Notes under the pieces: model-generated
Told to the model about the DNA's origin: nothing
Database searches by the model: none
Seen by the model: the letters and a program-made list of their open reading frames with translations, nothing else
Shown: positions 1 through 64,000 of the stretch, one piece after another
How positions within the stretch are numbered: position 1 is the stretch's first letter
Layout of the letters: every line of letters starts with the position of its first letter
Translations under genes and position numbers: made by a program
Assembly: GCA_958295805.1 (NCBI GenBank)
Contig: OY282373.1
Location: 2,637,001-2,701,000 of the forward strand
Length of the DNA stretch: 64,000 nucleotides
Direction of reading: 5' to 3'
From: an uncultured Nitrospirales bacterium
Lineage (GTDB): Bacteria > Nitrospirota > Nitrospiria > Nitrospirales > UBA8639

Positions 1-1368
1 CTTGGGTCGACCGTCGCATTGTGTGGTTCACTCATGCTCCTGCTGAACGTGGAATTCGTCGGCATTCATCGCATGGTGTTGACCGACCCGGCGTTGGTCT
101 TTTTTACCACCTCGGCCACCTACGGCTTTTGGATGGGCTTTCACGGGCGGGGCCGCGATCGTCGTTGGTTATGGCTGTTCTACGTCGGCATGGCACTCGC
201 TACGTTGACCAAGGGACCGGTCGGTCTGCTCATTCCTCTGCTGGCCGTCGTTCCCTATCTTACACTGACCCGTCAGTGGTCCTCGTACTTCGCCACGGGA
301 ATGCCCGTCCTCGGCTGGTCCGCGTGCGTTCTCCTTGCCGCACCCTGGTACGTGGCCATGTTTGCCATCCACGGCGCGGACTACGTCGCTGCCGCACAAG
401 CCAATACCGCCGGACGATTTGCTCATCCCATGGAAGGACACGGGGGAACGATCCTGTTCTATTTCCCGATTCTCCTGGTGGGATTTTTCCCCTGGAGTGG
501 ATTACTTCCCGTGGCCGTGTTTCACAGGCTGAAGGAGTGGAAACGATTCCGAACCGGCGAGAAGGACGCGCGTGGAGAACACGGGCTGTTGCTCTTTTGC
601 GCGTTGTGGGTCACGAGCATTTTTGTCTTTTTCACCATCTCCGCCACGCGGCTTCCTCATTATATTCTGCCGCTTTATCCACCGGCCGCCCTGTTGGTGG
701 CCGTGCTCTGGTCTCGTTTTCTCACGAACGCCGCGTCCTCGGGACTGACCGTCTCGACTCGCGTCGTTCTGTTCACCGGCTACCTTCTGAGCCTTGTTCT
801 GGTTTCGGTCCCGGCACTCTATGAAACATTTCGGCACACCATCGCCGAGCAATTTCCCGCCGCGGAAAAGATCGACGTCGGGGCGACTCCAGTCGCGTTG
901 GGAGTCGTCGCGTTTCTGGGTGTGATCATTTTTCGTCACGTGGTCCGGAAGGAAGACCGGCGGCATCAGGCTTTTGGAGTTCTGTCCGGCATGATGGGGA
1001 TATTTCTTCTCATCATGATCTTATTTGCCTTACCGCGGTTCGGAAAATTTTTCATCAATCCGCCTCAGGAATTGGCGACGATCGCCGGGGTCAATCTTGG
1101 ACCAGGGGACAGGCTCATTCACTTCGGACGAAAACTGCCGTCGCTGTCGTTCTACGCGAAGCGAAAGGTTCATTTCATCAATCCCGGTGAAGACGAAAAA
1201 TTTTTCCCGCACGTCAACGCGGACGGTCGCTTGATGGTGATTCTTTCGTCCCGTCTTCACGAGCGTCTGCCGGACCCGGTCGCGTCCTTCCCTCCGATTC
1301 TGCAACGGTACGGCTTTCTTCTCTTGTCGAGTGACCCACCCGGTGTTTTCAAGAAGGACCGTGGTTAG
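1..1368 (+). CDS. ArnT-like GT39 family glycosyltransferase, 5' truncated
   Basis: Integral-membrane glycosyltransferase of the ArnT / protein-mannosyltransferase (GT39) class, which moves a sugar from a polyprenyl-phosphate carrier to an acceptor on the outer face of the inner membrane. The frame is open from base 1, so the N-terminus, including the first periplasmic loop with the usual catalytic acidic residues, lies outside the window. The visible ~455 residues are a chain of hydrophobic segments (to about residue 345) followed by a ~110-residue soluble tail containing FGRKLPSLSFYAKR, as in ArnT-type proteins. Acceptor and donor cannot be told from sequence. It converges on the PAP2 gene, 13 bp away, whose family can recycle polyprenyl pyrophosphate, so a lipid-carrier theme is possible (inference). 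Confidence 0.8.
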   Translation, partial: LGSTVALCGSLMLLLNVEFVGIHRMVLTDPALVFFTTSATYGFWMGFHGRGRDRRWLWLFYVGMALATLTKGPVGLLIPLLAVVPYLTLTRQWSSYFATGMPVLGWSACVLLAAPWYVAMFAIHGADYVAAAQANTAGRFAHPMEGHGGTILFYFPILLVGFFPWSGLLPVAVFHRLKEWKRFRTGEKDARGEHGLLLFCALWVTSIFVFFTISATRLPHYILPLYPPAALLVAVLWSRFLTNAASSGLTVSTRVVLFTGYLLSLVLVSVPALYETFRHTIAEQFPAAEKIDVGATPVALGVVAFLGVIIFRHVVRKEDRRHQAFGVLSGMMGIFLLIMILFALPRFGKFFINPPQELATIAGVNLGPGDRLIHFGRKLPSLSFYAKRKVHFINPGEDEKFFPHVNADGRLMVILSSRLHERLPDPVASFPPILQRYGFLLLSSDPPGVFKKDRG

Positions 1369-1381
1369 AGCCGGGACCACG

Positions 1382-2077
1382 TCACGGTGGGAAGCTGTAG
1401 ATCATCACCGCAATGATGACCAACAGACTTGCCACTACCACAGACGGGAGGGTTTGCAGCACGGCCTGCACGAGGTTCACCCGCCACTCTCGCAGGGGAC
1501 GCGCCCACACGTAACCAATCAGGAACCCCAACAACGCTCCCCCAAGCACGTCAGTGGGAAAGTGGGAACCTCGAATGACCCGACTCACGCCGACGAAAAA
1601 GGCTGCGCCGTACCACATCCACGCGCCTTTCGGAAAATAGCGAGCCAGCACCGCAGCGACCGCCATCGAGGCCGCGGCGTGCCCGGAAGGAAACGCATCA
1701 AGCCCCGTTTGCCAGGAAGGGCCATAGTCGAAAGCCTGCTGATGCGTGAATCGGGGGCGGGGACGGCCGATAAGATGCTTGAGCATTTGCACGGCAATCC
1801 CCGCCATCGCATGCGCGACAACCCCGTCGATTCCCGACCGTTGATACGCCTTGTTCTTCCAGATCGCTCCGACGCCCCACAATCCTACGCACAGAACGAT
1901 CAGCGTGAGTCCATCCCCCAACCGATTGCCGAGCGTTCCCAGACCTTCCATGAACGAGGAATGGAGGGACCGAATGACGAGAATGGTCTGAAAGTCTACT
2001 TGAGCGAGTTGATACAGGCAGACGGCGTACACCGTGCAGGAAAGAAGCAAGACGATGAGGGCTTTGTATCGTGACAT
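1382..2077 (-). CDS. PAP2 superfamily phosphatase
   Basis: Membrane phosphatase of the PAP2 / acid-phosphatase family, 231 residues. All three signature motifs are present: K100-x6-RP, PSGH at 130-133 and SR165-x5-H172-x3-D176, so the active site looks intact. Hydrophobic segments surround the motifs, placing catalysis at the membrane surface. Family substrates include undecaprenyl pyrophosphate, phosphatidylglycerol phosphate and lipid A phosphates; the sequence does not choose. An in-frame start 18 bp upstream exists, but the ATG used here follows GGGAGGGTGGA, a strong Shine-Dalgarno sequence. Confidence 0.88.
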   Translation of the reverse strand: MSRYKALIVLLLSCTVYAVCLYQLAQVDFQTILVIRSLHSSFMEGLGTLGNRLGDGLTLIVLCVGLWGVGAIWKNKAYQRSGIDGVVAHAMAGIAVQMLKHLIGRPRPRFTHQQAFDYGPSWQTGLDAFPSGHAAASMAVAAVLARYFPKGAWMWYGAAFFVGVSRVIRGSHFPTDVLGGALLGFLIGYVWARPLREWRVNLVQAVLQTLPSVVVASLLVIIAVMIYSFPP

Positions 2078-2131
2078 TCCACCCTCCCGGGTCATGCAGG
2101 GCCGTTCCGGTCACGCCGGAGGGGCGGGCCG

Positions 2132-3238
2132 TCAGGGCACCCAATCACCGAGAAACACATTGAACTCGCCACGTTCTTTCGCACGTCGGTCGGAGACCCA
2201 CACAAGCCGTTTGCCGTCGGGAGAAAACATCGGAAAACTGTTGAAGTGCCCCTCATGGGTGATTTGCTCAAGCCCCGTGCCGTCGTCGTTCACGAGATAC
2301 AAATGAAACACCGGTCGTCCTTTCTCGTTGGTCGCCGCCCCACTCGATGAAAAAATAATCCGGCGGCCGTCCGGATGGAAAAACGGGGCAAAGTTCGAGG
2401 CGCCGTTTTTCGTGACTTGTCGTTGGCCGGACCCGTCGGCGTTCATGACAAAGATTTCCAGATTGCCCGGTTCAACCAGATTCTTGCGCAATAAAGCCTG
2501 ATATGCCTGCAAGGCTTCCGGCGTCTTCGGGTGGTGCGCACGATACACGATCCGTTTGCTGTCGGGAGAATAAAACGCCCCGCCGTCGTAGCCAACGTCC
2601 CGGGTGAGTCGCTTGACGCCGGTTCCGTCGATGTTCATCGAATACAGATCAATATCCCCGTCCCGAACTGACGTAAAGACGATGGTTTTCCCGTTGGAAG
2701 CGATCGTGGCCTCCGCGTCGTAGCCCGGCGAAAACGTCAGGCGCTGCATCTCGCGTGCGTCGATGCGCACGGAAAAAATTTCATAATCGTCCAAGGCCCA
2801 CCGATAACGGGAGCCCCGGTCGGGTTTGGGCGGACACCGCAAGTCGGCCATGTGCGTTGAGGAAAACAGGACCCGCCGGCCGCCCGGGAAAAAGTATCCG
2901 CAGGTCGTTCCGCCGTACCCCGTACTCACCCGGTATCGATTTTCACCGTCTAAATCCATGACGTAGATTTGATAACACGCTTGCAGCGTCCGGCTGACCG
3001 GATCCTTGGTCGATTGAAAAATCAACCGCGATCCATCAAAGGAAAAATAGGCTTCCGCGTTTTTGCCGCCGACGGTCAGTTGCCGGACGTTGTGCAAATG
3101 CCGCTCGGCCGCGTCGGAAACAGACGGTGGTCCGTCGGCCAACGCCGGCGTTCCGGCTGAGGCCAGAAGGTGACAGGCCAGCGCCACCACGCCCGTCCAC
3201 GTAAACGTCTTTGTTTTTCTTGTTGCTTGAGTCGGCAT
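2132..3238 (-). CDS. secreted TolB-like PD40 beta-propeller protein
   Basis: A 368-residue exported protein. Residues 1 to about 35 form a signal peptide (basic start, hydrophobic core, ALADG cleavage region). The remainder is a run of PD40/TolB-type blades, with repeated patterns such as FSPDGKRLVWVSD, FHPDGRRIIFSS and YSPDSKRIVYRA. It resembles the beta-propeller half of TolB, but no N-terminal TolB domain is obvious, so it is not named tolB. Such propellers bind proteins or ligands in the periplasm. It lies 36 bp downstream of the M1 peptidase gene in the same direction and may be the end of the phoH-ybeY-ftsY operon. Confidence 0.8.
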   Translation of the reverse strand: MPTQATRKTKTFTWTGVVALACHLLASAGTPALADGPPSVSDAAERHLHNVRQLTVGGKNAEAYFSFDGSRLIFQSTKDPVSRTLQACYQIYVMDLDGENRYRVSTGYGGTTCGYFFPGGRRVLFSSTHMADLRCPPKPDRGSRYRWALDDYEIFSVRIDAREMQRLTFSPGYDAEATIASNGKTIVFTSVRDGDIDLYSMNIDGTGVKRLTRDVGYDGGAFYSPDSKRIVYRAHHPKTPEALQAYQALLRKNLVEPGNLEIFVMNADGSGQRQVTKNGASNFAPFFHPDGRRIIFSSSGAATNEKGRPVFHLYLVNDDGTGLEQITHEGHFNSFPMFSPDGKRLVWVSDRRAKERGEFNVFLGDWVP

Positions 3239-3274
3239 CGTTCTCCTTCGCCGCCGGACGTCTTGTCGTTATGG

Positions 3275-5443
3275 TTATTGAACAATCTCTTCGGCGGCTT
3301 GTAACTCGACCGTCAGATCCGCGGTTGGGGCATCAAACGATCCGCGGGCAATGACCGTTCCGTTTTCAAACACCAGATAACTATCCCACCCATAAAAAAA
3401 TAGTAACCTGGACAGTCCGTGAATCGCTCGGGACGATAATCCAAAAAACACGGTGCCCACGTGTTCGGCATCGTCGGGATGGGCACAATTCACGAGCACG
3501 GCCACGCCGTCACCTTTGTACGTCGTGCCCTGAATCGTCACGCTCCGGTCATTCAACGTGACTTGCGACCCGCACCATTTCAGGATGCGGGCAATCCACG
3601 GGTTGGTTCGGGGATGGCCCATGGCCAACACCGATTGTGCCCCGATTGATGAGGTCCGTTCATCCAACCACGTGGTGTCGTCGCGTTGCGATTGGATCCG
3701 ATCAATCGCCGGCTTCAATCCTTGCCGTTCGGTTTCCGACGCGGCACTCGACACCAGTACCGCTCGCCGTTGGTCCGTCACCCACAAATTGAGCATGGGA
3801 CTCATGGCTTGACGATGGATCCGTCGAAACGTCTGATATTCGGGATCGAGTTGCAGACGACGGGGTTTCGCCGGCACCCACAGCGACGTCATCTGCGTTT
3901 TTTCCCGAATATCCAACCGGGCACGATGCTCCCGGCCTTGTTCCAACTGAATGACCACGGGGACGTTCAGGCGATAGGGCGTCCCTTGTTGCGTCACGTG
4001 GAGTTTCACGCGATAGCCCGTTCGGGCATCGGGTTCGACGCGCGCGTGAACGATCTTCAAATGAGGCAGGCCGACTCTGCGAATCCATTGGTCAAAGAAC
4101 CACGATAAATCCGTTCCTGAGGCTTTTTCAAAGGTACGCTGCACGTGCGGCCAATCCGCATACCGGCCGGTGTAATCGGCAACCAGCGTCCGAATCGCGG
4201 CAAAAAAATCCCGGCTTCCCATCCGTTCGCGCAACATGTGAAAAATCATGGCGGTCTTCTGATACCCGATTGCATTATCCCTGCGGTTTTCTTTCTGACG
4301 AAATTCGATCACCGGATAGTCGTCGGTCGGCTGCACGTAGACGTTATATTCCATCATCATGCGCCGGCGATGCGCTCTGGCCTTTTCGTCACCTTCCGAT
4401 TGCTCGTCGTAATAATAATTGGCCAGATAGGTCGTCAGCCCCTCCACCCAATTCCCGGTCTCGACGTGATTATGCACCGAGTTCCCGAACCACGAGTGCA
4501 CGATCTCATGCCCCAAAGAATAGGGTTGCGTATAGCCCCGCTTAATCACCCGGCTGCCCAGCAACGTGAAGGAGGGCAATCCGATCCCGCTTGGAAAGAA
4601 ATTTTCGACCACGGCAAATTTGGGAAATGGATATGGCCCCAGCCGCTTCGTATACCAATCGAGATAATGTACCGTGGCCGTCACGTACTGATCGGAGAGG
4701 TGCGCGTCTTCAGGAAACAGATACGTCGCGATCTCAATGCCCTTCCACTGCGTCGCCCGTTTCACGAATCGATTCGCCGCCAGCGTCAAGGCTTCGGTCC
4801 CGGCACGGACCCGCCATTCCGAGGTGGCCGTGGATTCCCGCGTTTCAAATGAGACTTCCCGCCCGTGCGTCACGGCTCGCCACCCCTTCGGCACCGTGGC
4901 CCTGACGTGAAATGAGGCCAGCGACCCCATGACGTGCGGATACCAGAAGGTTTCGGCGGTTAAGTACACGCCTTCTTCGCCAATGTAGCCCCGCGTTCTG
5001 TCGGGACGCACAAATCGCAGGCCGGGCGAGGCCGTCGGCGCGTCATGAATTGCTCCGCGATAGGACACGGACACGCTCATGGCTTCAGCGGGATTCGGTG
5101 CCCGCGGCAACTGAACGGCCAAGGTCCGAGACAGGCGAGAGGCCACTGGTTCCTCATTGGTTGCATCGGAATCCACGGTGTCTTCCCAAAACCGTACGGG
5201 AGCCTTCTCCACCAAGACTTCTTCGATTTCTAAACCCGGGTGTAATTCCAAATGGATCACCTGATCCGCGCCCGGGCCACCGCTCACCCGGATCGTATCT
5301 TGAGCCACGATCTCGTGGGTGTCGGGCCGGAGTTCGATTTCCAAATCGTGACGTTGAATCGTAAAGTCAGCGGCGTGAACGGTCAGACTCATGAGCAGGC
5401 CGACCCAAGAAAGCCCTCCGGGGATCATGGTCCATCGTCTCAC
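3275..5443 (-). CDS. M1 family metallopeptidase, exported
   Basis: Zinc peptidase of the M1 (aminopeptidase N-like) family, 722 residues, with an N-terminal signal peptide ending near VHAAD. An all-beta N-domain (about 25-215) is followed by the catalytic domain with HEIVH at 312-316 and the third ligand Glu334 in NWVEGLTTY. The His-to-Glu spacing is one residue shorter than the textbook HExxH-x18-E. The usual GxMEN exopeptidase motif is replaced by a VENFFPSGIG segment near 279-288. The GTG start overlaps the ftsY stop by 4 bp and is preceded by GGAGGGG. Residues after about 560 form an extra C-terminal region with no motif I recognise. True aminopeptidase activity is therefore uncertain. 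Confidence 0.85.
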   Translation of the reverse strand: MRRWTMIPGGLSWVGLLMSLTVHAADFTIQRHDLEIELRPDTHEIVAQDTIRVSGGPGADQVIHLELHPGLEIEEVLVEKAPVRFWEDTVDSDATNEEPVASRLSRTLAVQLPRAPNPAEAMSVSVSYRGAIHDAPTASPGLRFVRPDRTRGYIGEEGVYLTAETFWYPHVMGSLASFHVRATVPKGWRAVTHGREVSFETRESTATSEWRVRAGTEALTLAANRFVKRATQWKGIEIATYLFPEDAHLSDQYVTATVHYLDWYTKRLGPYPFPKFAVVENFFPSGIGLPSFTLLGSRVIKRGYTQPYSLGHEIVHSWFGNSVHNHVETGNWVEGLTTYLANYYYDEQSEGDEKARAHRRRMMMEYNVYVQPTDDYPVIEFRQKENRRDNAIGYQKTAMIFHMLRERMGSRDFFAAIRTLVADYTGRYADWPHVQRTFEKASGTDLSWFFDQWIRRVGLPHLKIVHARVEPDARTGYRVKLHVTQQGTPYRLNVPVVIQLEQGREHRARLDIREKTQMTSLWVPAKPRRLQLDPEYQTFRRIHRQAMSPMLNLWVTDQRRAVLVSSAASETERQGLKPAIDRIQSQRDDTTWLDERTSSIGAQSVLAMGHPRTNPWIARILKWCGSQVTLNDRSVTIQGTTYKGDGVAVLVNCAHPDDAEHVGTVFFGLSSRAIHGLSRLLFFYGWDSYLVFENGTVIARGSFDAPTADLTVELQAAEEIVQ

Positions 5444-6354
5444 GAACGCGGCCCCTCCACGAGCGCCTCGACAAATTCCCGCGCACGAAACTCCTGTAAG
5501 TCTTCCTCCCGTTCTCCAACGCCGAGGAATCGAACCGGTATCGCCAACTCTTCGGCTATGGCCACCACGACCCCTCCTTTTGCCGTCCCATCCAACTTCG
5601 TGAGTGCCAATCCCGTGACGCCGATGCTTTCGTGAAATTGGCGGGCCTGTGCCAACGCATTTTGCCCGATGGTGCCGTCAAGGGTCAGTAACACTTCGTG
5701 CGGGGCCCCGGGCAATTCCCGATTCACCACCCGTTTCATTTTTTTCAATTCATCCATTAAATTCACTTTCGTGTGGAGCCGGCCGGCCGTATCGATCAGC
5801 ACCACGTCAACGCCTCTGGCTTTCGCGGCCGTCAGCCCATCAAACACCACGGCAGAAGGGTCGGCCCCTTGCCGGTGCTTGATCACGTCTACCCCGACCC
5901 GCTTGCCCCACGTCTCCAGTTGTTCAACGGCCGCGGCTCGGAAGGTGTCCGCCGCCACAAGAAGCGGGGTCAGCCCTTGCTTGCGCAACCGACCGGCCAA
6001 TTTCGCCACGCTCGTGGTTTTCCCGACGCCATTGACGCCGACCGCCAAGATCACGAATGGCGTCGGTCCTGATCGAATCAGGGTTTCAATCGATTCCGAT
6101 TCTGCCGCGGCCAATATTTCGACCATCGCCTGTTTCAACTCATGAATGGATTTTCGAGGATCTCCACCAGTCGCCCGCAGCCGTTCCATCAAACGATCCA
6201 CGGCACGAACCCCGACGTCCGCTCCTAATAACGAGGCTTCCACGTCCTCCAACACTTCAGGATCAAGCCCGCGGCCCATGACCTGCATCAAGGACCGGTG
6301 GACGCCCCGTCGAGTTTTCTCCAACCCATCTTGCAGTCGATCAATCCAACCCAT
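5440..6354 (-). CDS. ftsY: signal recognition particle receptor FtsY
   Basis: SRP receptor GTPase that docks ribosome-SRP complexes at the inner membrane and delivers them to SecYEG. The 304 residues hold a short helical N domain and a G domain with GVNGVGKTT (G1), DTAGRLHT (G3) and TKLDGTAKGG (G4 and closing loop). The long acidic A domain of E. coli FtsY is absent, as in many bacteria. The ATG start lies 1 bp after the ybeY stop; an alternative GTG 15 bp upstream would overlap ybeY. The 3' end overlaps the M1 peptidase start by 4 bp, indicating translational coupling. Confidence 0.95.
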   Translation of the reverse strand: MGWIDRLQDGLEKTRRGVHRSLMQVMGRGLDPEVLEDVEASLLGADVGVRAVDRLMERLRATGGDPRKSIHELKQAMVEILAAAESESIETLIRSGPTPFVILAVGVNGVGKTTSVAKLAGRLRKQGLTPLLVAADTFRAAAVEQLETWGKRVGVDVIKHRQGADPSAVVFDGLTAAKARGVDVVLIDTAGRLHTKVNLMDELKKMKRVVNRELPGAPHEVLLTLDGTIGQNALAQARQFHESIGVTGLALTKLDGTAKGGVVVAIAEELAIPVRFLGVGEREEDLQEFRAREFVEALVEGPRS

Positions 6355-6355
6355 G

Positions 6356-6820
6356 TCAACCACGTTCACTGGATTCGATGACGCGGGGGATCGGCAGAAT
6401 CATTTGCCAGAGTCCGGCTTCTTTCCGTTGCATGCGCTGTGCCTCCCGACGGCTCTGCTCATGATCGTAGCCAACCAGGTGCAGGATTCCATGAATCAGC
6501 AATCGAAGAACCTCTTCATCCAAGGAATGCTGCAACGCCTTGGCTTGACGCCTGGCCACGGGAATCGAAATCACGACGTCCCCCAGCACGGAAGACGCCG
6601 CATTTGGATCTTCCCGATAGGCAAACGCCAACACGTCGGTGGTTCGATCCTGACGTCGATACGTTCGGTTCAGTCGTCGCATTCGGGTATCACCGATGAA
6701 ACCGATGGAAACGTCGGCCTCAGCCTCGCCCAGCAGACGCAGGAGTCCGTTGGTTACGCGACTCAGCGTCAGCCGACGGACCGACGTACGCTTCAATGGA
6801 CAGTAAATGAAGATCGACAC
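6356..6820 (-). CDS. ybeY: endoribonuclease YbeY
   Basis: Single-strand-specific metal-dependent endoribonuclease needed for 16S rRNA 3'-end maturation and ribosome quality control. The 154-residue protein carries the UPF0054 metal motif HGILHLVGYDH with His110, His114 and His120. The start is GTG. It sits between phoH and ftsY, the common phoH-ybeY pairing, with 63 bp separating it from phoH. Confidence 0.95.
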   Translation of the reverse strand: MSIFIYCPLKRTSVRRLTLSRVTNGLLRLLGEAEADVSIGFIGDTRMRRLNRTYRRQDRTTDVLAFAYREDPNAASSVLGDVVISIPVARRQAKALQHSLDEEVLRLLIHGILHLVGYDHEQSRREAQRMQRKEAGLWQMILPIPRVIESSERG

Positions 6821-6883
6821 GAATACAGAGACCGCACGGGGAGAGAAAGAAGATGGTCCATCCGACCCGAAGGACGACGTTCG

Positions 6884-7876
6884 TCACTCATTCGTTGCTC
6901 CAGACGCAGCACTTGTGCCCGTTCCATTGCCATGTTGGTTGTAGGCCTTAATGATATCTTGCACCAACCGATGCCGGACCACGTCACTCTCTTGGAAATA
7001 CACGAATTTGATCCCATCGACGTTGCGCAGGATTTCAGAAATCTGGATCAACCCCGACGGGCGGTCGGGCGGCAAATCGACCTGGGTAATATCGCCGGTC
7101 ACCACGGCTTTGGAATGAAAGCCCAAGCGCGTGAGAAACATCTTCATTTGTTCCGACGTGGCGTTTTGCGCTTCATCCAGAATGACAAAGGCATCGTCCA
7201 AGGTACGGCCCCGCATAAACGCCAAGGGAGCCATTTCGATGTCTCCACGCTCAATCAGGCGATTCGCTCGATCCACGTCCATCATGGCATACAGGGCATC
7301 ATACAACGGACGCAGGTACGGATGGACCTTGGCAATCATGTCACCCGGCAGAAACCCGAGCCGTTCACCGGCCTCGACCGCCGGCCGAGCCAAGACGATC
7401 TGCCGCACTTCTTTCCTGGTCCACGCCGCAAGGGCCATGGCCATGGCCATGTATGTCTTCCCTGTGCCCGCGGGGCCAATGCCGATGACCAAGTCATGTC
7501 GTTGAATGGCTTCGAGATAAAGCTGTTGAGACGGGGTCTTCGGAACCACCGATCCTTTCGGGGTGACGATCGGGGCAGGATCGGGAAAGGAAGACGTTTC
7601 AGGTTGGTTGCTCTCCGACGACTTCAGGGCTCGGGTGACGTCTTCCGATCGTAACCCACGTCGGCCGATGGTGCGTTCGGCCAATTCACACAGAAGCCGC
7701 TCGGCACGGCCGACCGACTCGGTCCGCCCTTCCAACGTCACTTCATCTCCGCGGGCCGATATCTCCACGTGCAGACTCTCTTCAATCAACCGAAGGTGTA
7801 AATCCCGTGGGCCAAAAAGATTGGAGAGATCGACTCCTTCACGAAGTTTGACTTTTCGCACGTGGGATTTTCTCAA
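6884..7876 (-). CDS. PhoH family ATPase
   Basis: Cytoplasmic P-loop ATPase of the PhoH/PhoL class, 330 residues. An N-terminal KH-like segment (about 25-85) precedes the ATPase core with Walker A GPAGTGKT at 134-141 and Walker B FVILDEAQNAT near 232-242. The family is linked to RNA metabolism and sits next to ybeY in many genomes, as here. No ATG is available: the frame opens at a TAG 36 bp upstream, and the choices are TTG (used) or GTG 15 bp further in. The C-terminal ~15 residues (NGTGTSAASG) are low complexity. Confidence 0.92.
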   Translation of the reverse strand: MRKSHVRKVKLREGVDLSNLFGPRDLHLRLIEESLHVEISARGDEVTLEGRTESVGRAERLLCELAERTIGRRGLRSEDVTRALKSSESNQPETSSFPDPAPIVTPKGSVVPKTPSQQLYLEAIQRHDLVIGIGPAGTGKTYMAMAMALAAWTRKEVRQIVLARPAVEAGERLGFLPGDMIAKVHPYLRPLYDALYAMMDVDRANRLIERGDIEMAPLAFMRGRTLDDAFVILDEAQNATSEQMKMFLTRLGFHSKAVVTGDITQVDLPPDRPSGLIQISEILRNVDGIKFVYFQESDVVRHRLVQDIIKAYNQHGNGTGTSAASGATNE

Positions 7877-8071
7877 TACAGTCCGAGCGAAACGGGATAT
7901 GAGATCATCCTAACAAAGGGATTCACGCGCCCACAAGAACACGCGTGATGCTGCGACGCATGACCCGTTTGCGCTGAGTGCGTCGAAGGGGTTTGCGACG
8001 TCATCCCGTCGCCTTCCGGATCACAAGCCCGGGACATGGGTTCCGCTGCCGACGCACCATACGTCCGGCCG

Positions 8072-8899
8072 TCATCGCTTCTGACACGTCGGACAAAAAA
8101 ACGAAGATCGCTCGGTCACGACGCGACGGATACGCGCGTGACATCCATTCGGACAGAGCGCCCCGGTTTTCTGGTACACCCGATGATGCTCCTGAAATTG
8201 TCCCGGGTTGCCGTCCGGAGCTACAAAACTCTGAATGGAAGAGCCCCCCGCGTGGATGGCCTGGACAAGCGTCGCTTGCATTTCGTCAAACAACAATCCG
8301 ATTTTTCTCTTCGACAGGTGACGGCCGCGGGTGTGGGGATGAATGCCCGACCGAAACAACGTTTCATTGGCGTAGATGTTTCCGATGCCCGCGAGCCGGC
8401 GTTGATTCAACAACAGCGCCTTCACTCGACCTCGACAGGATTTGATTAACGTTACAAACTCTGCTTTCGTGACCTTTAACGGATCCGGGCCGAAGCGGCG
8501 CTGCTGATAGGCCATCCACGCTTCACGCTCCAGGAGATGTAATCGTCCAAATCGGCGGGCATTCCAATACCGTAACTCCGGCTGCCGGCCATTGACCAGT
8601 TTCATGACCACATGCACGTGTTTGTCGCTCGGCACCGACTCGCGCGCGAACAGTAATAACCCCGTCATTCCCAGTTCTACGATGATGAACCGTTTTTCCT
8701 CACCTCGCTCACAGATGAGCGTCACGCTCTTTCCATGGCGCCGAACGTCAACCAGGCGAGTCCCTGAATACCAGGATAACGACTCCCTGCCTTGCCGAAT
8801 GATATCTTTCCGTCCAATCCAGACGTGCTCAATGGTGGCCCCGCGCAAGGCGGCGTCCAATTGACGACGAACCACTTCGGCCTCGGGAAGTTCCGGCAT
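8072..8899 (-). CDS. mutM: formamidopyrimidine-DNA glycosylase MutM (Fpg)
   Basis: Bifunctional DNA glycosylase/AP lyase that removes 8-oxoguanine and formamidopyrimidines. It begins MPELPEAE, placing the catalytic Pro at position 2 and Glu at 3 after Met removal; this fixes the ATG, which follows AGGAG, although the frame stays open 93 bp upstream. The helix-two-turn-helix (NQRRLAGIGNIYANE) and C-terminal zinc finger are present. The finger reads C-x3-C (CPNGC) then C-x2-C (CPTC), where the first pair is normally C-x2-C. It stands alone, divergent from the next gene. Confidence 0.95.
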   Translation of the reverse strand: MPELPEAEVVRRQLDAALRGATIEHVWIGRKDIIRQGRESLSWYSGTRLVDVRRHGKSVTLICERGEEKRFIIVELGMTGLLLFARESVPSDKHVHVVMKLVNGRQPELRYWNARRFGRLHLLEREAWMAYQQRRFGPDPLKVTKAEFVTLIKSCRGRVKALLLNQRRLAGIGNIYANETLFRSGIHPHTRGRHLSKRKIGLLFDEMQATLVQAIHAGGSSIQSFVAPDGNPGQFQEHHRVYQKTGALCPNGCHARIRRVVTERSSFFCPTCQKR

Positions 8900-9000
8900 G
8901 GCGCTCCTTTGGAAACGAAGGACCTTCTCCTCGTCAAGCTTATCGCAGCAGGCCGAAACCCACAAACGCCGAGAGGCCACCGCTGCACTCAATCTTCCAG

Positions 9001-9029
9001 TTGCGCCGACTGCATGAGGACCCTATACT
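9001..9029 (+). promoter_or_regulatory. putative sigma70-type promoter
   Basis: TTGCGC (-35), 17-bp spacer, TATACT (-10, five of six consensus bases), about 50 bp before the zinc-ribbon gene. Pattern match only. Confidence 0.42.
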
Positions 9030-9079
9030 GCCTCCATCATTGGTGATCATCCTTCAAAGGAAAGCACGTTGCCGACGCG

Positions 9080-9439
9080 ATGACACAACTTGCCGTGAAA
9101 GACGTTCAAGACCGGCTGAGCCATGCCAAATGTGCCGTCTGCCAACACAGCCGGTTCGGTATTGATAGCCGGTCGATGAAGGAAGACGGAGAATGGAAGG
9201 GCATTTGCCTGAATTGCTATTATCATTTTCCGGTCTACACCGACATGGCGTTTTACCTCAAAACCCAGCCTGACGTTCCCTATCGGCTTAAAGAAATACC
9301 CTGTCTGAATTGCGACGAGCGCGGGGTCACGCTCGACTTTCGCATTGTCATGTCCGTCCGAGAGTCTTTATATTTCGTGACTTGCAGAACGTGTCACCAT
9401 CCGTTCGTGGAACGTTCGTATTTAGAAGTGTTTGAATGA
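9080..9439 (+). CDS. zinc-ribbon protein, function unknown
   Basis: I do not recognise a named family. The 119-residue protein has four Cys pairs: CAVC (18-21), CLNC (43-46), CLNC near 75 and CRTC near 102, arranged as two zinc ribbons of about 30 residues each. No signal peptide or membrane segment is seen, so it should be cytoplasmic. A promoter-like sequence precedes it and a small acidic protein gene follows 22 bp later. It could be a nucleic-acid-binding or assembly factor, but nothing in the sequence shows which. Confidence 0.72.
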   Translation: MTQLAVKDVQDRLSHAKCAVCQHSRFGIDSRSMKEDGEWKGICLNCYYHFPVYTDMAFYLKTQPDVPYRLKEIPCLNCDERGVTLDFRIVMSVRESLYFVTCRTCHHPFVERSYLEVFE

Positions 9440-9461
9440 TTCCAAAACACGATGGGCGATC

Positions 9462-9653
9462 ATGACCGATTCCACTTCCTCTCCCCCACCCGATTCTCCC
9501 ACTCCTGAACAGGCCCGGGATGCGCCCAAAGCCAAGAAACACCTTCACGTCGTTCCTCATGAAGACGAAATGATTGCTCAAGAAATGGCTGAACTCTTTG
9601 AAGAAGATCAGGTTACTCACAAACACGGAAGTGCTGAGCCTGAAGGGGATTAG
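9462..9653 (+). CDS. small acidic protein, function unknown
   Basis: A 63-residue ORF beginning MTDSTSSPPPD, rich in Pro and Ser at the N-terminus and in Asp/Glu at the C-terminus (AQEMAELFEEDQ). No domain recognised. Its tight spacing behind the zinc-ribbon gene and helix-like acidic second half suggest a real co-transcribed gene. The Shine-Dalgarno (GATGGGCG) is weak. Confidence 0.55.
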   Translation: MTDSTSSPPPDSPTPEQARDAPKAKKHLHVVPHEDEMIAQEMAELFEEDQVTHKHGSAEPEGD

Positions 9654-9669
9654 GACGATTGGCCATCCC

Positions 9670-10452
9670 CTATCCTTTGGGGAACCATGGGATGAACGCA
9701 CTGGTCGTGCGTTGATAGTCTCGATACGCTTCCCCTCGACTGGCGATGGCTTGCGCTTCGGCCAAAGGAATGCCGGTCACTTTCAGTAACGCTCCACTCA
9801 TGACGACTGGGCCAATCAGCGTCAGCCACCAGTCAGGCACCCCGATACTCATCACCACGTAGGCACACCAGTACACGACGTCAAAAAAATAATTGGGATG
9901 CCGGGAGTATCGCCACAGCCCTTCTCGACACACTTTGCCGTTGTTTTCCGGATTTCGGCGAAATCGATTTAATTGGTAATCCGCTAAGGATTCCCCACCC
10001 ACTCCAACGACCCAAACGACGATACCGAGCAGTTCCCACGCCGTCCAAGTGGACCCGTGGTTACCCGCCACAACGAGTAATGGAATGGAAAAGACAAGAA
10101 TGGCTAAGGCTTGCCCTAAAAAGTATAAGAAGAAACAGGTCTCAGCCCGATCTCCCCATTTTTTACGGAGAAACCGATACCGTCGATCTTCGGAGGCATG
10201 CAGGATTCGATTCCAGAAAATATACACCGCCAGGCGGAAGGCATAGACCGCTCCCATCGCGGCCAGCACCACCCGATGACTCACCTCACCGCCGGACGTC
10301 AGACCGACGCCCACGGCGACCAAGCCAAAACCCACGCAAAAACCCACGTCCGCCAACGCGGCGTTTCTCCGGACCAAGTGATAACCCAGCCACGTGCCCA
10401 GCATCACGGGTACGGCGAGACTCAACACCCACGCCAGAAGTTCCCCGTCCAT
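9670..10452 (-). CDS. DUF1295 / isoprenylcysteine methyltransferase-like membrane protein
   Basis: Polytopic inner-membrane protein of 260 residues in the DUF1295 (steroid 5-alpha-reductase C-terminal-like) family, related to ICMT methyltransferases. Six or so hydrophobic segments are visible. The cofactor-binding C-terminal signature reads GLWRYSRHPNYFFDVVYW, followed by GEAYRDYQRTTSAFIPWFP. Family members reduce or methylate lipophilic substrates with NADPH or SAM; the substrate here cannot be inferred. It converges on the small acidic gene (16 bp gap) and is divergent from the next gene. Confidence 0.8.
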   Translation of the reverse strand: MDGELLAWVLSLAVPVMLGTWLGYHLVRRNAALADVGFCVGFGLVAVGVGLTSGGEVSHRVVLAAMGAVYAFRLAVYIFWNRILHASEDRRYRFLRKKWGDRAETCFFLYFLGQALAILVFSIPLLVVAGNHGSTWTAWELLGIVVWVVGVGGESLADYQLNRFRRNPENNGKVCREGLWRYSRHPNYFFDVVYWCAYVVMSIGVPDWWLTLIGPVVMSGALLKVTGIPLAEAQAIASRGEAYRDYQRTTSAFIPWFPKG

Positions 10453-10492
10453 GATCTCGGTCGTTACGCTCCAAAAACGAAGGATTGCGTCA

Positions 10493-10521
10493 TTGACCCC
10501 ACTCGTACCCTTGTGTATGGT
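10493..10521 (+). promoter_or_regulatory. putative sigma70-type promoter
   Basis: TTGACC, 17-bp spacer, TATGGT. The predicted transcript start falls about 20 bp before the 86-residue gene, leaving room for its GGGGGT Shine-Dalgarno. Confidence 0.5.
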
Positions 10522-10546
10522 GAGCCGCTACATTGGGGGTAGACTG

Positions 10547-10807
10547 ATGAAAGACCAGTTAATGCAGGCCTACTTGGAAGTCGAGCGTTCCATGCAACGC
10601 TATAACGAGGTCCTCAACCAATATTTGATTGCTTTGCAAACAACGGAGGGGTCGGATAACCGAACGCTCGAGCGCATGACCGCGGGAACGAAGGCCATGC
10701 GGGACAGTAGTTCCATCTACCTGTCCTATGCCAAATTTGTCGCCTACGGCATGCCGGAGAGCGAAGACCTCATCGAAGATGAGGACTCGGACGATCTTCA
10801 AGCCTGA
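10547..10807 (+). CDS. conserved-looking small protein, function unknown
   Basis: An 86-residue protein starting MKDQLMQAYLEVERSM. It is predicted largely helical, has no Cys, and ends in a strongly acidic tail (SEDLIEDEDSDD). The start is fixed by GGGGGT eight bases upstream and by a promoter-like sequence just before it; the frame extends further upstream only across that promoter. No family recognised. It may be a small cytoplasmic coiled-coil or adaptor protein (inference). Confidence 0.6.
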   Translation: MKDQLMQAYLEVERSMQRYNEVLNQYLIALQTTEGSDNRTLERMTAGTKAMRDSSSIYLSYAKFVAYGMPESEDLIEDEDSDDLQA

Positions 10808-10871
10808 TCGCCATCCCGTTGGCTCGCGGGCTCACCCTGGAATGGGAATGAGAAATGCCGGCTGACACTCA

Positions 10872-10948
10872 TGGTCGGGGCGAGCCGATTTGAACGGCCG
10901 ACCTCTCGCACCCCAAGCGAGTGCGCTACCAGGCTGCGCCACGCCCCG
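10872..10948 (-). tRNA. tRNA-Pro (anticodon GGG)
   Basis: Full cloverleaf on the minus strand: acceptor stem CGGGGCG pairing with CGCCCCG, D-loop AGCCTGGTAG, anticodon stem CTCGC/GCGAG around loop TTGGGGT (anticodon GGG), T-loop TTCAAAT, discriminator A and an encoded CCA end. Confidence 0.95.
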
Positions 10949-10991
10949 ACAATGATTTCGTGGACTGATCACGTCTGCACTTCTCTTCGAC

Positions 10992-11366
10992 TCAATGAGG
11001 ATAGGACGTTTGGCCGGTCTTTTGGCTGTAGGAATTTAACGTGCCCAGGATACGTTGGAGTTCAGATCTGATGTGTTGAACCTGACCGGCTGGAATCGAC
11101 GGGTTGACCTGCTTCTTCCCTCGATGGTGACGCCAGTATCGTTTGAGGCCCGGAATGGTATACCCCTCCTCATAGAGCATGCGTTTAATTTCCAAAACGG
11201 TTTCAATGGTCTGCTTATCATACACCCGATGCCGCCCCTGACTCTTTTTGGGACGAAGGAAACTAAACTGGGATTCCCAAAAACGAAGCACGGACGGCGC
11301 CAATTCCGTCATCGCACTGGCTTCGCTGATTTTATAAAACGCCTTGTCTGAGGATTTTCTCTCCAT
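10992..11366 (-). CDS. MerR family transcriptional regulator
   Basis: A 124-residue MerR-type DNA-binding protein. The winged helix-turn-helix starts FYKISEASAMTELAPSVLRF, with the typical W-E-SQF and GRHRVYDKQTIETV wing pattern, followed by a short helical tail that probably dimerises. No Cys cluster, so it is not a metal sensor of the classic type; it is closer to the short regulators often encoded next to IHF alpha. It lies 44 bp downstream of ihfA and is probably co-transcribed with it. Regulated genes unknown. Confidence 0.85.
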   Translation of the reverse strand: MERKSSDKAFYKISEASAMTELAPSVLRFWESQFSFLRPKKSQGRHRVYDKQTIETVLEIKRMLYEEGYTIPGLKRYWRHHRGKKQVNPSIPAGQVQHIRSELQRILGTLNSYSQKTGQTSYPH

Positions 11367-11410
11367 GGATTCCCGGTGCTCTCTTCATAGAGTCACGGGG
11401 GCGTACCACC

Positions 11411-11686
11411 TCAGGAATTCACTTCTCGTTTGAAGATTTGGCTGGCCCGAAAGGTGACCACCCGCCTTGGAGTGATGGCAATTTCTTCGCCGGTTCGAGG
11501 ATTCCGTCCCTTCCGCTCTCCCTTGTTCTTCACCATAAAGTTACCAAATCCGGCAATTTTCACCGGTTCGCCTTTGCGCAACGCCTCTTTCATGCAGTCC
11601 AGAACAAATTCCACCAGATCCATGGCCTCAGTTTTGGAAACACCGACTTGTTCACAGAGGTGATTGGCAATATCGGCTTTGCGCAT
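11411..11686 (-). CDS. ihfA: integration host factor subunit alpha (HU/IHF family)
   Basis: DNA-bending nucleoid protein of 91 residues. The HU/IHF signature GFGNFMVKNKGERKGRNPRT is visible at about 48-67, with the IHF-alpha-like C-terminus AITPRRVVTFRASQIFK. It begins MRKADIANHLCEQVGVSK, typical of IhfA rather than HU. No partner beta subunit lies in the window. A TTGACA promoter-like element lies upstream in the gap before cimA. Confidence 0.9.
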   Translation of the reverse strand: MRKADIANHLCEQVGVSKTEAMDLVEFVLDCMKEALRKGEPVKIAGFGNFMVKNKGERKGRNPRTGEEIAITPRRVVTFRASQIFKREVNS

Positions 11687-11767
11687 CGTCTCTCGTGCCC
11701 CGGTGAGTCATTGCCCTTCCCCTCTCATCTTTGTGTTGCAGGGTCAGAACGCGGACTGGCACGGAAA

Positions 11768-11794
11768 ATTATCGAGAGTCCGAAGGATTGTCAA
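11768..11794 (-). promoter_or_regulatory. putative promoter for ihfA-merR
   Basis: Minus-strand TTGACA (perfect -35) and GATAAT (five of six) separated by 15 bp, a short spacer. About 80 bp upstream of ihfA. Confidence 0.42.
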
Positions 11795-11815
11795 GGAAAA
11801 TTCACGTGTTCCCTC

Positions 11816-13414
11816 TCAGAGATCAGCCGTGTTCAGCGTGTCCTTTGACTCGCTTTTCAGCAACTTATACTCAATGCTATCGGCCAATGCCTGCCAACTG
11901 GCTTCTATGATATTTTCCGACACCCCGACCGTGCCCCACGTGCTTTTATGGTCGCCGGATTCAATAAGTACCCTCACCTTTGATCCCGTTCCATGATTGC
12001 CCGCCAAGACGCGCACTTTGTAGTCGATGAGTTCGACTTCCCGGAGTTCCGGGTAAAATTTTTCGAGTGCGTTCCGCAGGGCGTTGTCAAGCGCATTGAC
12101 GGGTCCGTCACCTTCTGCCGCGGTCTGTTCAACAACGTCACCGACCTTCACGGTGATCGTTGCTTGTGTCATCGGCACTTCGTTCGCATGTCGTTTCTGA
12201 ACCGTCACCAACAATTCCAACAGTTCAAATGACGGTTGATGCGTTCCGATGGCTTCTCGAACCATTAACTCAAATGATCCTTCAGCCCCTTCATACTGGT
12301 AGCCGTCCCGCTCCAGGTCCTTGAGCTGGGTCAAGACTTCCTGAAGACGCGGATGGTCTTTGGACATGCTGATCCCAAAACTTTCGATTTTCTGCACCAT
12401 CCCGCTTCGCCCGGTATGATCGGAAATCAGCACGCGCTGCCGATTGCCGACTGATTCCGGAGTAACGTGTTCATAGGTCTGCGCGTTTTTCTGGACGGCG
12501 TGGATATGCACCCCGCCCTTATGAGCAAAGGCCGCCTCACCGACGTAAGGTTGGCGCTTATTCGGAAGGAGATTGGCAATTTCCGACACAAAGGTTGAGA
12601 CGTTTCGGAGTTGCCGTAACCGATCACCTCCTAAAACGGACACCTTCATTTTTAATTCAAGATTCGCCAACACGGAACAGAGATTGACATTCCCGCATCG
12701 CTCCCCAATCCCATTAATGGTGCCTTGCACTTGTCGCGCTCCCTGCTGCACGGCGACCAGGGTATTGGCCACCGCCATTTCCGCGTCGTTATGCGCGTGA
12801 ATACCGAGCGGGACCGGACACACCTTTCTGACTTGCTCCCAGATGGATTGAATCTCCCACGGCATGGTGCCACCGTTGGTGTCACAGAGAATAATCCGTT
12901 CGGCTCCGCCTTCGGTGGCCGCTTGCACCGTGTCCAACGCATAGTTCGGATCGGCCTTGAATCCGTCAAAAAAGTGTTCGGCGTCGTAAAAGACGCGTTT
13001 CTCATGGGCACGCAAGTACGCAACGGAATCTCGAATCAACTCCAGATTGGCGTCCAGGGAAGTCCCCAACGCATCCGTGACGTGCAACGTCCAGCTTTTT
13101 CCGAAAATCGTGAGAATCTTGGTTCCTGCAATCAAAAGCGCCTGGAGATTGGCATCGGCGTCGGCTGACTGATTGGCTTTTCGGGTCGAACCAAAGGCCA
13201 CGATTTTCGCGTGTTGGAGCGGAATCGCCCGCATGGCCTGGAAAAACTCGATGTCCCGCGGGTTGGCTCCAGGCCACCCGCCTTCAATGAAATGAACGCC
13301 GATTTCGTCCAGTTTCTGAACAATGCGAATTTTATCATCGACCGAAAAACTCACGTCTTCGGCCTGTGCCCCATCTCGGAGCGTGGTATCGTAGATTTCC
13401 AAGAATGTTTCCAT
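11816..13414 (-). CDS. cimA: (R)-citramalate synthase
   Basis: Condenses pyruvate and acetyl-CoA to citramalate, the first step of the threonine-independent route to 2-oxobutyrate and isoleucine. The 532-residue protein has the DRE-TIM barrel with YDTTLRDGAQ near the N-terminus, the CimA-type GGWPGANPRD segment, HAHND zinc ligands, and a C-terminal LeuA-type allosteric domain (about 390-520). The length and GGWPGANP motif separate it from 2-isopropylmalate synthase. It is the last gene of the leftward alaC-hom-thrC-lysC-cimA run, 105 bp after lysC. Isoleucine is the probable feedback ligand (family knowledge). Confidence 0.93.
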   Translation of the reverse strand: METFLEIYDTTLRDGAQAEDVSFSVDDKIRIVQKLDEIGVHFIEGGWPGANPRDIEFFQAMRAIPLQHAKIVAFGSTRKANQSADADANLQALLIAGTKILTIFGKSWTLHVTDALGTSLDANLELIRDSVAYLRAHEKRVFYDAEHFFDGFKADPNYALDTVQAATEGGAERIILCDTNGGTMPWEIQSIWEQVRKVCPVPLGIHAHNDAEMAVANTLVAVQQGARQVQGTINGIGERCGNVNLCSVLANLELKMKVSVLGGDRLRQLRNVSTFVSEIANLLPNKRQPYVGEAAFAHKGGVHIHAVQKNAQTYEHVTPESVGNRQRVLISDHTGRSGMVQKIESFGISMSKDHPRLQEVLTQLKDLERDGYQYEGAEGSFELMVREAIGTHQPSFELLELLVTVQKRHANEVPMTQATITVKVGDVVEQTAAEGDGPVNALDNALRNALEKFYPELREVELIDYKVRVLAGNHGTGSKVRVLIESGDHKSTWGTVGVSENIIEASWQALADSIEYKLLKSESKDTLNTADL

Positions 13415-13519
13415 GATGCTCTCGCCCTATCCCGTTTCCGGCTTCTCTCATCCCCTCTCGCGGGAATCGACGCGGCCAATACGTTATGCCCTGGTTCTCT
13501 CTTCTTTTGCAAGGGTCCT

Positions 13520-14761
13520 TCAGTGAATCTTACCGGTTTCCCGTGGCGACTCCAACCCAAATTCTTTGTGCAGGGCTTGAACGGCTTTGTTCAAATTCTC
13601 CTCATCCAGCACGCAGGAAATCTTAATTTCCGAGGTGCTGATCATCATGATGTTCATTTTTTCACGGGCGAGGGTCTGAAACATCCGCGAGGCAACGCCC
13701 GAATGGGAGCGCATCCCAACGCCCACGAGTGAGACCTTGGCAATTTTCTCCGTCACTTCAACCGACCGGGCACCGATCTCATTCGCCGTCCGTTTGACCA
13801 ACGCCATCGCCCGCGCTAAATCATTGCGCGGCACCGTAAACGAAATATCCGTCAGCGAATCCTGGTGACTCACGTTCTGAATAATCATATCCACCAGGAC
13901 CGAGGCGCCGGCCACGGCCCCGAATAAATTTGCGGCAATCCCCGGTTGGTCAGGAACGCCCACCACGGTGATCTTGGCCTGGTTGCGATCGCCCGTCACC
14001 CCGGACACGACGGCCCGTTCCATGTCCACGTCTTCATGCGTCACGAGTGTGCCTTCTCCCTCTTGAAAACTTGACTTGACTTCTACCGGAACGCTGTATT
14101 TCGCTGCAAATTCAACCGAACGCGCTTGAAGGACTTTCGCCCCTAAACTGGACAATTCCAGCATTTCCTCATAAGACAGTTTCGGAATCCGCCTGGCAGT
14201 GGGCACCACGTTGGGATCAGCGGTCGAGACGCCGTCAACGTCGGTAAAGATCACGCATCGGTCCGCCTGCAACGTGGCGGCCAACGCGACGGCCGTCAGG
14301 TCCGACCCCCCTCGTCCCAGCGTGGTGACTTCCGATCGTTCATTGACGCCTTGAAACCCCGCCACAATCGGAAGCACGCCTTCGGCCAGAGCCCGTCTGA
14401 CGGGATCGGCCGTCACTTTCGCAATGCGAGCCCGCGTGTGAGAGCTGTTGGTCACGATTCCGACCTGACGCCCCGTAAAGGAACGTGCATTGATTCCACG
14501 ACTCCGCAGTTTCATCGCCAGCAGGGCAATCGTGACGCGCTCCCCGGAAGATAACAACACGTCAAGTTCGCGGGCATCCGGGTGCGGGGTGACGTCATGC
14601 GCGAGTCGCCACAGGCGATCCGTTTCCCCACTCATGGCTGATAAGACGACGACGACCTGATTGCCGGTTTGACAGGTCCGTTCGATCAATTCCGCAATTC
14701 GGTGGATTCGTTCAATATTGCCGACGGACGTCCCACCAAATTTTTGGATCAACAACGCCAC
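13520..14761 (-). CDS. lysC: aspartate kinase
   Basis: Phosphorylates aspartate, the entry step to lysine, threonine and methionine. 413 residues: amino-acid kinase domain with KFGGTSVG at 7-14, RGGSD in the nucleotide/substrate region and FTDVDGV; then two ACT domains (about 265-335 and 345-405) that usually bind lysine and/or threonine for feedback control. Monofunctional length. Grouped with hom and thrC. Confidence 0.95.
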   Translation of the reverse strand: MALLIQKFGGTSVGNIERIHRIAELIERTCQTGNQVVVVLSAMSGETDRLWRLAHDVTPHPDARELDVLLSSGERVTIALLAMKLRSRGINARSFTGRQVGIVTNSSHTRARIAKVTADPVRRALAEGVLPIVAGFQGVNERSEVTTLGRGGSDLTAVALAATLQADRCVIFTDVDGVSTADPNVVPTARRIPKLSYEEMLELSSLGAKVLQARSVEFAAKYSVPVEVKSSFQEGEGTLVTHEDVDMERAVVSGVTGDRNQAKITVVGVPDQPGIAANLFGAVAGASVLVDMIIQNVSHQDSLTDISFTVPRNDLARAMALVKRTANEIGARSVEVTEKIAKVSLVGVGMRSHSGVASRMFQTLAREKMNIMMISTSEIKISCVLDEENLNKAVQALHKEFGLESPRETGKIH

Positions 14762-14886
14762 GAGTGAATCCCTTCGTGGAAGAATTCTTCCATGAACCTC
14801 AATGCTCCGTTGAATGATTCGCCTGAAGCCCCGACTCTCATGCCAAGCGGCATGACAACCGTCATGCTCTCCGCTTCCCGTAAAAC

Positions 14887-15945
14887 TCAGATTTGGAGCA
14901 ACGAGAACACGGCGTCCCGTGAAGCTTTGACCGTGCGGGTTTTAGGCGAGATGTTCACGGCAATATCGGGGTCCTTCAATCCATGTCCGGTTAACGTACA
15001 GACGACGGTTGCCCCCTCCGGCAATCGCCCGGCTTGGCTGTCCTTGGTTAACCCGGCCACGGAGGCAGCAGAAGCGGGTTCACAAAAGACGCCTTCTTCT
15101 TTGGCCAACGCCTGATACGCCACAAGAATTTCTTCATCGGTCACCATCTCCACGGTTCCGGAAGATTCCTGCACTGCTTGGAGCGCCAGTTTCCAACTTG
15201 CCGGATTGCCGATCCGAATAGCGGTCGCCATGGTTTGAGGATGATCAATCACGTGACCGCGAACGATCGGCGCGGCCCCTTCGGCTTGAACTCCCATCAT
15301 CTTCGGTAGTTGCGTGATTTGGCCGGCCGCACGGTATTCCTTGTATCCCTTCCAATAGGCGGAAATATTTCCGGCGTTCCCCACGGGCAAAAAGTGATAC
15401 GAGGGAGAGCGACCCAACTGATCGCAGACTTCCATCGCCGCGGTCTTTTGACCTTCCAACCGAAAGGGGTTGAGGGAATTGACCAGTTCAAATTGTTCTT
15501 CGACGCACACGTCCTTGACGATGGACAGGGCCTGGTCAAAATTTCCTTCAATCTGAATCACGGTCGCCCCGTGCGCCATGGCTTGCGCGAGTTTGCCCAA
15601 CGCCACCTTCCCCGCCGGAACCAGGACGTAGACCGGCAACCCTGCGCGTCCCCCATAGGCGGCGGCAGAGGCAGACGTATTGCCGGTTGAGGCACACATC
15701 ACCGCGCGCGCTTGTTTCTCCAAAGCCTTGCTCACCGCTAACGTCATCCCGCGGTCCTTGAACGACCCGGTAGGGTTGGCACCTTCGACTTTTAGATACA
15801 GGTCCGCTTGGGGACAGATTCGTTTAGCCAATCGAGTGGCTTGAATCAACGGCGTATTCCCTTCACACAGGCTGATGATCGGGGTCTGATCCGTGACCGG
15901 AAGAAATTTTCTGAACGCTTCAATGACCCCGCACCAGGGCGTCAT
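14887..15945 (-). CDS. thrC: threonine synthase
   Basis: PLP enzyme converting O-phosphohomoserine to threonine, 352 residues. The PLP lysine is Lys63 in PTGSFKDRGM. The substrate region SLCEGNTPLI near the N-terminus and phosphate-binding glycines (PVGNAGN) are present. This is the compact class of threonine synthase (about 350 residues) found in many bacteria and archaea, not the longer E. coli form. The ATG overlaps the hom stop by 4 bp, so the two are translationally coupled. Confidence 0.93.
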   Translation of the reverse strand: MTPWCGVIEAFRKFLPVTDQTPIISLCEGNTPLIQATRLAKRICPQADLYLKVEGANPTGSFKDRGMTLAVSKALEKQARAVMCASTGNTSASAAAYGGRAGLPVYVLVPAGKVALGKLAQAMAHGATVIQIEGNFDQALSIVKDVCVEEQFELVNSLNPFRLEGQKTAAMEVCDQLGRSPSYHFLPVGNAGNISAYWKGYKEYRAAGQITQLPKMMGVQAEGAAPIVRGHVIDHPQTMATAIRIGNPASWKLALQAVQESSGTVEMVTDEEILVAYQALAKEEGVFCEPASAASVAGLTKDSQAGRLPEGATVVCTLTGHGLKDPDIAVNISPKTRTVKASRDAVFSLLQI

Positions 15946-17258
15946 GATTCCTGGTCCTCCACCCGGATGAGCGTAATCGGTTCCGAAACAAGAGAAGACA
16001 GACGATTGACGTCTTGCAGCGCGGTTTGCACCGCGTGCTCCGATGCACGATGCGTCATGATTACCACGGGGACCGTTTGGCCTTCCTGCCGACCCTGTTG
16101 CAGCACGGAGGCGATGCTAATGGAATGATTTCCGAGGATGCCGGCGATCTTGGACAGCACCCCCGGTTGATCCGGAACCATACACCGTAAATAATAGCGC
16201 GTGGTCAATTCCTCCATCGGGCGTATCCGAATCGGCACTCGACAGTCCATTTGAAACGAAGTCGGCGGCACACGACCACAGGCCCGTTTGCGAACGTTGC
16301 GCGCAATGTCAACGACGTCGCTCACGACCGCGCTCCCCGTCGGCAACGACCCCGCCCCTTGCCCGTAAAACATCACGTCACCCACGGCGTCGCCCACGAC
16401 GTGAATGGCGTTATAGACGCCGTGTACCTGGGCCAACGGCGCCGTCTTGTCAATCATCGTGGGATGAACGCGGGCCTCGATTTCCCCATCCCGAAACTTG
16501 GCCACCCCGAGCAGTTTGACCGTCATGCCCAACTCGGAGGCATAGCGAACGTCCAAGGCCGACAATCGTTGAATGCCTTCGGTATACACGTCCTTCACGT
16601 TGACGGGGCTTCCATAGGCCAAGCTGACCATGATGGCCAACTTGTGCGCGGTGTCAATCCCTTCAATATCGAACGTCGGATCCGCCTCTGCATAGCCGGC
16701 GGCTTGCGCCTGGGCAAGGGCGTCCTGGAATTCCCGGCCCTCACGCTTCATCTGCGTCAAAATATAGTTGGACGTGCCGTTCATGATGCCCACGATGGAT
16801 AGGCAATGATTGGCAACCAGTCCCTCCGTCAGCGAGCGAAGAATGGGAATGCCGCCGCCCACGCTGGCTTCAAATCCTACGTCCACGCCCGCACGATTCG
16901 CCGCGGCAAACACCTCCTCGCCATGCACCGCCAGCAATGCCTTATTCGCGGTGACCACGTGTTTCCCTTTGCCGATGGCTTCAAGAACGACGTGTTTGGC
17001 AAAATCATACCCACCCACTAATTCGATCACGATATCAATGGAAGGATCATTCATGAGGCCGTCAAGGTCGGGACTGAGCACTCCCTCGGGAAGCACCACG
17101 CCACGGTCCGCGGTCACGTCAATATCCACGATTCGCGTCAAAGACAGAGGGACCCCGACCCGACGGGCAATCAGATCGGCGTTGTCGAAAAGAATCTTGG
17201 CCGCCCCGGAGCCGACGGTGCCGAATCCAACCAATCCTATTCTGATTTGCGTTTTCAC
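15942..17258 (-). CDS. hom: homoserine dehydrogenase
   Basis: NAD(P)H-dependent reduction of aspartate semialdehyde to homoserine. The Rossmann motif GLVGFGTVGSG lies at the N-terminus, the catalytic domain contains GIMNGTSNYIL and YAEADPTFDIEG, and the C-terminal ~80 residues form an ACT domain (YLRCMVPDQPGVLSKIAGI) for threonine feedback. I chose the GTG giving 438 residues starting VKTQIRIGLVGFG, 10 bp after the aminotransferase stop. A longer frame would add 21 residues overlapping that gene and looks non-homologous. Confidence 0.93.
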   Translation of the reverse strand: MKTQIRIGLVGFGTVGSGAAKILFDNADLIARRVGVPLSLTRIVDIDVTADRGVVLPEGVLSPDLDGLMNDPSIDIVIELVGGYDFAKHVVLEAIGKGKHVVTANKALLAVHGEEVFAAANRAGVDVGFEASVGGGIPILRSLTEGLVANHCLSIVGIMNGTSNYILTQMKREGREFQDALAQAQAAGYAEADPTFDIEGIDTAHKLAIMVSLAYGSPVNVKDVYTEGIQRLSALDVRYASELGMTVKLLGVAKFRDGEIEARVHPTMIDKTAPLAQVHGVYNAIHVVGDAVGDVMFYGQGAGSLPTGSAVVSDVVDIARNVRKRACGRVPPTSFQMDCRVPIRIRPMEELTTRYYLRCMVPDQPGVLSKIAGILGNHSISIASVLQQGRQEGQTVPVVIMTHRASEHAVQTALQDVNRLSSLVSEPITLIRVEDQES

Positions 17259-17268
17259 GTTGATCGCG

Positions 17269-18438
17269 TCATTTGAACGCGGCCTTGATGCCGCGAACGG
17301 CCTGATGGATTCGATGTTCATTTTCCACTAACGCAAAGCGCACGTACTCGTCGCCCCCTTCTCCGAATCCGATTCCCGGCGACACCGCCACGTTGCCTTC
17401 ACGGAGTAAAAACTTTGAGAATTCAAGAGAGCCCATTCCCGCGTAGGCCGGCGGGATTCGCGCCCACACAAACATCGTGGCCCGCGGATAATCGACCTCC
17501 CAGCCGATCCGATTGAGTCCGGAAACCAGGACATTGCGGCGGCATTCATATCGATTCACGATGGTCTTGACGCAATCTTGCGGCCCGTTGAGCGCGATGA
17601 TGCTGGCAATTTGAATCGGCTGAAACATTCCGTAATCCAGGTAGCTTTTGATCTTGGTCAAGGCTCCGATGACGGCACGATTCCCCACGCAGAACCCGAC
17701 TCGCCACCCGGGCATGTTGTAACTTTTGGAGAGCGAGTAAAATTCCACGCCGATGTCCTTCGCCTCAGGCACTTGTAATAAACTGGGTGCCCGATAGCCA
17801 TCAAACACAATATCCGCGTAAGCCAAATCATGAATGACGTACACGTGATGTTCCCGGGCAAACGCGACGACGTTTTTAAAAAACTCTAAATCCACGACGC
17901 TCGTGGTCGGGTTGTGGGGAAAATTGAGAATCAAGGCTTTGGGCCTCGGCTGGCTTTGTCGATAGGCCCGGGTCAGATTGTCAAAGAAATCGCCAGTCGA
18001 TCCAAGTTCCACACCTCGCACTTCTCCCCCTGCAATAATCACGCTGTACATGTGAATGGGATACGTTGGCGTCGGGGTCAACACCACGTCACCCGGACTC
18101 AACATCGCCAGCACCAAATGCGCCAAGCCTTCTTTGACTCCCAACACCACGATGGCCTCGGTCTCCGGATCAATATCCACGTTATATTGTCGCCCGTACC
18201 ACTGACTGACGGCATGTCGGAGTTTCGTAATCCCGCGAGAAGCCGAGTATCGATGGTTTCGTCCTTTTTGGGACGCCTCGACTAATTTCTCGACAATATG
18301 GGGGGGCGTGGCTTGGTCCGGATTCCCCATGCCAAAGTCAATGACATCCTCACCACGATGGCGCGCGTCCGCCTTGAGGTCTTGTACCTGACTAAAGACG
18401 TAGGCGGGGAGGCGTTGAATGCGAAAGAAGGGTTCCAT
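17269..18438 (-). CDS. alaC: AlaC-type alanine transaminase
   Basis: Fold-type I PLP aminotransferase of 389 residues. It begins with the AlaC-like [10 protein letters not shown]...[13 protein letters not shown] pattern; Lys238 in [15 protein letters not shown] is the PLP lysine and NFPHNPTT is the family asparagine motif. E. coli AlaC makes alanine from pyruvate and glutamate. The leading position before hom and thrC could also fit a methionine- or aspartate-family aminotransferase, so the exact substrate is inferred. A strong promoter-like sequence lies about 75 bp upstream. Confidence 0.85.
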
Positions 18439-18513
18439 CGTCCAGAAAGTCGATCGTGTTCTGATAAGAGGGGAAACTGTCTATGATGAACGATCCATCA
18501 GGGCAGTGCGATT

Positions 18514-18542
18514 ATTGTAGTAGAGGCCGGAAAACCAGTCAA
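18514..18542 (-). promoter_or_regulatory. putative promoter of the alaC-hom-thrC-lysC-cimA operon
   Basis: Minus-strand TTGACT, 17-bp spacer, TACAAT (five of six at both boxes). About 75 bp before alaC, leaving a ~70-nt leader. No attenuator structure was recognised in that leader. Confidence 0.62.
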
Positions 18543-18615
18543 TGAAAGTCTTTGTTTTTTCAGCTTTTTTAGACGCCAAGGACTTGGCGGCGGGGCTGAT
18601 GCCGATCCGGTTTCA

Positions 18616-18644
18616 TTGCGACACCCTGCCTGTTTTGCCATAAT
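18616..18644 (+). promoter_or_regulatory. putative promoter of pdxJ-nnr-tsaE-mutS
   Basis: TTGCGA, 17-bp spacer, CATAAT. About 45 bp before the pdxJ ATG and divergent from the alaC promoter 75 bp away. Confidence 0.52.
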
Positions 18645-18690
18645 GATGGACCCTATTCGGTGTCCCTCAACCTCCCCCGGTTCTAAAGAT

Positions 18691-19422
18691 ATGGCTCGAC
18701 TCGGCGTCAATATTGACCACGTGGCCACCCTGCGGCAAGCGAGAGGAGGCTATGAGCCGGATCCCATCGCCGCGGCCGTGCTTGCTGATCTCGGAGGGGC
18801 CGACGGTTTGGTCGTTCATCTGCGCGAAGACCGTCGACACATTCAGGAACGAGACCTGACCCTGCTTCGTGACGTGGTCCATTCTTCTTTAAATTTGGAA
18901 ATGGCCGCGGAAGCATCCATGGCGAACATCGCTTTGCAAGTCCGACCCGATAAAGTCACGCTTGTACCGGAACGACGACAGGAATTAACCACGGAGGGCG
19001 GACTGGCGGTGACGGAACATCATGACCGACTCGCACGCTTGATTCGCCGTTTGCACGAAGCCGAGATTCCGGTCAGTTTGTTCATCGATCCGGACCTGAC
19101 GCAAATCCACGCCGCCAGCAACGTCGGGGCCGATGCCGTTGAGCTGCACACGGGCCGATATGCCAATAGCCGCCGGCCACAAGACATCCACAAGGAAGTC
19201 GCGGCATTGATTCAGGGAGCCCAACTGGCTCAGAAATCAGGATTGGAGGTCAATGCCGGTCACGGCTTGACCTATCACAATATCCAACGGCTGACAACAA
19301 TCGATGAAATTGTGGAATTCAATATCGGCCATAGCATTATTTCCCGTGCCGTGTTCGTCGGTCTCGAACGAGCGGTCAGGGAAATGAGAGCCTTCATTCC
19401 GTTGTCTCCCGGCCGTTCGTGA
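18691..19422 (+). CDS. pdxJ: pyridoxine 5'-phosphate synthase
   Basis: Last step of the DXP-dependent vitamin B6 pathway: closes the ring from 1-deoxyxylulose 5-phosphate and 3-amino-2-oxopropyl phosphate. TIM barrel of 243 residues beginning [18 protein letters not shown], the family N-terminus, which fixes the start although the frame is open 75 bp further up. [17 protein letters not shown] and NAGHGLTY are the conserved substrate and phosphate motifs. First gene of a rightward run; PLP made here serves ThrC and AlaC encoded next door (context). Confidence 0.95.
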
Positions 19423-19445
19423 TACCACGCACTTGTTTCGACGTC

Positions 19446-21017
19446 ATGAAAATTGTCACCGCCAACCAGATGAGAGAACTCGATCGTCGCACGATCCAAG
19501 AAGCGGGCATTCAGGGAAAAATCTTGATGGAACGAGCGGGTTCCGGTGTGGTTTCAGCCATGGAACGGACCTTTGGCGCCATGAGGGGACACACCGTCAC
19601 CGTCTTCTGTGGGAAAGGAAACAATGGCGGAGATGGGTTCGTAGTTGCAAGACTCTTGCATCGCAGGCGCTGTAACGTCCGGGTCTGTCTGCTCGCTCAA
19701 CCCAAAGACCTGACCGGTGACGCCAAATTGATGTATCAGCGGTTCGTCAAGGGAGCCGGCAAGTCCAAAGTGGTCACGGCTTCTTCTCTCGATCAAATGT
19801 CCCAATTGGTGCGGAACAACGATTTTCTCGTGGACGCCATTTTGGGAACCGGGACGTCTTCCCCGATCGCTGACCTGTACCAAGGGGCGATCACGGCCAT
19901 GAATGACTCGGATGCTCCAACCATTGCGGTCGATGTTCCTTCAGGCATTCAGACGGATAGTGGAGCGACGTTAGGAACGGCCGTTCACGCCAGCCTGACC
20001 GTGACAATCGGGAATCCGAAGCTTGGGCTTTTTCTGGGTCAGGGCATTGATTATGTCGGCAAGGTTCAATACGTCGACATCGGCATTCCAGGTCAATACG
20101 TTGAAGAAATGAGCCTTCCTCTTGAGTTGTTGACCCCTGCGATCCTTCGGCCTTGGCTGCCGACGCGCAAGGCTTCTTCACACAAAGGAACCGTTGGTCA
20201 CGTCGGCATCATCGCAGGCTCACCCGGGAAAAGCGGGGCGGCCGCCCTGGCAGCCAAAGCCGCCCTGCGAGCAGGAGCCGGGCTTGTCACCGTCGCCACG
20301 CCAACCAGTGTAAACGCCTGCCTCGAATCACGCATTCTGGAAGTCATGACCACGCCGCTCCCTGAAACGCAAGACCATACGCTTTCGCGACAAGCCCTGC
20401 CTCAGCTTCAAACCTTTGTGCAATCCCGCAATGCGATCGGCATTGGCCCAGGACTTTCGACTCAAGCTGAAACCGCTGACGTGGTACGAACCTTGATCTC
20501 ACGCTGTGAACGCCCCAGCGTCGTTGACGCCGACGCCTTGAATGCCTTGGCTGGCCATACGAGTCTCCTGCGTTCATGCCCGATTCCTCCGATTGTGACT
20601 CCACACCCTGGCGAAATGGCTCGACTGGTAGGTGAATCGTCGACGGCAACCATCAACCAGAACCGATTAGGGATTGCGCAAGATTTTGCACGAACTCACG
20701 CAAGTATTGTCGTCCTCAAGGGAGCTCGAACGATTATTGCAAACCCCAATGGACAAGCCTCGATCTCACCAACGGGAAACCCCGGCATGGCCACGGCTGG
20801 AACGGGAGACGTGCTCACCGGGGTCATTGCCGGTTTTCTTGCTCAAGGAGTCTCACCCTGGGAGGCCGCTCAATGCGGCGTCTACCTCCACGGATTCGCA
20901 GGAGATCTGGCTGCGAAAGAGTTTGGATATCCAAGTCTGATGGCGAGTGACCTTTTTCACTATTTTCCTCAGGCCATGAAACACATGCTTCAGTCTGGAA
21001 ACCCTGACAATGAATAA
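19446..21017 (+). CDS. nnr: bifunctional NAD(P)H-hydrate epimerase / dehydratase
   Basis: Repairs damaged NAD(P)H hydrates. 523 residues in two domains: an N-terminal YjeF_N epimerase (about 1-215, with GKGNNGGDGFV and VDVPSGIQTD) and a C-terminal ribokinase-like ADP-dependent dehydratase (about 230-510, with GSPGKSGAA and NPGMATAGTGDVLTG). The ATG at MKIVTANQMRELD matches the family start. It overlaps tsaE by 8 bp, a common nnr-tsaE pairing. Confidence 0.94.
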   Translation: MKIVTANQMRELDRRTIQEAGIQGKILMERAGSGVVSAMERTFGAMRGHTVTVFCGKGNNGGDGFVVARLLHRRRCNVRVCLLAQPKDLTGDAKLMYQRFVKGAGKSKVVTASSLDQMSQLVRNNDFLVDAILGTGTSSPIADLYQGAITAMNDSDAPTIAVDVPSGIQTDSGATLGTAVHASLTVTIGNPKLGLFLGQGIDYVGKVQYVDIGIPGQYVEEMSLPLELLTPAILRPWLPTRKASSHKGTVGHVGIIAGSPGKSGAAALAAKAALRAGAGLVTVATPTSVNACLESRILEVMTTPLPETQDHTLSRQALPQLQTFVQSRNAIGIGPGLSTQAETADVVRTLISRCERPSVVDADALNALAGHTSLLRSCPIPPIVTPHPGEMARLVGESSTATINQNRLGIAQDFARTHASIVVLKGARTIIANPNGQASISPTGNPGMATAGTGDVLTGVIAGFLAQGVSPWEAAQCGVYLHGFAGDLAAKEFGYPSLMASDLFHYFPQAMKHMLQSGNPDNE

Positions 21018-21525
21018 GCGTTTGTCGGACCAGATGGCCTGTAAACGAAAAAACCCCTGGACCATTCAGTTGACTTCCCGTTCTCAAACGGAGAGATTGG
21101 GGGGCCTCATCGGATGTCGTCTTCAGAAGGGCGAGATCATTGCCCTCATGGGTGAGTTAGGCACTGGAAAAACGACTCTCGTCCGTGGTCTTGCGGTTGG
21201 CGCGGGGCTGCCGTCCCACGTCGTCAGTAGCCCCACCTTTACCTGTATTCAAGAATACGTCGGACCCATTGCTCTCGCTCACGTTGACTTGTATCGACTC
21301 GACGACCCTCGGGATTTAGATGATACAGGATTAGCCGATTATCTGAATGGACGTTTTGTGGTCATTCTTGAATGGGCCGACCGACTGCCCGCCGACTGGT
21401 TGCCCAACGACTACCTTTCCGTACATTTAACTCATACGGGAAGATACCGTCGTCGAGCCCGGGTTCAAGCGTTTGGAACTCGCAGTCGAGATCTCCTGCA
21501 CACGATACAGTCGGCCTTCGGATAA
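21010..21525 (+). CDS. tsaE: tRNA threonylcarbamoyladenosine biosynthesis protein TsaE
   Basis: P-loop ATPase that drives the TsaBD-catalysed t6A37 modification of ANN-decoding tRNAs. 171 residues with Walker A GELGTGKTT, the SPTFTCIQEY segment, HVDLYRLDD and EWADRLP. The C-terminal tail is basic (RYRRRARVQAFGTRS). The start overlaps nnr; a later start is possible because residues 1-15 are not conserved in the family. Confidence 0.92.
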   Translation: MNKRLSDQMACKRKNPWTIQLTSRSQTERLGGLIGCRLQKGEIIALMGELGTGKTTLVRGLAVGAGLPSHVVSSPTFTCIQEYVGPIALAHVDLYRLDDPRDLDDTGLADYLNGRFVVILEWADRLPADWLPNDYLSVHLTHTGRYRRRARVQAFGTRSRDLLHTIQSAFG

Positions 21526-21661
21526 ACGATGACCACCCGTTTGCTGCTGCAATGAAGACGGACCCGTCCGGAAGGAAGAGCGCCAGCATCCTGAAACGGA
21601 ATGGGTCTGCATTTCAACGCGGCGGTGCGTGGATCGATACGTTTTCAAAAAGGTGACTCCC

Positions 21662-24301
21662 ATGGCGCAATCAGAACTTACGCCATTGATGAAACAATAC
21701 TGGGATATCAAGCAGAACTATTCTGAGGCGATCGTCTTTTTTCGAGTGGGCGACTTTTATGAGATGTTTTTTGAAGACGCCAAAAAGGCCTCTGCCATTC
21801 TCAACATTGCCCTGACGACCAGGGACAAGCACAGCCCACGTCCCGTTCCTCTCTGCGGGGTGCCCTATCATGCAGCCACAAGCTACATTTCCAGATTGTT
21901 GAAATCAGGAAAAACCGTTGCGCTCTGCGAACAAGTGGAAGACCCCAAATCGGCAAAAGGGCTGGTCCGACGAGAAGTCGTCCGATTGTACACGCCCGGC
22001 ACGGTATTCGACGCTGATTTGCTTGACGCCAAAGAGGCCAACTTTCTTGCTGCCTTATCAATGAAACCGGGGCCTGCCACTGCACCGACCCACTTCGGTC
22101 TCGCTGCGATTGATCTTTCAACTGGACAATTTCTCATTTCCGAATTTTCTGGGGACCGGGCTCAGGAGTCTATGGTGGATGAACTCATTCGCCTTGCTCC
22201 TCAAGAAGCGATCATTCCAGAGCGAACCAAAGAGATTGTCGTCGATCTCCCAACTCTCTTGGCTCCTCTTCGATTGCCTCGCGTGACGGAACAGCCTTCC
22301 GTCTATTTTGACGTGCAGGCTTCGCAAGACCTGCTCACGTCTCATTTTCAGGTGGACCGGGTGGACGATCTGGGACTCACGCATTCCAGTCCAGGCGTCC
22401 AGGCAGGTGGGTCTCTTTTGCGTTACCTGACGAATACGCAACCCACCTTGACTCACCAACACATTCAAAAGCCGGAAATACGCGAATCCAGTCGTGAAAT
22501 GCACCTGGACGCCATGACGATTCGCAACCTGGAACTGATTCAAGCATTGAATCCTGACCAAAAAAATTCCACGTTGTTGTTCATCCTTGATCAAACGGTC
22601 ACGGCTATGGGCAGCCGACTGTTACGTCAATGGATCGTTCGCCCTCTTATTGAAAAAGAAGCCATTCAACGACGTCTCAGGGCGGTTTCCACGTTCGTGG
22701 ATAATCTGAAGCTCCGGATGGAAGTTCGCGCGTTATTAAAAGACCTGTATGACTTTGAGCGATTATGTAGTCGCGTGGGGATGGGGACGGCAACGCCACG
22801 CGAAGTTCTGGCCTTACAAGAATCGCTGCAAATTCTGCCCCGGTTGTTTCTTCTGTTAGATGGAGGTTCCGACCCTCTTCTCACGTCCCTGTTGCAGCGT
22901 TGGGATTCCCTGTCGGATATCACTTCCCTTATTGACGCTTCCATTGATCCCGATGCACCAGCCTCCGCTAAAGAGGGATCCATCTTTAAACACGGGTACC
23001 ATCCCGCCATTGATGAACTACGGACCATTACGCAAGACGGGACTCAGTGGTTGACCGATTTAGAGCAACGGGAGCGAGCGAATACCGGGATTAACTCTTT
23101 GAAAATTAAATACAATCAGATCATCGGGTACTATTTTGAAATGACCAAAGCCAATCTGGCGCAAGTGCCTGAACATTTTCGACGGAAACAAACGCTGACT
23201 CACGCCGAACGATATACCACGGACGACCTTCAAACGATCGAGGACCAGATTTCCGGCGCAACGGTGAAATTACGACATTTGGAGTACGAATGTTTTCAAA
23301 CCGTTCTCAAAAATATGTCCGCTCACGTTTTCCGCATTCAAAAAATGGCCAAGCACCTGTCTCTTCTCGACGTTCTGGCAAATTTTGCCGAGGTCGCATG
23401 CTTGAATCGGTACGTGCAACCTGAAATTCACGACGGAGGCGTTCTCTTCATAAAAGATGGACGGCATCCGGTGGTTGAACAATTTGATTTACCAGACGGA
23501 TTCGTTCCCAACGATTCCTACCTCGACTTTGACGCCCACCGGTTATTACTGATCACCGGCCCCAACATGGCTGGAAAAAGCACGTTTCTGCGGCAGACCG
23601 GGTTGATTGCACTCATGGCCCATATCGGCTGTTTCGTTCCTGCTTCAGAAGCTAAAATCGGTTTAATTGATAGAATTTTTACCAGAGTGGGTGCCTCCGA
23701 CAATTTAGCCCTCGGGTTGAGCACCTTTATGGTCGAAATGTCGGAAACCGCAAAAATTCTACATGGAGCCACGGCAAGAAGTCTGATTCTGCTCGATGAA
23801 ATAGGAAGAGGAACAAGCACGTACGATGGGTTAAGTTTGGCTTGGGCCATCGCCGAATATATTCAAGATCGACGCATACTCGGATGCCGAACGCTTTTTG
23901 CCACGCATTACCATGAAATGACGGATTTGGAAAACCTTCGGGAAGGTATTCAAAACATGACCTGTACGGTGAAAGAGGAAAAAAATCAGGTGATCTTCTT
24001 AAGAAAGATTCAACCAGGAAAAGCCGACCGTAGTTACGGAATCCACGTGGGGAAACTCGCGGGATTACCGTCGGCCATCATTGTGCGAGCGGAAAACGTT
24101 TTAGCCCAGTTGGAGCGAGGTTCTTCTGCCGAAAACCTGAACAAATGTCATGATGACCCCCAACAGGATCAAACCACTTTCTCATTACCCCAACCGCATC
24201 CGGTCATTGAAGAAATCAAACAATTAGAACTTTTTGCTATGACGCCTCTTGAGGCGTTAAATCGATTGGCAGAAATTCAAAAACGTATTGATCCTCAATA
24301 A
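21662..24301 (+). CDS. mutS: DNA mismatch repair protein MutS
   Basis: Mismatch-recognition ATPase, 879 residues, full length. The mismatch-binding Phe-x-Glu is in GDFYEMFFEDA near the N-terminus. Connector, lever and clamp domains follow, then the ABC ATPase with Walker A GPNMAGKSTFL, the signature DNLALGLSTFMVEM, and Walker B DEIGRGTSTYDG. The ATG follows AAGGTGA at a good distance; an upstream start adds 11 non-conserved residues. Last gene of the pdxJ run, closed by a terminator. No mutL in the window. Confidence 0.96.
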   Translation: MAQSELTPLMKQYWDIKQNYSEAIVFFRVGDFYEMFFEDAKKASAILNIALTTRDKHSPRPVPLCGVPYHAATSYISRLLKSGKTVALCEQVEDPKSAKGLVRREVVRLYTPGTVFDADLLDAKEANFLAALSMKPGPATAPTHFGLAAIDLSTGQFLISEFSGDRAQESMVDELIRLAPQEAIIPERTKEIVVDLPTLLAPLRLPRVTEQPSVYFDVQASQDLLTSHFQVDRVDDLGLTHSSPGVQAGGSLLRYLTNTQPTLTHQHIQKPEIRESSREMHLDAMTIRNLELIQALNPDQKNSTLLFILDQTVTAMGSRLLRQWIVRPLIEKEAIQRRLRAVSTFVDNLKLRMEVRALLKDLYDFERLCSRVGMGTATPREVLALQESLQILPRLFLLLDGGSDPLLTSLLQRWDSLSDITSLIDASIDPDAPASAKEGSIFKHGYHPAIDELRTITQDGTQWLTDLEQRERANTGINSLKIKYNQIIGYYFEMTKANLAQVPEHFRRKQTLTHAERYTTDDLQTIEDQISGATVKLRHLEYECFQTVLKNMSAHVFRIQKMAKHLSLLDVLANFAEVACLNRYVQPEIHDGGVLFIKDGRHPVVEQFDLPDGFVPNDSYLDFDAHRLLLITGPNMAGKSTFLRQTGLIALMAHIGCFVPASEAKIGLIDRIFTRVGASDNLALGLSTFMVEMSETAKILHGATARSLILLDEIGRGTSTYDGLSLAWAIAEYIQDRRILGCRTLFATHYHEMTDLENLREGIQNMTCTVKEEKNQVIFLRKIQPGKADRSYGIHVGKLAGLPSAIIVRAENVLAQLERGSSAENLNKCHDDPQQDQTTFSLPQPHPVIEEIKQLELFAMTPLEALNRLAEIQKRIDPQ

Positions 24302-24336
24302 AAAAGGGCAGAACTCTCACAAGTTCTGCCCTTTTT
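24301..24336. terminator. bidirectional intrinsic terminator after mutS
   Basis: Perfect 10-bp stem GGGCAGAACT / AGTTCTGCCC with a 6-base loop, preceded by A5 and followed by T5, so it can act on both mutS and the converging secreted-protein gene. Confidence 0.9.
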
Positions 24337-24358
24337 CTTCTCACCGGAAACGATTTAG

Positions 24359-25012
24359 TTATTGCAACAATCCCCCAAATTTTCCTTCTGCGGTTCCTCT
24401 GGATTTATGAGGACTTTGATTGGAATTGGGAATAAATCCAGAAATCGGTCCTTTGCCCGGGACCATCACGTCGTACTGCATCTTTTTGTTCTGTGCCCAA
24501 TGGTTGTTGTCAATCGATTGCACGACACTGATAGCCCTCAGACTATGAATGCTTCGTGGCTTGCCTGGGGTTCCCGCCACTTCCTGAATCGCTTTGACTG
24601 AGGACACCACCCGGTGATTCTGATCAGTCTCTTTCACGACGACTTCAACCAGAGTGTATTTGGAGGGCTGAGTCCCAGCCATGACGGCTTGGCTGTGGGA
24701 ATCTTTCCCCAATGCTTTGAGTTTCCCCCACACCTCATCATTCGCAGCATACACTTTCAGATTTTTTCCCGGGAAATATTTCTGCCAATAATACCCGCTT
24801 TCCGCATTTCCTCCAAAAACTGCCACGTTAACCCATGCAGCCTTTTCATACGGGTCTACAACGGCCACTCGACCATGAAGAGTCGTGGGTTTGCTGAGGT
24901 CTCCCCACTCAAACCTTTCCTGGAATGCTTCGATTCCGAATGCACTGGAGGCCAAGCAACTCACCAAGGTCACGACAGCGAACACTGCCCACCCCGATTT
25001 ACAAACTTTCAT
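24359..25012 (-). CDS. exported protein, function unknown
   Basis: No family recognised. 217 residues with a clear signal peptide (MKVCKSGWAVFAVVTLVSCL, cleavage near SAFGIE). The mature part begins with a beta-rich region mentioning repeated aromatic/Gly patterns (GYYWQKYFPG) and ends in a polar, disordered tail (NQSPHKSRGTAEGKFGG). No Cys in the mature region. The Shine-Dalgarno GGAGGAAGG is strong. It follows another exported protein gene by 78 bp, and the two may work together in the periplasm or outside. Base composition around it is more AT-rich than the core genes. Confidence 0.68.
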   Translation of the reverse strand: MKVCKSGWAVFAVVTLVSCLASSAFGIEAFQERFEWGDLSKPTTLHGRVAVVDPYEKAAWVNVAVFGGNAESGYYWQKYFPGKNLKVYAANDEVWGKLKALGKDSHSQAVMAGTQPSKYTLVEVVVKETDQNHRVVSSVKAIQEVAGTPGKPRSIHSLRAISVVQSIDNNHWAQNKKMQYDVMVPGKGPISGFIPNSNQSPHKSRGTAEGKFGGLLQ

Positions 25013-25090
25013 GATTCCTTCCTCCCTATGATTAATAAAAAAGCTTCTGAAAAATTTTCAATAAATTCGGTTTTCTTCAAAAAGCAATCG

Positions 25091-25639
25091 TTACTCGCCA
25101 GCCATCACTTTGAAACCCGTGACCGTGTTCCCGTCAAGTTGTACTTCCATGGCCACTAAATTTTGTGACGCCTCCGTCAGTTGCTTCATCAATGCGGAAT
25201 CTTTTACACGCAGACGAACCGTGGTTTGTGGATTGTACCACCCCGCGTATGGGTTGTTTTTGTCTTCCCCACCTTGATACCCCCAGGCACAGCAGGCGTA
25301 CAACGGATCAGGAATCGCAACGTTCCGGTCGTCTGAAGCACGACCAAGCGGGTCACCGGTTTCCCCAGGGTTGCTGGTATTCCAATATTGAATCCCAAAG
25401 AGTATCTCTCCCTCAGGATTGTCGGCCCAATGAGCATAAACCCGACCTTGTAAGCTCGATGGCGCGGTGCCACTGAGTTTCATGGTACCGATACTGGAAA
25501 CCTCGTCTGGATTCCCCGTACACTTTTTGTTGCTGGAACAGGGGCCCTTTTGGGCATCTGCTAGACCGATGAACCCAACCGTCATCAGACCTATAGCCAT
25601 CAACCCTACTAATGCCCCACGGAAAAATGACTTCTTCAT
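25091..25639 (-). CDS. exported protein, function unknown
   Basis: No family recognised. 182 residues with a signal peptide (two basic residues, FFRGALVGLMAIGLM core, cleavage near LADAQ). The mature region has four Cys (CSSNKKC and an adjacent pair in YACCAWGY) that could form disulfides, and a Gly/Tyr/Trp-rich middle. The Shine-Dalgarno AGGAGGGGG is among the strongest in the window, suggesting high expression. Together with the next exported gene it forms a small cassette between mutS and the M16 peptidase gene. Confidence 0.68.
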   Translation of the reverse strand: MKKSFFRGALVGLMAIGLMTVGFIGLADAQKGPCSSNKKCTGNPDEVSSIGTMKLSGTAPSSLQGRVYAHWADNPEGEILFGIQYWNTSNPGETGDPLGRASDDRNVAIPDPLYACCAWGYQGGEDKNNPYAGWYNPQTTVRLRVKDSALMKQLTEASQNLVAMEVQLDGNTVTGFKVMAGE

Positions 25640-25822
25640 TTCCCCCTCCTTTACTTAGGATGACATAATAAAAGATACCAACTCTTGCTTTTTAACCAAA
25701 AAGTTTTGTGATTGCAACGATATTCTTTCCTGTCTTCCTCATGGAACTTCATTCGGAGCGGCTCATGCTACCCATCCCATTCCAGGTTGTCAAGAGGCTT
25801 TCCCTTAAAATTGGTCCGATTT

Positions 25823-27091
25823 TTATGGTTTCGACACGAGCCTCTCCTGAAAGGCCTCCTGATTCACCGCTCCCAGGGCAGTCACCGCCATAGAATCAAA
25901 AGCCAAGAGTTTTCGGCTCAATTCTTGAACGTCTTGTGCGGAAACTCGATCAATCTCGGATGCGAGTTCCTGGAGCGGGACGTCTCGACCTTGAAAGAGT
26001 TCATCTTTGGCTAATTTATTCATTCGTCCATAGGCCCCTTCCAACTCCAACATTATCGTGCCTTTTAATTGGTTTTTGGTCCGCTCTAATTCCTTTGGCG
26101 CAGGCCCACGGTTGTGTAACTTTTTGACTTCTCGACAAACCACGTCAACGACGGAAGGACTTTCTTTTGCCCCGCTGGCCGCATAGATGGTCAACAACCC
26201 CACGTCGGAAAAGCTCGATAATTGTGAATAGATCGTATAAGCCAAGCCGCGCTTCTCCCGAACTTCCTGAAAGAGTCGGGAACTCACGCCTCCTCCCAGA
26301 AGGGCGTTCAGCGTATGCGCCACGTAGCGGACGGAATGAGCCACGGGAAGCCCTTTAAACCCTAAACACACGTGAGTTTGCTCCAACTGTTTTTGATGCA
26401 CCAAGATTCCGCCCCGCACTTGAGGAGGTTTCTGCCGACGCACGCCGTTTCGTTCAGCCCCGACGGGATTCCACTTCCCAAACGCTGCGTTTAATCGAGT
26501 CATGAGTTCCTTCATCTGAAAATTCCCTGCCACCGCTATCACGGTTTTCGCCGGGCTATATTGCTCATCCAGATATTGGAGAATATCCCTGCGTTGAATG
26601 CGTTTCATGGTGGCCTGATCCCCTAATATCGACCGCCCCAATGGATGGCCCCGTAACACCTGCTTGGCATGCAGTTCGTGAACCAAGTCTTCCGGATCGT
26701 CGCGAATCGCCCTGATCTCTTCTAAGACGACCTGTTTTTCCCGTTCGATTTCCTTGCGATCAAAACGGGAGTGATGGAATAAATCAGCCAACAAGCCGAC
26801 GGCTTGTCTGATTTGTTGATCTAACACTCTGACGAACAGCGTGGTGGTTTCATGAGTGGTAAAGGCATTCATCTCTCCGCCTAAGCTATCGATTTCTTGG
26901 GAAATTTGCGTGGCGGACCGACAACGAGTGCCTTTGAACATCATGTGCTCAAGGAAGTGTGCGAGACCTTTCTGATGACGACCTTCATCCCTCGTCCCGA
27001 CGTTTTCCCAGACCCCAATCGCTACGGACTTCAGGGCCGGCATCCGTTCCAAGACCACTCGAATACCATTATCAAGGAAGAATTTACGCAT
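25823..27091 (-). CDS. M16 family zinc peptidase (processing-protease-like)
   Basis: Pitrilysin-family metallopeptidase of 422 residues, the short PqqL/YmxG-like form. The inverted zinc motif HxxEH is H45-FLE-H49 and the third ligand is Glu125 in VVLEEI, correct spacing (76 residues). A second, inactive M16 domain occupies roughly 190-410. No signal peptide. It begins MRKFFLDNGIRVVLERMP; an upstream in-frame extension of 23 residues looks unrelated. Position directly after pnp matches the rpsO-pnp-ymxG order of many bacteria. Confidence 0.9.
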   Translation of the reverse strand: MRKFFLDNGIRVVLERMPALKSVAIGVWENVGTRDEGRHQKGLAHFLEHMMFKGTRCRSATQISQEIDSLGGEMNAFTTHETTTLFVRVLDQQIRQAVGLLADLFHHSRFDRKEIEREKQVVLEEIRAIRDDPEDLVHELHAKQVLRGHPLGRSILGDQATMKRIQRRDILQYLDEQYSPAKTVIAVAGNFQMKELMTRLNAAFGKWNPVGAERNGVRRQKPPQVRGGILVHQKQLEQTHVCLGFKGLPVAHSVRYVAHTLNALLGGGVSSRLFQEVREKRGLAYTIYSQLSSFSDVGLLTIYAASGAKESPSVVDVVCREVKKLHNRGPAPKELERTKNQLKGTIMLELEGAYGRMNKLAKDELFQGRDVPLQELASEIDRVSAQDVQELSRKLLAFDSMAVTALGAVNQEAFQERLVSKP

Positions 27092-27212
27092 CACGGTAAT
27101 GGACCAGATACTCGAATGAGAGCGGCCGACGCACAATCCAGAGAGGACGAGAGGCTCCATCCCTCTGAGGATTTTGCATGCAACCCTCGTGAAGGATGGA
27201 GATGCTGATGAT

Positions 27213-29315
27213 CTAGGATGCCGCCGGAGGCTGCTCCGAATCCTGTAAGGCCTCTTTCCGGCTTAGACGAATTTTTCCTTGCCTGTCGACTTCCAGAACT
27301 TTGACCAATATTTCTTCACCTTCAGCCAGTTCATCAGTCACGGATTTGACCCGATGATGGGCTAACTGTGAAATATGCACTAACCCGTCAACATTAGGCA
27401 AAATCTCAACAAACGCGCCGAAATCGACGATCTTTCTGACGGTCCCCAGGTAGGTCTTGCCCACTTCCACTTCTTCCGTCAACCGGTTGATCATGTCAAT
27501 AGCCTGATTGACCGAAGCCTCATCCACGGCGGCAATCGTCACCAGACCGGAATCATCGACGTTCACCTTCACCCCGCATTCCGCAATGATGCCGCGAATG
27601 ACCTTCCCGCCCGGTCCGATCACGTCCCGAATTTTGTCGGGTTTGATTTGCAGCGTAAAAATTCTCGGCGCATAGGGCGCAAGGGAATCCCGTGGAGACG
27701 AGAGAGATTTTTGCATTGTTTCCAAAATGTGGAGGCGTCCCACACGGGCTTGGTCAAGGGCTTCTCGCATCAAATGAGTCGTGATTCCCTCAATTTTAAT
27801 ATCCATTTGAAGAGCCGTCACCCCGTCTCGCGTGCCCGTCACCTTGAAATCCATGTCTCCCAGATGATCTTCCAATCCGAGAATATCGGACAAAATCAAG
27901 ACACGGTCGCCCTCTTTGATGAGTCCCATGGCAATACCCGCCACCGGTTCTTTAATGGGCACCCCGGCATCCATCAAGGCCAACGTACCCCCACAGACCG
28001 TGGCCATGGAAGAAGAGCCATTGGATTCTAAAATATCCGACACAATCCGAATGGTATACGGAAACGCCTCTTTCTCAGGCAGGACGGACTGGAGCGCACG
28101 CGCGGCCAGTTTTCCATGCCCCACTTCGCGTCGCCCAGGGGAACGCAAGGGTCGGGTTTCGCCGACGCTGAAGGGGGGGAAATTATAATGGAGCATAAAG
28201 GTGCGGAAATATTCGCCCTCCAAGGCATCAATTCGTTGTTCATCTTCCGAGGTCCCGAGCGTCACCACGGCCAGACTTTGGGTTTCACCTCGGGTAAACA
28301 GGGCAGAGCCATGGGTTCGAGGCAAAATGCCGGTCTCACAGCTAATCGGACGAATATCGCAGGGCCCTCGGCCATCGGCTCGGGTTTTCTTTTCCAGAAT
28401 CATATTGCGGACTTCATGATACTCTAAATCATGATAGATATCTCGAACGTGCCGATTGCGCGTCGGATCCTCATCTCCCAGCGTGACAAGCGCCTCGGCA
28501 AGTATCTGGTCCAGCCGCTCTTGTCGTTCAGTTTTCCCGGGGATGAGTACGGCTTCCCTGATTGGGGCGGCCACCAACTGTTTCACCTGATTTTGCAACT
28601 CGTCGCTCACCGGTTCGACTTCCATGACCCGCTTGGGACGCCCCACCGTTTCCTGTAACTCCACAATTTTCGAGACAATCTTCTTGATTTCCGAATGAGC
28701 CAACTCCAAAGCCTCAAGCAACATGGACTCGGAGACCATCCTCGCCCCGGCTTCCACCATCAGGATGGCGTCCCGCGTGCCGGCGACAACGAGATCAAGT
28801 TCGCTGTTCTCAAGTTCCTGCATATTGGGATTGATCACAAAGCGGCCTTCGACTCGTCCGATTCGGATGCCGGCTAAAGGACCGCCGAAGGGAATATCTG
28901 AAATCGCTAAGGCAGCGGATGCCGTCGTGATACCCAAAATATCCGAAGTCATTGATCGATCAACGGAGAGGACCGACACGATCACTTGGGTCTCATAATA
29001 AAACCCGTCCGGAATCAAGGGACGAATTGGACGGTCAATCAATCGACTTGTTAAGGTTTCTTTTTCCGATGGAGCCCCTTCTCGCTTAAAATACCCTCCG
29101 GGAATTTTTCCGGCCGAATAGGCTTTTTCCTGATAATTGACCGTGAGCGGCAAAAAATCCGTATCCGGCTTCAACGTCTTGGAAGCCACTGCCGTTGCCA
29201 AGATCACGGTATCACCATAAGAGGCTAACACGGCCCCGTCGGCCAGCTTGGCCATCCGACCCGTTTCCAGTCTCATCCTGCGTTCCGCTACGTCAAATTC
29301 AACTGCATGCACCAT
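27213..29315 (-). CDS. pnp: polyribonucleotide nucleotidyltransferase (PNPase)
   Basis: Phosphorolytic 3'-5' exoribonuclease of the RNA degradosome, 700 residues. Two RNase PH domains flank an all-helical linker; FTRGETQSLAVVTLG and MDFKVTGTRDGVTALQMD are the catalytic-core signatures. KH (about 555-610, IGPGGKVIRGI) and S1 (about 620-690, VGKTYLGTVRKIVDFGAFVE) RNA-binding domains follow. It begins MVHAVEFDV. Follows rpsO by 50 bp, the standard rpsO-pnp pairing. Confidence 0.97.
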   Translation of the reverse strand: MVHAVEFDVAERRMRLETGRMAKLADGAVLASYGDTVILATAVASKTLKPDTDFLPLTVNYQEKAYSAGKIPGGYFKREGAPSEKETLTSRLIDRPIRPLIPDGFYYETQVIVSVLSVDRSMTSDILGITTASAALAISDIPFGGPLAGIRIGRVEGRFVINPNMQELENSELDLVVAGTRDAILMVEAGARMVSESMLLEALELAHSEIKKIVSKIVELQETVGRPKRVMEVEPVSDELQNQVKQLVAAPIREAVLIPGKTERQERLDQILAEALVTLGDEDPTRNRHVRDIYHDLEYHEVRNMILEKKTRADGRGPCDIRPISCETGILPRTHGSALFTRGETQSLAVVTLGTSEDEQRIDALEGEYFRTFMLHYNFPPFSVGETRPLRSPGRREVGHGKLAARALQSVLPEKEAFPYTIRIVSDILESNGSSSMATVCGGTLALMDAGVPIKEPVAGIAMGLIKEGDRVLILSDILGLEDHLGDMDFKVTGTRDGVTALQMDIKIEGITTHLMREALDQARVGRLHILETMQKSLSSPRDSLAPYAPRIFTLQIKPDKIRDVIGPGGKVIRGIIAECGVKVNVDDSGLVTIAAVDEASVNQAIDMINRLTEEVEVGKTYLGTVRKIVDFGAFVEILPNVDGLVHISQLAHHRVKSVTDELAEGEEILVKVLEVDRQGKIRLSRKEALQDSEQPPAAS

Positions 29316-29365
29316 GTATGTTTCTCCTTTTCGCCTGCCTTCTCTTGATCCCTTGAGACGCGAGG

Positions 29366-29635
29366 CTATTTCCTCAATCCTAATTTTCCGAGAATTGCGC
29401 GATATCGACCGACGTTCTTTCGATGCAAATAATCCAACAAGCGTCGGCGTCGGCTCACCATTTTCAACAATCCATGCCGCGAATGATGGTCTTTTTTATG
29501 TGCACGCAAATGGTCGGTCAGGTAGTTAATACGGTTCGTCAACAAGGCAATTTGCACCTCTGACGAACCCGTGTCCCGTTCATGACGTTGATGTCGATCC
29601 ACGAGCGTTGACGTTTCTTCTTTGACCGCTGTCAT
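29366..29635 (-). CDS. rpsO: 30S ribosomal protein S15
   Basis: Primary 16S rRNA-binding protein, 89 residues, the standard length. [20 protein letters not shown] and [20 protein letters not shown] are diagnostic. The ATG ([13 protein letters not shown]) is set by AGGAGG seven bases upstream; a 10-residue upstream extension is not homologous. Confidence 0.97.
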
Positions 29636-29689
29636 ACCCAGGCCTCCTTCGTTTGTCGGGGACACATCATGACACCCCTGGATTCTGTG

Positions 29690-30691
29690 TTAAGCATTCT
29701 CTCCAAATACTTTGATCATCTGCAATTGATTCACCGACGACTGAAGCGAGGACAACGATGCCTTCGACGGCCTCCATTGGCCAAGGGCCAGTAACCGTCC
29801 TCTGCCATCTTTCACCCGAACAGACGTTCCCGTGGGAATATCACCTGCCGCAGGTGGCAACCAAACGCCGGAGTTCGGTAAAGCCCCTCCATTGAGAACC
29901 TTCGGCACCACGTCGGAATCCACGATGACGGCCGGAAGATGGGCTAAGGCCTCATCAAGGCTGAGAGAAGAGCCCGGACGTTGCACGAGTCCGTCCCCAT
30001 TGACGAGATCGGAAAGCGTCAACGCCTGGTCCACGTGCAACGGCCCTACTCGCACTCGAGTCAATCGGCTCAGATATCCTCCCACGCCTAATCGTTGTCC
30101 GATATCCGCACAAATGGTTCGAATGTAAGTGCCTTTGGAACATCGAATCCGAAGGGCGACGGATGGCAAGTCAAGAGCCGTGACCTCTATTGCATAAATG
30201 GTAATGGGGCGAGCTTGGCGGTCAAGGGTTTTTCCTGCACGTGCAGCTTTGTACAGAGGTTGCCCATTCATCTTAATGGCGGAATACATGGGGGGCACTT
30301 GTTGTTGTGCACCGCGAAAGTCCTTAATGACCGTAGACACGGACTCAGGATGAAGCCCCTCAATCGGCACGGTCCGTATGACGTCCCCTGTGGCATCCTG
30401 GGTTGTGGTCTCTTGTCCAAGACGCAACACCGCCTCGTATTCCTTATCCCAATCAACCAGAAATTCCGAGAGTCGCGTTCCTTTGCCAATCAACAGCGGA
30501 AGAACACCGGTGGCAGCCGGGTCCAAGGTGCCGGCGTGCCCCACTTTGCGCCCTTGAAGCAGACCACGGACTTTGGCCACGACATCATGGGACGTCCAGC
30601 CTACCGGCTTCAAGACGTTCAGCACTCCGTGTGAAAGAGCCGGAGGGGCGTCTCTCACGGGGAAAACACAATCGAAAAGCTCAGCCATCAT
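29690..30691 (-). CDS. truB: tRNA pseudouridine(55) synthase TruB
   Basis: Makes pseudouridine 55 in the T-loop of tRNAs. 333 residues; GHAGTLDPAATGVLPLLIG carries the catalytic Asp, YEAVLRLGQETTTQDA the second motif, and a PUA-like C-terminal part is present. The start ATG overlaps the rbfA stop (ATGA), with GGGAG upstream. Confidence 0.95.
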   Translation of the reverse strand: MMAELFDCVFPVRDAPPALSHGVLNVLKPVGWTSHDVVAKVRGLLQGRKVGHAGTLDPAATGVLPLLIGKGTRLSEFLVDWDKEYEAVLRLGQETTTQDATGDVIRTVPIEGLHPESVSTVIKDFRGAQQQVPPMYSAIKMNGQPLYKAARAGKTLDRQARPITIYAIEVTALDLPSVALRIRCSKGTYIRTICADIGQRLGVGGYLSRLTRVRVGPLHVDQALTLSDLVNGDGLVQRPGSSLSLDEALAHLPAVIVDSDVVPKVLNGGALPNSGVWLPPAAGDIPTGTSVRVKDGRGRLLALGQWRPSKASLSSLQSSVNQLQMIKVFGENA

Positions 30692-31107
30692 ACGTTCCGC
30701 TGCTCCCCGGCTGCGCCATCGGCGTGGGCCTCGCACGCCGCCCCATACTCAACAACCGGCAGCACGTCATCAAGCAGTCGTTCAATCGTTGCCGCTCGAG
30801 ACTCGCTCACGTCGAACCAGAAGGTCACCTCCGGTGTATAGCGTAAATCCAACCGTCGGCCTAATTCCGATCGCACAAACCCCGACGCGCCTCTCAATGT
30901 TTTCAAAACGGCTTCGGCGTTGGCATCTTGTCCCAACAGGGAAACATACACTCGCGCATGATGCAGATCATTATTCATCTCGACGTCAGTCACGGTGACG
31001 CATTGCAGTCGCGGGTCCTTACATTTTCTGGCAAGAATGTCTGCGACTTCCATTCGAACTTGATCGGCAACTCTGACCGACCGTTTAGACTGCGGCTTTG
31101 ACACCAC
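30688..31107 (-). CDS. rbfA: 30S ribosome-binding factor A
   Basis: KH-type small-subunit maturation factor, 139 residues, longer than usual by a C-terminal Ala/Glu-rich tail. VRVADQVRMEVADILARKCKD near the N-terminus and FWFDVSESRAATIERLL are characteristic. Coupled to truB by a 4-bp overlap. Confidence 0.95.
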   Translation of the reverse strand: MVSKPQSKRSVRVADQVRMEVADILARKCKDPRLQCVTVTDVEMNNDLHHARVYVSLLGQDANAEAVLKTLRGASGFVRSELGRRLDLRYTPEVTFWFDVSESRAATIERLLDDVLPVVEYGAACEAHADGAAGEQRNV

Positions 31108-31123
31108 GCCCTCTTCTGATTTC

Positions 31124-31405
31124 CTACAGAAGTTCTATACGAAAATTGAGCAACTCCAAGGCGGGAGTGGCCCGAATCATATTGATTGATTGATCAAGCA
31201 CCCGGTTCACGTGACTCGACTCATTGGCAATACACGCAATGCCCAACACCGATCGTTGCCAGAGATCATGACCGTCCAGTTCAGCCACTGAAACCTTGAA
31301 CGTCCTGCACAGACGCGTCTTAAGGCTGGACAGAATTTGACGTTTTGCTTTGAGCGAATGCCCTTCGGGAAAATGCACTTCTATTCGACACACCCCTACG
31401 ATCAT
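31124..31405 (-). CDS. DUF503 (YlxP-like) protein
   Basis: A 93-residue DUF503 protein with the family core LKAKRQILSSLKTRL and VAELDGHDLWQRSVLGI. The family sits between infB and rbfA in many bacteria, exactly as here, and is suspected to act in ribosome assembly. No catalytic residues are apparent. Confidence 0.9.
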   Translation of the reverse strand: MIVGVCRIEVHFPEGHSLKAKRQILSSLKTRLCRTFKVSVAELDGHDLWQRSVLGIACIANESSHVNRVLDQSINMIRATPALELLNFRIELL

Positions 31406-31472
31406 CGGTTCGTATCAGGACGGCAGACTCGCGTCTACGCCAAGGTCGCGCCAAGCCACGCTCAATTCCGCG

Positions 31473-33962
31473 CTACAGCTTGGCCGCCTCTTTATCGAAA
31501 ACGTATGCCTCAATGACGTCACCCACTTGAATATCGTGAAAATTTTCAACGCCAATGCCGCATTCATACCCTTGTTGAACCTCTCGCACGTCATCTTTGA
31601 ATCGCCGCAAGGAACCCAGTTTTCCTTCATAGACGATAACGCTGTCGCGCACGACCCGCACCCCTTCACTGGCCCGGGCAATGTGCCCGTCATGAACGTA
31701 ACACCCGGCAATCCGGCCGATTTTGGGGACGGTAAAGACTTGTCGCACCTCGGCCCGCCCCAAAACGCGCTCAGTAAAGGTCGGCTCAAGCAGCCCTTCC
31801 GCTGCCGCTTTTACGTCGGCAATCGCATTATAAATAACGGTATGCAGTCGGATCTGAACGCCTTCACGTTCCGCAAGCACCGACGCTTTGTGTTCAGGAC
31901 GAACGTGAAACCCGATGACCAACGCCCTCGACGCAGACGCCAAGAGCACGTCCGATTCGGTGATCCCGCCCACGCCCTTATGAATAACCTGCAACTTGAC
32001 GGTATTCGATACTATTTTTTGAATCGATTCGCACAGCGCCCCCACCGAACCCTGAGCATCGGCTTTCACCAAAACCAACAATTCTTTTTTGTCCGGCTCC
32101 CGGCCTTGAGAAAACAGGTCTTCCATTGTCAACCGGCTGACTCCGGCACCCAGCTCGGTGGTCCGGATTTTTTGGAGTCGGGACGCCGCGATCTCTCTGG
32201 CCCTTCGTTCATCATTGATCACCACAAATTGATCTCCGGCAGCCGGCAATCCTAAGAATCCAATCACCTCAACGGGTTGAGAAGGCCCGGCTTCACGGGC
32301 TTTCTGACCGTCGTGGGAAACCATCGCCCGTACCCGACCACTGGTCGCACCAGCCACGAACGTGTCTCCGACTTTCACGATCCCGCTTTGGACCAAAACG
32401 GTTGCGACGGGACCACGCCCCCGGTCCAATTTGGCCTCCAACACGACGCCACGCGCAGTCTGAGCCACGTCCGATCGTAACTCCATGACCTCGGCTTGCA
32501 GCAACACCATCTCCAATAACGTATCAAGCCCCCGCTTTTCTTTGGCCGACACTTCCACGTAAATCGTGTGTCCGCCCCAGGATTCAGGAATAAGGCCCTG
32601 TTCCGAAAGACTCTGTTTGACGCGATCGGCATTCGCTCCTGGTTTATCGATTTTGTTGATCGCCACCAGGATGGGCACGTTGGCCGCCTGCGCATGATTG
32701 GCCGCTTCAAGAGTTTGCGGCATCACGCCATCATCGGCGGCAACGACCAGGACGACAAGATCGGTGACTTGTGCGCCACGCGCCCTCATGGCCGTAAACG
32801 CTTCATGGCCAGGCGTATCAAGAAACGTCACGCCGTGCTCTCGCACCTTCACGGAGTAGGCTCCGATGTGTTGCGTGATGCCGCCCGCTTCCTGATCCGT
32901 CACGTTGGTCTGACGAATGGCGTCAAGCAACGAAGTTTTCCCATGATCGACGTGCCCCATAATGGTGACAACCGGAGCGCGAGACACAAGTTGAGGCTCG
33001 GTCCCGGTCTCCAGCACTTCTTCCAAGAGATCGTCAGCCTCTTTCTCAGCCTGAATCTCCACCTGAATCCCGACGCCTTCAGCAATCAGAGTGCCCGCAT
33101 CCATATCCATCCGTTGATTCAGCGTAAGCACGACCCCCATTTCTATCAATTTCCGAATGACTTCCGTAGCGCGGAGTCCCAGGTGTTCCGCAAATTCCTT
33201 CACGGTCATCCCCGACGACAGTTTGACGATTTTTCTTCTGGGTTTCGTGATTTCAGTCTGGGTGGAAGACGGAACGTGGCGTACGCGTTCTTCCCGTCTG
33301 AGGGTGGGAAGGGGACGCAGATCCTGCCAACGAGCCGCGTCTTCGTATCGTGCCGCAAACAAATTCTCATTTCGCGATTTTCCACCTTTCAGAATTTTTT
33401 TCGGCTTCCCCTCACCCGTACCCTTCTTTTCGTCAACAACCGATTTTTCTTTTTCCGGACGCGTCGCGGCCGGCTCTACGGCGACGGGAGAAGGCTTTCC
33501 GTCAACGGAGGGTAAAGCATCCGAAGGTGGCGGCTCCGCGGGTCGTTCCTGAGTCACCACCGCCGCTTGCGGTTCGCTTTCCGGAGAAGGCTCTTCAGCC
33601 GTCAAGGCGATCGTCTCAGGCTGAGGTTCAACGTCTTCTTTTCGTCGTTTGATTAAAATCCGTTTCTTTTCCGGTTTAGGAACCTCTTCTGCGACCGTCT
33701 TTGATTCATCCTTGGCTTTGGTCTCGCCACGGCTTTTGGGCGTCCGGGATAGGGATTTTTTTGCGGTTTTCAACGAACCCGATCGCTTCCGTGGAATCGT
33801 GGCCTCAACCGGTTTTTCAGCAAGCACCTTGAGAGCTTTCTGCACCTGCTCCTCATTCAAGCTATTTCCATGGGACGAAACCGCAATCCCGATGTTCACC
33901 AGTTCGGGAATCAGCACCCGACTTTCCCTCCCCAACTTCTTGGCTAATTCATGCACTCTCAT
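31473..33962 (-). CDS. infB: translation initiation factor IF-2
   Basis: GTPase that places fMet-tRNA on the 30S subunit. 829 residues: an IF2_N domain at the very N-terminus ([18 protein letters not shown]), a ~190-residue charged Pro/Glu/Lys linker, a second IF2_N ([20 protein letters not shown]), the G domain with [20 protein letters not shown] and NKIDKPGA, then domains II-IV. The ATG is 15 bp after nusA; a TTG 12 bp upstream is an alternative. The linker is repetitive in composition and likely disordered. Confidence 0.97.
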
Positions 33963-33977
33963 CGTAGGGCACAACCC

Positions 33978-35189
33978 TTACGAGGAAATCTCTTGGGACT
34001 CCACGGTTTCTCCAGAGACAACGCCGGGCTTCTCTTCCGGCGCGCTTTCGTCTTCCGTGTCCGACGGCGTCTCTCTTGGGGCGTCATGTTCGAGTTGCGC
34101 CGCAGTTTCTTCCGCTAAGACGGCTTTTATTTCTCGTTCACGCTCAAGTTTTTCTTTCTCATACTCACTGGCGCTGATGATATCAATCTTCCATCCCGTC
34201 AATTTGGCGGCCAGTCTGACGTTTTGCCCATTTTTCCCGATGGCCAACGAAAGTTGAGAATCCGCCACCACCACCAGGGCCGCCCTTTTTTCTTCATCAA
34301 TGCCGACTTTCTCGATCGAGGCCGGATTCAACGCCTCACCAATAAACACGCGCGGGTCGCTGGTCCAGGGGATGATATCAATCTTCTCCCCTTTGAGTTC
34401 CCGCACAATCGCCTGAACCCGGGACCCCTTAATGCCAACGCACGCCCCAACGGGATCCACGGCTTTGTCTCGAGAAGAAACCACAATCTTCGTGCGATCT
34501 CCTGGTTCGCGCACGACACCCTTAATCTCGACAATCTTTTCCGTAACCTCCGGGACCTCCAACTGAAAGAGTTTCACCACAAACTGAGGATGCGCTCGGG
34601 ACAGGATCACGTGAACGTCTTTGAGCGTCCGACGAACTTCCAACAGCAACGCTCGGATTCGATCTCCTCGTCGATGTGCCTCCCGCGGGATTTGCTCATT
34701 GACCGGCAATAAGGCTTCGGTCTTGCCGATTTCGACCAGATAATTTCGCCGCTCCTGTCCTAAGATGACCCCGTGAACCAACTCTCCCTCCCGCTTCGAA
34801 TACTCCTGCTCCACCGCTTCCCACTCTGCTTCCCGAACTTTTTGGCAAATCACTTGTTTCGCCGCCTGCGCCGCAATTCTGCCGAATTCTTCCATTTCGA
34901 TGAGAGACCCGATTTCATCACCCAATTCGGCCTCCGCGTCAATCTCACGAGCTTCAGCCAATGAAATCTGAGAATTGGCGTCGGTGATCGTTTCGGCAAT
35001 GGTCTTTAAGGAGACAATCGAAATGTCACCCGTGTCAGGGTCGATTTGCACTTGAATGTTTTCATTGTTGCCGTACCGTTTTCTGGCAGCGGTCAGCAGT
35101 GCGGACTCTATGGCCGCCAGTACCCGATTTTTGTCAATCCCCTTTTCCCGCCCGACTTGCTCAATGACTGCCATCAATTCACGCTTCAT
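33978..35189 (-). CDS. nusA: transcription termination/antitermination protein NusA
   Basis: RNA polymerase-associated elongation factor. 403 residues: N-terminal polymerase-binding domain (to about 130), S1 (about 135-200), KH1 and KH2 (about 230-345, with GVKGSRVQAI-like CVGIKGSRVQAIV and LAIGKNGQNVRLAAKLTGW), and an acidic tail. The AR2 repeats of E. coli NusA are absent. The ATG follows GAGGAG six bases upstream. NusA is a known autoregulator of this operon in E. coli (family knowledge); a terminator in the leader here fits that. Confidence 0.96.
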   Translation of the reverse strand: MKRELMAVIEQVGREKGIDKNRVLAAIESALLTAARKRYGNNENIQVQIDPDTGDISIVSLKTIAETITDANSQISLAEAREIDAEAELGDEIGSLIEMEEFGRIAAQAAKQVICQKVREAEWEAVEQEYSKREGELVHGVILGQERRNYLVEIGKTEALLPVNEQIPREAHRRGDRIRALLLEVRRTLKDVHVILSRAHPQFVVKLFQLEVPEVTEKIVEIKGVVREPGDRTKIVVSSRDKAVDPVGACVGIKGSRVQAIVRELKGEKIDIIPWTSDPRVFIGEALNPASIEKVGIDEEKRAALVVVADSQLSLAIGKNGQNVRLAAKLTGWKIDIISASEYEKEKLEREREIKAVLAEETAAQLEHDAPRETPSDTEDESAPEEKPGVVSGETVESQEISS

Positions 35190-35222
35190 CGTCACTCCTC
35201 TTCTTGCCTACCCTGCAATGGA

Positions 35223-35272
35223 GAGACCTTTGCAAAAATCGAATGAGCCACTGCTGGAAACCTCCCCTTCAT
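35223..35272 (+). repeat. left arm of ~50-bp inverted repeat flanking rimP
   Basis: Starts GAGACCTTTGCAAAAATC and matches the reverse complement of 35941-35990 at about 45 of 50 positions, with the first 25 bases identical. It lies in the rimP-nusA gap. Confidence 0.88.
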
Positions 35273-35299
35273 CACGGTCGGCCGCCGTCGCACGTTGCG

Positions 35300-35773
35300 T
35301 TACCATTCAATTTCTCGCTTGGCCTGAGCAATCGCATCCCACTGAACGTCCATCCGTCCGTGGGTTCGTGATTTTCTAGTTTGAATCTGAAGCGTAATGC
35401 CTTGCTCCGTGGTCCCGATCAACCGACCAATAAACGTCCAGTTTCCATTGACGGGGTGAAGGACTTTTACCCGAATGGTACGCCCCACGGCCCGTTGATA
35501 GTCTTTACGCTGCTTCAACGGACGATCAAGACCCGGGGAAGAGACCTCAAGACGATAGGAATGGGGAATCGGGTCAGCCACGTCAAGCGCTCGACTGAGC
35601 GAATGGTGACACTGCTCACAATCCTCAATCCCGACGCCTCCCTCTTTATCGACGATCACCCGAACGATGGTGTTGCCCCCCTTGCCGTGACACTCAACTG
35701 CGACAACGTCCAGGCCGAGGGCCAACGCAATGGGCTCGGCAATATGATGGACTTGGCTCCCCAGATCATTCAC
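35300..35773 (-). CDS. rimP: ribosome maturation factor RimP
   Basis: 30S assembly factor, 157 residues with the GTG chosen here. HHIAEPIALALGLDVVAVEC, VRVIVDKEGGVGIEDCEQ and LEVSSPGLDRPLK are the family signatures, and the C-terminal Sm-like domain follows. The frame is open much further upstream (to 36055) but crosses a terminator hairpin and a repeat. The GTG at VNDLGSQVHH has GGAG eight bases upstream; another GTG lies 6 bp before it. First protein gene of the nusA-infB operon, and enclosed by the ~50-bp inverted repeats. Confidence 0.9.
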   Translation of the reverse strand: MNDLGSQVHHIAEPIALALGLDVVAVECHGKGGNTIVRVIVDKEGGVGIEDCEQCHHSLSRALDVADPIPHSYRLEVSSPGLDRPLKQRKDYQRAVGRTIRVKVLHPVNGNWTFIGRLIGTTEQGITLQIQTRKSRTHGRMDVQWDAIAQAKREIEW

Positions 35774-35821
35774 GCCCACGGCTCCATGCCTTATTGGGAT
35801 GGTTCGGGGAAACAACAAACC

Positions 35822-35846
35822 AAAAAAAAGTGGGCTCTCGCCCACT
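35822..35846 (-). terminator. intrinsic terminator/attenuator in the rimP leader
   Basis: On the minus strand: stem AGTGGGC / GCCCACT, tetraloop GAGA, then seven T residues. It lies between tRNA-Lys and rimP, about 50 bp before the rimP start, so it would stop tRNA transcripts and could attenuate the rimP-nusA-infB operon. Confidence 0.8.
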
Positions 35847-35859
35847 TCACCGCCACGAC

Positions 35860-35888
35860 ACCATATCATGTCGCAACCCCAAAGACAA
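35860..35888 (-). promoter_or_regulatory. putative promoter upstream of the rimP leader terminator
   Basis: Minus-strand TTGTCT, 17-bp spacer, TATGGT. Transcripts would start just before the hairpin at 35822-35846. Confidence 0.38.
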
Positions 35889-35940
35889 GGCCTTGTATAA
35901 ATGCACTCCCTTTCACCGTGACTCTCTTCCCGGGTCAGGT

Positions 35941-35990
35941 GTGAAGGGGAGGTTTTTAGCAGGAACTCATTCGATTTTTGCAAAGGTCTC
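35941..35990 (-). repeat. right arm of ~50-bp inverted repeat flanking rimP
   Basis: Reverse complement reads GAGACCTTTGCAAAAATC and continues in step with the left arm at 35223-35272. Both arms have GAGACC at the outer end, giving a 768-bp bounded block that contains rimP. Confidence 0.88.
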
Positions 35991-36080
35991 ACTAGGGCGA
36001 GGGAACCTGAATTGGATGGATCCCCTCTGGGATTTTGGTGGTGGGAAATAGGCACAAGGGGAAAATAGTATCGGAATGAA

Positions 36081-36156
36081 TGGTGAGCCGCCTCGGGCTC
36101 GAACCGAGGGCCCTCGCCTTAAAAGGGCGATGCTCTACCAACTGAGCTAGCGGCTC
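36081..36156 (-). tRNA. tRNA-Lys (anticodon UUU)
   Basis: Minus-strand cloverleaf: acceptor stem GAGCCGC / GCGGCTC, D arm GCTCAGTTGGTAGAGC, anticodon stem TCGCC/GGCGA around CTTTTAA (UUU), T-loop TTCGAGC, discriminator A and encoded CCA. It heads the rimP-nusA-infB gene run in the position held by a tRNA-fMet gene in E. coli. Confidence 0.95.
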
Positions 36157-36253
36157 ACCCGAACGGGATGCTAACAACCGGTCTGATGGTTGTCAAACGT
36201 GTGAACTCGCTCAATCCACGTGAAGAATACACTCAACGTATGTCCTGAAACCA

Positions 36254-37582
36254 TCAGGCACTCATTTTGGAGAGTTTGCCGCGAGGACGCGTCGACGTCA
36301 TGGGGTTTCTGAGCATAATGGTATGTTCTCGATGGGACCCCGTAGAGACGAGATCAATGGGACACGAGGTGAGTTCTTCAATGCGCCGCAGATAGCGCCT
36401 GGCTTCCACGGGCAACGCTTTGTAGGAGGTCGTCCCGCTCGTTGTCCCGGACCAGCAAGGGAGCACTTCATACACGGGTTCGCAATTCGTGAGGACATCC
36501 ACGTCAGCGGGCATGTCGCGATACAGTTTTCCTTCATACCGATACCCCACGGCGATTTTGAGTTCCGGGGCCCCGTCCAGGACGTCCAGTTTGGTGACGG
36601 CCAGCGAGGTGCAGCCATTGACCCGAACGGCGTAGCGCAGCACCATGGCATCCAGCCATCCACATCGACGCTCTCGGCCGGTGGTCGCACCAAATTCCTG
36701 CCCCCGCTCCTGTAACCCACTGCCCACCTCGTCCACCAGTTCCGTGGGGAAGGGTCCACTGCCTACGCGGGTGGTATAGGCTTTGGTCACCCCCAACACC
36801 GCGTCAATTTTCGTTGGCCCCACGCCACTCCCCGTACAGGCACCGCCAGCCGTCGCATTCGAGGACGTCACAAAGGGATACGTCCCAAGGTCCACGTCAA
36901 GATGCGTACCCTGGGCACCCTCAAACAGCACGCGACTTCCATTCTCCATGGCCTTATGGATAAACAGAGAATCATCAACAATGTGACCTCTGAGGCGATG
37001 GGCATACTGATCGTATTCTTCGCAGATGCGAGCGGCGTTGAACCCTCGAGTCCCGTAGACGTGACGAAGAAAATTGTTGATTTCCACTAAATTACATTCC
37101 ACCTTTTCTCGAAAGACCGCGGGATGCAGAAGGTCTCCGACTCGAATCCCGACCCGGGCCATTTTATCCACGTAGGCCGGCCCGATTCCTTTGCCGGTGG
37201 TCCCAATGCGACGAGCCCCCTTCGCTTTTTCCGCGGCTTTGTCAATGGCCTTATGATACGGCAGAATCAGATGCGCCCGTTGACTGATCGCCAGATTGCG
37301 TCCCACCTTCATTCCTCGGGACGCCAATTGGTCCAGTTCTCCAATCAATGCCACGGGGTCGATGACGACTCCGTTTCCCAGAACACATTGTTTTCCCCTG
37401 CCCAAGATTCCCGATGGAAGCAAATGGAAAATAAACGTGCCCTTTTTTGTGACCACCGTATGTCCCGCATTGGATCCGCCCTGGAACCGCACAATGACAT
37501 CGGCCTCATGAGCCAGGATATCCACAATCTTGCCCTTACCTTCATCTCCCCACTGTGATCCGATCACCACTAAATTTCCCAT
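36254..37582 (-). CDS. purA: adenylosuccinate synthetase
   Basis: GTP-dependent first step from IMP to AMP. 442 residues with GDEGKGK at 12-18, GGSNAGHTVV, TGKGIGPAYVDK and DGAPELKIAVGY. Length is slightly above the 430 norm through a C-terminal Arg/Lys tail (TRPRGKLSK). The ATG start opens directly on MGNLVVIGSQWGDEG, the family N-terminus. Expressed alone from a promoter-like sequence upstream. Confidence 0.96.
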   Translation of the reverse strand: MGNLVVIGSQWGDEGKGKIVDILAHEADVIVRFQGGSNAGHTVVTKKGTFIFHLLPSGILGRGKQCVLGNGVVIDPVALIGELDQLASRGMKVGRNLAISQRAHLILPYHKAIDKAAEKAKGARRIGTTGKGIGPAYVDKMARVGIRVGDLLHPAVFREKVECNLVEINNFLRHVYGTRGFNAARICEEYDQYAHRLRGHIVDDSLFIHKAMENGSRVLFEGAQGTHLDVDLGTYPFVTSSNATAGGACTGSGVGPTKIDAVLGVTKAYTTRVGSGPFPTELVDEVGSGLQERGQEFGATTGRERRCGWLDAMVLRYAVRVNGCTSLAVTKLDVLDGAPELKIAVGYRYEGKLYRDMPADVDVLTNCEPVYEVLPCWSGTTSGTTSYKALPVEARRYLRRIEELTSCPIDLVSTGSHREHTIMLRNPMTSTRPRGKLSKMSA

Positions 37583-37659
37583 TCACGCACCTGGTCTTTC
37601 CATAGAAAACGGTCACAAAAAAAGCCCCAGCCACCACGAAGCTAGAGCCCATGAATGAA

Positions 37660-37688
37660 ATCGTAGGCTGCCCCTCATCATTTGTCAA
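37660..37688 (-). promoter_or_regulatory. putative purA promoter
   Basis: Minus-strand TTGACA (perfect), 17-bp spacer, TACGAT (four of six), about 78 bp before purA. Confidence 0.58.
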
Positions 37689-37812
37689 TAGAATCCGACC
37701 TGCACGGGAAATTCTCCCCTTCGAAGCCCCGTGAGGCTCAGGGGAACCTCAGGGCAAGCGTCACGTTGCTCCTTAGAACTTCCTCTAAGCTCGCAGTCTA
37801 AGCCCGCTGAAA

Positions 37813-37844
37813 GATGACAGAGAAGGCATTTTGGCAAAGGTCTC
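37813..37844 (-). repeat. GAGACC dispersed repeat copy
   Basis: The minus strand reads GAGACCTTTGCC, then AAAATG, then CCTTCTCTGTCATC. It matches the plus-strand copy at 40607 at most positions. Lies 40 bp downstream of panB. Confidence 0.72.
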
Positions 37845-37883
37845 ATCAGGGGAAGAGTGCCTGGGGGAAGGGAAAGCTATCCG

Positions 37884-38669
37884 TTAGTGATAGCTTTCCA
37901 CGTCAGTGGGAAACTTCCGACGTTCGACTTCTTCTTTGAATCGCCGCAAGGCTTGAAGGGCATCGGCTTTGAGATGGGCATAGGGTTTGACAAATTTCGG
38001 GACAAATTCATCAAACAAGCCGAGCAGATCATACAAGACCAACACCTGGCCATCGCAGTGTGGTCCCGCACCAATCCCAATGGTCGGAATGGAGACCGCC
38101 TGCGTAATGGACTGCGCCAATGCCGTGGGCACGGCCTCCAGCACCAGGGAAAATGCCCCAGCTTGTTCCAATGCTTTGGCGTCCGTTAAGAAGGTCTCGG
38201 CTTGCGCGGCTTCTCTTCCTTGAACGGTGTAGCCGCCGAACTGGTTCACGGATTGCGGAGTCATGCCGAGATGTCCCATCACCGGGATCCCCGCGGCGGT
38301 CAAGGCCCTGACGCGATTCACCACGTCGCCCCCCCCTTCGACTTTCACGGCGGCGGCACCGGCTTGAATCAATCGACCCGCGTTCTGCATGGCCCGTTCC
38401 ACGCTGATCTGGTAGCTCATAAACGGCATGTCCGCAATGACCAACGCCCGTTGACGGCCCTGCACGACAAGCCGCGTGTGGTACACCATCTCCTCCATGG
38501 TCACGGACAACGTGTCCCGTTTCCCTTGAACTACCACTCCCAAGGAATCGCCGACGAGAATGGCTTCGATTCCCGCTTGTTCAACAATACGGGTGAACAA
38601 CGCGTCGTACGCGGTCACGACCACCAATTTCTTCTTCTTTTTCTGTTGTTGAAACTCGGGAACCGTCAT
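37884..38669 (-). CDS. panB: 3-methyl-2-oxobutanoate hydroxymethyltransferase (PanB)
   Basis: Transfers a hydroxymethyl group from 5,10-methylene-THF to 2-oxoisovalerate, making ketopantoate for CoA. TIM barrel of 261 residues with VVTAYDALFTRIVEQAG, ILVGDSLGVVVQG (metal site Asp), MGHLGMTPQSVN and IGIGAGPHCDGQVLV. A KKKKK run near residue 10 is unusual but harmless. Overlaps the MTHFR gene by 4 bp, linking it to the folate genes that supply its substrate. Confidence 0.96.
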   Translation of the reverse strand: MTVPEFQQQKKKKKLVVVTAYDALFTRIVEQAGIEAILVGDSLGVVVQGKRDTLSVTMEEMVYHTRLVVQGRQRALVIADMPFMSYQISVERAMQNAGRLIQAGAAAVKVEGGGDVVNRVRALTAAGIPVMGHLGMTPQSVNQFGGYTVQGREAAQAETFLTDAKALEQAGAFSLVLEAVPTALAQSITQAVSIPTIGIGAGPHCDGQVLVLYDLLGLFDEFVPKFVKPYAHLKADALQALRRFKEEVERRKFPTDVESYH

Positions 38670-39568
38670 ATGGTCAACTCGGCCTTTCGGAGAATCTCAG
38701 GAAGTCGATCGGCCAATCGTCCGGGCATGATGTGAACGCCGTGACAGAACGGACGAAGGGCTCGAATGGTTTGCACGGCAATCTCGATCCCCACTTCGGA
38801 CGCCCGTACGGCGCTGACGCGACGCAGTTCGTGGAGGATCTCCTCGGGCACGTGAATGCCGGGAACGTGAGCATTGAGATATTCTGCCATTTTTGCCGAC
38901 CGGAGCACCAGGACGCCGGCCAGAATTTTACGGGAGTATCGACTCACTTCCTTCATAAAAGCCTGAAACGCCTCGGCTGAAAACACGGCTTGCGTCTGAA
39001 AAAACTGGGCGCCGGCTTTGACCTTGGCCGTAAATTTTTTGTGCAGGAGATCGACCGGGTCAGCTCCCGGAGCCGCGGCCCCACCAATAAAAAACGCGGT
39101 CCCCCCTTCCAGTCGGTTTCCCGAAACGTCTCGTCCCTGATTGAGTTGCGTGACCGCGCGCATCACTTGAACGGTATCCAGATCAAAGACCGGTTTGGCC
39201 TCTTTATGGTCGCCGACGCTGGGACTGTCCCCCGTCAGACAGAGCACGTTACGGATGCCGAGAATATGGGCTCCGAGCAGGTCGGATTGAATGCCGATTC
39301 GATTTCGATCCCGACAGGTGAGTTGGAGCACCGGATCGTGCCCCTGTTCCCACAGCAGACGGGCGATGGCCACTGAACTCGCACACATCACCGCGGCAGT
39401 ATTGTCGGTCACGTTGATCCCATGCACGCGCCCCCGTAACGTTTTTGCCGTTTCAAGCAACCCCGAAACATCAGTACCCTTCGGGGGGTTCAACTCGAGG
39501 GTCACGGCAAATTCTCCGTGGTCTAAGGCCCGTTGGAGCGTGGATCGGTCGGTCTTCACGGCCTTCAA
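38666..39568 (-). CDS. methylenetetrahydrofolate reductase family protein
   Basis: Reduces 5,10-methylene-THF to 5-methyl-THF. 300 residues, a TIM barrel with the MTHFR pattern EFAVTLELNPPKGTD at the N-terminus, VTDNTAAVMCASS, LTCRDRNRIGIQSDLLGA, NVLCLTGDSP and QFFQTQAVFS. It resembles the MetF-related reductases found in acetogens and Nitrospira-like bacteria more than E. coli MetF. Sits between folD and panB, so one transcript would interconvert and consume methylene-THF. Confidence 0.88.
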   Translation of the reverse strand: MKAVKTDRSTLQRALDHGEFAVTLELNPPKGTDVSGLLETAKTLRGRVHGINVTDNTAAVMCASSVAIARLLWEQGHDPVLQLTCRDRNRIGIQSDLLGAHILGIRNVLCLTGDSPSVGDHKEAKPVFDLDTVQVMRAVTQLNQGRDVSGNRLEGGTAFFIGGAAAPGADPVDLLHKKFTAKVKAGAQFFQTQAVFSAEAFQAFMKEVSRYSRKILAGVLVLRSAKMAEYLNAHVPGIHVPEEILHELRRVSAVRASEVGIEIAVQTIRALRPFCHGVHIMPGRLADRLPEILRKAELTI

Positions 39569-39653
39569 TTCCCCTCTCCACTCGCGGAGAGGCCCAGAGC
39601 CTGTCCCGGATATGATCCCGGGGTAAAGGAATACCCTTCACCATGAGAGAGCA

Positions 39654-40508
39654 TCAACGCGCCGTGCGTCGTGCCCCCTCCAGGGTATTCGCCAACAACA
39701 TGGCAATCGTCATGGGACCAACTCCCCCCGGGACCGGAGAAATCCATCCTGCGCGTTCACGCACCTGGTCAAAATCCACGTCACCGACCAACCGACCGTC
39801 ATCCAATCGATTGATACCCACGTCAATCACGATGGCACCGTCTTTCACCATGTCGCCCTTGATGAACCGGCTCTTGCCGATCGCCGCCACCAGAATATCG
39901 GCTTCCCTGCACAGTGCCGGAAGGTCCCGGGTGCGAGAGTGACAAATCGTCACCGTCGCGTGCTGATGCAACAGTAACGTCGCCACCGGTTTTCCAACGA
40001 TGTTACTCCGACCGACCACGACCGCCCGCTTGCCGGCCACGGGTTCACCCGTCGATTCAATCATGCGGATGATCCCTTTGGGTGTACACGGAACAAACAC
40101 CGGCGCTCCTTCGACCAATCGACCGACGTTGTACGGATGAAAGCCGTCGGCGTCTTTGTCGGGAGATACCGCATTGAGAATAACGTGACTTTCAACGTGG
40201 GCGGGTAAAGGAAGTTGCACTAAGATCCCGTGAACTTTGTGATCCCCGTTCAATTGCTGAATGAGTTGCAACAACTCGGTTTGGCTCATCTTCGCCGACA
40301 AATGATGATCGGCGACGTACAGGCCGGCAGCCTCACAAGCCTTTTTTTTATTTTTGACGTAGACCGTCGAGGCCGGATCCTCACCGACGAGGACCACGGC
40401 CAAACCAGGACAAACGCCGGTTTGCGTTTCAAGCGCCTTGACCCCTCGGCCGATCTCATCACGAATTTCCTGGGCCAGGCGCTTCCCATCAATGATGTTG
40501 GCGGGCAC
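39654..40508 (-). CDS. folD: methylenetetrahydrofolate dehydrogenase / cyclohydrolase
   Basis: Bifunctional NADP-dependent interconversion of methylene-, methenyl- and formyl-THF. 284 residues with catalytic Lys in YVKNKKKACE, QLPLPAHV, PCTPKGIIRMIE and VVGRSNIVGKP in the Rossmann domain. The start is GTG (MPANIIDGKR) behind AGGAGGG. First gene of folD-MTHFR-panB. Confidence 0.96.
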   Translation of the reverse strand: MPANIIDGKRLAQEIRDEIGRGVKALETQTGVCPGLAVVLVGEDPASTVYVKNKKKACEAAGLYVADHHLSAKMSQTELLQLIQQLNGDHKVHGILVQLPLPAHVESHVILNAVSPDKDADGFHPYNVGRLVEGAPVFVPCTPKGIIRMIESTGEPVAGKRAVVVGRSNIVGKPVATLLLHQHATVTICHSRTRDLPALCREADILVAAIGKSRFIKGDMVKDGAIVIDVGINRLDDGRLVGDVDFDQVRERAGWISPVPGGVGPMTIAMLLANTLEGARRTAR

Positions 40509-40553
40509 GGTATCCCTCCTTTCCCGTCCATGGAATCAGTGGCAATCCAAGCT

Positions 40554-40583
40554 ACGATAGCAAGGGCTCAAATTTTGAGTCAA
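40554..40583 (-). promoter_or_regulatory. putative folD-MTHFR-panB promoter
   Basis: Minus-strand TTGACT, 18-bp spacer, TATCGT; about 50 bp before folD. Confidence 0.55.
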
Positions 40584-40606
40584 TTGAAGGTGGTCGAACC
40601 CGTTTA

Positions 40607-40638
40607 GAGAGATTTGCAAAATTCCCTTCTCTGTCATT
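40607..40638 (+). repeat. GAGACC dispersed repeat copy
   Basis: Reads GAGAGATTTGCAAAAT then TCCCTTCTCTGTCATT; diverged relative of the copies at 35223, 37813 and 48423. Confidence 0.65.
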
Positions 40639-40700
40639 TTTGTCTTGTATGGAGTCGCTCGTTCGATGGAGTGCGAAGAAGCGTTCTCCCGCGCCACGCC

Positions 40701-40813
40701 CTCATGCCCGCCGTCTTGCCCCCGTCATGCCCGCCGGCTGCCCCACTGTCATGCCCGCCGGCTTGCCCTGTCATTCCCGCCCGCCCCACCCTGTCATTCC
40801 CGCAGTCTTTAGC
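40701..40813 (+). repeat. tandem array of ~23-bp GTCATGCCCGCC units
   Basis: TCATGCCCG or TCATTCCCG recurs at 40702, 40725, 40749, 40771 and 40794, spacing 22-24 bp. The last unit runs into the palindromic TCATTCCCG...AGCGGGAAT repeat. Confidence 0.78.
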
Positions 40814-41061
40814 GGGAATCCAGAGGAAGGACCCAGGACTCCCGACACCCGCCCGTCCCCTCCCACATGGCGGATGGGGAAAAGACTCTAGATTCCCATT
40901 TGCACGGGAATGACAGAAGGGAGGCTCAGGCATAACACGGGAAGAGACCCGAACATGACAGAGGGAGAAACCCGGGAATAACACGGGGGGAACGAAAGGA
41001 AGCGGCGAGGCACCATCACCGCTTCCGTGGGGACAGCGCCCCGGTCGGGACGGGGGGCAGC

Positions 41062-42153
41062 ATGGTCTCTCGTCCCTTGACACCCTCAAAAAGGGTTCCG
41101 TACCATGCGTTCGTGAAGTGGCTTTTCGATGTTCAGCCCCAATCTTTTCGTTTTCCAATCTCTTGTGTTCATCAGTGCCCGTCTTCCTGGTTCGCGACGC
41201 CAGTGGTGACCGTGGTGCTGCCGCTCCTGCTGCTGGGGGTGGCTCCACGGTCGGGGTGGACGCATCCCATTACCAATCTGCAAAGCCCTCAATCCTTTAT
41301 TGCCCATCCCTCAGGCGAAGGCTACTTCATCGCGAATGCCAACGGAGACCCCGGCGTCGCGGATAATAACGGGTTCATTTCCAAACTCAATCGAGACGGC
41401 GAACTGCTGGACCGACACTTTATTCAAGGCGGACACGCGGATACGATCCTCCATTCACCCAACGGCATGGCCGTCGTCGGACAGACCCTCTACGTGGCCG
41501 ATCTCGACGGCATCCGGGGATTCCACGCACAATCCGGCAAGGCCACCGTCACCGTGTCATTGGGTTCATTCCACGTTGAGGAATTAACCGATCTCATTGC
41601 CGACGGCGCGGACCAACTCTTTGTCCTGGATACGGCAGGTGCCGCCATTTATCAGATTGATACTCGCCACGACCACGCCGTGTCCCTCTATCTCCAACAC
41701 GAGGATCTGGCGTCACCTCGAGGACTGGCCGTCCATCCACGGTCGGGCCGGCTGTTGGTCGCCAGCTTCGACAAAGGGACCGTGATGGAAATCGCCGAAG
41801 ATCGCACCATTACCGAGACCATTTCCAATTCACTGTTTTCCGGCAAGTTTCGGAATTTGAGCGGCATCGACTTTGACCAATTCGGCAACATGTATCTGTC
41901 GGACGTGACGGCCGGGAAAGTATGGCGGGTGCATCCGAACCGCTCAATGCAAGTCATTGCCGAGTTCCTGATTTCGCCTTCCACCGTCAAAATTGATCGC
42001 CGGAACCATAGGATTCTGGTTCCCTACCTCTATGCCGACGGGGCTGAAATGAATGGGCTGGAACGCCCATCCAATACGAGCAATCAACGGAAGCGTAAAC
42101 GAACGCTTTCAGATTACGGGTTCGGGTGGCTGGAAGGAGACGCACAACGATGA
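41062..42153 (+). CDS. exported NHL/SMP-30-like beta-propeller protein
   Basis: A 363-residue protein with an N-terminal hydrophobic segment (ATPVVTVVLPLLLLGVAP, about residues 45-62), either a late signal peptide or a sign that the real start is downstream of this ATG. The rest consists of NHL-like blades such as HSPNGMAVVGQTLYVADLDG, SPRGLAVHPRSGRLLVAS and LSGIDFDQFGNMYLSD. No enzyme motif is visible. Its stop overlaps the next ATG (ATGA), so the two products are made together. Confidence 0.75.
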   Translation: MVSRPLTPSKRVPYHAFVKWLFDVQPQSFRFPISCVHQCPSSWFATPVVTVVLPLLLLGVAPRSGWTHPITNLQSPQSFIAHPSGEGYFIANANGDPGVADNNGFISKLNRDGELLDRHFIQGGHADTILHSPNGMAVVGQTLYVADLDGIRGFHAQSGKATVTVSLGSFHVEELTDLIADGADQLFVLDTAGAAIYQIDTRHDHAVSLYLQHEDLASPRGLAVHPRSGRLLVASFDKGTVMEIAEDRTITETISNSLFSGKFRNLSGIDFDQFGNMYLSDVTAGKVWRVHPNRSMQVIAEFLISPSTVKIDRRNHRILVPYLYADGAEMNGLERPSNTSNQRKRKRTLSDYGFGWLEGDAQR

Positions 42154-42833
42154 GCAAATGCGTCTATTGCCGTGAACGCAAAGGCCGGCGTCCCTGCCCC
42201 GCGTTGAATGGGGTCATTTGCAGTCAATGTTGTGGGCAGTACCGCGTGGTGAGCATTGCCTGCCTTCCCGATTGCGTCTATCTGGACACCAACGTGGACT
42301 ATCAGCAAAAACGCGTCGGGGACCATTTCGAGCAAGGCCGTCGGACACTGTACAGGGAATTATTGGAGAAGTGGGGCGACAAGGGGACGAAGGCGTTTTA
42401 TTTTCTTGAAGTCGTGACCTTCAAACATTTTCATGCCCGGCGAGACGGACAGGACGGCGAAGTCATCGCCGCGATTCAGGCCCTGCGTCGGTCGTTCAGC
42501 CCCATTCACGTTCCGGAAGGCATGGCCCCGGCGTTTACCGGGGCGTTGAAAAAGGAATATCAGGCGTTTATGGAGGGCGAAAAAATAGAGACCCAACTGG
42601 TCAGTGACGTGTTGGATCGGGGATTGACGTTCATCGTCGAGTTTTCAGGAACGGGGCTTCGTTCCAACCGGTTTCTCAACGGGTTGATCGGCTTCCTCAA
42701 GCATCAGTACCCCGCGGTGGCGGAAGAACTGACAAAAATGGGAAACGCCGGAGGACCAATCATCCTCCCCGGGAACGTGAAACCGGAAGACCAGCCTACC
42801 CCCTTCCTCGGGCGTCAACGGGAAACGTTCTGA
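42150..42833 (+). CDS. N-terminal Cys-cluster protein, function unknown
   Basis: A 227-residue cytoplasmic protein whose first 45 residues carry eight Cys: MSKCVYC, RRPCPAL, ICSQCCGQYR and IACLPDC, a likely zinc-binding module. This N-terminal pattern (C-x2-C, CPAL, C-x2-CC, C-x3-C) occurs in unnamed proteins of several phyla (recollection, not a search). The remaining ~180 residues are mostly helical with no catalytic motif. GGAAGGAG lies upstream and the ATG overlaps the propeller gene stop. Confidence 0.78.
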   Translation: MSKCVYCRERKGRRPCPALNGVICSQCCGQYRVVSIACLPDCVYLDTNVDYQQKRVGDHFEQGRRTLYRELLEKWGDKGTKAFYFLEVVTFKHFHARRDGQDGEVIAAIQALRRSFSPIHVPEGMAPAFTGALKKEYQAFMEGEKIETQLVSDVLDRGLTFIVEFSGTGLRSNRFLNGLIGFLKHQYPAVAEELTKMGNAGGPIILPGNVKPEDQPTPFLGRQRETF

Positions 42834-42851
42834 ACATACCAGACCGTTCCC

Positions 42852-43454
42852 CTATTTCACTTCAACGGTAATTTCAATTCGTTCAAGGGGATTATCTCGG
42901 CGGTCTCGAGGCTGCTGCACAATTTTATCCGCCACGTCCATGCCTCTCGCCACTTCTCCAAACACCGTGTACTTCCCGTCTAAATGCGGGGCTTTGTCAA
43001 CCACGATGAAAAATTGCGAGCCGGCGCTGTTGGGATCAGTCGCTCGTGCCGCGGACACAATGCCCCGTTCATGAGGAATGCGATTAAACTCCGCGGGCAG
43101 GGTGTACCCGGGGCCGCCGTTGCCATAAGACTGCCGATTGCTCGGGTCTTTGGTATTCGGGTCGCCGCCTTGAATCATAAAGCCGGGGATCACGCGATGA
43201 AAAATGGTCCCGTCATAAAATCCTTTTCTGGCCAGATTCAAAAAGCTTTCCACGTGCCTGGGCGCCAGTTCCGGGAAAAAAACCAGTTCCATTTCACCAA
43301 ATTTGGTTTTGATAATCGCACGAGTCGCCTTGCCGTCTTCCGCAAGCGGCGCCTGAGGAGTCTCAGCCCAAGCCCCCGCGCCGATCACTCCCATCAGGAG
43401 CGTTGCGATCCCCCATGCCACAAGAATATTTTTCACCGAATGCCGTTCGATCAT
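42852..43454 (-). CDS. periplasmic peptidyl-prolyl cis-trans isomerase (cyclophilin type)
   Basis: Cyclophilin of 200 residues with a signal peptide (ending near GAWAE). The catalytic fold motifs FHRVIPGFMIQGGDP, SAGSQFFIVVDKAPHLDG and YTVFGEVARGMDVADKI are intact. A PpiA-type folding catalyst in the periplasm. The ATG used has AAGGAGGG seven bases upstream; a start 18 bp earlier lacks this. Confidence 0.92.
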   Translation of the reverse strand: MIERHSVKNILVAWGIATLLMGVIGAGAWAETPQAPLAEDGKATRAIIKTKFGEMELVFFPELAPRHVESFLNLARKGFYDGTIFHRVIPGFMIQGGDPNTKDPSNRQSYGNGGPGYTLPAEFNRIPHERGIVSAARATDPNSAGSQFFIVVDKAPHLDGKYTVFGEVARGMDVADKIVQQPRDRRDNPLERIEITVEVK

Positions 43455-43495
43455 GACCAAACCCTCCTTCATATTGTGGAATAATCTTCATTCTA

Positions 43496-44212
43496 TCACG
43501 TGAGCGAGTGCGTGGGACTCAGGATCCGTTCCAACGCCTGCTTGGCCGCTTGCTGTTCGGCGATTTTCTTCCTGAGCCCCTTCCCGCTGCCATACAACGT
43601 TTGTTCAACGGTCACCGTCACGGTAAACGTCTTGTGATGATCAGGGCCGGATTCCTCCATCACGTGATAGACCGGCAACCTGCGAACGTGTTGATGACAC
43701 CATTCCTGGAATTGACTTTTATAATCCTGCCGGAAGGCCGCAACGTTTTCCTGATGCAAATCTCTCAGTTGGGGCTGGAGCAGCTTAAGCACAAACGTTC
43801 GGACGGGCACCAACCCTCCATCCAGGTAGATGGCGGCAATCACGGCCTCTAACGCGTTGGCCAACAAGGAACTTTTCTCTCTTCCCTGGGTACGTTCTTC
43901 GCCTGGACCTAATCGAAGGAGCCCACCCAGGCCCAATTGACGAGCGGCTTCCGCCAAGGAGGCGCGGCCGATCAGCCGGGCTCGTATGTGCGACAATTCC
44001 CCTTCAGTCCACTCAGGAAAGGTGTCCGCGAGATATTCGCTCACCAGAAGCCCCAAGACCGCGTCACCTAAAAACTCAAGACGTTCATTGTCCTTGTTTC
44101 CCGGGACCGACTTTCCCTGGAGATGAGACCGATGCGTTAAGGCCTCTTCCAAGAACCCGGGATTGCAGAAGCGATACCCCAGCACGCGATCAGCTTCTTT
44201 CGCGACACTCAT
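43496..44212 (-). CDS. rnc: ribonuclease III
   Basis: Double-strand-specific endoribonuclease for rRNA and mRNA processing. 238 residues: catalytic domain with signature ERLEFLGDAVLGLL at about 43-56 and a C-terminal dsRBD (about 165-232, FQEWCHQHVRRLPVY...GKGLRKKIAEQQAAKQAL). The family-like start is MSVAKEADRVLGYRF; an upstream extension into the gap is not homologous. The fabF-rnc order is common in bacteria. Confidence 0.94.
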   Translation of the reverse strand: MSVAKEADRVLGYRFCNPGFLEEALTHRSHLQGKSVPGNKDNERLEFLGDAVLGLLVSEYLADTFPEWTEGELSHIRARLIGRASLAEAARQLGLGGLLRLGPGEERTQGREKSSLLANALEAVIAAIYLDGGLVPVRTFVLKLLQPQLRDLHQENVAAFRQDYKSQFQEWCHQHVRRLPVYHVMEESGPDHHKTFTVTVTVEQTLYGSGKGLRKKIAEQQAAKQALERILSPTHSLT

Positions 44213-44228
44213 ACCGTGTGTTCCGTGA

Positions 44229-45494
44229 TCAGGTTGATTGCACGACGGGTTGCATCGACTTGAGGACCAGACAGGCATTCACGCCGCCAAATCCAAACGC
44301 ATTCGAAATTGCAGCCTTGATGGGAACCTGACGAGCCCGTGCCGGAATATAATCAAGGTCACAGGCCGGATCAGGATGCTCTAAATTGATCGTCGGCGGT
44401 AAGACGCCATGGTACAGAGCCAGACAGGTAAACACCGCCTCGACTCCACCGGCCGCCCCCAACAGATGGCCGATCATCGACTTCGTGGAACTGACCGGCA
44501 GTCGATACGCGTACGCTCCAAAAACGGTCTTGATGACCTGAGTTTCAATTTTATCCGCAAACGTCGAGGTTGCATGGGCATTGATGTATCCAATCGTCTC
44601 TTTAGGCATCGCCGCGTCACGAATGGCCTTTTCCATGCAATCGACGGCCCCGGCTCCGTCATCCGGCGGCGCGGTGATGTGGAAGGCGTCACTGGTCATG
44701 GCATATCCGGCAAGTTCCGCGTAGATTCTGACGCCGCGTCGTTGCGCGTGGTTCAGCTCTTCCAACGCCACCACCCCCGCGCCCTCCCCGATGACAAACC
44801 CGTCACGATCGCGATCAAAGGGCCGGCTCGCGTGAACGGGGTCCTCATTGCGACGAGATAAGGCTTTCGCCGCGCTGAATCCTGCTACCGCTAACGGGCA
44901 AATCGTCGATTCGGCTCCGCCCGCCAACATGACGTCGGCGTCGCCTCGTTGAATGATCCGATAGGCGTCGCCGATGCAGTGATTCCCCGTCGCGCACGCC
45001 GTCACGGCACACGAGTTGGGGCCTTTCGCCCCAAACCGAATCGCGACTTGTCCCGAGGCCAGATTAATAATGACCATCGGAATGAAAAACGGACTGACGC
45101 GCCCAGGTCCTTTTTCCTGGAGCACGCGGTGATACTGCTCAATGGCGGGAAGTCCCCCGATTCCGGCACCAATATACACTCCCGTCCGTTCGGCGCATTC
45201 GGGTGTAATCTTCAATCCGGCGTCATCCACCGCCTCCTGGCTGGCCGCCAAGGCATAGTGGATGAACGCATCCATCTTTTTGATGTCTTTTTTTTCAAGG
45301 TAATCGGCTGGATCGAAATCCTTCACTTCCCCGGCAATCCTGCAGGCGTACCCCGAGGCATCAAATCGGGTAATCGGACCAATGCCGGACTGGCCGCCAA
45401 TCAGAGCTTGCCAGGTTTTCTCGACGCCCGTTCCCAGGGGAGTGACGACGCCCAAGCCGGTAATGACGACGCGACGTTGGAGGGACTCGCTCAC
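44229..45494 (-). CDS. fabF: 3-oxoacyl-ACP synthase II (FabF)
   Basis: Elongating beta-ketoacyl-ACP synthase, 421 residues. Catalytic triad Cys167 (VTACATGNHC), His307 (NAHATST) and His343 (IGHLLGAAG) is complete. GVGVVTPLG-type N-terminus and FGFGGVNACLVL C-terminus fit FabF. Starts 19 bp after acpP, the usual acpP-fabF pair. Confidence 0.96.
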   Translation of the reverse strand: MSESLQRRVVITGLGVVTPLGTGVEKTWQALIGGQSGIGPITRFDASGYACRIAGEVKDFDPADYLEKKDIKKMDAFIHYALAASQEAVDDAGLKITPECAERTGVYIGAGIGGLPAIEQYHRVLQEKGPGRVSPFFIPMVIINLASGQVAIRFGAKGPNSCAVTACATGNHCIGDAYRIIQRGDADVMLAGGAESTICPLAVAGFSAAKALSRRNEDPVHASRPFDRDRDGFVIGEGAGVVALEELNHAQRRGVRIYAELAGYAMTSDAFHITAPPDDGAGAVDCMEKAIRDAAMPKETIGYINAHATSTFADKIETQVIKTVFGAYAYRLPVSSTKSMIGHLLGAAGGVEAVFTCLALYHGVLPPTINLEHPDPACDLDYIPARARQVPIKAAISNAFGFGGVNACLVLKSMQPVVQST

Positions 45495-45513
45495 GGGAAA
45501 CGCTCAACACCGG

Positions 45514-45744
45514 TCAGGTTTTTTCTTTGATGTAATCAATGGCTTGAGAAACTTTTTGAATTTTTTCCGCGTCCTCATCGGGAATTTCCACGTCAAATTC
45601 TTCCTCCAATGCCATCACCAACTCGACCGTATCCAATGAGTCAGCTCCTAAATCCTCGACAAAGGACGCATCCGGCACCACGTCGTCTTCTTCCACGCCC
45701 AACTGTTCTGCGATGATCTTTTTGATACGTTCTTCAACGGCCAT
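45514..45744 (-). CDS. acpP: acyl carrier protein
   Basis: 76-residue ACP with phosphopantetheine site Ser36 in [12 protein letters not shown]. The ATG at [10 protein letters not shown] gives the normal length; a GTG 12 bp upstream would sit on the AGGAGG itself. Acidic helix II is intact. Substrate carrier for all neighbouring Fab enzymes. Confidence 0.96.
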
Positions 45745-45805
45745 CGACCTTGCCACCTCCTGTTAAATGATCCTCATCAACACGACTCTTCCCCGACCAG
45801 TCAGA

Positions 45806-46552
45806 TTACGCCATGTGCATACCGCCGTTCACGTGTAAGACGTGGCCCGTGATATATCCTGCCGCGTCCGAGGCCAAAAAGCGCACGGCCTCAGCCACGT
45901 CCGCGGGTTGCCCCAATCGACCCAGCGGAATCTGGTGAGCGAGGGTATCTCTGACGTCCTGACTCAAGGCCCGGGTCATCACCGTGTCAATAAACCCCGG
46001 AGCCACGGCGTTCACGGTGACGTTCCGACTCGCATATTCCCGAGCGACGGCTTTGGTTAACCCGACCACGGCCGCTTTCGACGCGGCGTAGTTGGCTTGT
46101 CCGGCGTTCCCGATGGCCCCCACGATAGAGGCGACGTTCACAATTCGTCCATATCGCTGCCTGGCCATCGGCACGAGCACCGCTTTGGTACAATAAAACG
46201 TCCCCGTCAGATTGACCTGGAGTACCGCGTTCCACTCATCTTCTTTCATCCGAACGATCAATCCGTCACGAGTAATGCCGGCGTTATTGACCAACACGTC
46301 AACCCGTCCCCACTCCTTCACGACGTGCTCAACCATCCCTTTGACGTCTTCCCATTGCCCCACGTTCGCGGAGACCGCCAGTGCGCGACGACGGTGTCCT
46401 TCGACCAATTGAAGCGTGTCTTGACAACGAGCCGCGTCAAGGTCAACGACGGCCACATCGGCCCCGGCTTGCGCCAAACCGTTCGCAATGGCTTGACCAA
46501 TCCCTTGAGCCGCGCCAGTGACTACGGCTTTTTTTCCTTCCAACGCCGTCAC
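45806..46552 (-). CDS. fabG: 3-oxoacyl-ACP reductase FabG
   Basis: NADPH-dependent SDR reducing beta-ketoacyl-ACP. 248 residues with TGAAQGIGQAIA (cofactor), NNAG, Ser142, and Y155-x3-K159 (YAASK), the classical SDR triad; the C-terminus GHVLHVNGGMHMA is typical. Part of fabD-fabG-acpP-fabF. Confidence 0.95.
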   Translation of the reverse strand: MTALEGKKAVVTGAAQGIGQAIANGLAQAGADVAVVDLDAARCQDTLQLVEGHRRRALAVSANVGQWEDVKGMVEHVVKEWGRVDVLVNNAGITRDGLIVRMKEDEWNAVLQVNLTGTFYCTKAVLVPMARQRYGRIVNVASIVGAIGNAGQANYAASKAAVVGLTKAVAREYASRNVTVNAVAPGFIDTVMTRALSQDVRDTLAHQIPLGRLGQPADVAEAVRFLASDAAGYITGHVLHVNGGMHMA

Positions 46553-46586
46553 CTCATCTTTTCAACGTGGGAATTGCGTCTTACCG

Positions 46587-47522
46587 TCAATGACCCGTTT
46601 TCGTCAAGGTTTTTTCCAAAGAATCCGGATCGTGAACGTTCAGGAGTACCGCCTCCGGCACAATCCGCTTGGCGAGTCCCGTCAACACCGTTCCCGGACC
46701 GATTTCAATAAACGTTCGGATCCCCGTCTTCCACATCGCGCGAATGGTTTGCTCCCATAACACGGACGCGGGGAGTTGACGAATCAAAGACCGTCTGACG
46801 TCTTCCGCGTGCACCAATGGTTGCGCCTCCACGTTATTAAACAGAGGGACGGTTACATCGCGGAGCGGAACCGCTTGCACGTGCGGAGCCAGACGGTCCG
46901 CCGCAGCTTGCATCAAGGAAGAATGAACCGGCACGCTGACCGGTAAGGGAATGATGCGTCGACACCCTTGGGCTCTGGCCAATGCCATTGCCCGCTCGAC
47001 CGCGGCTTTTTCACCGGCAATGACGACTTGACCGGGGGCGTTGAAATTGGCCGCCGTGACCACGCCCACGGATTCAGCAGCTCGACAGACTTCGATCACG
47101 ACTTCCGTCGGCAACCCGAGTATCGCAGCCACCAGCCCGCTTCCAGGAGGGACGGCCTCCGCCATGTAGTGGGCCCGTTTGTGGACCAGCCTGAGCGCCT
47201 CAACAAACGAGAAGCCGCCGGCCGCAACAATGGCCGAATATTCGCCGACGCTGTGTCCAGCCACTGCAGATGGCTGGATTGTTGAATTGAGCGCGCGTAA
47301 CGCGATGATGCTCGTGACCAACAACGCCGGTTGGGTATACTCCGTTTGATTGAGTCGTTCCGCGGGACCTTCCCAACATAATTGCCGAAGATCATACCCC
47401 AGAAGGGCGGCGGCCTCGTCAAACACCGTCATGAGGTCGGGACGCGCCTCAGACCACGCCCGTCCCATTCCCACGGCTTGTGAACCTTGACCCGGAAACA
47501 GGAATGCGATGGGATTCGACAT
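46587..47522 (-). CDS. fabD: malonyl-CoA:ACP transacylase
   Basis: Loads malonyl groups on ACP. 311 residues; FPGQGSQAVGMG near the N-terminus, nucleophile Ser91 in GHSVGEYSA, and VPVHSSLM with the catalytic His. Lies 34 bp before fabG. Confidence 0.95.
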   Translation of the reverse strand: MSNPIAFLFPGQGSQAVGMGRAWSEARPDLMTVFDEAAALLGYDLRQLCWEGPAERLNQTEYTQPALLVTSIIALRALNSTIQPSAVAGHSVGEYSAIVAAGGFSFVEALRLVHKRAHYMAEAVPPGSGLVAAILGLPTEVVIEVCRAAESVGVVTAANFNAPGQVVIAGEKAAVERAMALARAQGCRRIIPLPVSVPVHSSLMQAAADRLAPHVQAVPLRDVTVPLFNNVEAQPLVHAEDVRRSLIRQLPASVLWEQTIRAMWKTGIRTFIEIGPGTVLTGLAKRIVPEAVLLNVHDPDSLEKTLTKTGH

Positions 47523-47592
47523 CGGAACTCAGGGACGAGTGAACCCGCCGTGAACGTCAACGGGGGAACCGGCGTGTAGACGCACGGCGATG

Positions 47593-48408
47593 CTAATCAA
47601 CGATGAACTCTCCTCCGTCAACACAAATCACGTTGCCGGTCAACCAATGAGACTTCGGGTGACTCAACAATCCGATGGCTTCAGCCACGTCTTTGGGCGT
47701 GGTTAATCGGCCCGAAGGATTCTTTCGTTGAGCCCAGGCAATCATCTCGGCGGATCCTGGAATTTTCCGTAAGGCGGGAGTATCGGTGACGCCGGCCATG
47801 ATCGCATTCGCGGTAATGCCCATCGGGGCTAATTCCAGGGTGAGTTGACGAACGTGAGATTCCAAGGCGGCCTTCGCGGCAGACACCGCGCCATAGGTCG
47901 CCCACACGCGCACACCGCCGGCACTGGTCATCGCAAAAATTCTTCCATCCTGACCCAGCAAGCCCGCGGCCAATAACTCTTGCACCCAATAGACCAGGCT
48001 GTTCGCCATCACGTCGAGCGTCATGTCGATCTGAGATTTACTGACCACGTCGGCAGGACGTTCGGAGATAAACCGCTTCAACGTGCCAAAGGCAAGGGAA
48101 TGGAGCAGCACGCGAATCGTCTTGGGACCTTCGGGCTGCTGAAATACCGGTTGGATGGCCTTGATGACGTCCCGACGCTTCTCCGCGTCCGCGGCGTTGA
48201 CGTTAAAAAACAGCGCCTCACGGCCAAGGGACTGGATGTGGCCCACAAGACGTTCCACGTTGGGGAGCGTGGACTTTCGATCCAAGTGAACGCCGACGAC
48301 GTTCATCCCCAAGCCCGCTAATTCCAGAGCCACGGCCTGACCGAATCCGCTTGACGCTCCCAGGATTAACGCCCATTCTCCTTCCAAAGATCGATCCATT
48401 GTCGTCAT
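47593..48408 (-). CDS. enoyl-ACP reductase, FabL/FabI-like SDR
   Basis: SDR-fold protein of 271 residues. The catalytic spacing is Y172-x6-K179 (YGAVSAAK), the enoyl-ACP-reductase form, not the Y-x3-K of FabG. LLHSLAFGTLKRF matches the FabI/FabL substrate loop, while GASSGFGQ is a GxxxGxG cofactor motif closer to FabL. It sits where the fatty-acid cluster otherwise lacks an enoyl reductase, so it probably completes the elongation cycle. Two ATG codons 9 bp apart are possible starts; GGGTGA precedes the first. Confidence 0.85.
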   Translation of the reverse strand: MTTMDRSLEGEWALILGASSGFGQAVALELAGLGMNVVGVHLDRKSTLPNVERLVGHIQSLGREALFFNVNAADAEKRRDVIKAIQPVFQQPEGPKTIRVLLHSLAFGTLKRFISERPADVVSKSQIDMTLDVMANSLVYWVQELLAAGLLGQDGRIFAMTSAGGVRVWATYGAVSAAKAALESHVRQLTLELAPMGITANAIMAGVTDTPALRKIPGSAEMIAWAQRKNPSGRLTTPKDVAEAIGLLSHPKSHWLTGNVICVDGGEFIVD

Positions 48409-48422
48409 GATTCACCCTTTCC

Positions 48423-48542
48423 GAGACCTGTGCAACACTCCCTTCTCCATCTTTTCACGACGAACCCCTGAGATTCTTCGCTTCGCCTGCCTGTGCGTGT
48501 CCGCACGCAGACAGGCTCAGAATGACACGTTGCAGAAGTCTC
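48423..48542. repeat. 120-bp MITE-like element with GAGACC termini
   Basis: Ends GAGACCTGTGCAAC and GTTGCAGAAGTCTC are inverted repeats (11 of 14). The interior carries a GC-rich hairpin around 48490-48515 and a TGAGATTCTTCGC...CAGAATGACA pair. It fills the gap between fabH and the enoyl reductase gene. Confidence 0.72.
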
Positions 48543-48558
48543 GATATCCGAAAAGACG

Positions 48559-49533
48559 TTACCAACGCATGATCCCGGACGCCCACGTGAGACCCGAACC
48601 AAACGCCGCCATCACAACCACATGCCCCGTTTGAATCGTCCCGTTTTTGACGGCTTCATCCAACGCCAACGGGATGGAGGCGGCCGACGTGTTTCCATAA
48701 CGGGTCAGGTTCACGGCAATCCGTTCGAGCGGCAACCGCAAGCGTTGTCCCACCGCCTTCAAAATTCGGACGTTGGCTTGGTGGGGAACCAACCAATCAA
48801 CGTCGTCAATACCAAACCCATGAGCCGACGTGGCTTCTCGGACGGCATCCTCCATGGTTTTGACGGCGATTTTGAACGTCTCATTGCCCCGCATCTTGAT
48901 AAAGGGCAGCCGGTCGATCACCATGCGCTCCGAAGGTGGGATTCGCGATCCTCCGCCCGGCACGCAAATCAAATCAGACAACCGCCCGTCAGAATGTAAA
49001 TGAAGCGAGAGAATACCGTGATCGTCTTCCGTTGGACCGACCACGGCGGCGCCGGCGCCGTCCCCGAATAAGACGCAGGTATTGCGATCCGTCCAATCAA
49101 TGATGGAAGACATCACTTCCGCCCCGATCACAAGGACGTATCGGTAACCGGTACGAACGTAGGCGTCCGCCACGGACAGCCCGTAGACAAATCCACAGCA
49201 CGCCGCCGAAATGTCACACGCCGCGGCCTTCACCGCCCCGAGGCGGTGTTGAATCAAGGACGCCGTTGAAGGGAGAGGCGAATCGCCCGTACACGTCGCG
49301 ACGACAATGAGATCAAGCTGAGAGGCTTGAACGTTCGCGTCCGCCAACGCCTGCTGAGCAGCGAGCACGCCGAGATCCGAACACGCTTCGCCCGGGGCCG
49401 CCACGCGACGCTCACGGATCCCCGTGCGTTCCACGATCCAAGAATCCGACGTCTCGACCATTGTTTCGAGGTCGGCATTGGTCAAGACCTGCTTCGGAGC
49501 ATACGAACCCGTCCCCAGTATCCGACTTCGCAT
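48559..49533 (-). CDS. fabH: 3-oxoacyl-ACP synthase III (FabH)
   Basis: Starts fatty-acid synthesis by condensing acetyl-CoA with malonyl-ACP. 324 residues. Cys112 in SAACCGFVYGL is the nucleophile, followed by a second Cys where most FabH have Ser. His in PHQANVRIL and Asn in RYGNTSAASIP complete the triad. Two bases separate it from plsX. Confidence 0.95.
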   Translation of the reverse strand: MRSRILGTGSYAPKQVLTNADLETMVETSDSWIVERTGIRERRVAAPGEACSDLGVLAAQQALADANVQASQLDLIVVATCTGDSPLPSTASLIQHRLGAVKAAACDISAACCGFVYGLSVADAYVRTGYRYVLVIGAEVMSSIIDWTDRNTCVLFGDGAGAAVVGPTEDDHGILSLHLHSDGRLSDLICVPGGGSRIPPSERMVIDRLPFIKMRGNETFKIAVKTMEDAVREATSAHGFGIDDVDWLVPHQANVRILKAVGQRLRLPLERIAVNLTRYGNTSAASIPLALDEAVKNGTIQTGHVVVMAAFGSGLTWASGIMRW

Positions 49534-49535
49534 AC

Positions 49536-50561
49536 TCAGGCCATTTGAGGACGAGAAGACGCCGATTGCGTTAAATTGTCGGCAATGTCACGCTGAATGA
49601 GGTCAATGAGTCGCCCATGGGCTAAGGCCTCTGCCCGACTGATCGCGTTTTTAATGGCCTTAGCCGAAGACCGTCCATGACAAATCATACTGATCCCGTT
49701 CACTCCCAAGAGAGGGGCTCCACCAAATTCAGCGTAATCGGTACGCCGTTTCAGTCGCATCAGCGGCCCGGTGAGCAAAACCAGTGACAAGCGGCCCAGA
49801 GACGAATTGACGACCTCACTCATCAGCATTTTCTTCATGGCTTCAGCCAACCCCTCAGAGATTTTCAAGGAGACGTTCCCGAGAAAACCGTCACACACCA
49901 CCACGTCAGCCGTCCCACTATAAACGTCTCGCCCCTCTAAATTTCCAATAAAGTTCAAGGAACTGTCCTTCAGGAGCCGGAAGGCTTCTTTGGTCATTTC
50001 ATTTCCTTTCGTCGCTTCCTCTCCGATACTGAGCAATCCGACCCGAGGATTCGTCGTTCCCAGAAGGTGTTTGGCGTACTCATGGCCCATAATGCCGAAC
50101 TGATACAGTTGTTGAGCGGAACAATCCACCGTGGCCCCAACGTCCAGCATAATGGCGGTCCCTTGTAACGTCGGCAAGGTCGCCGCGATGGCGGGACGCT
50201 CAACCCCCGCTATGACGCCGAGGAGAAAAAAGGCCGACACCATCGTGGCCCCCGTATTTCCGGCACTCACCACGGCCTGGGCTTCTCCGGTCTTGACCAG
50301 ATTGGTCGCGACCCAAATCGACGAGTCGCGTTTTTTCCGGGCAACCTGCGTCGGCGATTCGTGCATCCCAACCGTTTGAGAAGCATGGTGAATCGTCACG
50401 CGCGGATCCCGGCAGTGCAGTCGCTCCAACTCCTTCCGGAGTTGGTCTTCTTCACCCACGAGAATCACTTCAACCCCAGACTCGTTGAGGGCTTGCACCG
50501 CACCTTCAACGACGGGGGGGCCTCCGTGATCCCCACCCATGGCATCAACGGCAATTTTCAT
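49536..50561 (-). CDS. plsX: phosphate acyltransferase PlsX
   Basis: Converts acyl-ACP to acyl phosphate, the donor for PlsY in phospholipid synthesis. 341 residues beginning MKIAVDAMGGDHGPP-like (KIAVDAMGGDHGG), with SAGNTGATM, LDVGATVDC and VCDGFLGNVSLK. The family start sets the ATG; a 7-residue extension upstream is ignored. In the rpmF-plsX-fabH order of most bacteria. Confidence 0.96.
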   Translation of the reverse strand: MKIAVDAMGGDHGGPPVVEGAVQALNESGVEVILVGEEDQLRKELERLHCRDPRVTIHHASQTVGMHESPTQVARKKRDSSIWVATNLVKTGEAQAVVSAGNTGATMVSAFFLLGVIAGVERPAIAATLPTLQGTAIMLDVGATVDCSAQQLYQFGIMGHEYAKHLLGTTNPRVGLLSIGEEATKGNEMTKEAFRLLKDSSLNFIGNLEGRDVYSGTADVVVCDGFLGNVSLKISEGLAEAMKKMLMSEVVNSSLGRLSLVLLTGPLMRLKRRTDYAEFGGAPLLGVNGISMICHGRSSAKAIKNAISRAEALAHGRLIDLIQRDIADNLTQSASSRPQMA

Positions 50562-50602
50562 GGATCGAGCGCGAGCCTCCACTGAGGAGTGGGAGAGGGA
50601 GG

Positions 50603-50785
50603 TCAGCTTTCTTCAACCGCGATGACCGCCACGCGCTTGTAGTATCCGCACGACAGGCAGGTCCGATGAGGTAACATTCGTTCGTGACATTGAGGACAAA
50701 TGGAAAAACTCGGAGGCACGAGTTTTTTATGAGTGCGCCGTTTATCCCGTCTGGCCTTGGAATGACGATGTTTTGGGTTTGCCAT
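50603..50785 (-). CDS. rpmF: 50S ribosomal protein L32
   Basis: 60 residues starting MANPKHRHSKARRDKRRTHK with four zinc Cys (CPQC, C-x2-C in CLSC), the Cys-containing form of L32. GAGGTGAG precedes the ATG. Confidence 0.96.
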   Translation of the reverse strand: MANPKHRHSKARRDKRRTHKKLVPPSFSICPQCHERMLPHRTCLSCGYYKRVAVIAVEES

Positions 50786-50842
50786 TGTTCTCACCTCATG
50801 AAGTAAAAATCCACGACGGCCGAAGCCGTCATCAACCGTTCA

Positions 50843-51406
50843 TCACGCCAACCGATTCGAGGAGGACTTGCGCACCGCACGCAAGACGGCGAAGGGAGAT
50901 TCGGTTCTGGTCTCTTCGCACCCACACGTACTCACGTTCAGACTGTGCCCGCACGTCTGACATAACCCCCGACAGCCGTCCGAACAGAGGGGTTGCATCG
51001 GAACGGACAAAATGACGTGTTCACGAAGCAGATCGTGCAAGGCAATCCGTTGCTTGACCACGGGATACGATTCCACCTCATCAGGGTCCTGGTCCCCTTC
51101 ACTCTTGTCGGTTCCTTTTCTCCTGGCTCGACGGTGATGCGGGTCCCTATAACGCGCCTGAAACGAAATATTCGCCGGCGCGGTAAACTCTCCAAGACAC
51201 CGAACACATTCATGCACCAGGAATCCCTTCAGTTCGCCTTCCACCCAGAATTCGGAATCTTCCAAACGAATCGTCGCCGTCAACGACAGAACGTCCCGTA
51301 TCCCGGGATAATCCTCTTCTAATTGCAAATCCTCCTTCCCGACTTCACGGGCAACGTGTAATCCGTCCGGAGGAACGTCTTGCAGGCTGAAGCTTAAACA
51401 ACCCAC
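50843..51406 (-). CDS. DUF177 (YceD-like) protein
   Basis: 187 residues of the DUF177 / YceD family, which precedes rpmF in most bacteria and is linked to 23S rRNA accumulation and L32 expression. CVRCLGEF in the middle and a C-terminal Cys-rich LCSDGCRGLCQTCG are characteristic. The GTG at VGCLSFSLQDV is chosen because AGGAGGGGAAG lies just upstream; a longer frame begins 87 bp earlier. An Arg/Lys-Asp/Glu rich insert (about 110-135) is local. Confidence 0.88.
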   Translation of the reverse strand: MGCLSFSLQDVPPDGLHVAREVGKEDLQLEEDYPGIRDVLSLTATIRLEDSEFWVEGELKGFLVHECVRCLGEFTAPANISFQARYRDPHHRRARRKGTDKSEGDQDPDEVESYPVVKQRIALHDLLREHVILSVPMQPLCSDGCRGLCQTCGHSLNVSTCGCEETRTESPFAVLRAVRKSSSNRLA

Positions 51407-51431
51407 CTTCCCCTCCTCGCTGAGACACCCG

Positions 51432-51460
51432 AATGTGGAAGGCTGGATGGGACTCGTCAA
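51432..51460 (-). promoter_or_regulatory. putative promoter of DUF177-rpmF-plsX-fabH
   Basis: Minus-strand TTGACG, 17-bp spacer, CACATT (weak -10), 26 bp before the GTG of the DUF177 gene. Confidence 0.33.
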
Positions 51461-51502
51461 TTCACGGGGGGCGGGACGCAACGTTCTCCCCAACGCGGCG
51501 GT

Positions 51503-51730
51503 CTACCGTTCTTCAGCAAACGCCAACAGGGCAATACTGCGTGCCCGTTTGATCGCAATCGTGAGCTTCCGTTGGTGACGCATACAGTTGCCCGACGTCC
51601 GTCTGGGCACGATGCGCCCTCGTTCCGTCAAAAAATTACGCAACAAGCTCACGTCCTTAAAATCGAGAGGGGTCGTATCATGACAAAACCGGCACACTCG
51701 ACGTCGTTGAAAAAATCTCCCTCGCTCCAC
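51503..51730 (-). CDS. rpsR: 30S ribosomal protein S18
   Basis: 75 residues; RRRVCRFC (zinc-ribbon-like Cys pair), [20 protein letters not shown] and [20 protein letters not shown] are diagnostic. GTG start. Last of rpsF-ssb-rpsR. Confidence 0.95.
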
Positions 51731-51759
51731 GTGGTTCTTCTCCTGTTTGTGCAGAAATC

Positions 51760-52173
51760 TTACGCGTATTCTCCGGGATCAGAGGAGTGGGGTTCCTGGT
51801 AATCGTCTTCTGCCCCTCCCTGCTCTGAGTCAACGTTCTGGCTTTGTCTTTTCGGGAGAAACGTGACCGATTGCGCCACCACTTCATGTTTGCTGCGGCG
51901 CTGCCCGTCTTCGGTTTCCCACTGCCGCAGGGTTAACCGTCCCTCAATGACGGCCCCGTTCCCTTTACTCAAATACTGGCCGCAAGTCTCGGCTTGTTTG
52001 CCAAACACCACGATATCCACGAAACACACTTCCTCTTTCTGCTCATCCTCCTGACGAAATCGCCGACTCACGGCCAAGCCGAACTTGGCGACGGGCGTCC
52101 CGCTTTGGGTATATCGAAGTTCAGGATGGCGAGTCAGATTCCCGATCAGAATGACTTTATTAAATCCCACCAC
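51760..52173 (-). CDS. ssb: single-stranded DNA-binding protein
   Basis: OB-fold SSB of 137 residues: [19 protein letters not shown] at the N-terminus and [19 protein letters not shown] in the core. The C-terminal tail ([14 protein letters not shown]) lacks the usual DDDIPF-type tip, so partner binding may differ. Between rpsF (14-bp overlap) and rpsR. Confidence 0.93.
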
Positions 52174-52522
52174 CTTCGGGCACTCCCTTTCCGGTGGATT
52201 CGGCCTTTCCAGCCGCGGCCATTTGAAGAGATTCTTCTTCCACCCTCACGGTGAGAAACTTAATGATCGAATCTTCCAATCGGTACAACCGTTCAAGCTC
52301 ACTCACCACGTTGCCTTGAGCCGATTCAAACTGAAGCAGGACGTAGGCGCCTCGCCGCTGATGATCAATTTCATACGCGAGTTTCTTTTTTCCCCAGTTT
52401 TCGGCTTTGACAAGCGTGGCTTCGAATTTTTCCAACGCCTTCTGCATTTTTTCCATCACCGCCGACGCTTCTTCGTCGGTCAACGATGCACGCAGAATGA
52501 AAATGGATTCATAAAAAGCCAT
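52160..52522 (-). CDS. rpsF: 30S ribosomal protein S6
   Basis: 120 residues starting MAFYESIFILRASLTDEE, with KKKLAYEIDHQRRGAYVLLQF. A Gly/Ala/Lys tail of ~20 residues follows the fold. Overlaps ssb by 14 bp. Confidence 0.95.
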   Translation of the reverse strand: MAFYESIFILRASLTDEEASAVMEKMQKALEKFEATLVKAENWGKKKLAYEIDHQRRGAYVLLQFESAQGNVVSELERLYRLEDSIIKFLTVRVEEESLQMAAAGKAESTGKGVPEGGGI

Positions 52523-52634
52523 GGATCAACCTCACTGTCTTACAAAGGATTCTCCCTCTCCATCAGGGAAAAAGGGAGCAGAAAAGGAGAGACGGTAGCA
52601 CAGGGTACAGAGACTGTCAAACAAGAGGGTCACG

Positions 52635-53192
52635 TCAGCGATTATATTGATTCATGGCTTCATACACCCCGTGACGCACGAAACATTCCAGACCGTCGAT
52701 GGCCCGGGGACGCACGGGGGCGAGACCTTCCAACTCCGCCGATGTAAACGGCGCTAACACAAAGTCGGCGGGATCCACGCCCGGGTCAGGACGTCCGATG
52801 CCTATTTTCAGACGAGGGAAATCTTCCGTGCCCAGGACCATGATAATTGACCGCACGCCATTATGTCCCCCGGTCCCACCGCCCGGCCTCATGCGAAGGC
52901 GCCCCACGGCAAGATCCAAATCATCATGGACCACCATCAGGTCTTGACTCCGGATGCCATACGCCGTGATTAATTCCTCCACGGCCTCGCCGGAAACATT
53001 CATGAAGGTTGACGGCAGAGCAAGGACGCAAGGATGCCCGTCTACGCGACGGCATCCTTGGAGCGCCAAGCCTTTCGCCGTCAGCGGGAGAGACCATTGA
53101 GTCGCGGCTTGTGCCACGACCTGCCGTCCGACGTTGTGACGAGTCGCAGCATACCGGGAGCCGGGATTGCCAAGTCCAACAATAACGCGCAA
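52635..53192 (-). CDS. pth: peptidyl-tRNA hydrolase
   Basis: Releases peptides from stalled peptidyl-tRNA. 185 residues; GLGNPGSRYAATRHNVG with catalytic His19, VHDDLDLAVGRLRMRPGGG and GHNGVRSI intact. It follows rplY by 3 bp, the conserved prs-rplY-pth order. Confidence 0.95.
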   Translation of the reverse strand: MRVIVGLGNPGSRYAATRHNVGRQVVAQAATQWSLPLTAKGLALQGCRRVDGHPCVLALPSTFMNVSGEAVEELITAYGIRSQDLMVVHDDLDLAVGRLRMRPGGGTGGHNGVRSIIMVLGTEDFPRLKIGIGRPDPGVDPADFVLAPFTSAELEGLAPVRPRAIDGLECFVRHGVYEAMNQYNR

Positions 53193-53195
53193 GAG

Positions 53196-53894
53196 TTACT
53201 TTTTCGGTTCACTGGGTTTGGCGGCAGCCGTCGGCGTTTCGGATTTGTCCGCGGCAGGAGCCGCTTCAGACGTTTCCGCGGACGGCGCCGCGGCGTCCGT
53301 GGTCAGCATGGCGGAGAATTTCGCCTCGGAAATAGGCACGGCCACGTTGACCACCATGCCATCCGGGTCGTCAAGGATTTTGAGACCCTCACCCGCCTGA
53401 ATATCCCGAACGTGGATACCTTGGTTCATCTCCAATTCCGAGGCGTCCACCTTGATTTCGTCAGGAATGGCATTGGGCAGACATTCAACGTGCAACTCTC
53501 GCATGGGCTGATGCAGCACCCCTTTATCACGCTTGACGCCAATCGGCACCGACCCGGCGACGTGAACCGGCACCTTCACGCGAACCAGCTTGTCCATCGA
53601 CACTTCCAAGAGATCAACGTGTAAAAGAAACCCCTCAATAGGGTCCTGTTGAACGTCTTGAATCACGGCGTTGTAGCGTTGGGCTTCACCGGCACCTTGA
53701 ACGTTCAAAGAAATGAGACCCGTACTCCCGGCTTGAGCGATCAATATTTTCTGAATGACTTTCGGGTCGAGTTGGATCATAGAGGAACGACCTTGCCCAT
53801 AGACCACGCCGGGGATCTTGCCCGTGCGCCGGATTTGACGAGCCGCCCCTTTTCCCGATTGGGTTCTGACTTCTGCTTCAGCAACAAACTGCAT
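53196..53894 (-). CDS. rplY: 50S ribosomal protein L25/general stress protein Ctc
   Basis: 232 residues, the long Ctc form: a 5S rRNA-binding L25 domain (about 1-95, RTQSGKGAARQIRRTGKIPG), a C-terminal TL5 domain to about 190 and an Ala/Pro/Ser-rich tail. Preceded by AGGAGG. Confidence 0.94.
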   Translation of the reverse strand: MQFVAEAEVRTQSGKGAARQIRRTGKIPGVVYGQGRSSMIQLDPKVIQKILIAQAGSTGLISLNVQGAGEAQRYNAVIQDVQQDPIEGFLLHVDLLEVSMDKLVRVKVPVHVAGSVPIGVKRDKGVLHQPMRELHVECLPNAIPDEIKVDASELEMNQGIHVRDIQAGEGLKILDDPDGMVVNVAVPISEAKFSAMLTTDAAAPSAETSEAAPAADKSETPTAAAKPSEPKK

Positions 53895-53964
53895 GACGTT
53901 TCCTCCTGTCTCTCTTTTCCTTTACGGCCGATGATTCATTCATTGTTTGCTCAACACTGAAGGG

Positions 53965-54906
53965 TCAGTCAAACAATGACGTGACGGATTGCTCTTCGTG
54001 GATTCGTCTGATGGCTTCTCCAAGGAGAGGGGCGACGGAGAGAATCCGAATTTTTGAACACAACTGAGTTTTGCCCTGAAGGGGAATCGAATTCGTGGCC
54101 ACCACTTCAGTCAAACACGATGCTTGAATCCGCTCAATGGCAGGACCGGACAGCACGGGATGCGTGCAGACGGCCCAGATTGTGGACGCCCCGTTTTCTG
54201 AACAGGCTTTCGCGGTTTCCACAACGGTCCCCGCGGTATCAATCATGTCGTCAAGCAATAACACGTGACGCCCGTTGACGTCACCGATGATGTTCATCAC
54301 TTGCGCCTGATTCGGCCCTTCTCGACGTTTATCGACGATGGCCAGATTGGCGTCCAGTCGTTGGGCGAACGCCCGTGCACGCTCCACGCCGCCTGCATCG
54401 GGCGAGACCACGATCACGTCGTCCGCTCGACTTTTTTTGACGTAGTCCAACAGCACGGGCCTGGCGTATAAATGATCGACCGGGATGTTGAAAAAGCCTT
54501 GAATCGGGCCGGCGTGTAAATCCACCGTCAACACCCGATGCGCCCCGGCCGTGGTAATCAAATCGGCCATCAACTTGGCGGTAATCGGGACACGCGGTTG
54601 ATCTTTACGATCTTGTCGCGCATAGCCGAAATACGGAATCACCGCGGTGATCCGATACGCGGACGATCGTTTCAGCGCATCCAGGATAATCAACAGTTCC
54701 ATGATGGAGGTATTGACCGGGTGACAACAGGACTGAATGACGAACAGGTCTCCGCCCCGCACGTTTTCTTCGACTTTGACGCGAATTTCGCCGTCGCTGA
54801 ACGTCGTGACCACGGCCCGGGACAAGGGCTCGCCCAGATAATCGCTGATTTCTTGGGCCAAGTCAGGGTTGGAGTTTCCTGTAAACAGCTTCAGTTCACC
54901 AGCCAT
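53965..54906 (-). CDS. prs: ribose-phosphate pyrophosphokinase
   Basis: Makes PRPP from ribose 5-phosphate and ATP. 313 residues from MAGELKLFTGNSNPDLA; DLHAGPIQGFF, VVSPDAGGVERARAFA and the PRPP loop LLLDDMIDTAGT are intact. An upstream in-frame start (12 residues) overlaps the promoter region and is not used. Confidence 0.96.
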   Translation of the reverse strand: MAGELKLFTGNSNPDLAQEISDYLGEPLSRAVVTTFSDGEIRVKVEENVRGGDLFVIQSCCHPVNTSIMELLIILDALKRSSAYRITAVIPYFGYARQDRKDQPRVPITAKLMADLITTAGAHRVLTVDLHAGPIQGFFNIPVDHLYARPVLLDYVKKSRADDVIVVSPDAGGVERARAFAQRLDANLAIVDKRREGPNQAQVMNIIGDVNGRHVLLLDDMIDTAGTVVETAKACSENGASTIWAVCTHPVLSGPAIERIQASCLTEVVATNSIPLQGKTQLCSKIRILSVAPLLGEAIRRIHEEQSVTSLFD

Positions 54907-54955
54907 AAATCCGCTTCCATTCCGTGAATGAAAAAGCAACAAGAAAAAAACGAGA

Positions 54956-54986
54956 ATTATTTATGCCATCCACTCATGGTTGTCAA
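54956..54986 (-). promoter_or_regulatory. putative prs promoter
   Basis: Minus-strand TTGACA (perfect), then either TAAATA after 17 bp or AATAAT after 19 bp, about 50 bp before prs in an AT-rich stretch. Confidence 0.45.
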
Positions 54987-55024
54987 CGTTGACCTCGTTC
55001 GAGCCTGCGAACGCTTGAGACCTC

Positions 55025-55924
55025 TCACGGCGACGGGACGTCATGGTGGAGAGAGGGACCCACCCACACTTGCGCGGCCGACGCGTCGGCGAGCGCCGCT
55101 TCGGCGCGCCTGGCCCCGGCCTCATCTCGAAACACGCCCACGACGGTTGCCCCGCTGCCGGACAACAACGCGCCCTCCGCTCCCCATTCCAATAAGGCGT
55201 GCTTCAGCGTCGCCAACGCGGGGTAGTCGTCGAACAGGACCGCTTCAAAATCGTTCTGCATTGAGGCGAGAATTTGCGGCCAGGCAAGCGTGCCGGCGCG
55301 TTCAAACGCCCGAAGGTGCTCAGGCAAGGACGCCCGCCCCGGCCTCCGCTCATCCAATCGTTGAAACGCCTGCCCCGTCTTGATGGGGAACCCCGGGTTC
55401 GCCAGCACCATCCAGCGAACGTCGTGAAGCGTTTTCGGAATAATCCGTTCGCCCCATCCCCGAACAATGGCCGTCGGCGCGCCAAAAAAAAAGGGCACGT
55501 CACTGCCCAAGGTTTGCCCCAGTGCGGCCATGTCGCGGTTGGACCACCCCACGTCCAACAAACGATTCAGCCCCATGATCGTTGCCGCGGCATCGCTGCT
55601 TCCCCCACCGAGTCCGGCGGCAACCGGAATACGTTTGTCCAACGTCAACTCAACTCCCACCGAGGCCTTCACGCGTTGTAAGACCAGTTGAGCGGCTCGA
55701 TACACCAGATTGTCCGTCGGTGCAGAAAGAGAGTCCGCGTCACAGGCCACGCGAATTCCTTCAAATGAATTCGTGACGCGAATCGTCAAGACGTCGGTGA
55801 CCCCAACGGTCTGCATCAAGGACCACAGGGCATGATACCCATTGGGCAATCGACCAAAAATTTTGAGAATGAGGTTAACCTTGGCCGGCGGATGCAGCCG
55901 CAGCGAGCGATCGAGAACGTCCAT
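55025..55924 (-). CDS. ispE: 4-diphosphocytidyl-2-C-methyl-D-erythritol kinase
   Basis: GHMP kinase of the MEP isoprenoid pathway. 299 residues: SLRLHPPAKVNLILKIFGRLPNGYH at the N-terminus, PVAAGLGGGSSDAAAT (ATP loop) and SGSGATVVGVF near the end. ATG (MDVLDRSL) chosen; a TTG 36 bp upstream is an alternative. Precedes prs as in many bacteria. Confidence 0.94.
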   Translation of the reverse strand: MDVLDRSLRLHPPAKVNLILKIFGRLPNGYHALWSLMQTVGVTDVLTIRVTNSFEGIRVACDADSLSAPTDNLVYRAAQLVLQRVKASVGVELTLDKRIPVAAGLGGGSSDAAATIMGLNRLLDVGWSNRDMAALGQTLGSDVPFFFGAPTAIVRGWGERIIPKTLHDVRWMVLANPGFPIKTGQAFQRLDERRPGRASLPEHLRAFERAGTLAWPQILASMQNDFEAVLFDDYPALATLKHALLEWGAEGALLSGSGATVVGVFRDEAGARRAEAALADASAAQVWVGPSLHHDVPSP

Positions 55925-55989
55925 GAGTTCTACGTAACGGGCAGACGGCTCCTTCGGCAAGAACGGTGAATGATTTCGATGCCGCGGGT

Positions 55990-57201
55990 CTACGCAAACG
56001 CGGAGGCCATGGAGAAAATCGGAAGATACATGGCCACCACAATAAACCCGATCCCGACGCCTAAGACGACAATGAGCAGCGGCTCCAACACGGCCGTGAA
56101 CGCGGCCACGTCACGATCCACCTCACGTTCGTAGAGGTCCGCGATTTTTTCCAGGGTGGTATCGAGGGTGCCCGTTGCTTCACCCACGGAGACCATGCTG
56201 GAGACCAAGGAGGGAAACATGCCGGACCGTTCCAACGGGTCAGCCAGGGTATGCCCTTCACGAACGCTCACTCGGGTTTCTTCAAGAGCCCGTTCCATGC
56301 TGATGAGTCCCGACACCTTCTTGGCGATCTCCAGACTGCGTAAAATCTCCACGCCGTTCCTCAACAACGCCCCCAAGGTTCTCATCACGTGGACCACCGC
56401 GGTCTTCCGCCACAGCGTTCCGACGAACGGAACTCGCAAGAGGACGGGCTCGATGATCCGTTGCCCTAACGGGGTCGTCGCCCACAGCGGCACGCCCAGC
56501 CCGATGCCGATCACGCCAATGACCGCGGAAACCCCGTGTTGTTGAAACCAGCGACTCACCTCCAACACCACGGTGGTCGGCCACGGAAGCGCGTCGCCCA
56601 TGTCAGCATACATGGGGGCGAACATCGGAATGACCCACGTGAGCAACACGCAGAGCACGAGCGCGGCCACCGTCACGACGATCAGGGGATAGGCCAAGGC
56701 CAACTTGACCTGTTGTTTGAGTCGCAACACTTTGTCCAGATGCTCGGCGAGTCGAGAGAACGTCTGATCCAACATGCCGCCTTCCTCGCCTGCCTCAACC
56801 ATACTGACGTACCAGGGCGTGAACACCGTGGGATGCCCGTGCAACGCCTCAGCCAACGAGGCCCCGGACTCCACCTTTTGCTTCACCTCACGAAGAATCC
56901 GTTGCACCGTCGAAGACGAGGCTTGAGTCGCCAGCATATCGAGACTCTGCGAAAGAGGCACGCCGGCTTTGAGCAACGTTTCCAGTTGATAGGTCAACAT
57001 CACCAGGTCTTTTTGAGGAACCCTGGCTTTCCCGGAAAAGAGCCGCCACTCGGAAGAGGACGTGAGTTTTTCGCGGAGACGGGTGACGAACACATTCTGC
57101 CGTCGCAAAACCTGAAGCGCGGCTCGTTGGTCAACGGCATCGACTTCCCCTTGCCGAATCACCCCTTCACGGGTTTTCCCACGATAGATAAACGTCGGCA
57201 C
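55990..57201 (-). CDS. type II secretion/type IV pilus platform protein (GspF/PilC)
   Basis: Inner-membrane platform protein of type II secretion or type IV pili, 403 residues. Two GspF domains (about 60-190 and 260-390) each with the glycine/Pro-rich helix pattern, and three membrane segments (LALAYPLIVVTVAALVLCVL, a second near 210-225, and VVLGVGIGFIVVAMYLPIF at the end). The GTG giving VPTFIYRGKTREG matches the family start; the upstream 10 residues overlapping the ATPase gene are probably not translated. No pilin or secretin is in the window, so PilC and GspF cannot be separated. Confidence 0.88.
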   Translation of the reverse strand: MPTFIYRGKTREGVIRQGEVDAVDQRAALQVLRRQNVFVTRLREKLTSSSEWRLFSGKARVPQKDLVMLTYQLETLLKAGVPLSQSLDMLATQASSSTVQRILREVKQKVESGASLAEALHGHPTVFTPWYVSMVEAGEEGGMLDQTFSRLAEHLDKVLRLKQQVKLALAYPLIVVTVAALVLCVLLTWVIPMFAPMYADMGDALPWPTTVVLEVSRWFQQHGVSAVIGVIGIGLGVPLWATTPLGQRIIEPVLLRVPFVGTLWRKTAVVHVMRTLGALLRNGVEILRSLEIAKKVSGLISMERALEETRVSVREGHTLADPLERSGMFPSLVSSMVSVGEATGTLDTTLEKIADLYEREVDRDVAAFTAVLEPLLIVVLGVGIGFIVVAMYLPIFSMASAFA

Positions 57202-57227
57202 GTTCAGACACTTCTCAAGAACGAGGC

Positions 57228-59042
57228 TCAATCCTCCGTGGACACGCTCACCACTTCTTCCACGGTGGTCAGTCCCTGCTTGATTTTATCCAATCCGCTT
57301 CGTCGAATCGTTTTCAACCGTTCGGCCAACGCCTGTTGCTTGAGCCGGTCGGCCATCGCCCGTTCCAGGATCCGGGATCGAAAGGCTTCGGACACCGGAA
57401 ACACTTCAAACAGACCGATACGCCCTTTATAGCCCGTGCCATGACACGACGCGCACCCACATCCTCGAACCGGAGTCACCGTCGCAACTTCCTCCTCGGT
57501 GAATCCTAAATCGAGCAGGTGTTCCCTTGGCAGAGGGTCAGGCCGTTGACAGTCGGCACAGACTCGACGGACGAGTCGTTGGGCCACGATCACGCTGACC
57601 GACGACGCGACCATAAACGGTTCAACGCCCATGTCAAGCAACCGGGTGACGGCACGAGCGGCGTCATGGGTGTGCAGAGTGGACAGCACGCGATGCCCGG
57701 TCAATGCAGCCCGAATGGAAATTTGCGCGGTTTCCAAATCCCGGATTTCACCCACCATCACGATATCCGGGTCCTGCCGGAGAAAGGCGCGTAACACCCG
57801 GGCAAATCCAAGACCGACGTCTTCTTTCACCTGGACTTGCGTGATGCCGGTAAAATGATACTCCACCGGGTCTTCGACCGTGACGATGTTCACGTCCGGC
57901 GTATTCAGCACTTGCAGCGCGGAATAGAGCGTGGTGGTCTTGCCGCTCCCCGTGGGACCCGTCACCAGAATCATGCCGTGCGGGCGTTCCAACGCCGCGA
58001 GAAACGTGTCGACGTCCGCGTGATCGAATCCCAACGCCCGCAAGTCAAACGTCTGCCCCGCACGATTCAATAAGCGAAGCACGGCTTTTTCTCCATGCAG
58101 GGACGGTAACACCGACAGACGAACGTCCAACGTCGTTGATCCCCGCGACAACGTCAGGCGTCCATCCTGAGGCAGGCGGCGTTCGGCAATGTCCAACTGC
58201 GAAAGAATCTTGAGTCGAGAAATCACGGCGTTCCGCAAACTTAACGAATACGTCATCATGGTGTGCAGCACGCCGTCCAACCGAAAGCGCACGCGCACCG
58301 CACTCTCATAGGGTTCGACGTGGACGTCACTCACGCCCATGCCGGCGGCCCGGTGAAGAATCGTCTTCACTAATTGCGCGACGGGAGATTCATCTTGAGC
58401 CGTTCCCTCATCACTCCCGTCCGACTGTCCATACCGCAAACTCGATGACGCCCGTTCCAGCAACGCCGTCATCTCGTCGGACGCCAACGCCGAATCGACG
58501 CTCAGGTCATCGGGACGACGTTCGTGAGTCATCGGGGAACGGAGCGCATCAGCCTTCGAAGACTCCATGCCCTTGCCGGACGGCGGAGGTGCCACACCGG
58601 CCGGAGTCTGATCCTGATGCTGATACAACGCCTGAATGCGTTGCTGAACCTCGGATTCCAGCGCAATCACCGGAACCGTGCGCAACCCCGTGCGAAAACG
58701 AAGGTCGTCCAGCACGTGGACGTTGGCCGGATCCGCAACGGCGACGGTCAACCGTTGACCGACTGTGCTCACGGGCACAACCCGGTGTTGCGTCGCCCAG
58801 GCGTGAGGCACCAACGTCGCCAGTTGAGGATCAATGACGGAAGGCAAAGGATGGACGGTGGCCAACCCATACTGCTGGCCCAGAAACTTCAACAACGTCT
58901 CTTCGGAAATGGCCCCTTGAGAAAAAAGGACGTGGCCGAGCGGTTGTGCGGTCTCCCGATGTCGCGCTAACGCTTCATCCAGTTGGGCAGGCGTAATGCA
59001 CCCGGCATCAAGAAGTAATTGGCCCATCCGGGTGCGAAGCAT
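57228..59042 (-). CDS. GspE/PilB family secretion/pilus ATPase
   Basis: Hexameric ATPase powering pilus extension or type II secretion. 604 residues: N-terminal MshEN/GspE_N domain (about 5-150), an Asp/Ser-rich linker, then the ATPase with Walker A GPTGSGKTTTLYSAL, VEDPVEYHF, the Asp box GEIRDLETA and the His box STLHTHDAA. Zinc-binding Cys cluster C-x2-C (CADC) and CGCASCHGTGY is present. The 3' end lies 26 bp before the platform gene. Confidence 0.92.
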   Translation of the reverse strand: MLRTRMGQLLLDAGCITPAQLDEALARHRETAQPLGHVLFSQGAISEETLLKFLGQQYGLATVHPLPSVIDPQLATLVPHAWATQHRVVPVSTVGQRLTVAVADPANVHVLDDLRFRTGLRTVPVIALESEVQQRIQALYQHQDQTPAGVAPPPSGKGMESSKADALRSPMTHERRPDDLSVDSALASDEMTALLERASSSLRYGQSDGSDEGTAQDESPVAQLVKTILHRAAGMGVSDVHVEPYESAVRVRFRLDGVLHTMMTYSLSLRNAVISRLKILSQLDIAERRLPQDGRLTLSRGSTTLDVRLSVLPSLHGEKAVLRLLNRAGQTFDLRALGFDHADVDTFLAALERPHGMILVTGPTGSGKTTTLYSALQVLNTPDVNIVTVEDPVEYHFTGITQVQVKEDVGLGFARVLRAFLRQDPDIVMVGEIRDLETAQISIRAALTGHRVLSTLHTHDAARAVTRLLDMGVEPFMVASSVSVIVAQRLVRRVCADCQRPDPLPREHLLDLGFTEEEVATVTPVRGCGCASCHGTGYKGRIGLFEVFPVSEAFRSRILERAMADRLKQQALAERLKTIRRSGLDKIKQGLTTVEEVVSVSTED

Positions 59043-59070
59043 CGTTCCCTCCGGTGCAACGTGAACGAAA

Positions 59071-59679
59071 TTACGAACCCTCGGCCGCGTTCACGTGACG
59101 GCACCCCCGGACGATGTAATGCAGACCCGAGAAGACGGTCAGCAGACTCATCATGGACAACAGGGGAAACAGCGCGGAGACATCCATCTCATAGGCGGTC
59201 AACGCCAGCACCAGAATAATATAGGTCAATTGAAACAGGGTGGTGGCCTTGCCTAACGCCGTTGGAGAGGCGTCAAGGGGAATACCGAACAAACGGGCCA
59301 ACAACGTGCCGGTCAGCAGGATGGCGTCCCGGCTGACGACGACGATGACGCTCCACGCCGGCACCAGGCCCATCAAGGCACACGTGATAAACGTGGTCAT
59401 GAGGAGCAGCTTATCCGCCAACGGATCAAGATGCGCCCCGAATTGCGTCTTCTGATTCGCCATCCGGGCAATGCTTCCGTCGAGCGCGTCGGTCAGGGCC
59501 GCCACGACCAACGTCACCATGGCATACTCAAAATAATCGTAGACCAGAAATCCGACGATGACGGGGATTAACAGGATGCGCAGAATCGTCAGGCTATTGG
59601 GAACGTTGAGCGGAATCACACCGCCGACGGAAAAGCGCGCATCAACGACTTCGGACCCTGGGCCTTGTTTCAACACCAT
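59071..59679 (-). CDS. pgsA: CDP-alcohol phosphatidyltransferase (PgsA-like)
   Basis: Membrane enzyme making phosphatidylglycerol phosphate from CDP-diacylglycerol. 202 residues; NVPNSLTILRILLIPV, the CDP-alcohol signature DALDGSIAR...GAHLDPLADK, and four hydrophobic segments. The ATG with AAGGGAG eight bases upstream is chosen over a TTG 24 bp earlier. Confidence 0.9.
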   Translation of the reverse strand: MVLKQGPGSEVVDARFSVGGVIPLNVPNSLTILRILLIPVIVGFLVYDYFEYAMVTLVVAALTDALDGSIARMANQKTQFGAHLDPLADKLLLMTTFITCALMGLVPAWSVIVVVSRDAILLTGTLLARLFGIPLDASPTALGKATTLFQLTYIILVLALTAYEMDVSALFPLLSMMSLLTVFSGLHYIVRGCRHVNAAEGS

Positions 59680-59790
59680 CACGTGAACTCCCTTAGCCGT
59701 CAAGCCTAAGCAACGAAGAGGGGAGGCGTCAACAGAAGAAGACCCTGCGCTTCATGACCAGAGTCGCCACGGCGCGCAAGGAGCAGCACG

Positions 59791-61020
59791 TCAAAATTCG
59801 ACGCCCACGGAGAGCGTGCTGAAAAACCCGAACGCATCCCCATACGCAATGCGCGCCGGATTATGGGGGACTTTGTCTCCAAAGTTTTCCCCCACCCGGG
59901 CATAACGCATGTTCGGAGCATGGGACAGATATTCAAGGCCGGTCCCAAGTTGAAGCGTCATCCTTTCAAGGACAATGACGCTCAGCGAGGCTCGCAAACC
60001 GAGGGTCGCGGCGATTGCCGAATCGCTGAGATTCAGAGTGGTACGCTGGTCTGGTCCTAGCCTTGACGAGGACAAGACCGTTCGCTGGCGCCCCTCGTAT
60101 TCGGCCTTGAGGTGGTAAAGCCCCAGCTTGCCGTCGGCCAGAAAACGCCACCGCTTTTTGAACGGGACGTCGAATCGGAGGCCGAGAACCCCTCCGTAAT
60201 ACGAAGCATTCAGATCCTCGTGAAGGGTCATGTAGTTGACGGTGGGAAGACGGTTGGATTCATACGCAAAAACGTCGGCCTCCTGAGTCAGTCTCTTGTA
60301 GCTCGGGCCGAGGAACAGCGACGTCCTGCCCCGTGCCGCCTGTCCCAAGAACGTACCAACAATCAGATCAACGCCATAGAAGTCTACCTCTCGCTTCGTC
60401 GTGACGCGCAAGGGATCACCATAGGCAAAATTAGGGGTTACCTGAAGCGCGGTGCCGTCTATCGCTCCAATCCAGCCGGCAAACCTGAGATCCTCCCTTG
60501 AATTGATCTCCGATAACAAAGCCTTCTTTCTGGTTTCGTCATTGAAGATTTCCCCTCTCCGTGTCTCCCTGGCGACATCCGTCAAGTTCCTCAGCTCTTC
60601 GACCGTCAGACCGTGCTCTTCGGCTTCCAGTTCATCCCACAATTCACTCGTTCGTTCATATTCATTGACGTGGCTGGAACTGTGAAACGTGATGAACCCG
60701 CTCGCCTCAGCAAACAGCTTGCGTCCGAAGGCGTCACGTTCGCCGCCGACCGCCAGACTGATCTGTGGTCCAGCCCGATTTGACGCATCATAATGGTCAA
60801 GGAAACCCACAACCTCCTCACGGGAGTTCGTCTCAATGAACGGACTGGACTCCGGCAGGTCCAGAAAAAACACACCGCCGCCGACCCGGGCGTAGACCTT
60901 TTCCTTCGCACCGTCCAAGCCGTCGTCTCCCGCCTGAACATAACCGCACGGCAGGAACAGAATGAGGAAGGTCGCCAAACAGACCCAAAGGCGCAGCAGA
61001 GAACCGTGCATCACATCCAT
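59791..61020 (-). CDS. probable outer-membrane beta-barrel protein, function unknown
   Basis: 409 residues with a signal peptide (LLRLWVCLATFLILFLPCGY, cleavage near VQAGDD). Alternating beta-strand patterns fill the second half (FRFDVPFKKRWRFLADGKLGLYHL-like strands, SLSVIVLERMTLQLGTGLEYL), and it ends ...STLSVGVEF, with the C-terminal aromatic typical of barrel proteins. Residues ~125-175 are a charged helical insert (YERTSELWDELEAEEH). The exact start is uncertain: a frame extends 17 codons upstream. No family recognised. Confidence 0.7.
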   Translation of the reverse strand: MDVMHGSLLRLWVCLATFLILFLPCGYVQAGDDGLDGAKEKVYARVGGGVFFLDLPESSPFIETNSREEVVGFLDHYDASNRAGPQISLAVGGERDAFGRKLFAEASGFITFHSSSHVNEYERTSELWDELEAEEHGLTVEELRNLTDVARETRRGEIFNDETRKKALLSEINSREDLRFAGWIGAIDGTALQVTPNFAYGDPLRVTTKREVDFYGVDLIVGTFLGQAARGRTSLFLGPSYKRLTQEADVFAYESNRLPTVNYMTLHEDLNASYYGGVLGLRFDVPFKKRWRFLADGKLGLYHLKAEYEGRQRTVLSSSRLGPDQRTTLNLSDSAIAATLGLRASLSVIVLERMTLQLGTGLEYLSHAPNMRYARVGENFGDKVPHNPARIAYGDAFGFFSTLSVGVEF

Positions 61021-61129
61021 AACCCCATGCTTATCTTGACAGACCGCGTTGATCACCATATACACTTGCACGACGTTTGAGCATCAAGAGGAGGCTCCTT
61101 ATACCTGAGGACAAAAAGGAAAGTCCACC

Positions 61130-61494
61130 ATGCACGCCAATCAACTCATGCTGCGGTGTTACGCCAAACGAACCAACGCGGGCAAGTGGTACGCCATGTG
61201 TATCGATCTGAAGTATCGATCTGAAGTATCGATCTGAATATTGACGCTGAAGCCGACAGCATACCCGACGGCAAAGTTTCGTTGGAACATGCGATTATCG
61301 GGTATCTCGAAACCGTCATTGACGCCGACGACCGATCCTCACTCGAAACGTTGTTCTACCGTCCCTCTTCCTGGCCACATCGACTGTTTTACGGCATCGC
61401 CAAATACTCGAATACGATTCGCGGCGTTGTGAATGCTCGCTGGTTCGTCTTTCACGAACCCATCCCCATCCGCCTTGCCCTGCCCTGCTGATGG
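61130..61494 (+). pseudogene. HicB-like (DUF1902-like) gene broken by a 13-bp tandem repeat
   Basis: The ATG at 61130 (AAGGAAAG upstream) opens a frame reading MHANQLMLRCYAKRTNAGKW, then YAMCIDL, and stops at 61237 after 35 codons. The +2 frame continues as LNIDAEADSIPDGKVSL, EHAIIGYLETVIDADDRSS... to the stop at 61494. Joined, they make a ~95-residue HicB-type partial-RNase-H-like protein (xWYAxCIDLxI...LExAIxxYLExV). Three copies of a 13-bp unit at 61200-61238 cause the shift: one copy would be in frame, and four copies would also be. Confidence 0.72.
61200..61238 (+). repeat. three perfect 13-bp tandem repeats (GTATCGATCTGAA)
   Basis: Copies at 61200-61212, 61213-61225 and 61226-61238 are identical. 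They lie inside the HicB-like gene and set its reading frame. Confidence 0.95.
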
Positions 61495-61566
61495 CTTCAA
61501 AACATACCGTCCGCTCACGCCGGACGCCGGTTGTATCGTTCAACACGAAGAGGATGCGGCGGGACA

Positions 61567-61596
61567 TTGCAACCCCCGTAGGCCCTTCCCTATAAT
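61567..61596 (+). promoter_or_regulatory. putative promoter with perfect -10
   Basis: TTGCAA, 18-bp spacer, TATAAT. About 40 bp before the ATG of the 104-residue gene. Confidence 0.62.
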
Positions 61597-61633
61597 CACG
61601 CCGCGTTCACTTTCAGCAAAAGGCTGCCATCTC

Positions 61634-61948
61634 ATGAGTTCACTGCCGTTGTCGTTTCGTTTGCGTCATGCCGTGGTGGAGAAGCACCAAGTGGAGGGGA
61701 CGGATCCCAGTGCTCGGTATTTTAATCGGACGGTGCCGGTGAAGCGCGTGGATCGCGGGTATACAGCCAGCACGATGTATGAAGCGTTGGTGACGGAAAG
61801 CGGCGTGCATCCGACGGTCGGGAGAGCCCTCCAGGACATTGTGGGCAAACTTCGGGAATTGGGCTTTACGCAATTACGGACGCGGTTGAATTTCAAGGGG
61901 CAGAAATATCTCGCGGAAAAAGAATCCTGGGTGGAATACCCCGAGTGA
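61634..61948 (+). CDS. 104-residue protein, function unknown
   Basis: Starts MSSLPLSFRLRHAVVEKHQV. Basic, soluble, no Cys, no recognised domain. The middle (SARYFNRTVPVKRVDRGYTA) and end (LNFKGQKYLAEKESWVEYPE) look like a compact alpha/beta fold. A strong promoter-like sequence precedes it; AAGG lies 11 bases upstream of the ATG. It stands between a broken HicB-like gene and a repeat block in an accessory islet, so it may belong to a mobile or toxin-antitoxin-related unit (inference). Confidence 0.6.
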   Translation: MSSLPLSFRLRHAVVEKHQVEGTDPSARYFNRTVPVKRVDRGYTASTMYEALVTESGVHPTVGRALQDIVGKLRELGFTQLRTRLNFKGQKYLAEKESWVEYPE

Positions 61949-61986
61949 CCGGGTGGCAGTCTACTTACCGCCGAGTGGCGGAGGGC

Positions 61987-62055
61987 GGCATGAGATGCCG
62001 CCCTCCGTTTCATGGGCCATGCAACCGTCTCTTTAGCGTAGCGGCACCATCTCAT
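61987..62055 (+). repeat. 69-bp direct repeat, copy 1
   Basis: Identical to 62084-62152 except for one base (G/A). Begins GGCATGAGATGCCGCC, ends GCACCATCTCAT; flanked by hairpins. Confidence 0.92.
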
Positions 62056-62083
62056 GGTGCCCTCCGTCACGGTGGAAGATGGT

Positions 62084-62152
62084 GGCATGAGATGCCACCC
62101 TCCGTTTCATGGGCCATGCAACCGTCTCTTTAGCGTAGCGGCACCATCTCAT
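62084..62152 (+). repeat. 69-bp direct repeat, copy 2
   Basis: Second copy. Its right-hand hairpin is cut off at 62152, where a fragment of the HEPN-partner gene begins. Confidence 0.92.
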
Positions 62153-62198
62153 CGCCAAGTCCGACGTCGGGCGGCGCGACCCGGCGACGGTGTGATGC
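62150..62198 (+). pseudogene. 3' fragment of the HEPN-partner gene
   Basis: Bases 62150-62185 are identical over 36 bp to 63485-63520 and similarity continues to about 62216. In the matching frame it would encode IAKSDVGRRDPATV followed by TGA. The rest of the gene is missing. Confidence 0.8.
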
Positions 62199-62311
62199 CG
62201 GGGCGGTGCGGCATGGCATGAAGGACAGCGGCTTGGTCGCCAAGGGCGGCATCTTGCCCAGTCCATCCGGGTGTGCAAAGGCGCAACCTGCACAACCAAG
62301 TTGACAAGCAT

Positions 62312-62340
62312 TTGACCAGTTTGAGGCTTGGCTCTATGCT
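62312..62340 (+). promoter_or_regulatory. putative promoter of the DUF4258/DUF2283 operon
   Basis: TTGACC, 17-bp spacer, TATGCT. The predicted start of transcription (62346-62348) is only 2-4 bp before the ATG at 62350, implying a leaderless mRNA. Confidence 0.55.
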
Positions 62341-62349
62341 CGCCAAATC

Positions 62350-62589
62350 ATGGAGATCCGGTACAGTTCCCATGCCGTTGAGCGAATGTTCCAGCGCCAG
62401 ATTTCAGCACGGGATGTGGAAAGCCTCCTCGCCAATCCGGATGGCCTGATCAGGCAATCAAGAGATAGAGTGATCGCCCACAAAAAAATGAGGGGCCGGC
62501 AGGACAACTCAGTCGCCGTGGTCGCTTTGGAGAGGGAAGACGCATGGGAGGTCATGACGGTCATGGTCAACTTCGAGGTGCGGAAATGA
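62350..62589 (+). CDS. DUF4258 domain protein (toxin-like)
   Basis: 79 residues beginning MEIRYSSHAVERMFQRQISA, the DUF4258 pattern (H-x2-ERM-x2-R-xI), then VESLLANPDGLIRQSRDR and a C-terminal strand VMTVMVNFEVRK. DUF4258 proteins are found as small toxin-like partners of DUF2283 proteins in several genomes (recollection). No Shine-Dalgarno is visible upstream. The stop overlaps the next ATG (ATGA). Confidence 0.82.
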   Translation: MEIRYSSHAVERMFQRQISARDVESLLANPDGLIRQSRDRVIAHKKMRGRQDNSVAVVALEREDAWEVMTVMVNFEVRK

Positions 62590-62918
62590 AGGTTCGCCAC
62601 GATACGGCATTGGATTACCTGACGATCGATTTCGCCGATGAAATTGAAGCAAAGTCCATCTATGAGAACGGCATCATTGTCCGCTACGGCAAGTCGGGCA
62701 ATGTGGTCGGCATCGACATCACCGATTCAATGAGGCTGTTCTCCAAGTCGGACCTGATGTCATTGCAGGAGGTTTGCGATTATCTCGGGGTCTCCGAATC
62801 GACCATCAGGCGGCGAATCAGAGCTAGGAAAATCAAGCACGTCAAGGAAGGCAATCGATACCGCTTCAAGAAGGCCGACATCATCAATCTGACCGCGACC
62901 GGAGGGCTTGCACCGTGA
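62586..62918 (+). CDS. DUF2283 plus helix-turn-helix fusion (antitoxin-like)
   Basis: 110 residues. Residues 1-55 match DUF2283 (VRHDTALDYLTIDFAD... NVVGIDITD). Residues 58-105 are an excisionase/MerR-type HTH: SLQEVCDYLGVSESTIRRRI and VKEGNRYRFKKADI. It follows the DUF4258 gene with a 4-bp overlap, the layout of a toxin-antitoxin pair; the HTH would give it autoregulation. The stop overlaps the GTG of the HEPN remnant (GTGA). Confidence 0.85.
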   Translation: MKVRHDTALDYLTIDFADEIEAKSIYENGIIVRYGKSGNVVGIDITDSMRLFSKSDLMSLQEVCDYLGVSESTIRRRIRARKIKHVKEGNRYRFKKADIINLTATGGLAP

Positions 62919-63160
62919 ACTCGCGTGACTTGATTGGAGACCACCCGCGGCCTCACGGAATTCAGCCGCCGGCGGCCCACGCAGGCCAACCTTCGACGTG
63001 CGGTCAGCGGGCGGACTACGCGCGTGATGGCCGGTACTACAAGCTGGATGCGCTTGCGGAGATAGACGCCGCGGAAACAGCGATCGCCCGGTTGGAGGGA
63101 GCCGACGTCCAGCATCGGCGCAGTTTCACCGCCCATGTGCTGTTCAAGCGGCAGCCATAG
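62915..63160 (+). pseudogene. HEPN-family gene remnant
   Basis: The first ~110 bp align with the intact HEPN gene at 63704 (VNSRDL start; shared CCCACGCAGGC stretch), but an extra T near 62935 and a later lost base shift the frame. With the T removed it reads LMETTRGLTE...RPTQANLRRAVS. From about 63030 the similarity ends and the open frame runs on through DGRYYKLDALAEIDAAETAI to a stop at 63160. The tail is not recognised. Confidence 0.72.
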
Positions 63161-63187
63161 GTTCCCTCGGCGCGGAAGCGCAAGGGG

Positions 63188-63205
63188 CGTCTCGCAGGCG
63201 AGACG
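63188..63205. repeat. perfect 8-bp hairpin between the modules
   Basis: CGTCTCGC-AG-GCGAGACG, flanked by CAAGGGG and TTGCCCTCTTG that lengthen the stem imperfectly. No T-run, so not a clear terminator. Confidence 0.6.
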
Positions 63206-63232
63206 TTGCCCTCTTGACGATGTCGGTTCGAC

Positions 63233-63530
63233 ATGAACGAGCAGCAGGTAGGGGAGATTGCCGAAGCAGCCTTCAGATCCCACTTCGGCGACGTCAAGAT
63301 CGTCCGGGTCAACGTCCGGCGTGGCTTCGACTACGACGAAGACGACTCCATGCTGGACGTGAACATCATCTACGACGGCAAGTACGAGCAGTTGAACGGT
63401 GGCCCTCTTGGACGTGCGCACGGAGATCGTCTCGAAGGTGTGGCGGGAAGCGGAGGACAGCCCCGGCTTCCCGTTGGTCCACTTCATCGCCAAGTCCGAC
63501 GTCGGGCGGCGCGACCCGGCCACCGTCTGA
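63233..63530 (+). pseudogene. HEPN-module partner protein gene, frameshifted
   Basis: ATG opens MNEQQVGEIAEAAFRSHFGD, then VKIVRVNVRRGFDYDEDDS and a stretch ending EQLNG near 63402. The family-like C-terminus LLDVRTEIVSKVWREAED...FPLVHFIAKSDVGRRDPATV continues in the +1 frame to TGA at 63528. Removing one G in GGTGGCC restores a 98-residue protein. A sequencing error or a real mutation both fit. Similar proteins with a C-terminal F-IA-SD-G motif are encoded before HEPN genes elsewhere (recollection). Confidence 0.75.
63485..63520 (+). repeat. 36-bp perfect repeat shared with 62150-62185
   Basis: Part of the partner gene 3' end; the matching copy sits 1.3 kb upstream, fused to the 69-bp repeat. 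Confidence 0.92.
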
Positions 63531-63703
63531 CGCCGTGGTGGCCCGGCATGGCCGGTGCCGGGGAACGGAGCAATTCGAGTTGAAACGACGCCGAGGCGAA
63601 GGTACGATTCGCGGCATGACGGGTTTGGTTCGAGGCAACGAGAGAGCGTGGAGCCGAATTCTGATGCCAAACACGCCGACGTCGACACCGGAGGATTTGA
63701 GCC
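63531..63703. other. spacer before the HEPN gene
   Basis: No gene supported. A frame ending ADVDTGGFEP with a TGA overlapping the HEPN GTG (63705) resembles the end of the DUF2283-HTH gene (ADIINLTATGGLAP), so it may be the remnant of a second copy of that gene. Confidence 0.45.
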
Positions 63704-64000
63704 GTGAACTCGCGAGACTTGATGGAAGTCGCCCGTGCCTTGACGGAATCCGACGCCGGACGCCCCACGCAGGCAAGGCTTCGCCGCGCCGTCAGCACCG
63801 CGTACTACGCGATGTTCCACTGCTTAGCGGCGTCGGCGGCCGATCTGTTCATCGGCCCGGCGCGCGGCCCGGCGTGGCATCTGGCGTACCGCACACTGGA
63901 GCACGGCAGGGCTAGAAGCGCGTGTCGGCAGGGGCAGGCCATGCGGGAGTTCCCGGCGGAAGTCCGCAACTTCGCCGAGGCGTTCGTTGCATTGCAGAAG
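63704..64000 (+). CDS. HEPN domain protein, 3' truncated by the window
   Basis: GTG start with GGAGGA nine bases upstream; the frame stays open to the last base (99 codons). VNSRDLMEVARALTES... then RPTQARLRRAVSTAYYAMFH, the HEPN helix with paired Tyr and the F-H pair, and ADLFIGPARG. HEPN proteins are often RNases acting as toxins or defence effectors; the R-x4-6-H motif, if any, would be further on, outside the window. It follows a frameshifted partner gene, giving a two-gene module. Confidence 0.78.
   Translation, partial: MNSRDLMEVARALTESDAGRPTQARLRRAVSTAYYAMFHCLAASAADLFIGPARGPAWHLAYRTLEHGRARSACRQGQAMREFPAEVRNFAEAFVALQK

Follow-up and report, generated by a model that had tools for sequence, protein, structure and literature searches.

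The window, a stretch of 64,000 nucleotides from the genome of an uncultured Nitrospirales bacterium, carries rimP in the minus-strand order purA, tRNA-Lys, upstream repeat arm, promoter-like hexamers, leader terminator, rimP, downstream repeat arm, nusA and infB. The rimP product has the Pfam RimP N- and C-terminal domains, and the nusA ATG lies at 35187–35189; the genes that we call purA, nusA and infB are presumed to be these from their sequences. The features are listed below.

35223–35271, plus strand: downstream arm, a solo MITE-type end with its TIR (GAGACCTTTGCAAAA, 35223–35237) toward nusA; called from the inverted repeat, the TIR family and the spacer
35300–35779, minus strand: rimP, GTG start at 35777–35779 and TAA stop at 35300–35302; read as a native gene
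35822–35847, minus strand: terminator-like hairpin of the rimP leader followed by a T run, kept in the genus; called from alignment and fold
35860–35888, minus strand: promoter-like hexamers TTGTCT-N17-TATGGT; called from alignment, with a putative function
35942–35990, minus strand: upstream arm, a solo MITE-type end with its TIR (35976–35990) toward tRNA-Lys; called from the inverted repeat, the TIR family and alignment
36081–36156, minus strand: tRNA-Lys(ttt), a conserved upstream neighbour
37830–37844, minus strand: a third TIR of the family in the window (GAGACCTTTGCCAAA, one mismatch), between purA and the next gene

The two arms are inverted, 49 nt each, 90% complementary and separated by 670 nt. 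They match at 44 of 49 positions, which is the best ungapped 49-bp inverted match in a 1201-bp region; 12 mononucleotide shuffles of this region gave 27–32 of 49. In a search of the bacterium's own genome the arms pair with each other at E = 1.2e-12, and GAGACCTTTGCAA is exact at the outer end of each. The downstream arm falls within the 110-nt rimP–nusA spacer, and the upstream arm has tRNA-Lys on one side and the rimP promoter on the other. The initial annotation had described inverted arms of about 90% identity at 35223–35990, bounded by GAGACCTTTGCAA and enclosing rimP with its GTG start, leader terminator and promoter, and this description is accurate, coordinates included. An Rfam search of 34000–37500 returned tRNA and one match far under its gathering score and nothing else, and a search of plasmid DNA with 35900–36050 found no match.

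The ends of the arms belong to a family spread over the 2.9-Mb genome. GAGACCTTTGCAA occurs exactly in 24 places (one for the reversed-pattern control). GAGACCTTTGCAAAA is found in 51 places with at most one mismatch (control, 0) and in 90 with at most two (control, 9); 89 of these 90 were used in the conservation, flank and partner analyses, position 2677607 being outside the stretches used. At the one-mismatch threshold, the 40 relatives have 0–2 places per genome, with any at all in only 10 of them, indicating that the family is lineage-specific. Across the 51 aligned ends, bases 1–15 are each conserved at 86–100% and base 16 falls to 33%, so we take the TIR to be 15 bp long. An opposing partner (at most three mismatches, within 450 bp) is present for 18 of the 51 ends and for none of the control, giving elements with total lengths of 37–346 bp. 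The other 33 ends have no such partner; solo ends are therefore the rule, the rimP arms included. Neither the 49-bp arms nor the two-ended copies are long enough to hold a transposase. Target-site duplications (TSDs) longer than 1 bp were seen at two of 17 outward-facing pairs genome-wide (5 and 7 bp), these pairs having been picked by hand with longer overlapping pairings excluded. Judged from its shared TIRs and short copies, the family is a lineage-specific, MITE-like one, in which some copies are two-ended and most are solo ends.

The bases just outside the TIR are also biased. At positions −13 to −6, at least seven of eight bases are pyrimidines (CTCTCCC-like) in 28 of the 51 ends, against a background of 5%, and T at −4 together with A at −2 is found in 13 of the 51, also against 5%. 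The tract and the T/A bases likely reflect a target preference.

The closest known counterpart is ISNme1 of Neisseria meningitidis, an IS5-family element whose TIR is printed as GAGACCTTTGCAAAA / TTTTGCAAAGGTCTC in Table 2 of PMC4596501 and which is proposed there as the parent of the ATR MITE. The comparison with ISNme1 and ATR covers the TIR, where all 15 of 15 bases are identical, and the copies in our genome are likewise short and without a transposase (PMC4596501). They differ in that no transposase with such ends was found here, the interiors are varied and the host is a Nitrospirales bacterium. The BrickBuilt MITE of Porphyromonas gingivalis has TIRs that match the first 12 bases exactly or nearly so and, as described in PMC4596501, many of its copies have one TIR or none and its TSDs are irregular or missing. 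However, BrickBuilt contains 23-nt tandem repeats (PMC4596501), whereas the rimP arms have none. In the matching part of PMC5070880, the 13-mer lies only inside a primer. Among literature on Nitrospira and 'miniature inverted-repeat', judged by title, there was nothing on such a family. By its TIR, the family here resembles ISNme1-type MITEs, and it is this resemblance that would point to mobilisation of the IS5 type.

No parent element came to light. The initial annotation had suggested a genome search for full-length elements or an IS with these ends; this gave the 51 TIR ends, some of them in two-ended copies, but no transposase flanked by such ends turned up in the genome. PF13340 and PF13586 had no matches in it, and none of the three PF01609 matches is surrounded by a pair of family ends in the stretches read. 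A transposase relic at 1728459–1729398 (PF01609, DUF772), about 0.3 kb from a AAGACCTTTGCAAAA end, was considered as the parent IS and rejected. For a second copy (L152), the 3.5 kb read contain no such end; the relic presumably is of the IS1182 type. Separately, a 2610-bp block at 723541–726150 is bounded by perfect GAGACCTTTGCAAAA ends and flanked by a 5-bp TSD (AATCA). The 411-aa ORF inside it has no Pfam match and so is no transposase known to Pfam; the block may be related to the small elements as a large, cargo-carrying form. At 820079–822708, three TIR copies surround a repeated region that encodes an HTH_38/rve transposase, which we take to be IS30-like.

At rimP, each arm comprises one TIR and 34 bp, and the inner TIR is absent. 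No opposing TIR was found near either arm, the best candidate having six mismatches, indicating that neither arm is a complete element. The arm interiors (bases 16–49) match each other at 29 of 34 positions (score 48). The next-best copy, at 405845, reaches a score of 28 against the arm interior, the same as the best of 5000 shuffled controls. By this comparison, the rimP arms form a subtype of two copies, found only at the rimP locus among the copies compared. The initial annotation had also proposed looking for TSDs. None was seen at the solo arms, whose flanks were judged by eye, and around the 768-bp block the flanks CCCTGCAATGGA / ACTAGGGCGAGG share 1 bp only.

We then compared the locus with those of relatives. 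A 64-nt query including the upstream arm matched the bacterium's own genome alone (one of 41) and none of the 40 relatives. Arms kept at the same place in distant relatives, which the initial annotation would have read as a conserved RNA structure, are thus not seen. In 13 same-genus genomes rimP–nusA is kept and the arms are absent. rimP has one match in each of 36 of the 41 genomes; loci from 30 of these 36 were examined, and nusA directly follows rimP in 30 of 30. Among the same-genus relatives, tRNA-Lys is upstream in 12 of 13 and purA in 11 of 13, the missing cases being L037 and L039, where the contig ends. In trees of RimP and NusA (30 sequences), both sequences from the window belong within the genus, branching at or close to its base. 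The shared synteny, together with rimP grouping with the genus as nusA does, argues that rimP is a native gene inherited in place and is not the cargo of an element. The closest RimP, from another uncultured Nitrospirales bacterium (OX638327.1), is 73% identical. The rimP–nusA spacer is 55–71 nt in 11 of the 13 same-genus relatives, 216 nt in the other two and 110 nt here, and the excess over 55–71 nt is close to the length of one arm. With relatives at this distance, the exact insertion junctions are those suggested by the spacer length.

The sequences between the arms also appear to be inherited. The hexamers (35883–35888 and 35860–35865, spacer 17) align with a conserved CTTGCCT..ATGATAAG block of the relatives. 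Six relatives without arms (of the 13 in the genus; the other spacers were read by eye) have sequences that align with this promoter-like block and with the terminator AAGTGGGC..GCCCACTTTTTTTT, indicating that both predate the arms. The fold of 35815–35890 has a z-score of −4.3. Between the upstream arm and the −35-like hexamer there are 53 nt. The suggestion that an element had re-made the rimP promoter can therefore be set aside.

In two of the relatives, G009 (L039) and G011 (L044), the rimP–nusA spacer of 216 nt contains another, unrelated element, an inverted repeat whose ends are of the GGAACCTCTGATT type, inserted at different points of the spacer. Like the downstream arm, this short inverted-repeat element was inserted in the rimP–nusA spacer (2 of 13 relatives), but it has another TIR, and its ends (at most one mismatch) number 323 in G009, 171 in G011 and 0 in the genome of the window. 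That a second, unrelated element occupies this spacer suggests that it is a tolerated landing site. Several GGAACCTCTGATT-type places in G003 and G009 have a contig start about 40 bases away, and this repeat therefore seems to break assemblies. In a third relative (L036, G010), tRNA-Lys and rimP are 581 nt apart, whereas the other measured relatives have 149–244 nt here; the inserted sequence resembles the tail end of what we presume to be a PIN-domain toxin gene.

The arms are very probably two solo non-autonomous remnants of about 49 bp, from a MITE-like family whose ends are of the ISNme1/IS5 type and which multiplied in this lineage. These remnants would have landed in opposite orientation in the two spacers flanking the native rimP. 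An IS5-type transposase, not found in the genome now, may once have mobilised the family in trans. The layout of two nearby opposite insertions, one of the two offered by the initial annotation, agrees with the genome-wide TIR family and the lack of arms in relatives; the other, a non-autonomous transposon enclosing rimP, is not supported, given the place and history of the gene in the genus and flanks with no TSD beyond a 1-bp match. The arms are far closer to each other than to other copies. As far as can be read from the sequences, the first arm was therefore probably the source of the second, through a local hop or an inverted duplication within the locus, and the two would not have landed independently.

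Two fully independent landings of one element subtype would differ from this explanation only in the origin of the second arm, and we regard them as unlikely. Such landings fit with the abundance of solo ends (33 of 51 without a partner at up to three mismatches and 450 bp) and with a rimP–nusA spacer that tolerates another MITE in 2 of 13 relatives. However, this subtype has two copies and is unseen among the other copies compared, and it would take a strong coincidence for it to arrive twice within 1 kb.

A function of the arms in RNA is much less probable still. Here the arms would pair in transcripts that read through from tRNA-Lys and form a long stem around rimP; cleavage by RNase III might then separate tRNA, rimP and nusA. 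The 768-nt RNA does fold with an arm–arm stem in both the MFE and the centroid structure (z −12.4 against 20 shuffles), but any such inverted repeat would fold likewise, and when each arm is folded alone it does no better than shuffled sequence (z 1.98 and −0.20). Relatives lack the arms, and TIR copies recur about 50 times elsewhere. Moreover, the main rimP transcript would presumably not include the upstream arm, which precedes the conserved promoter block. A shade more doubtful is the idea that the sibling arms make the tRNA-Lys–rimP–nusA stretch a lineage-specific RNA-processing or inversion switch. If so, the arms would fold in read-through RNA, or recombination would flip rimP with its promoter, and the linkage of rimP and nusA expression would change.

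Least credible of all is the insertion into the operon of a single 768-bp non-autonomous transposon with 49-bp TIRs and rimP as cargo: the TIRs do face outward, the 90% identical arms closely bound rimP and their subtype is found at this locus only, but we reject it since synteny (an unchanged position across the 13 same-genus genomes, beside nusA in 30 of 30 loci) and both trees show that the gene is not foreign to the site, the promoter and leader terminator of the relatives align inside the arms, the TSD match is no longer than 1 bp and each of the 36 genomes with rimP has a single match.

For the two solo remnants, neutrality is most likely, because neither arm disrupts the promoter, the terminator or the sequence immediately before the nusA start; no functional change for the operon is indicated. 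The repeat around rimP is ordinary MITE-like debris whose one small oddity is the pair of sibling arms. Species of this genus differ in their load of short elements, and the locus illustrates that transposon debris can mimic a gene-carrying transposon.
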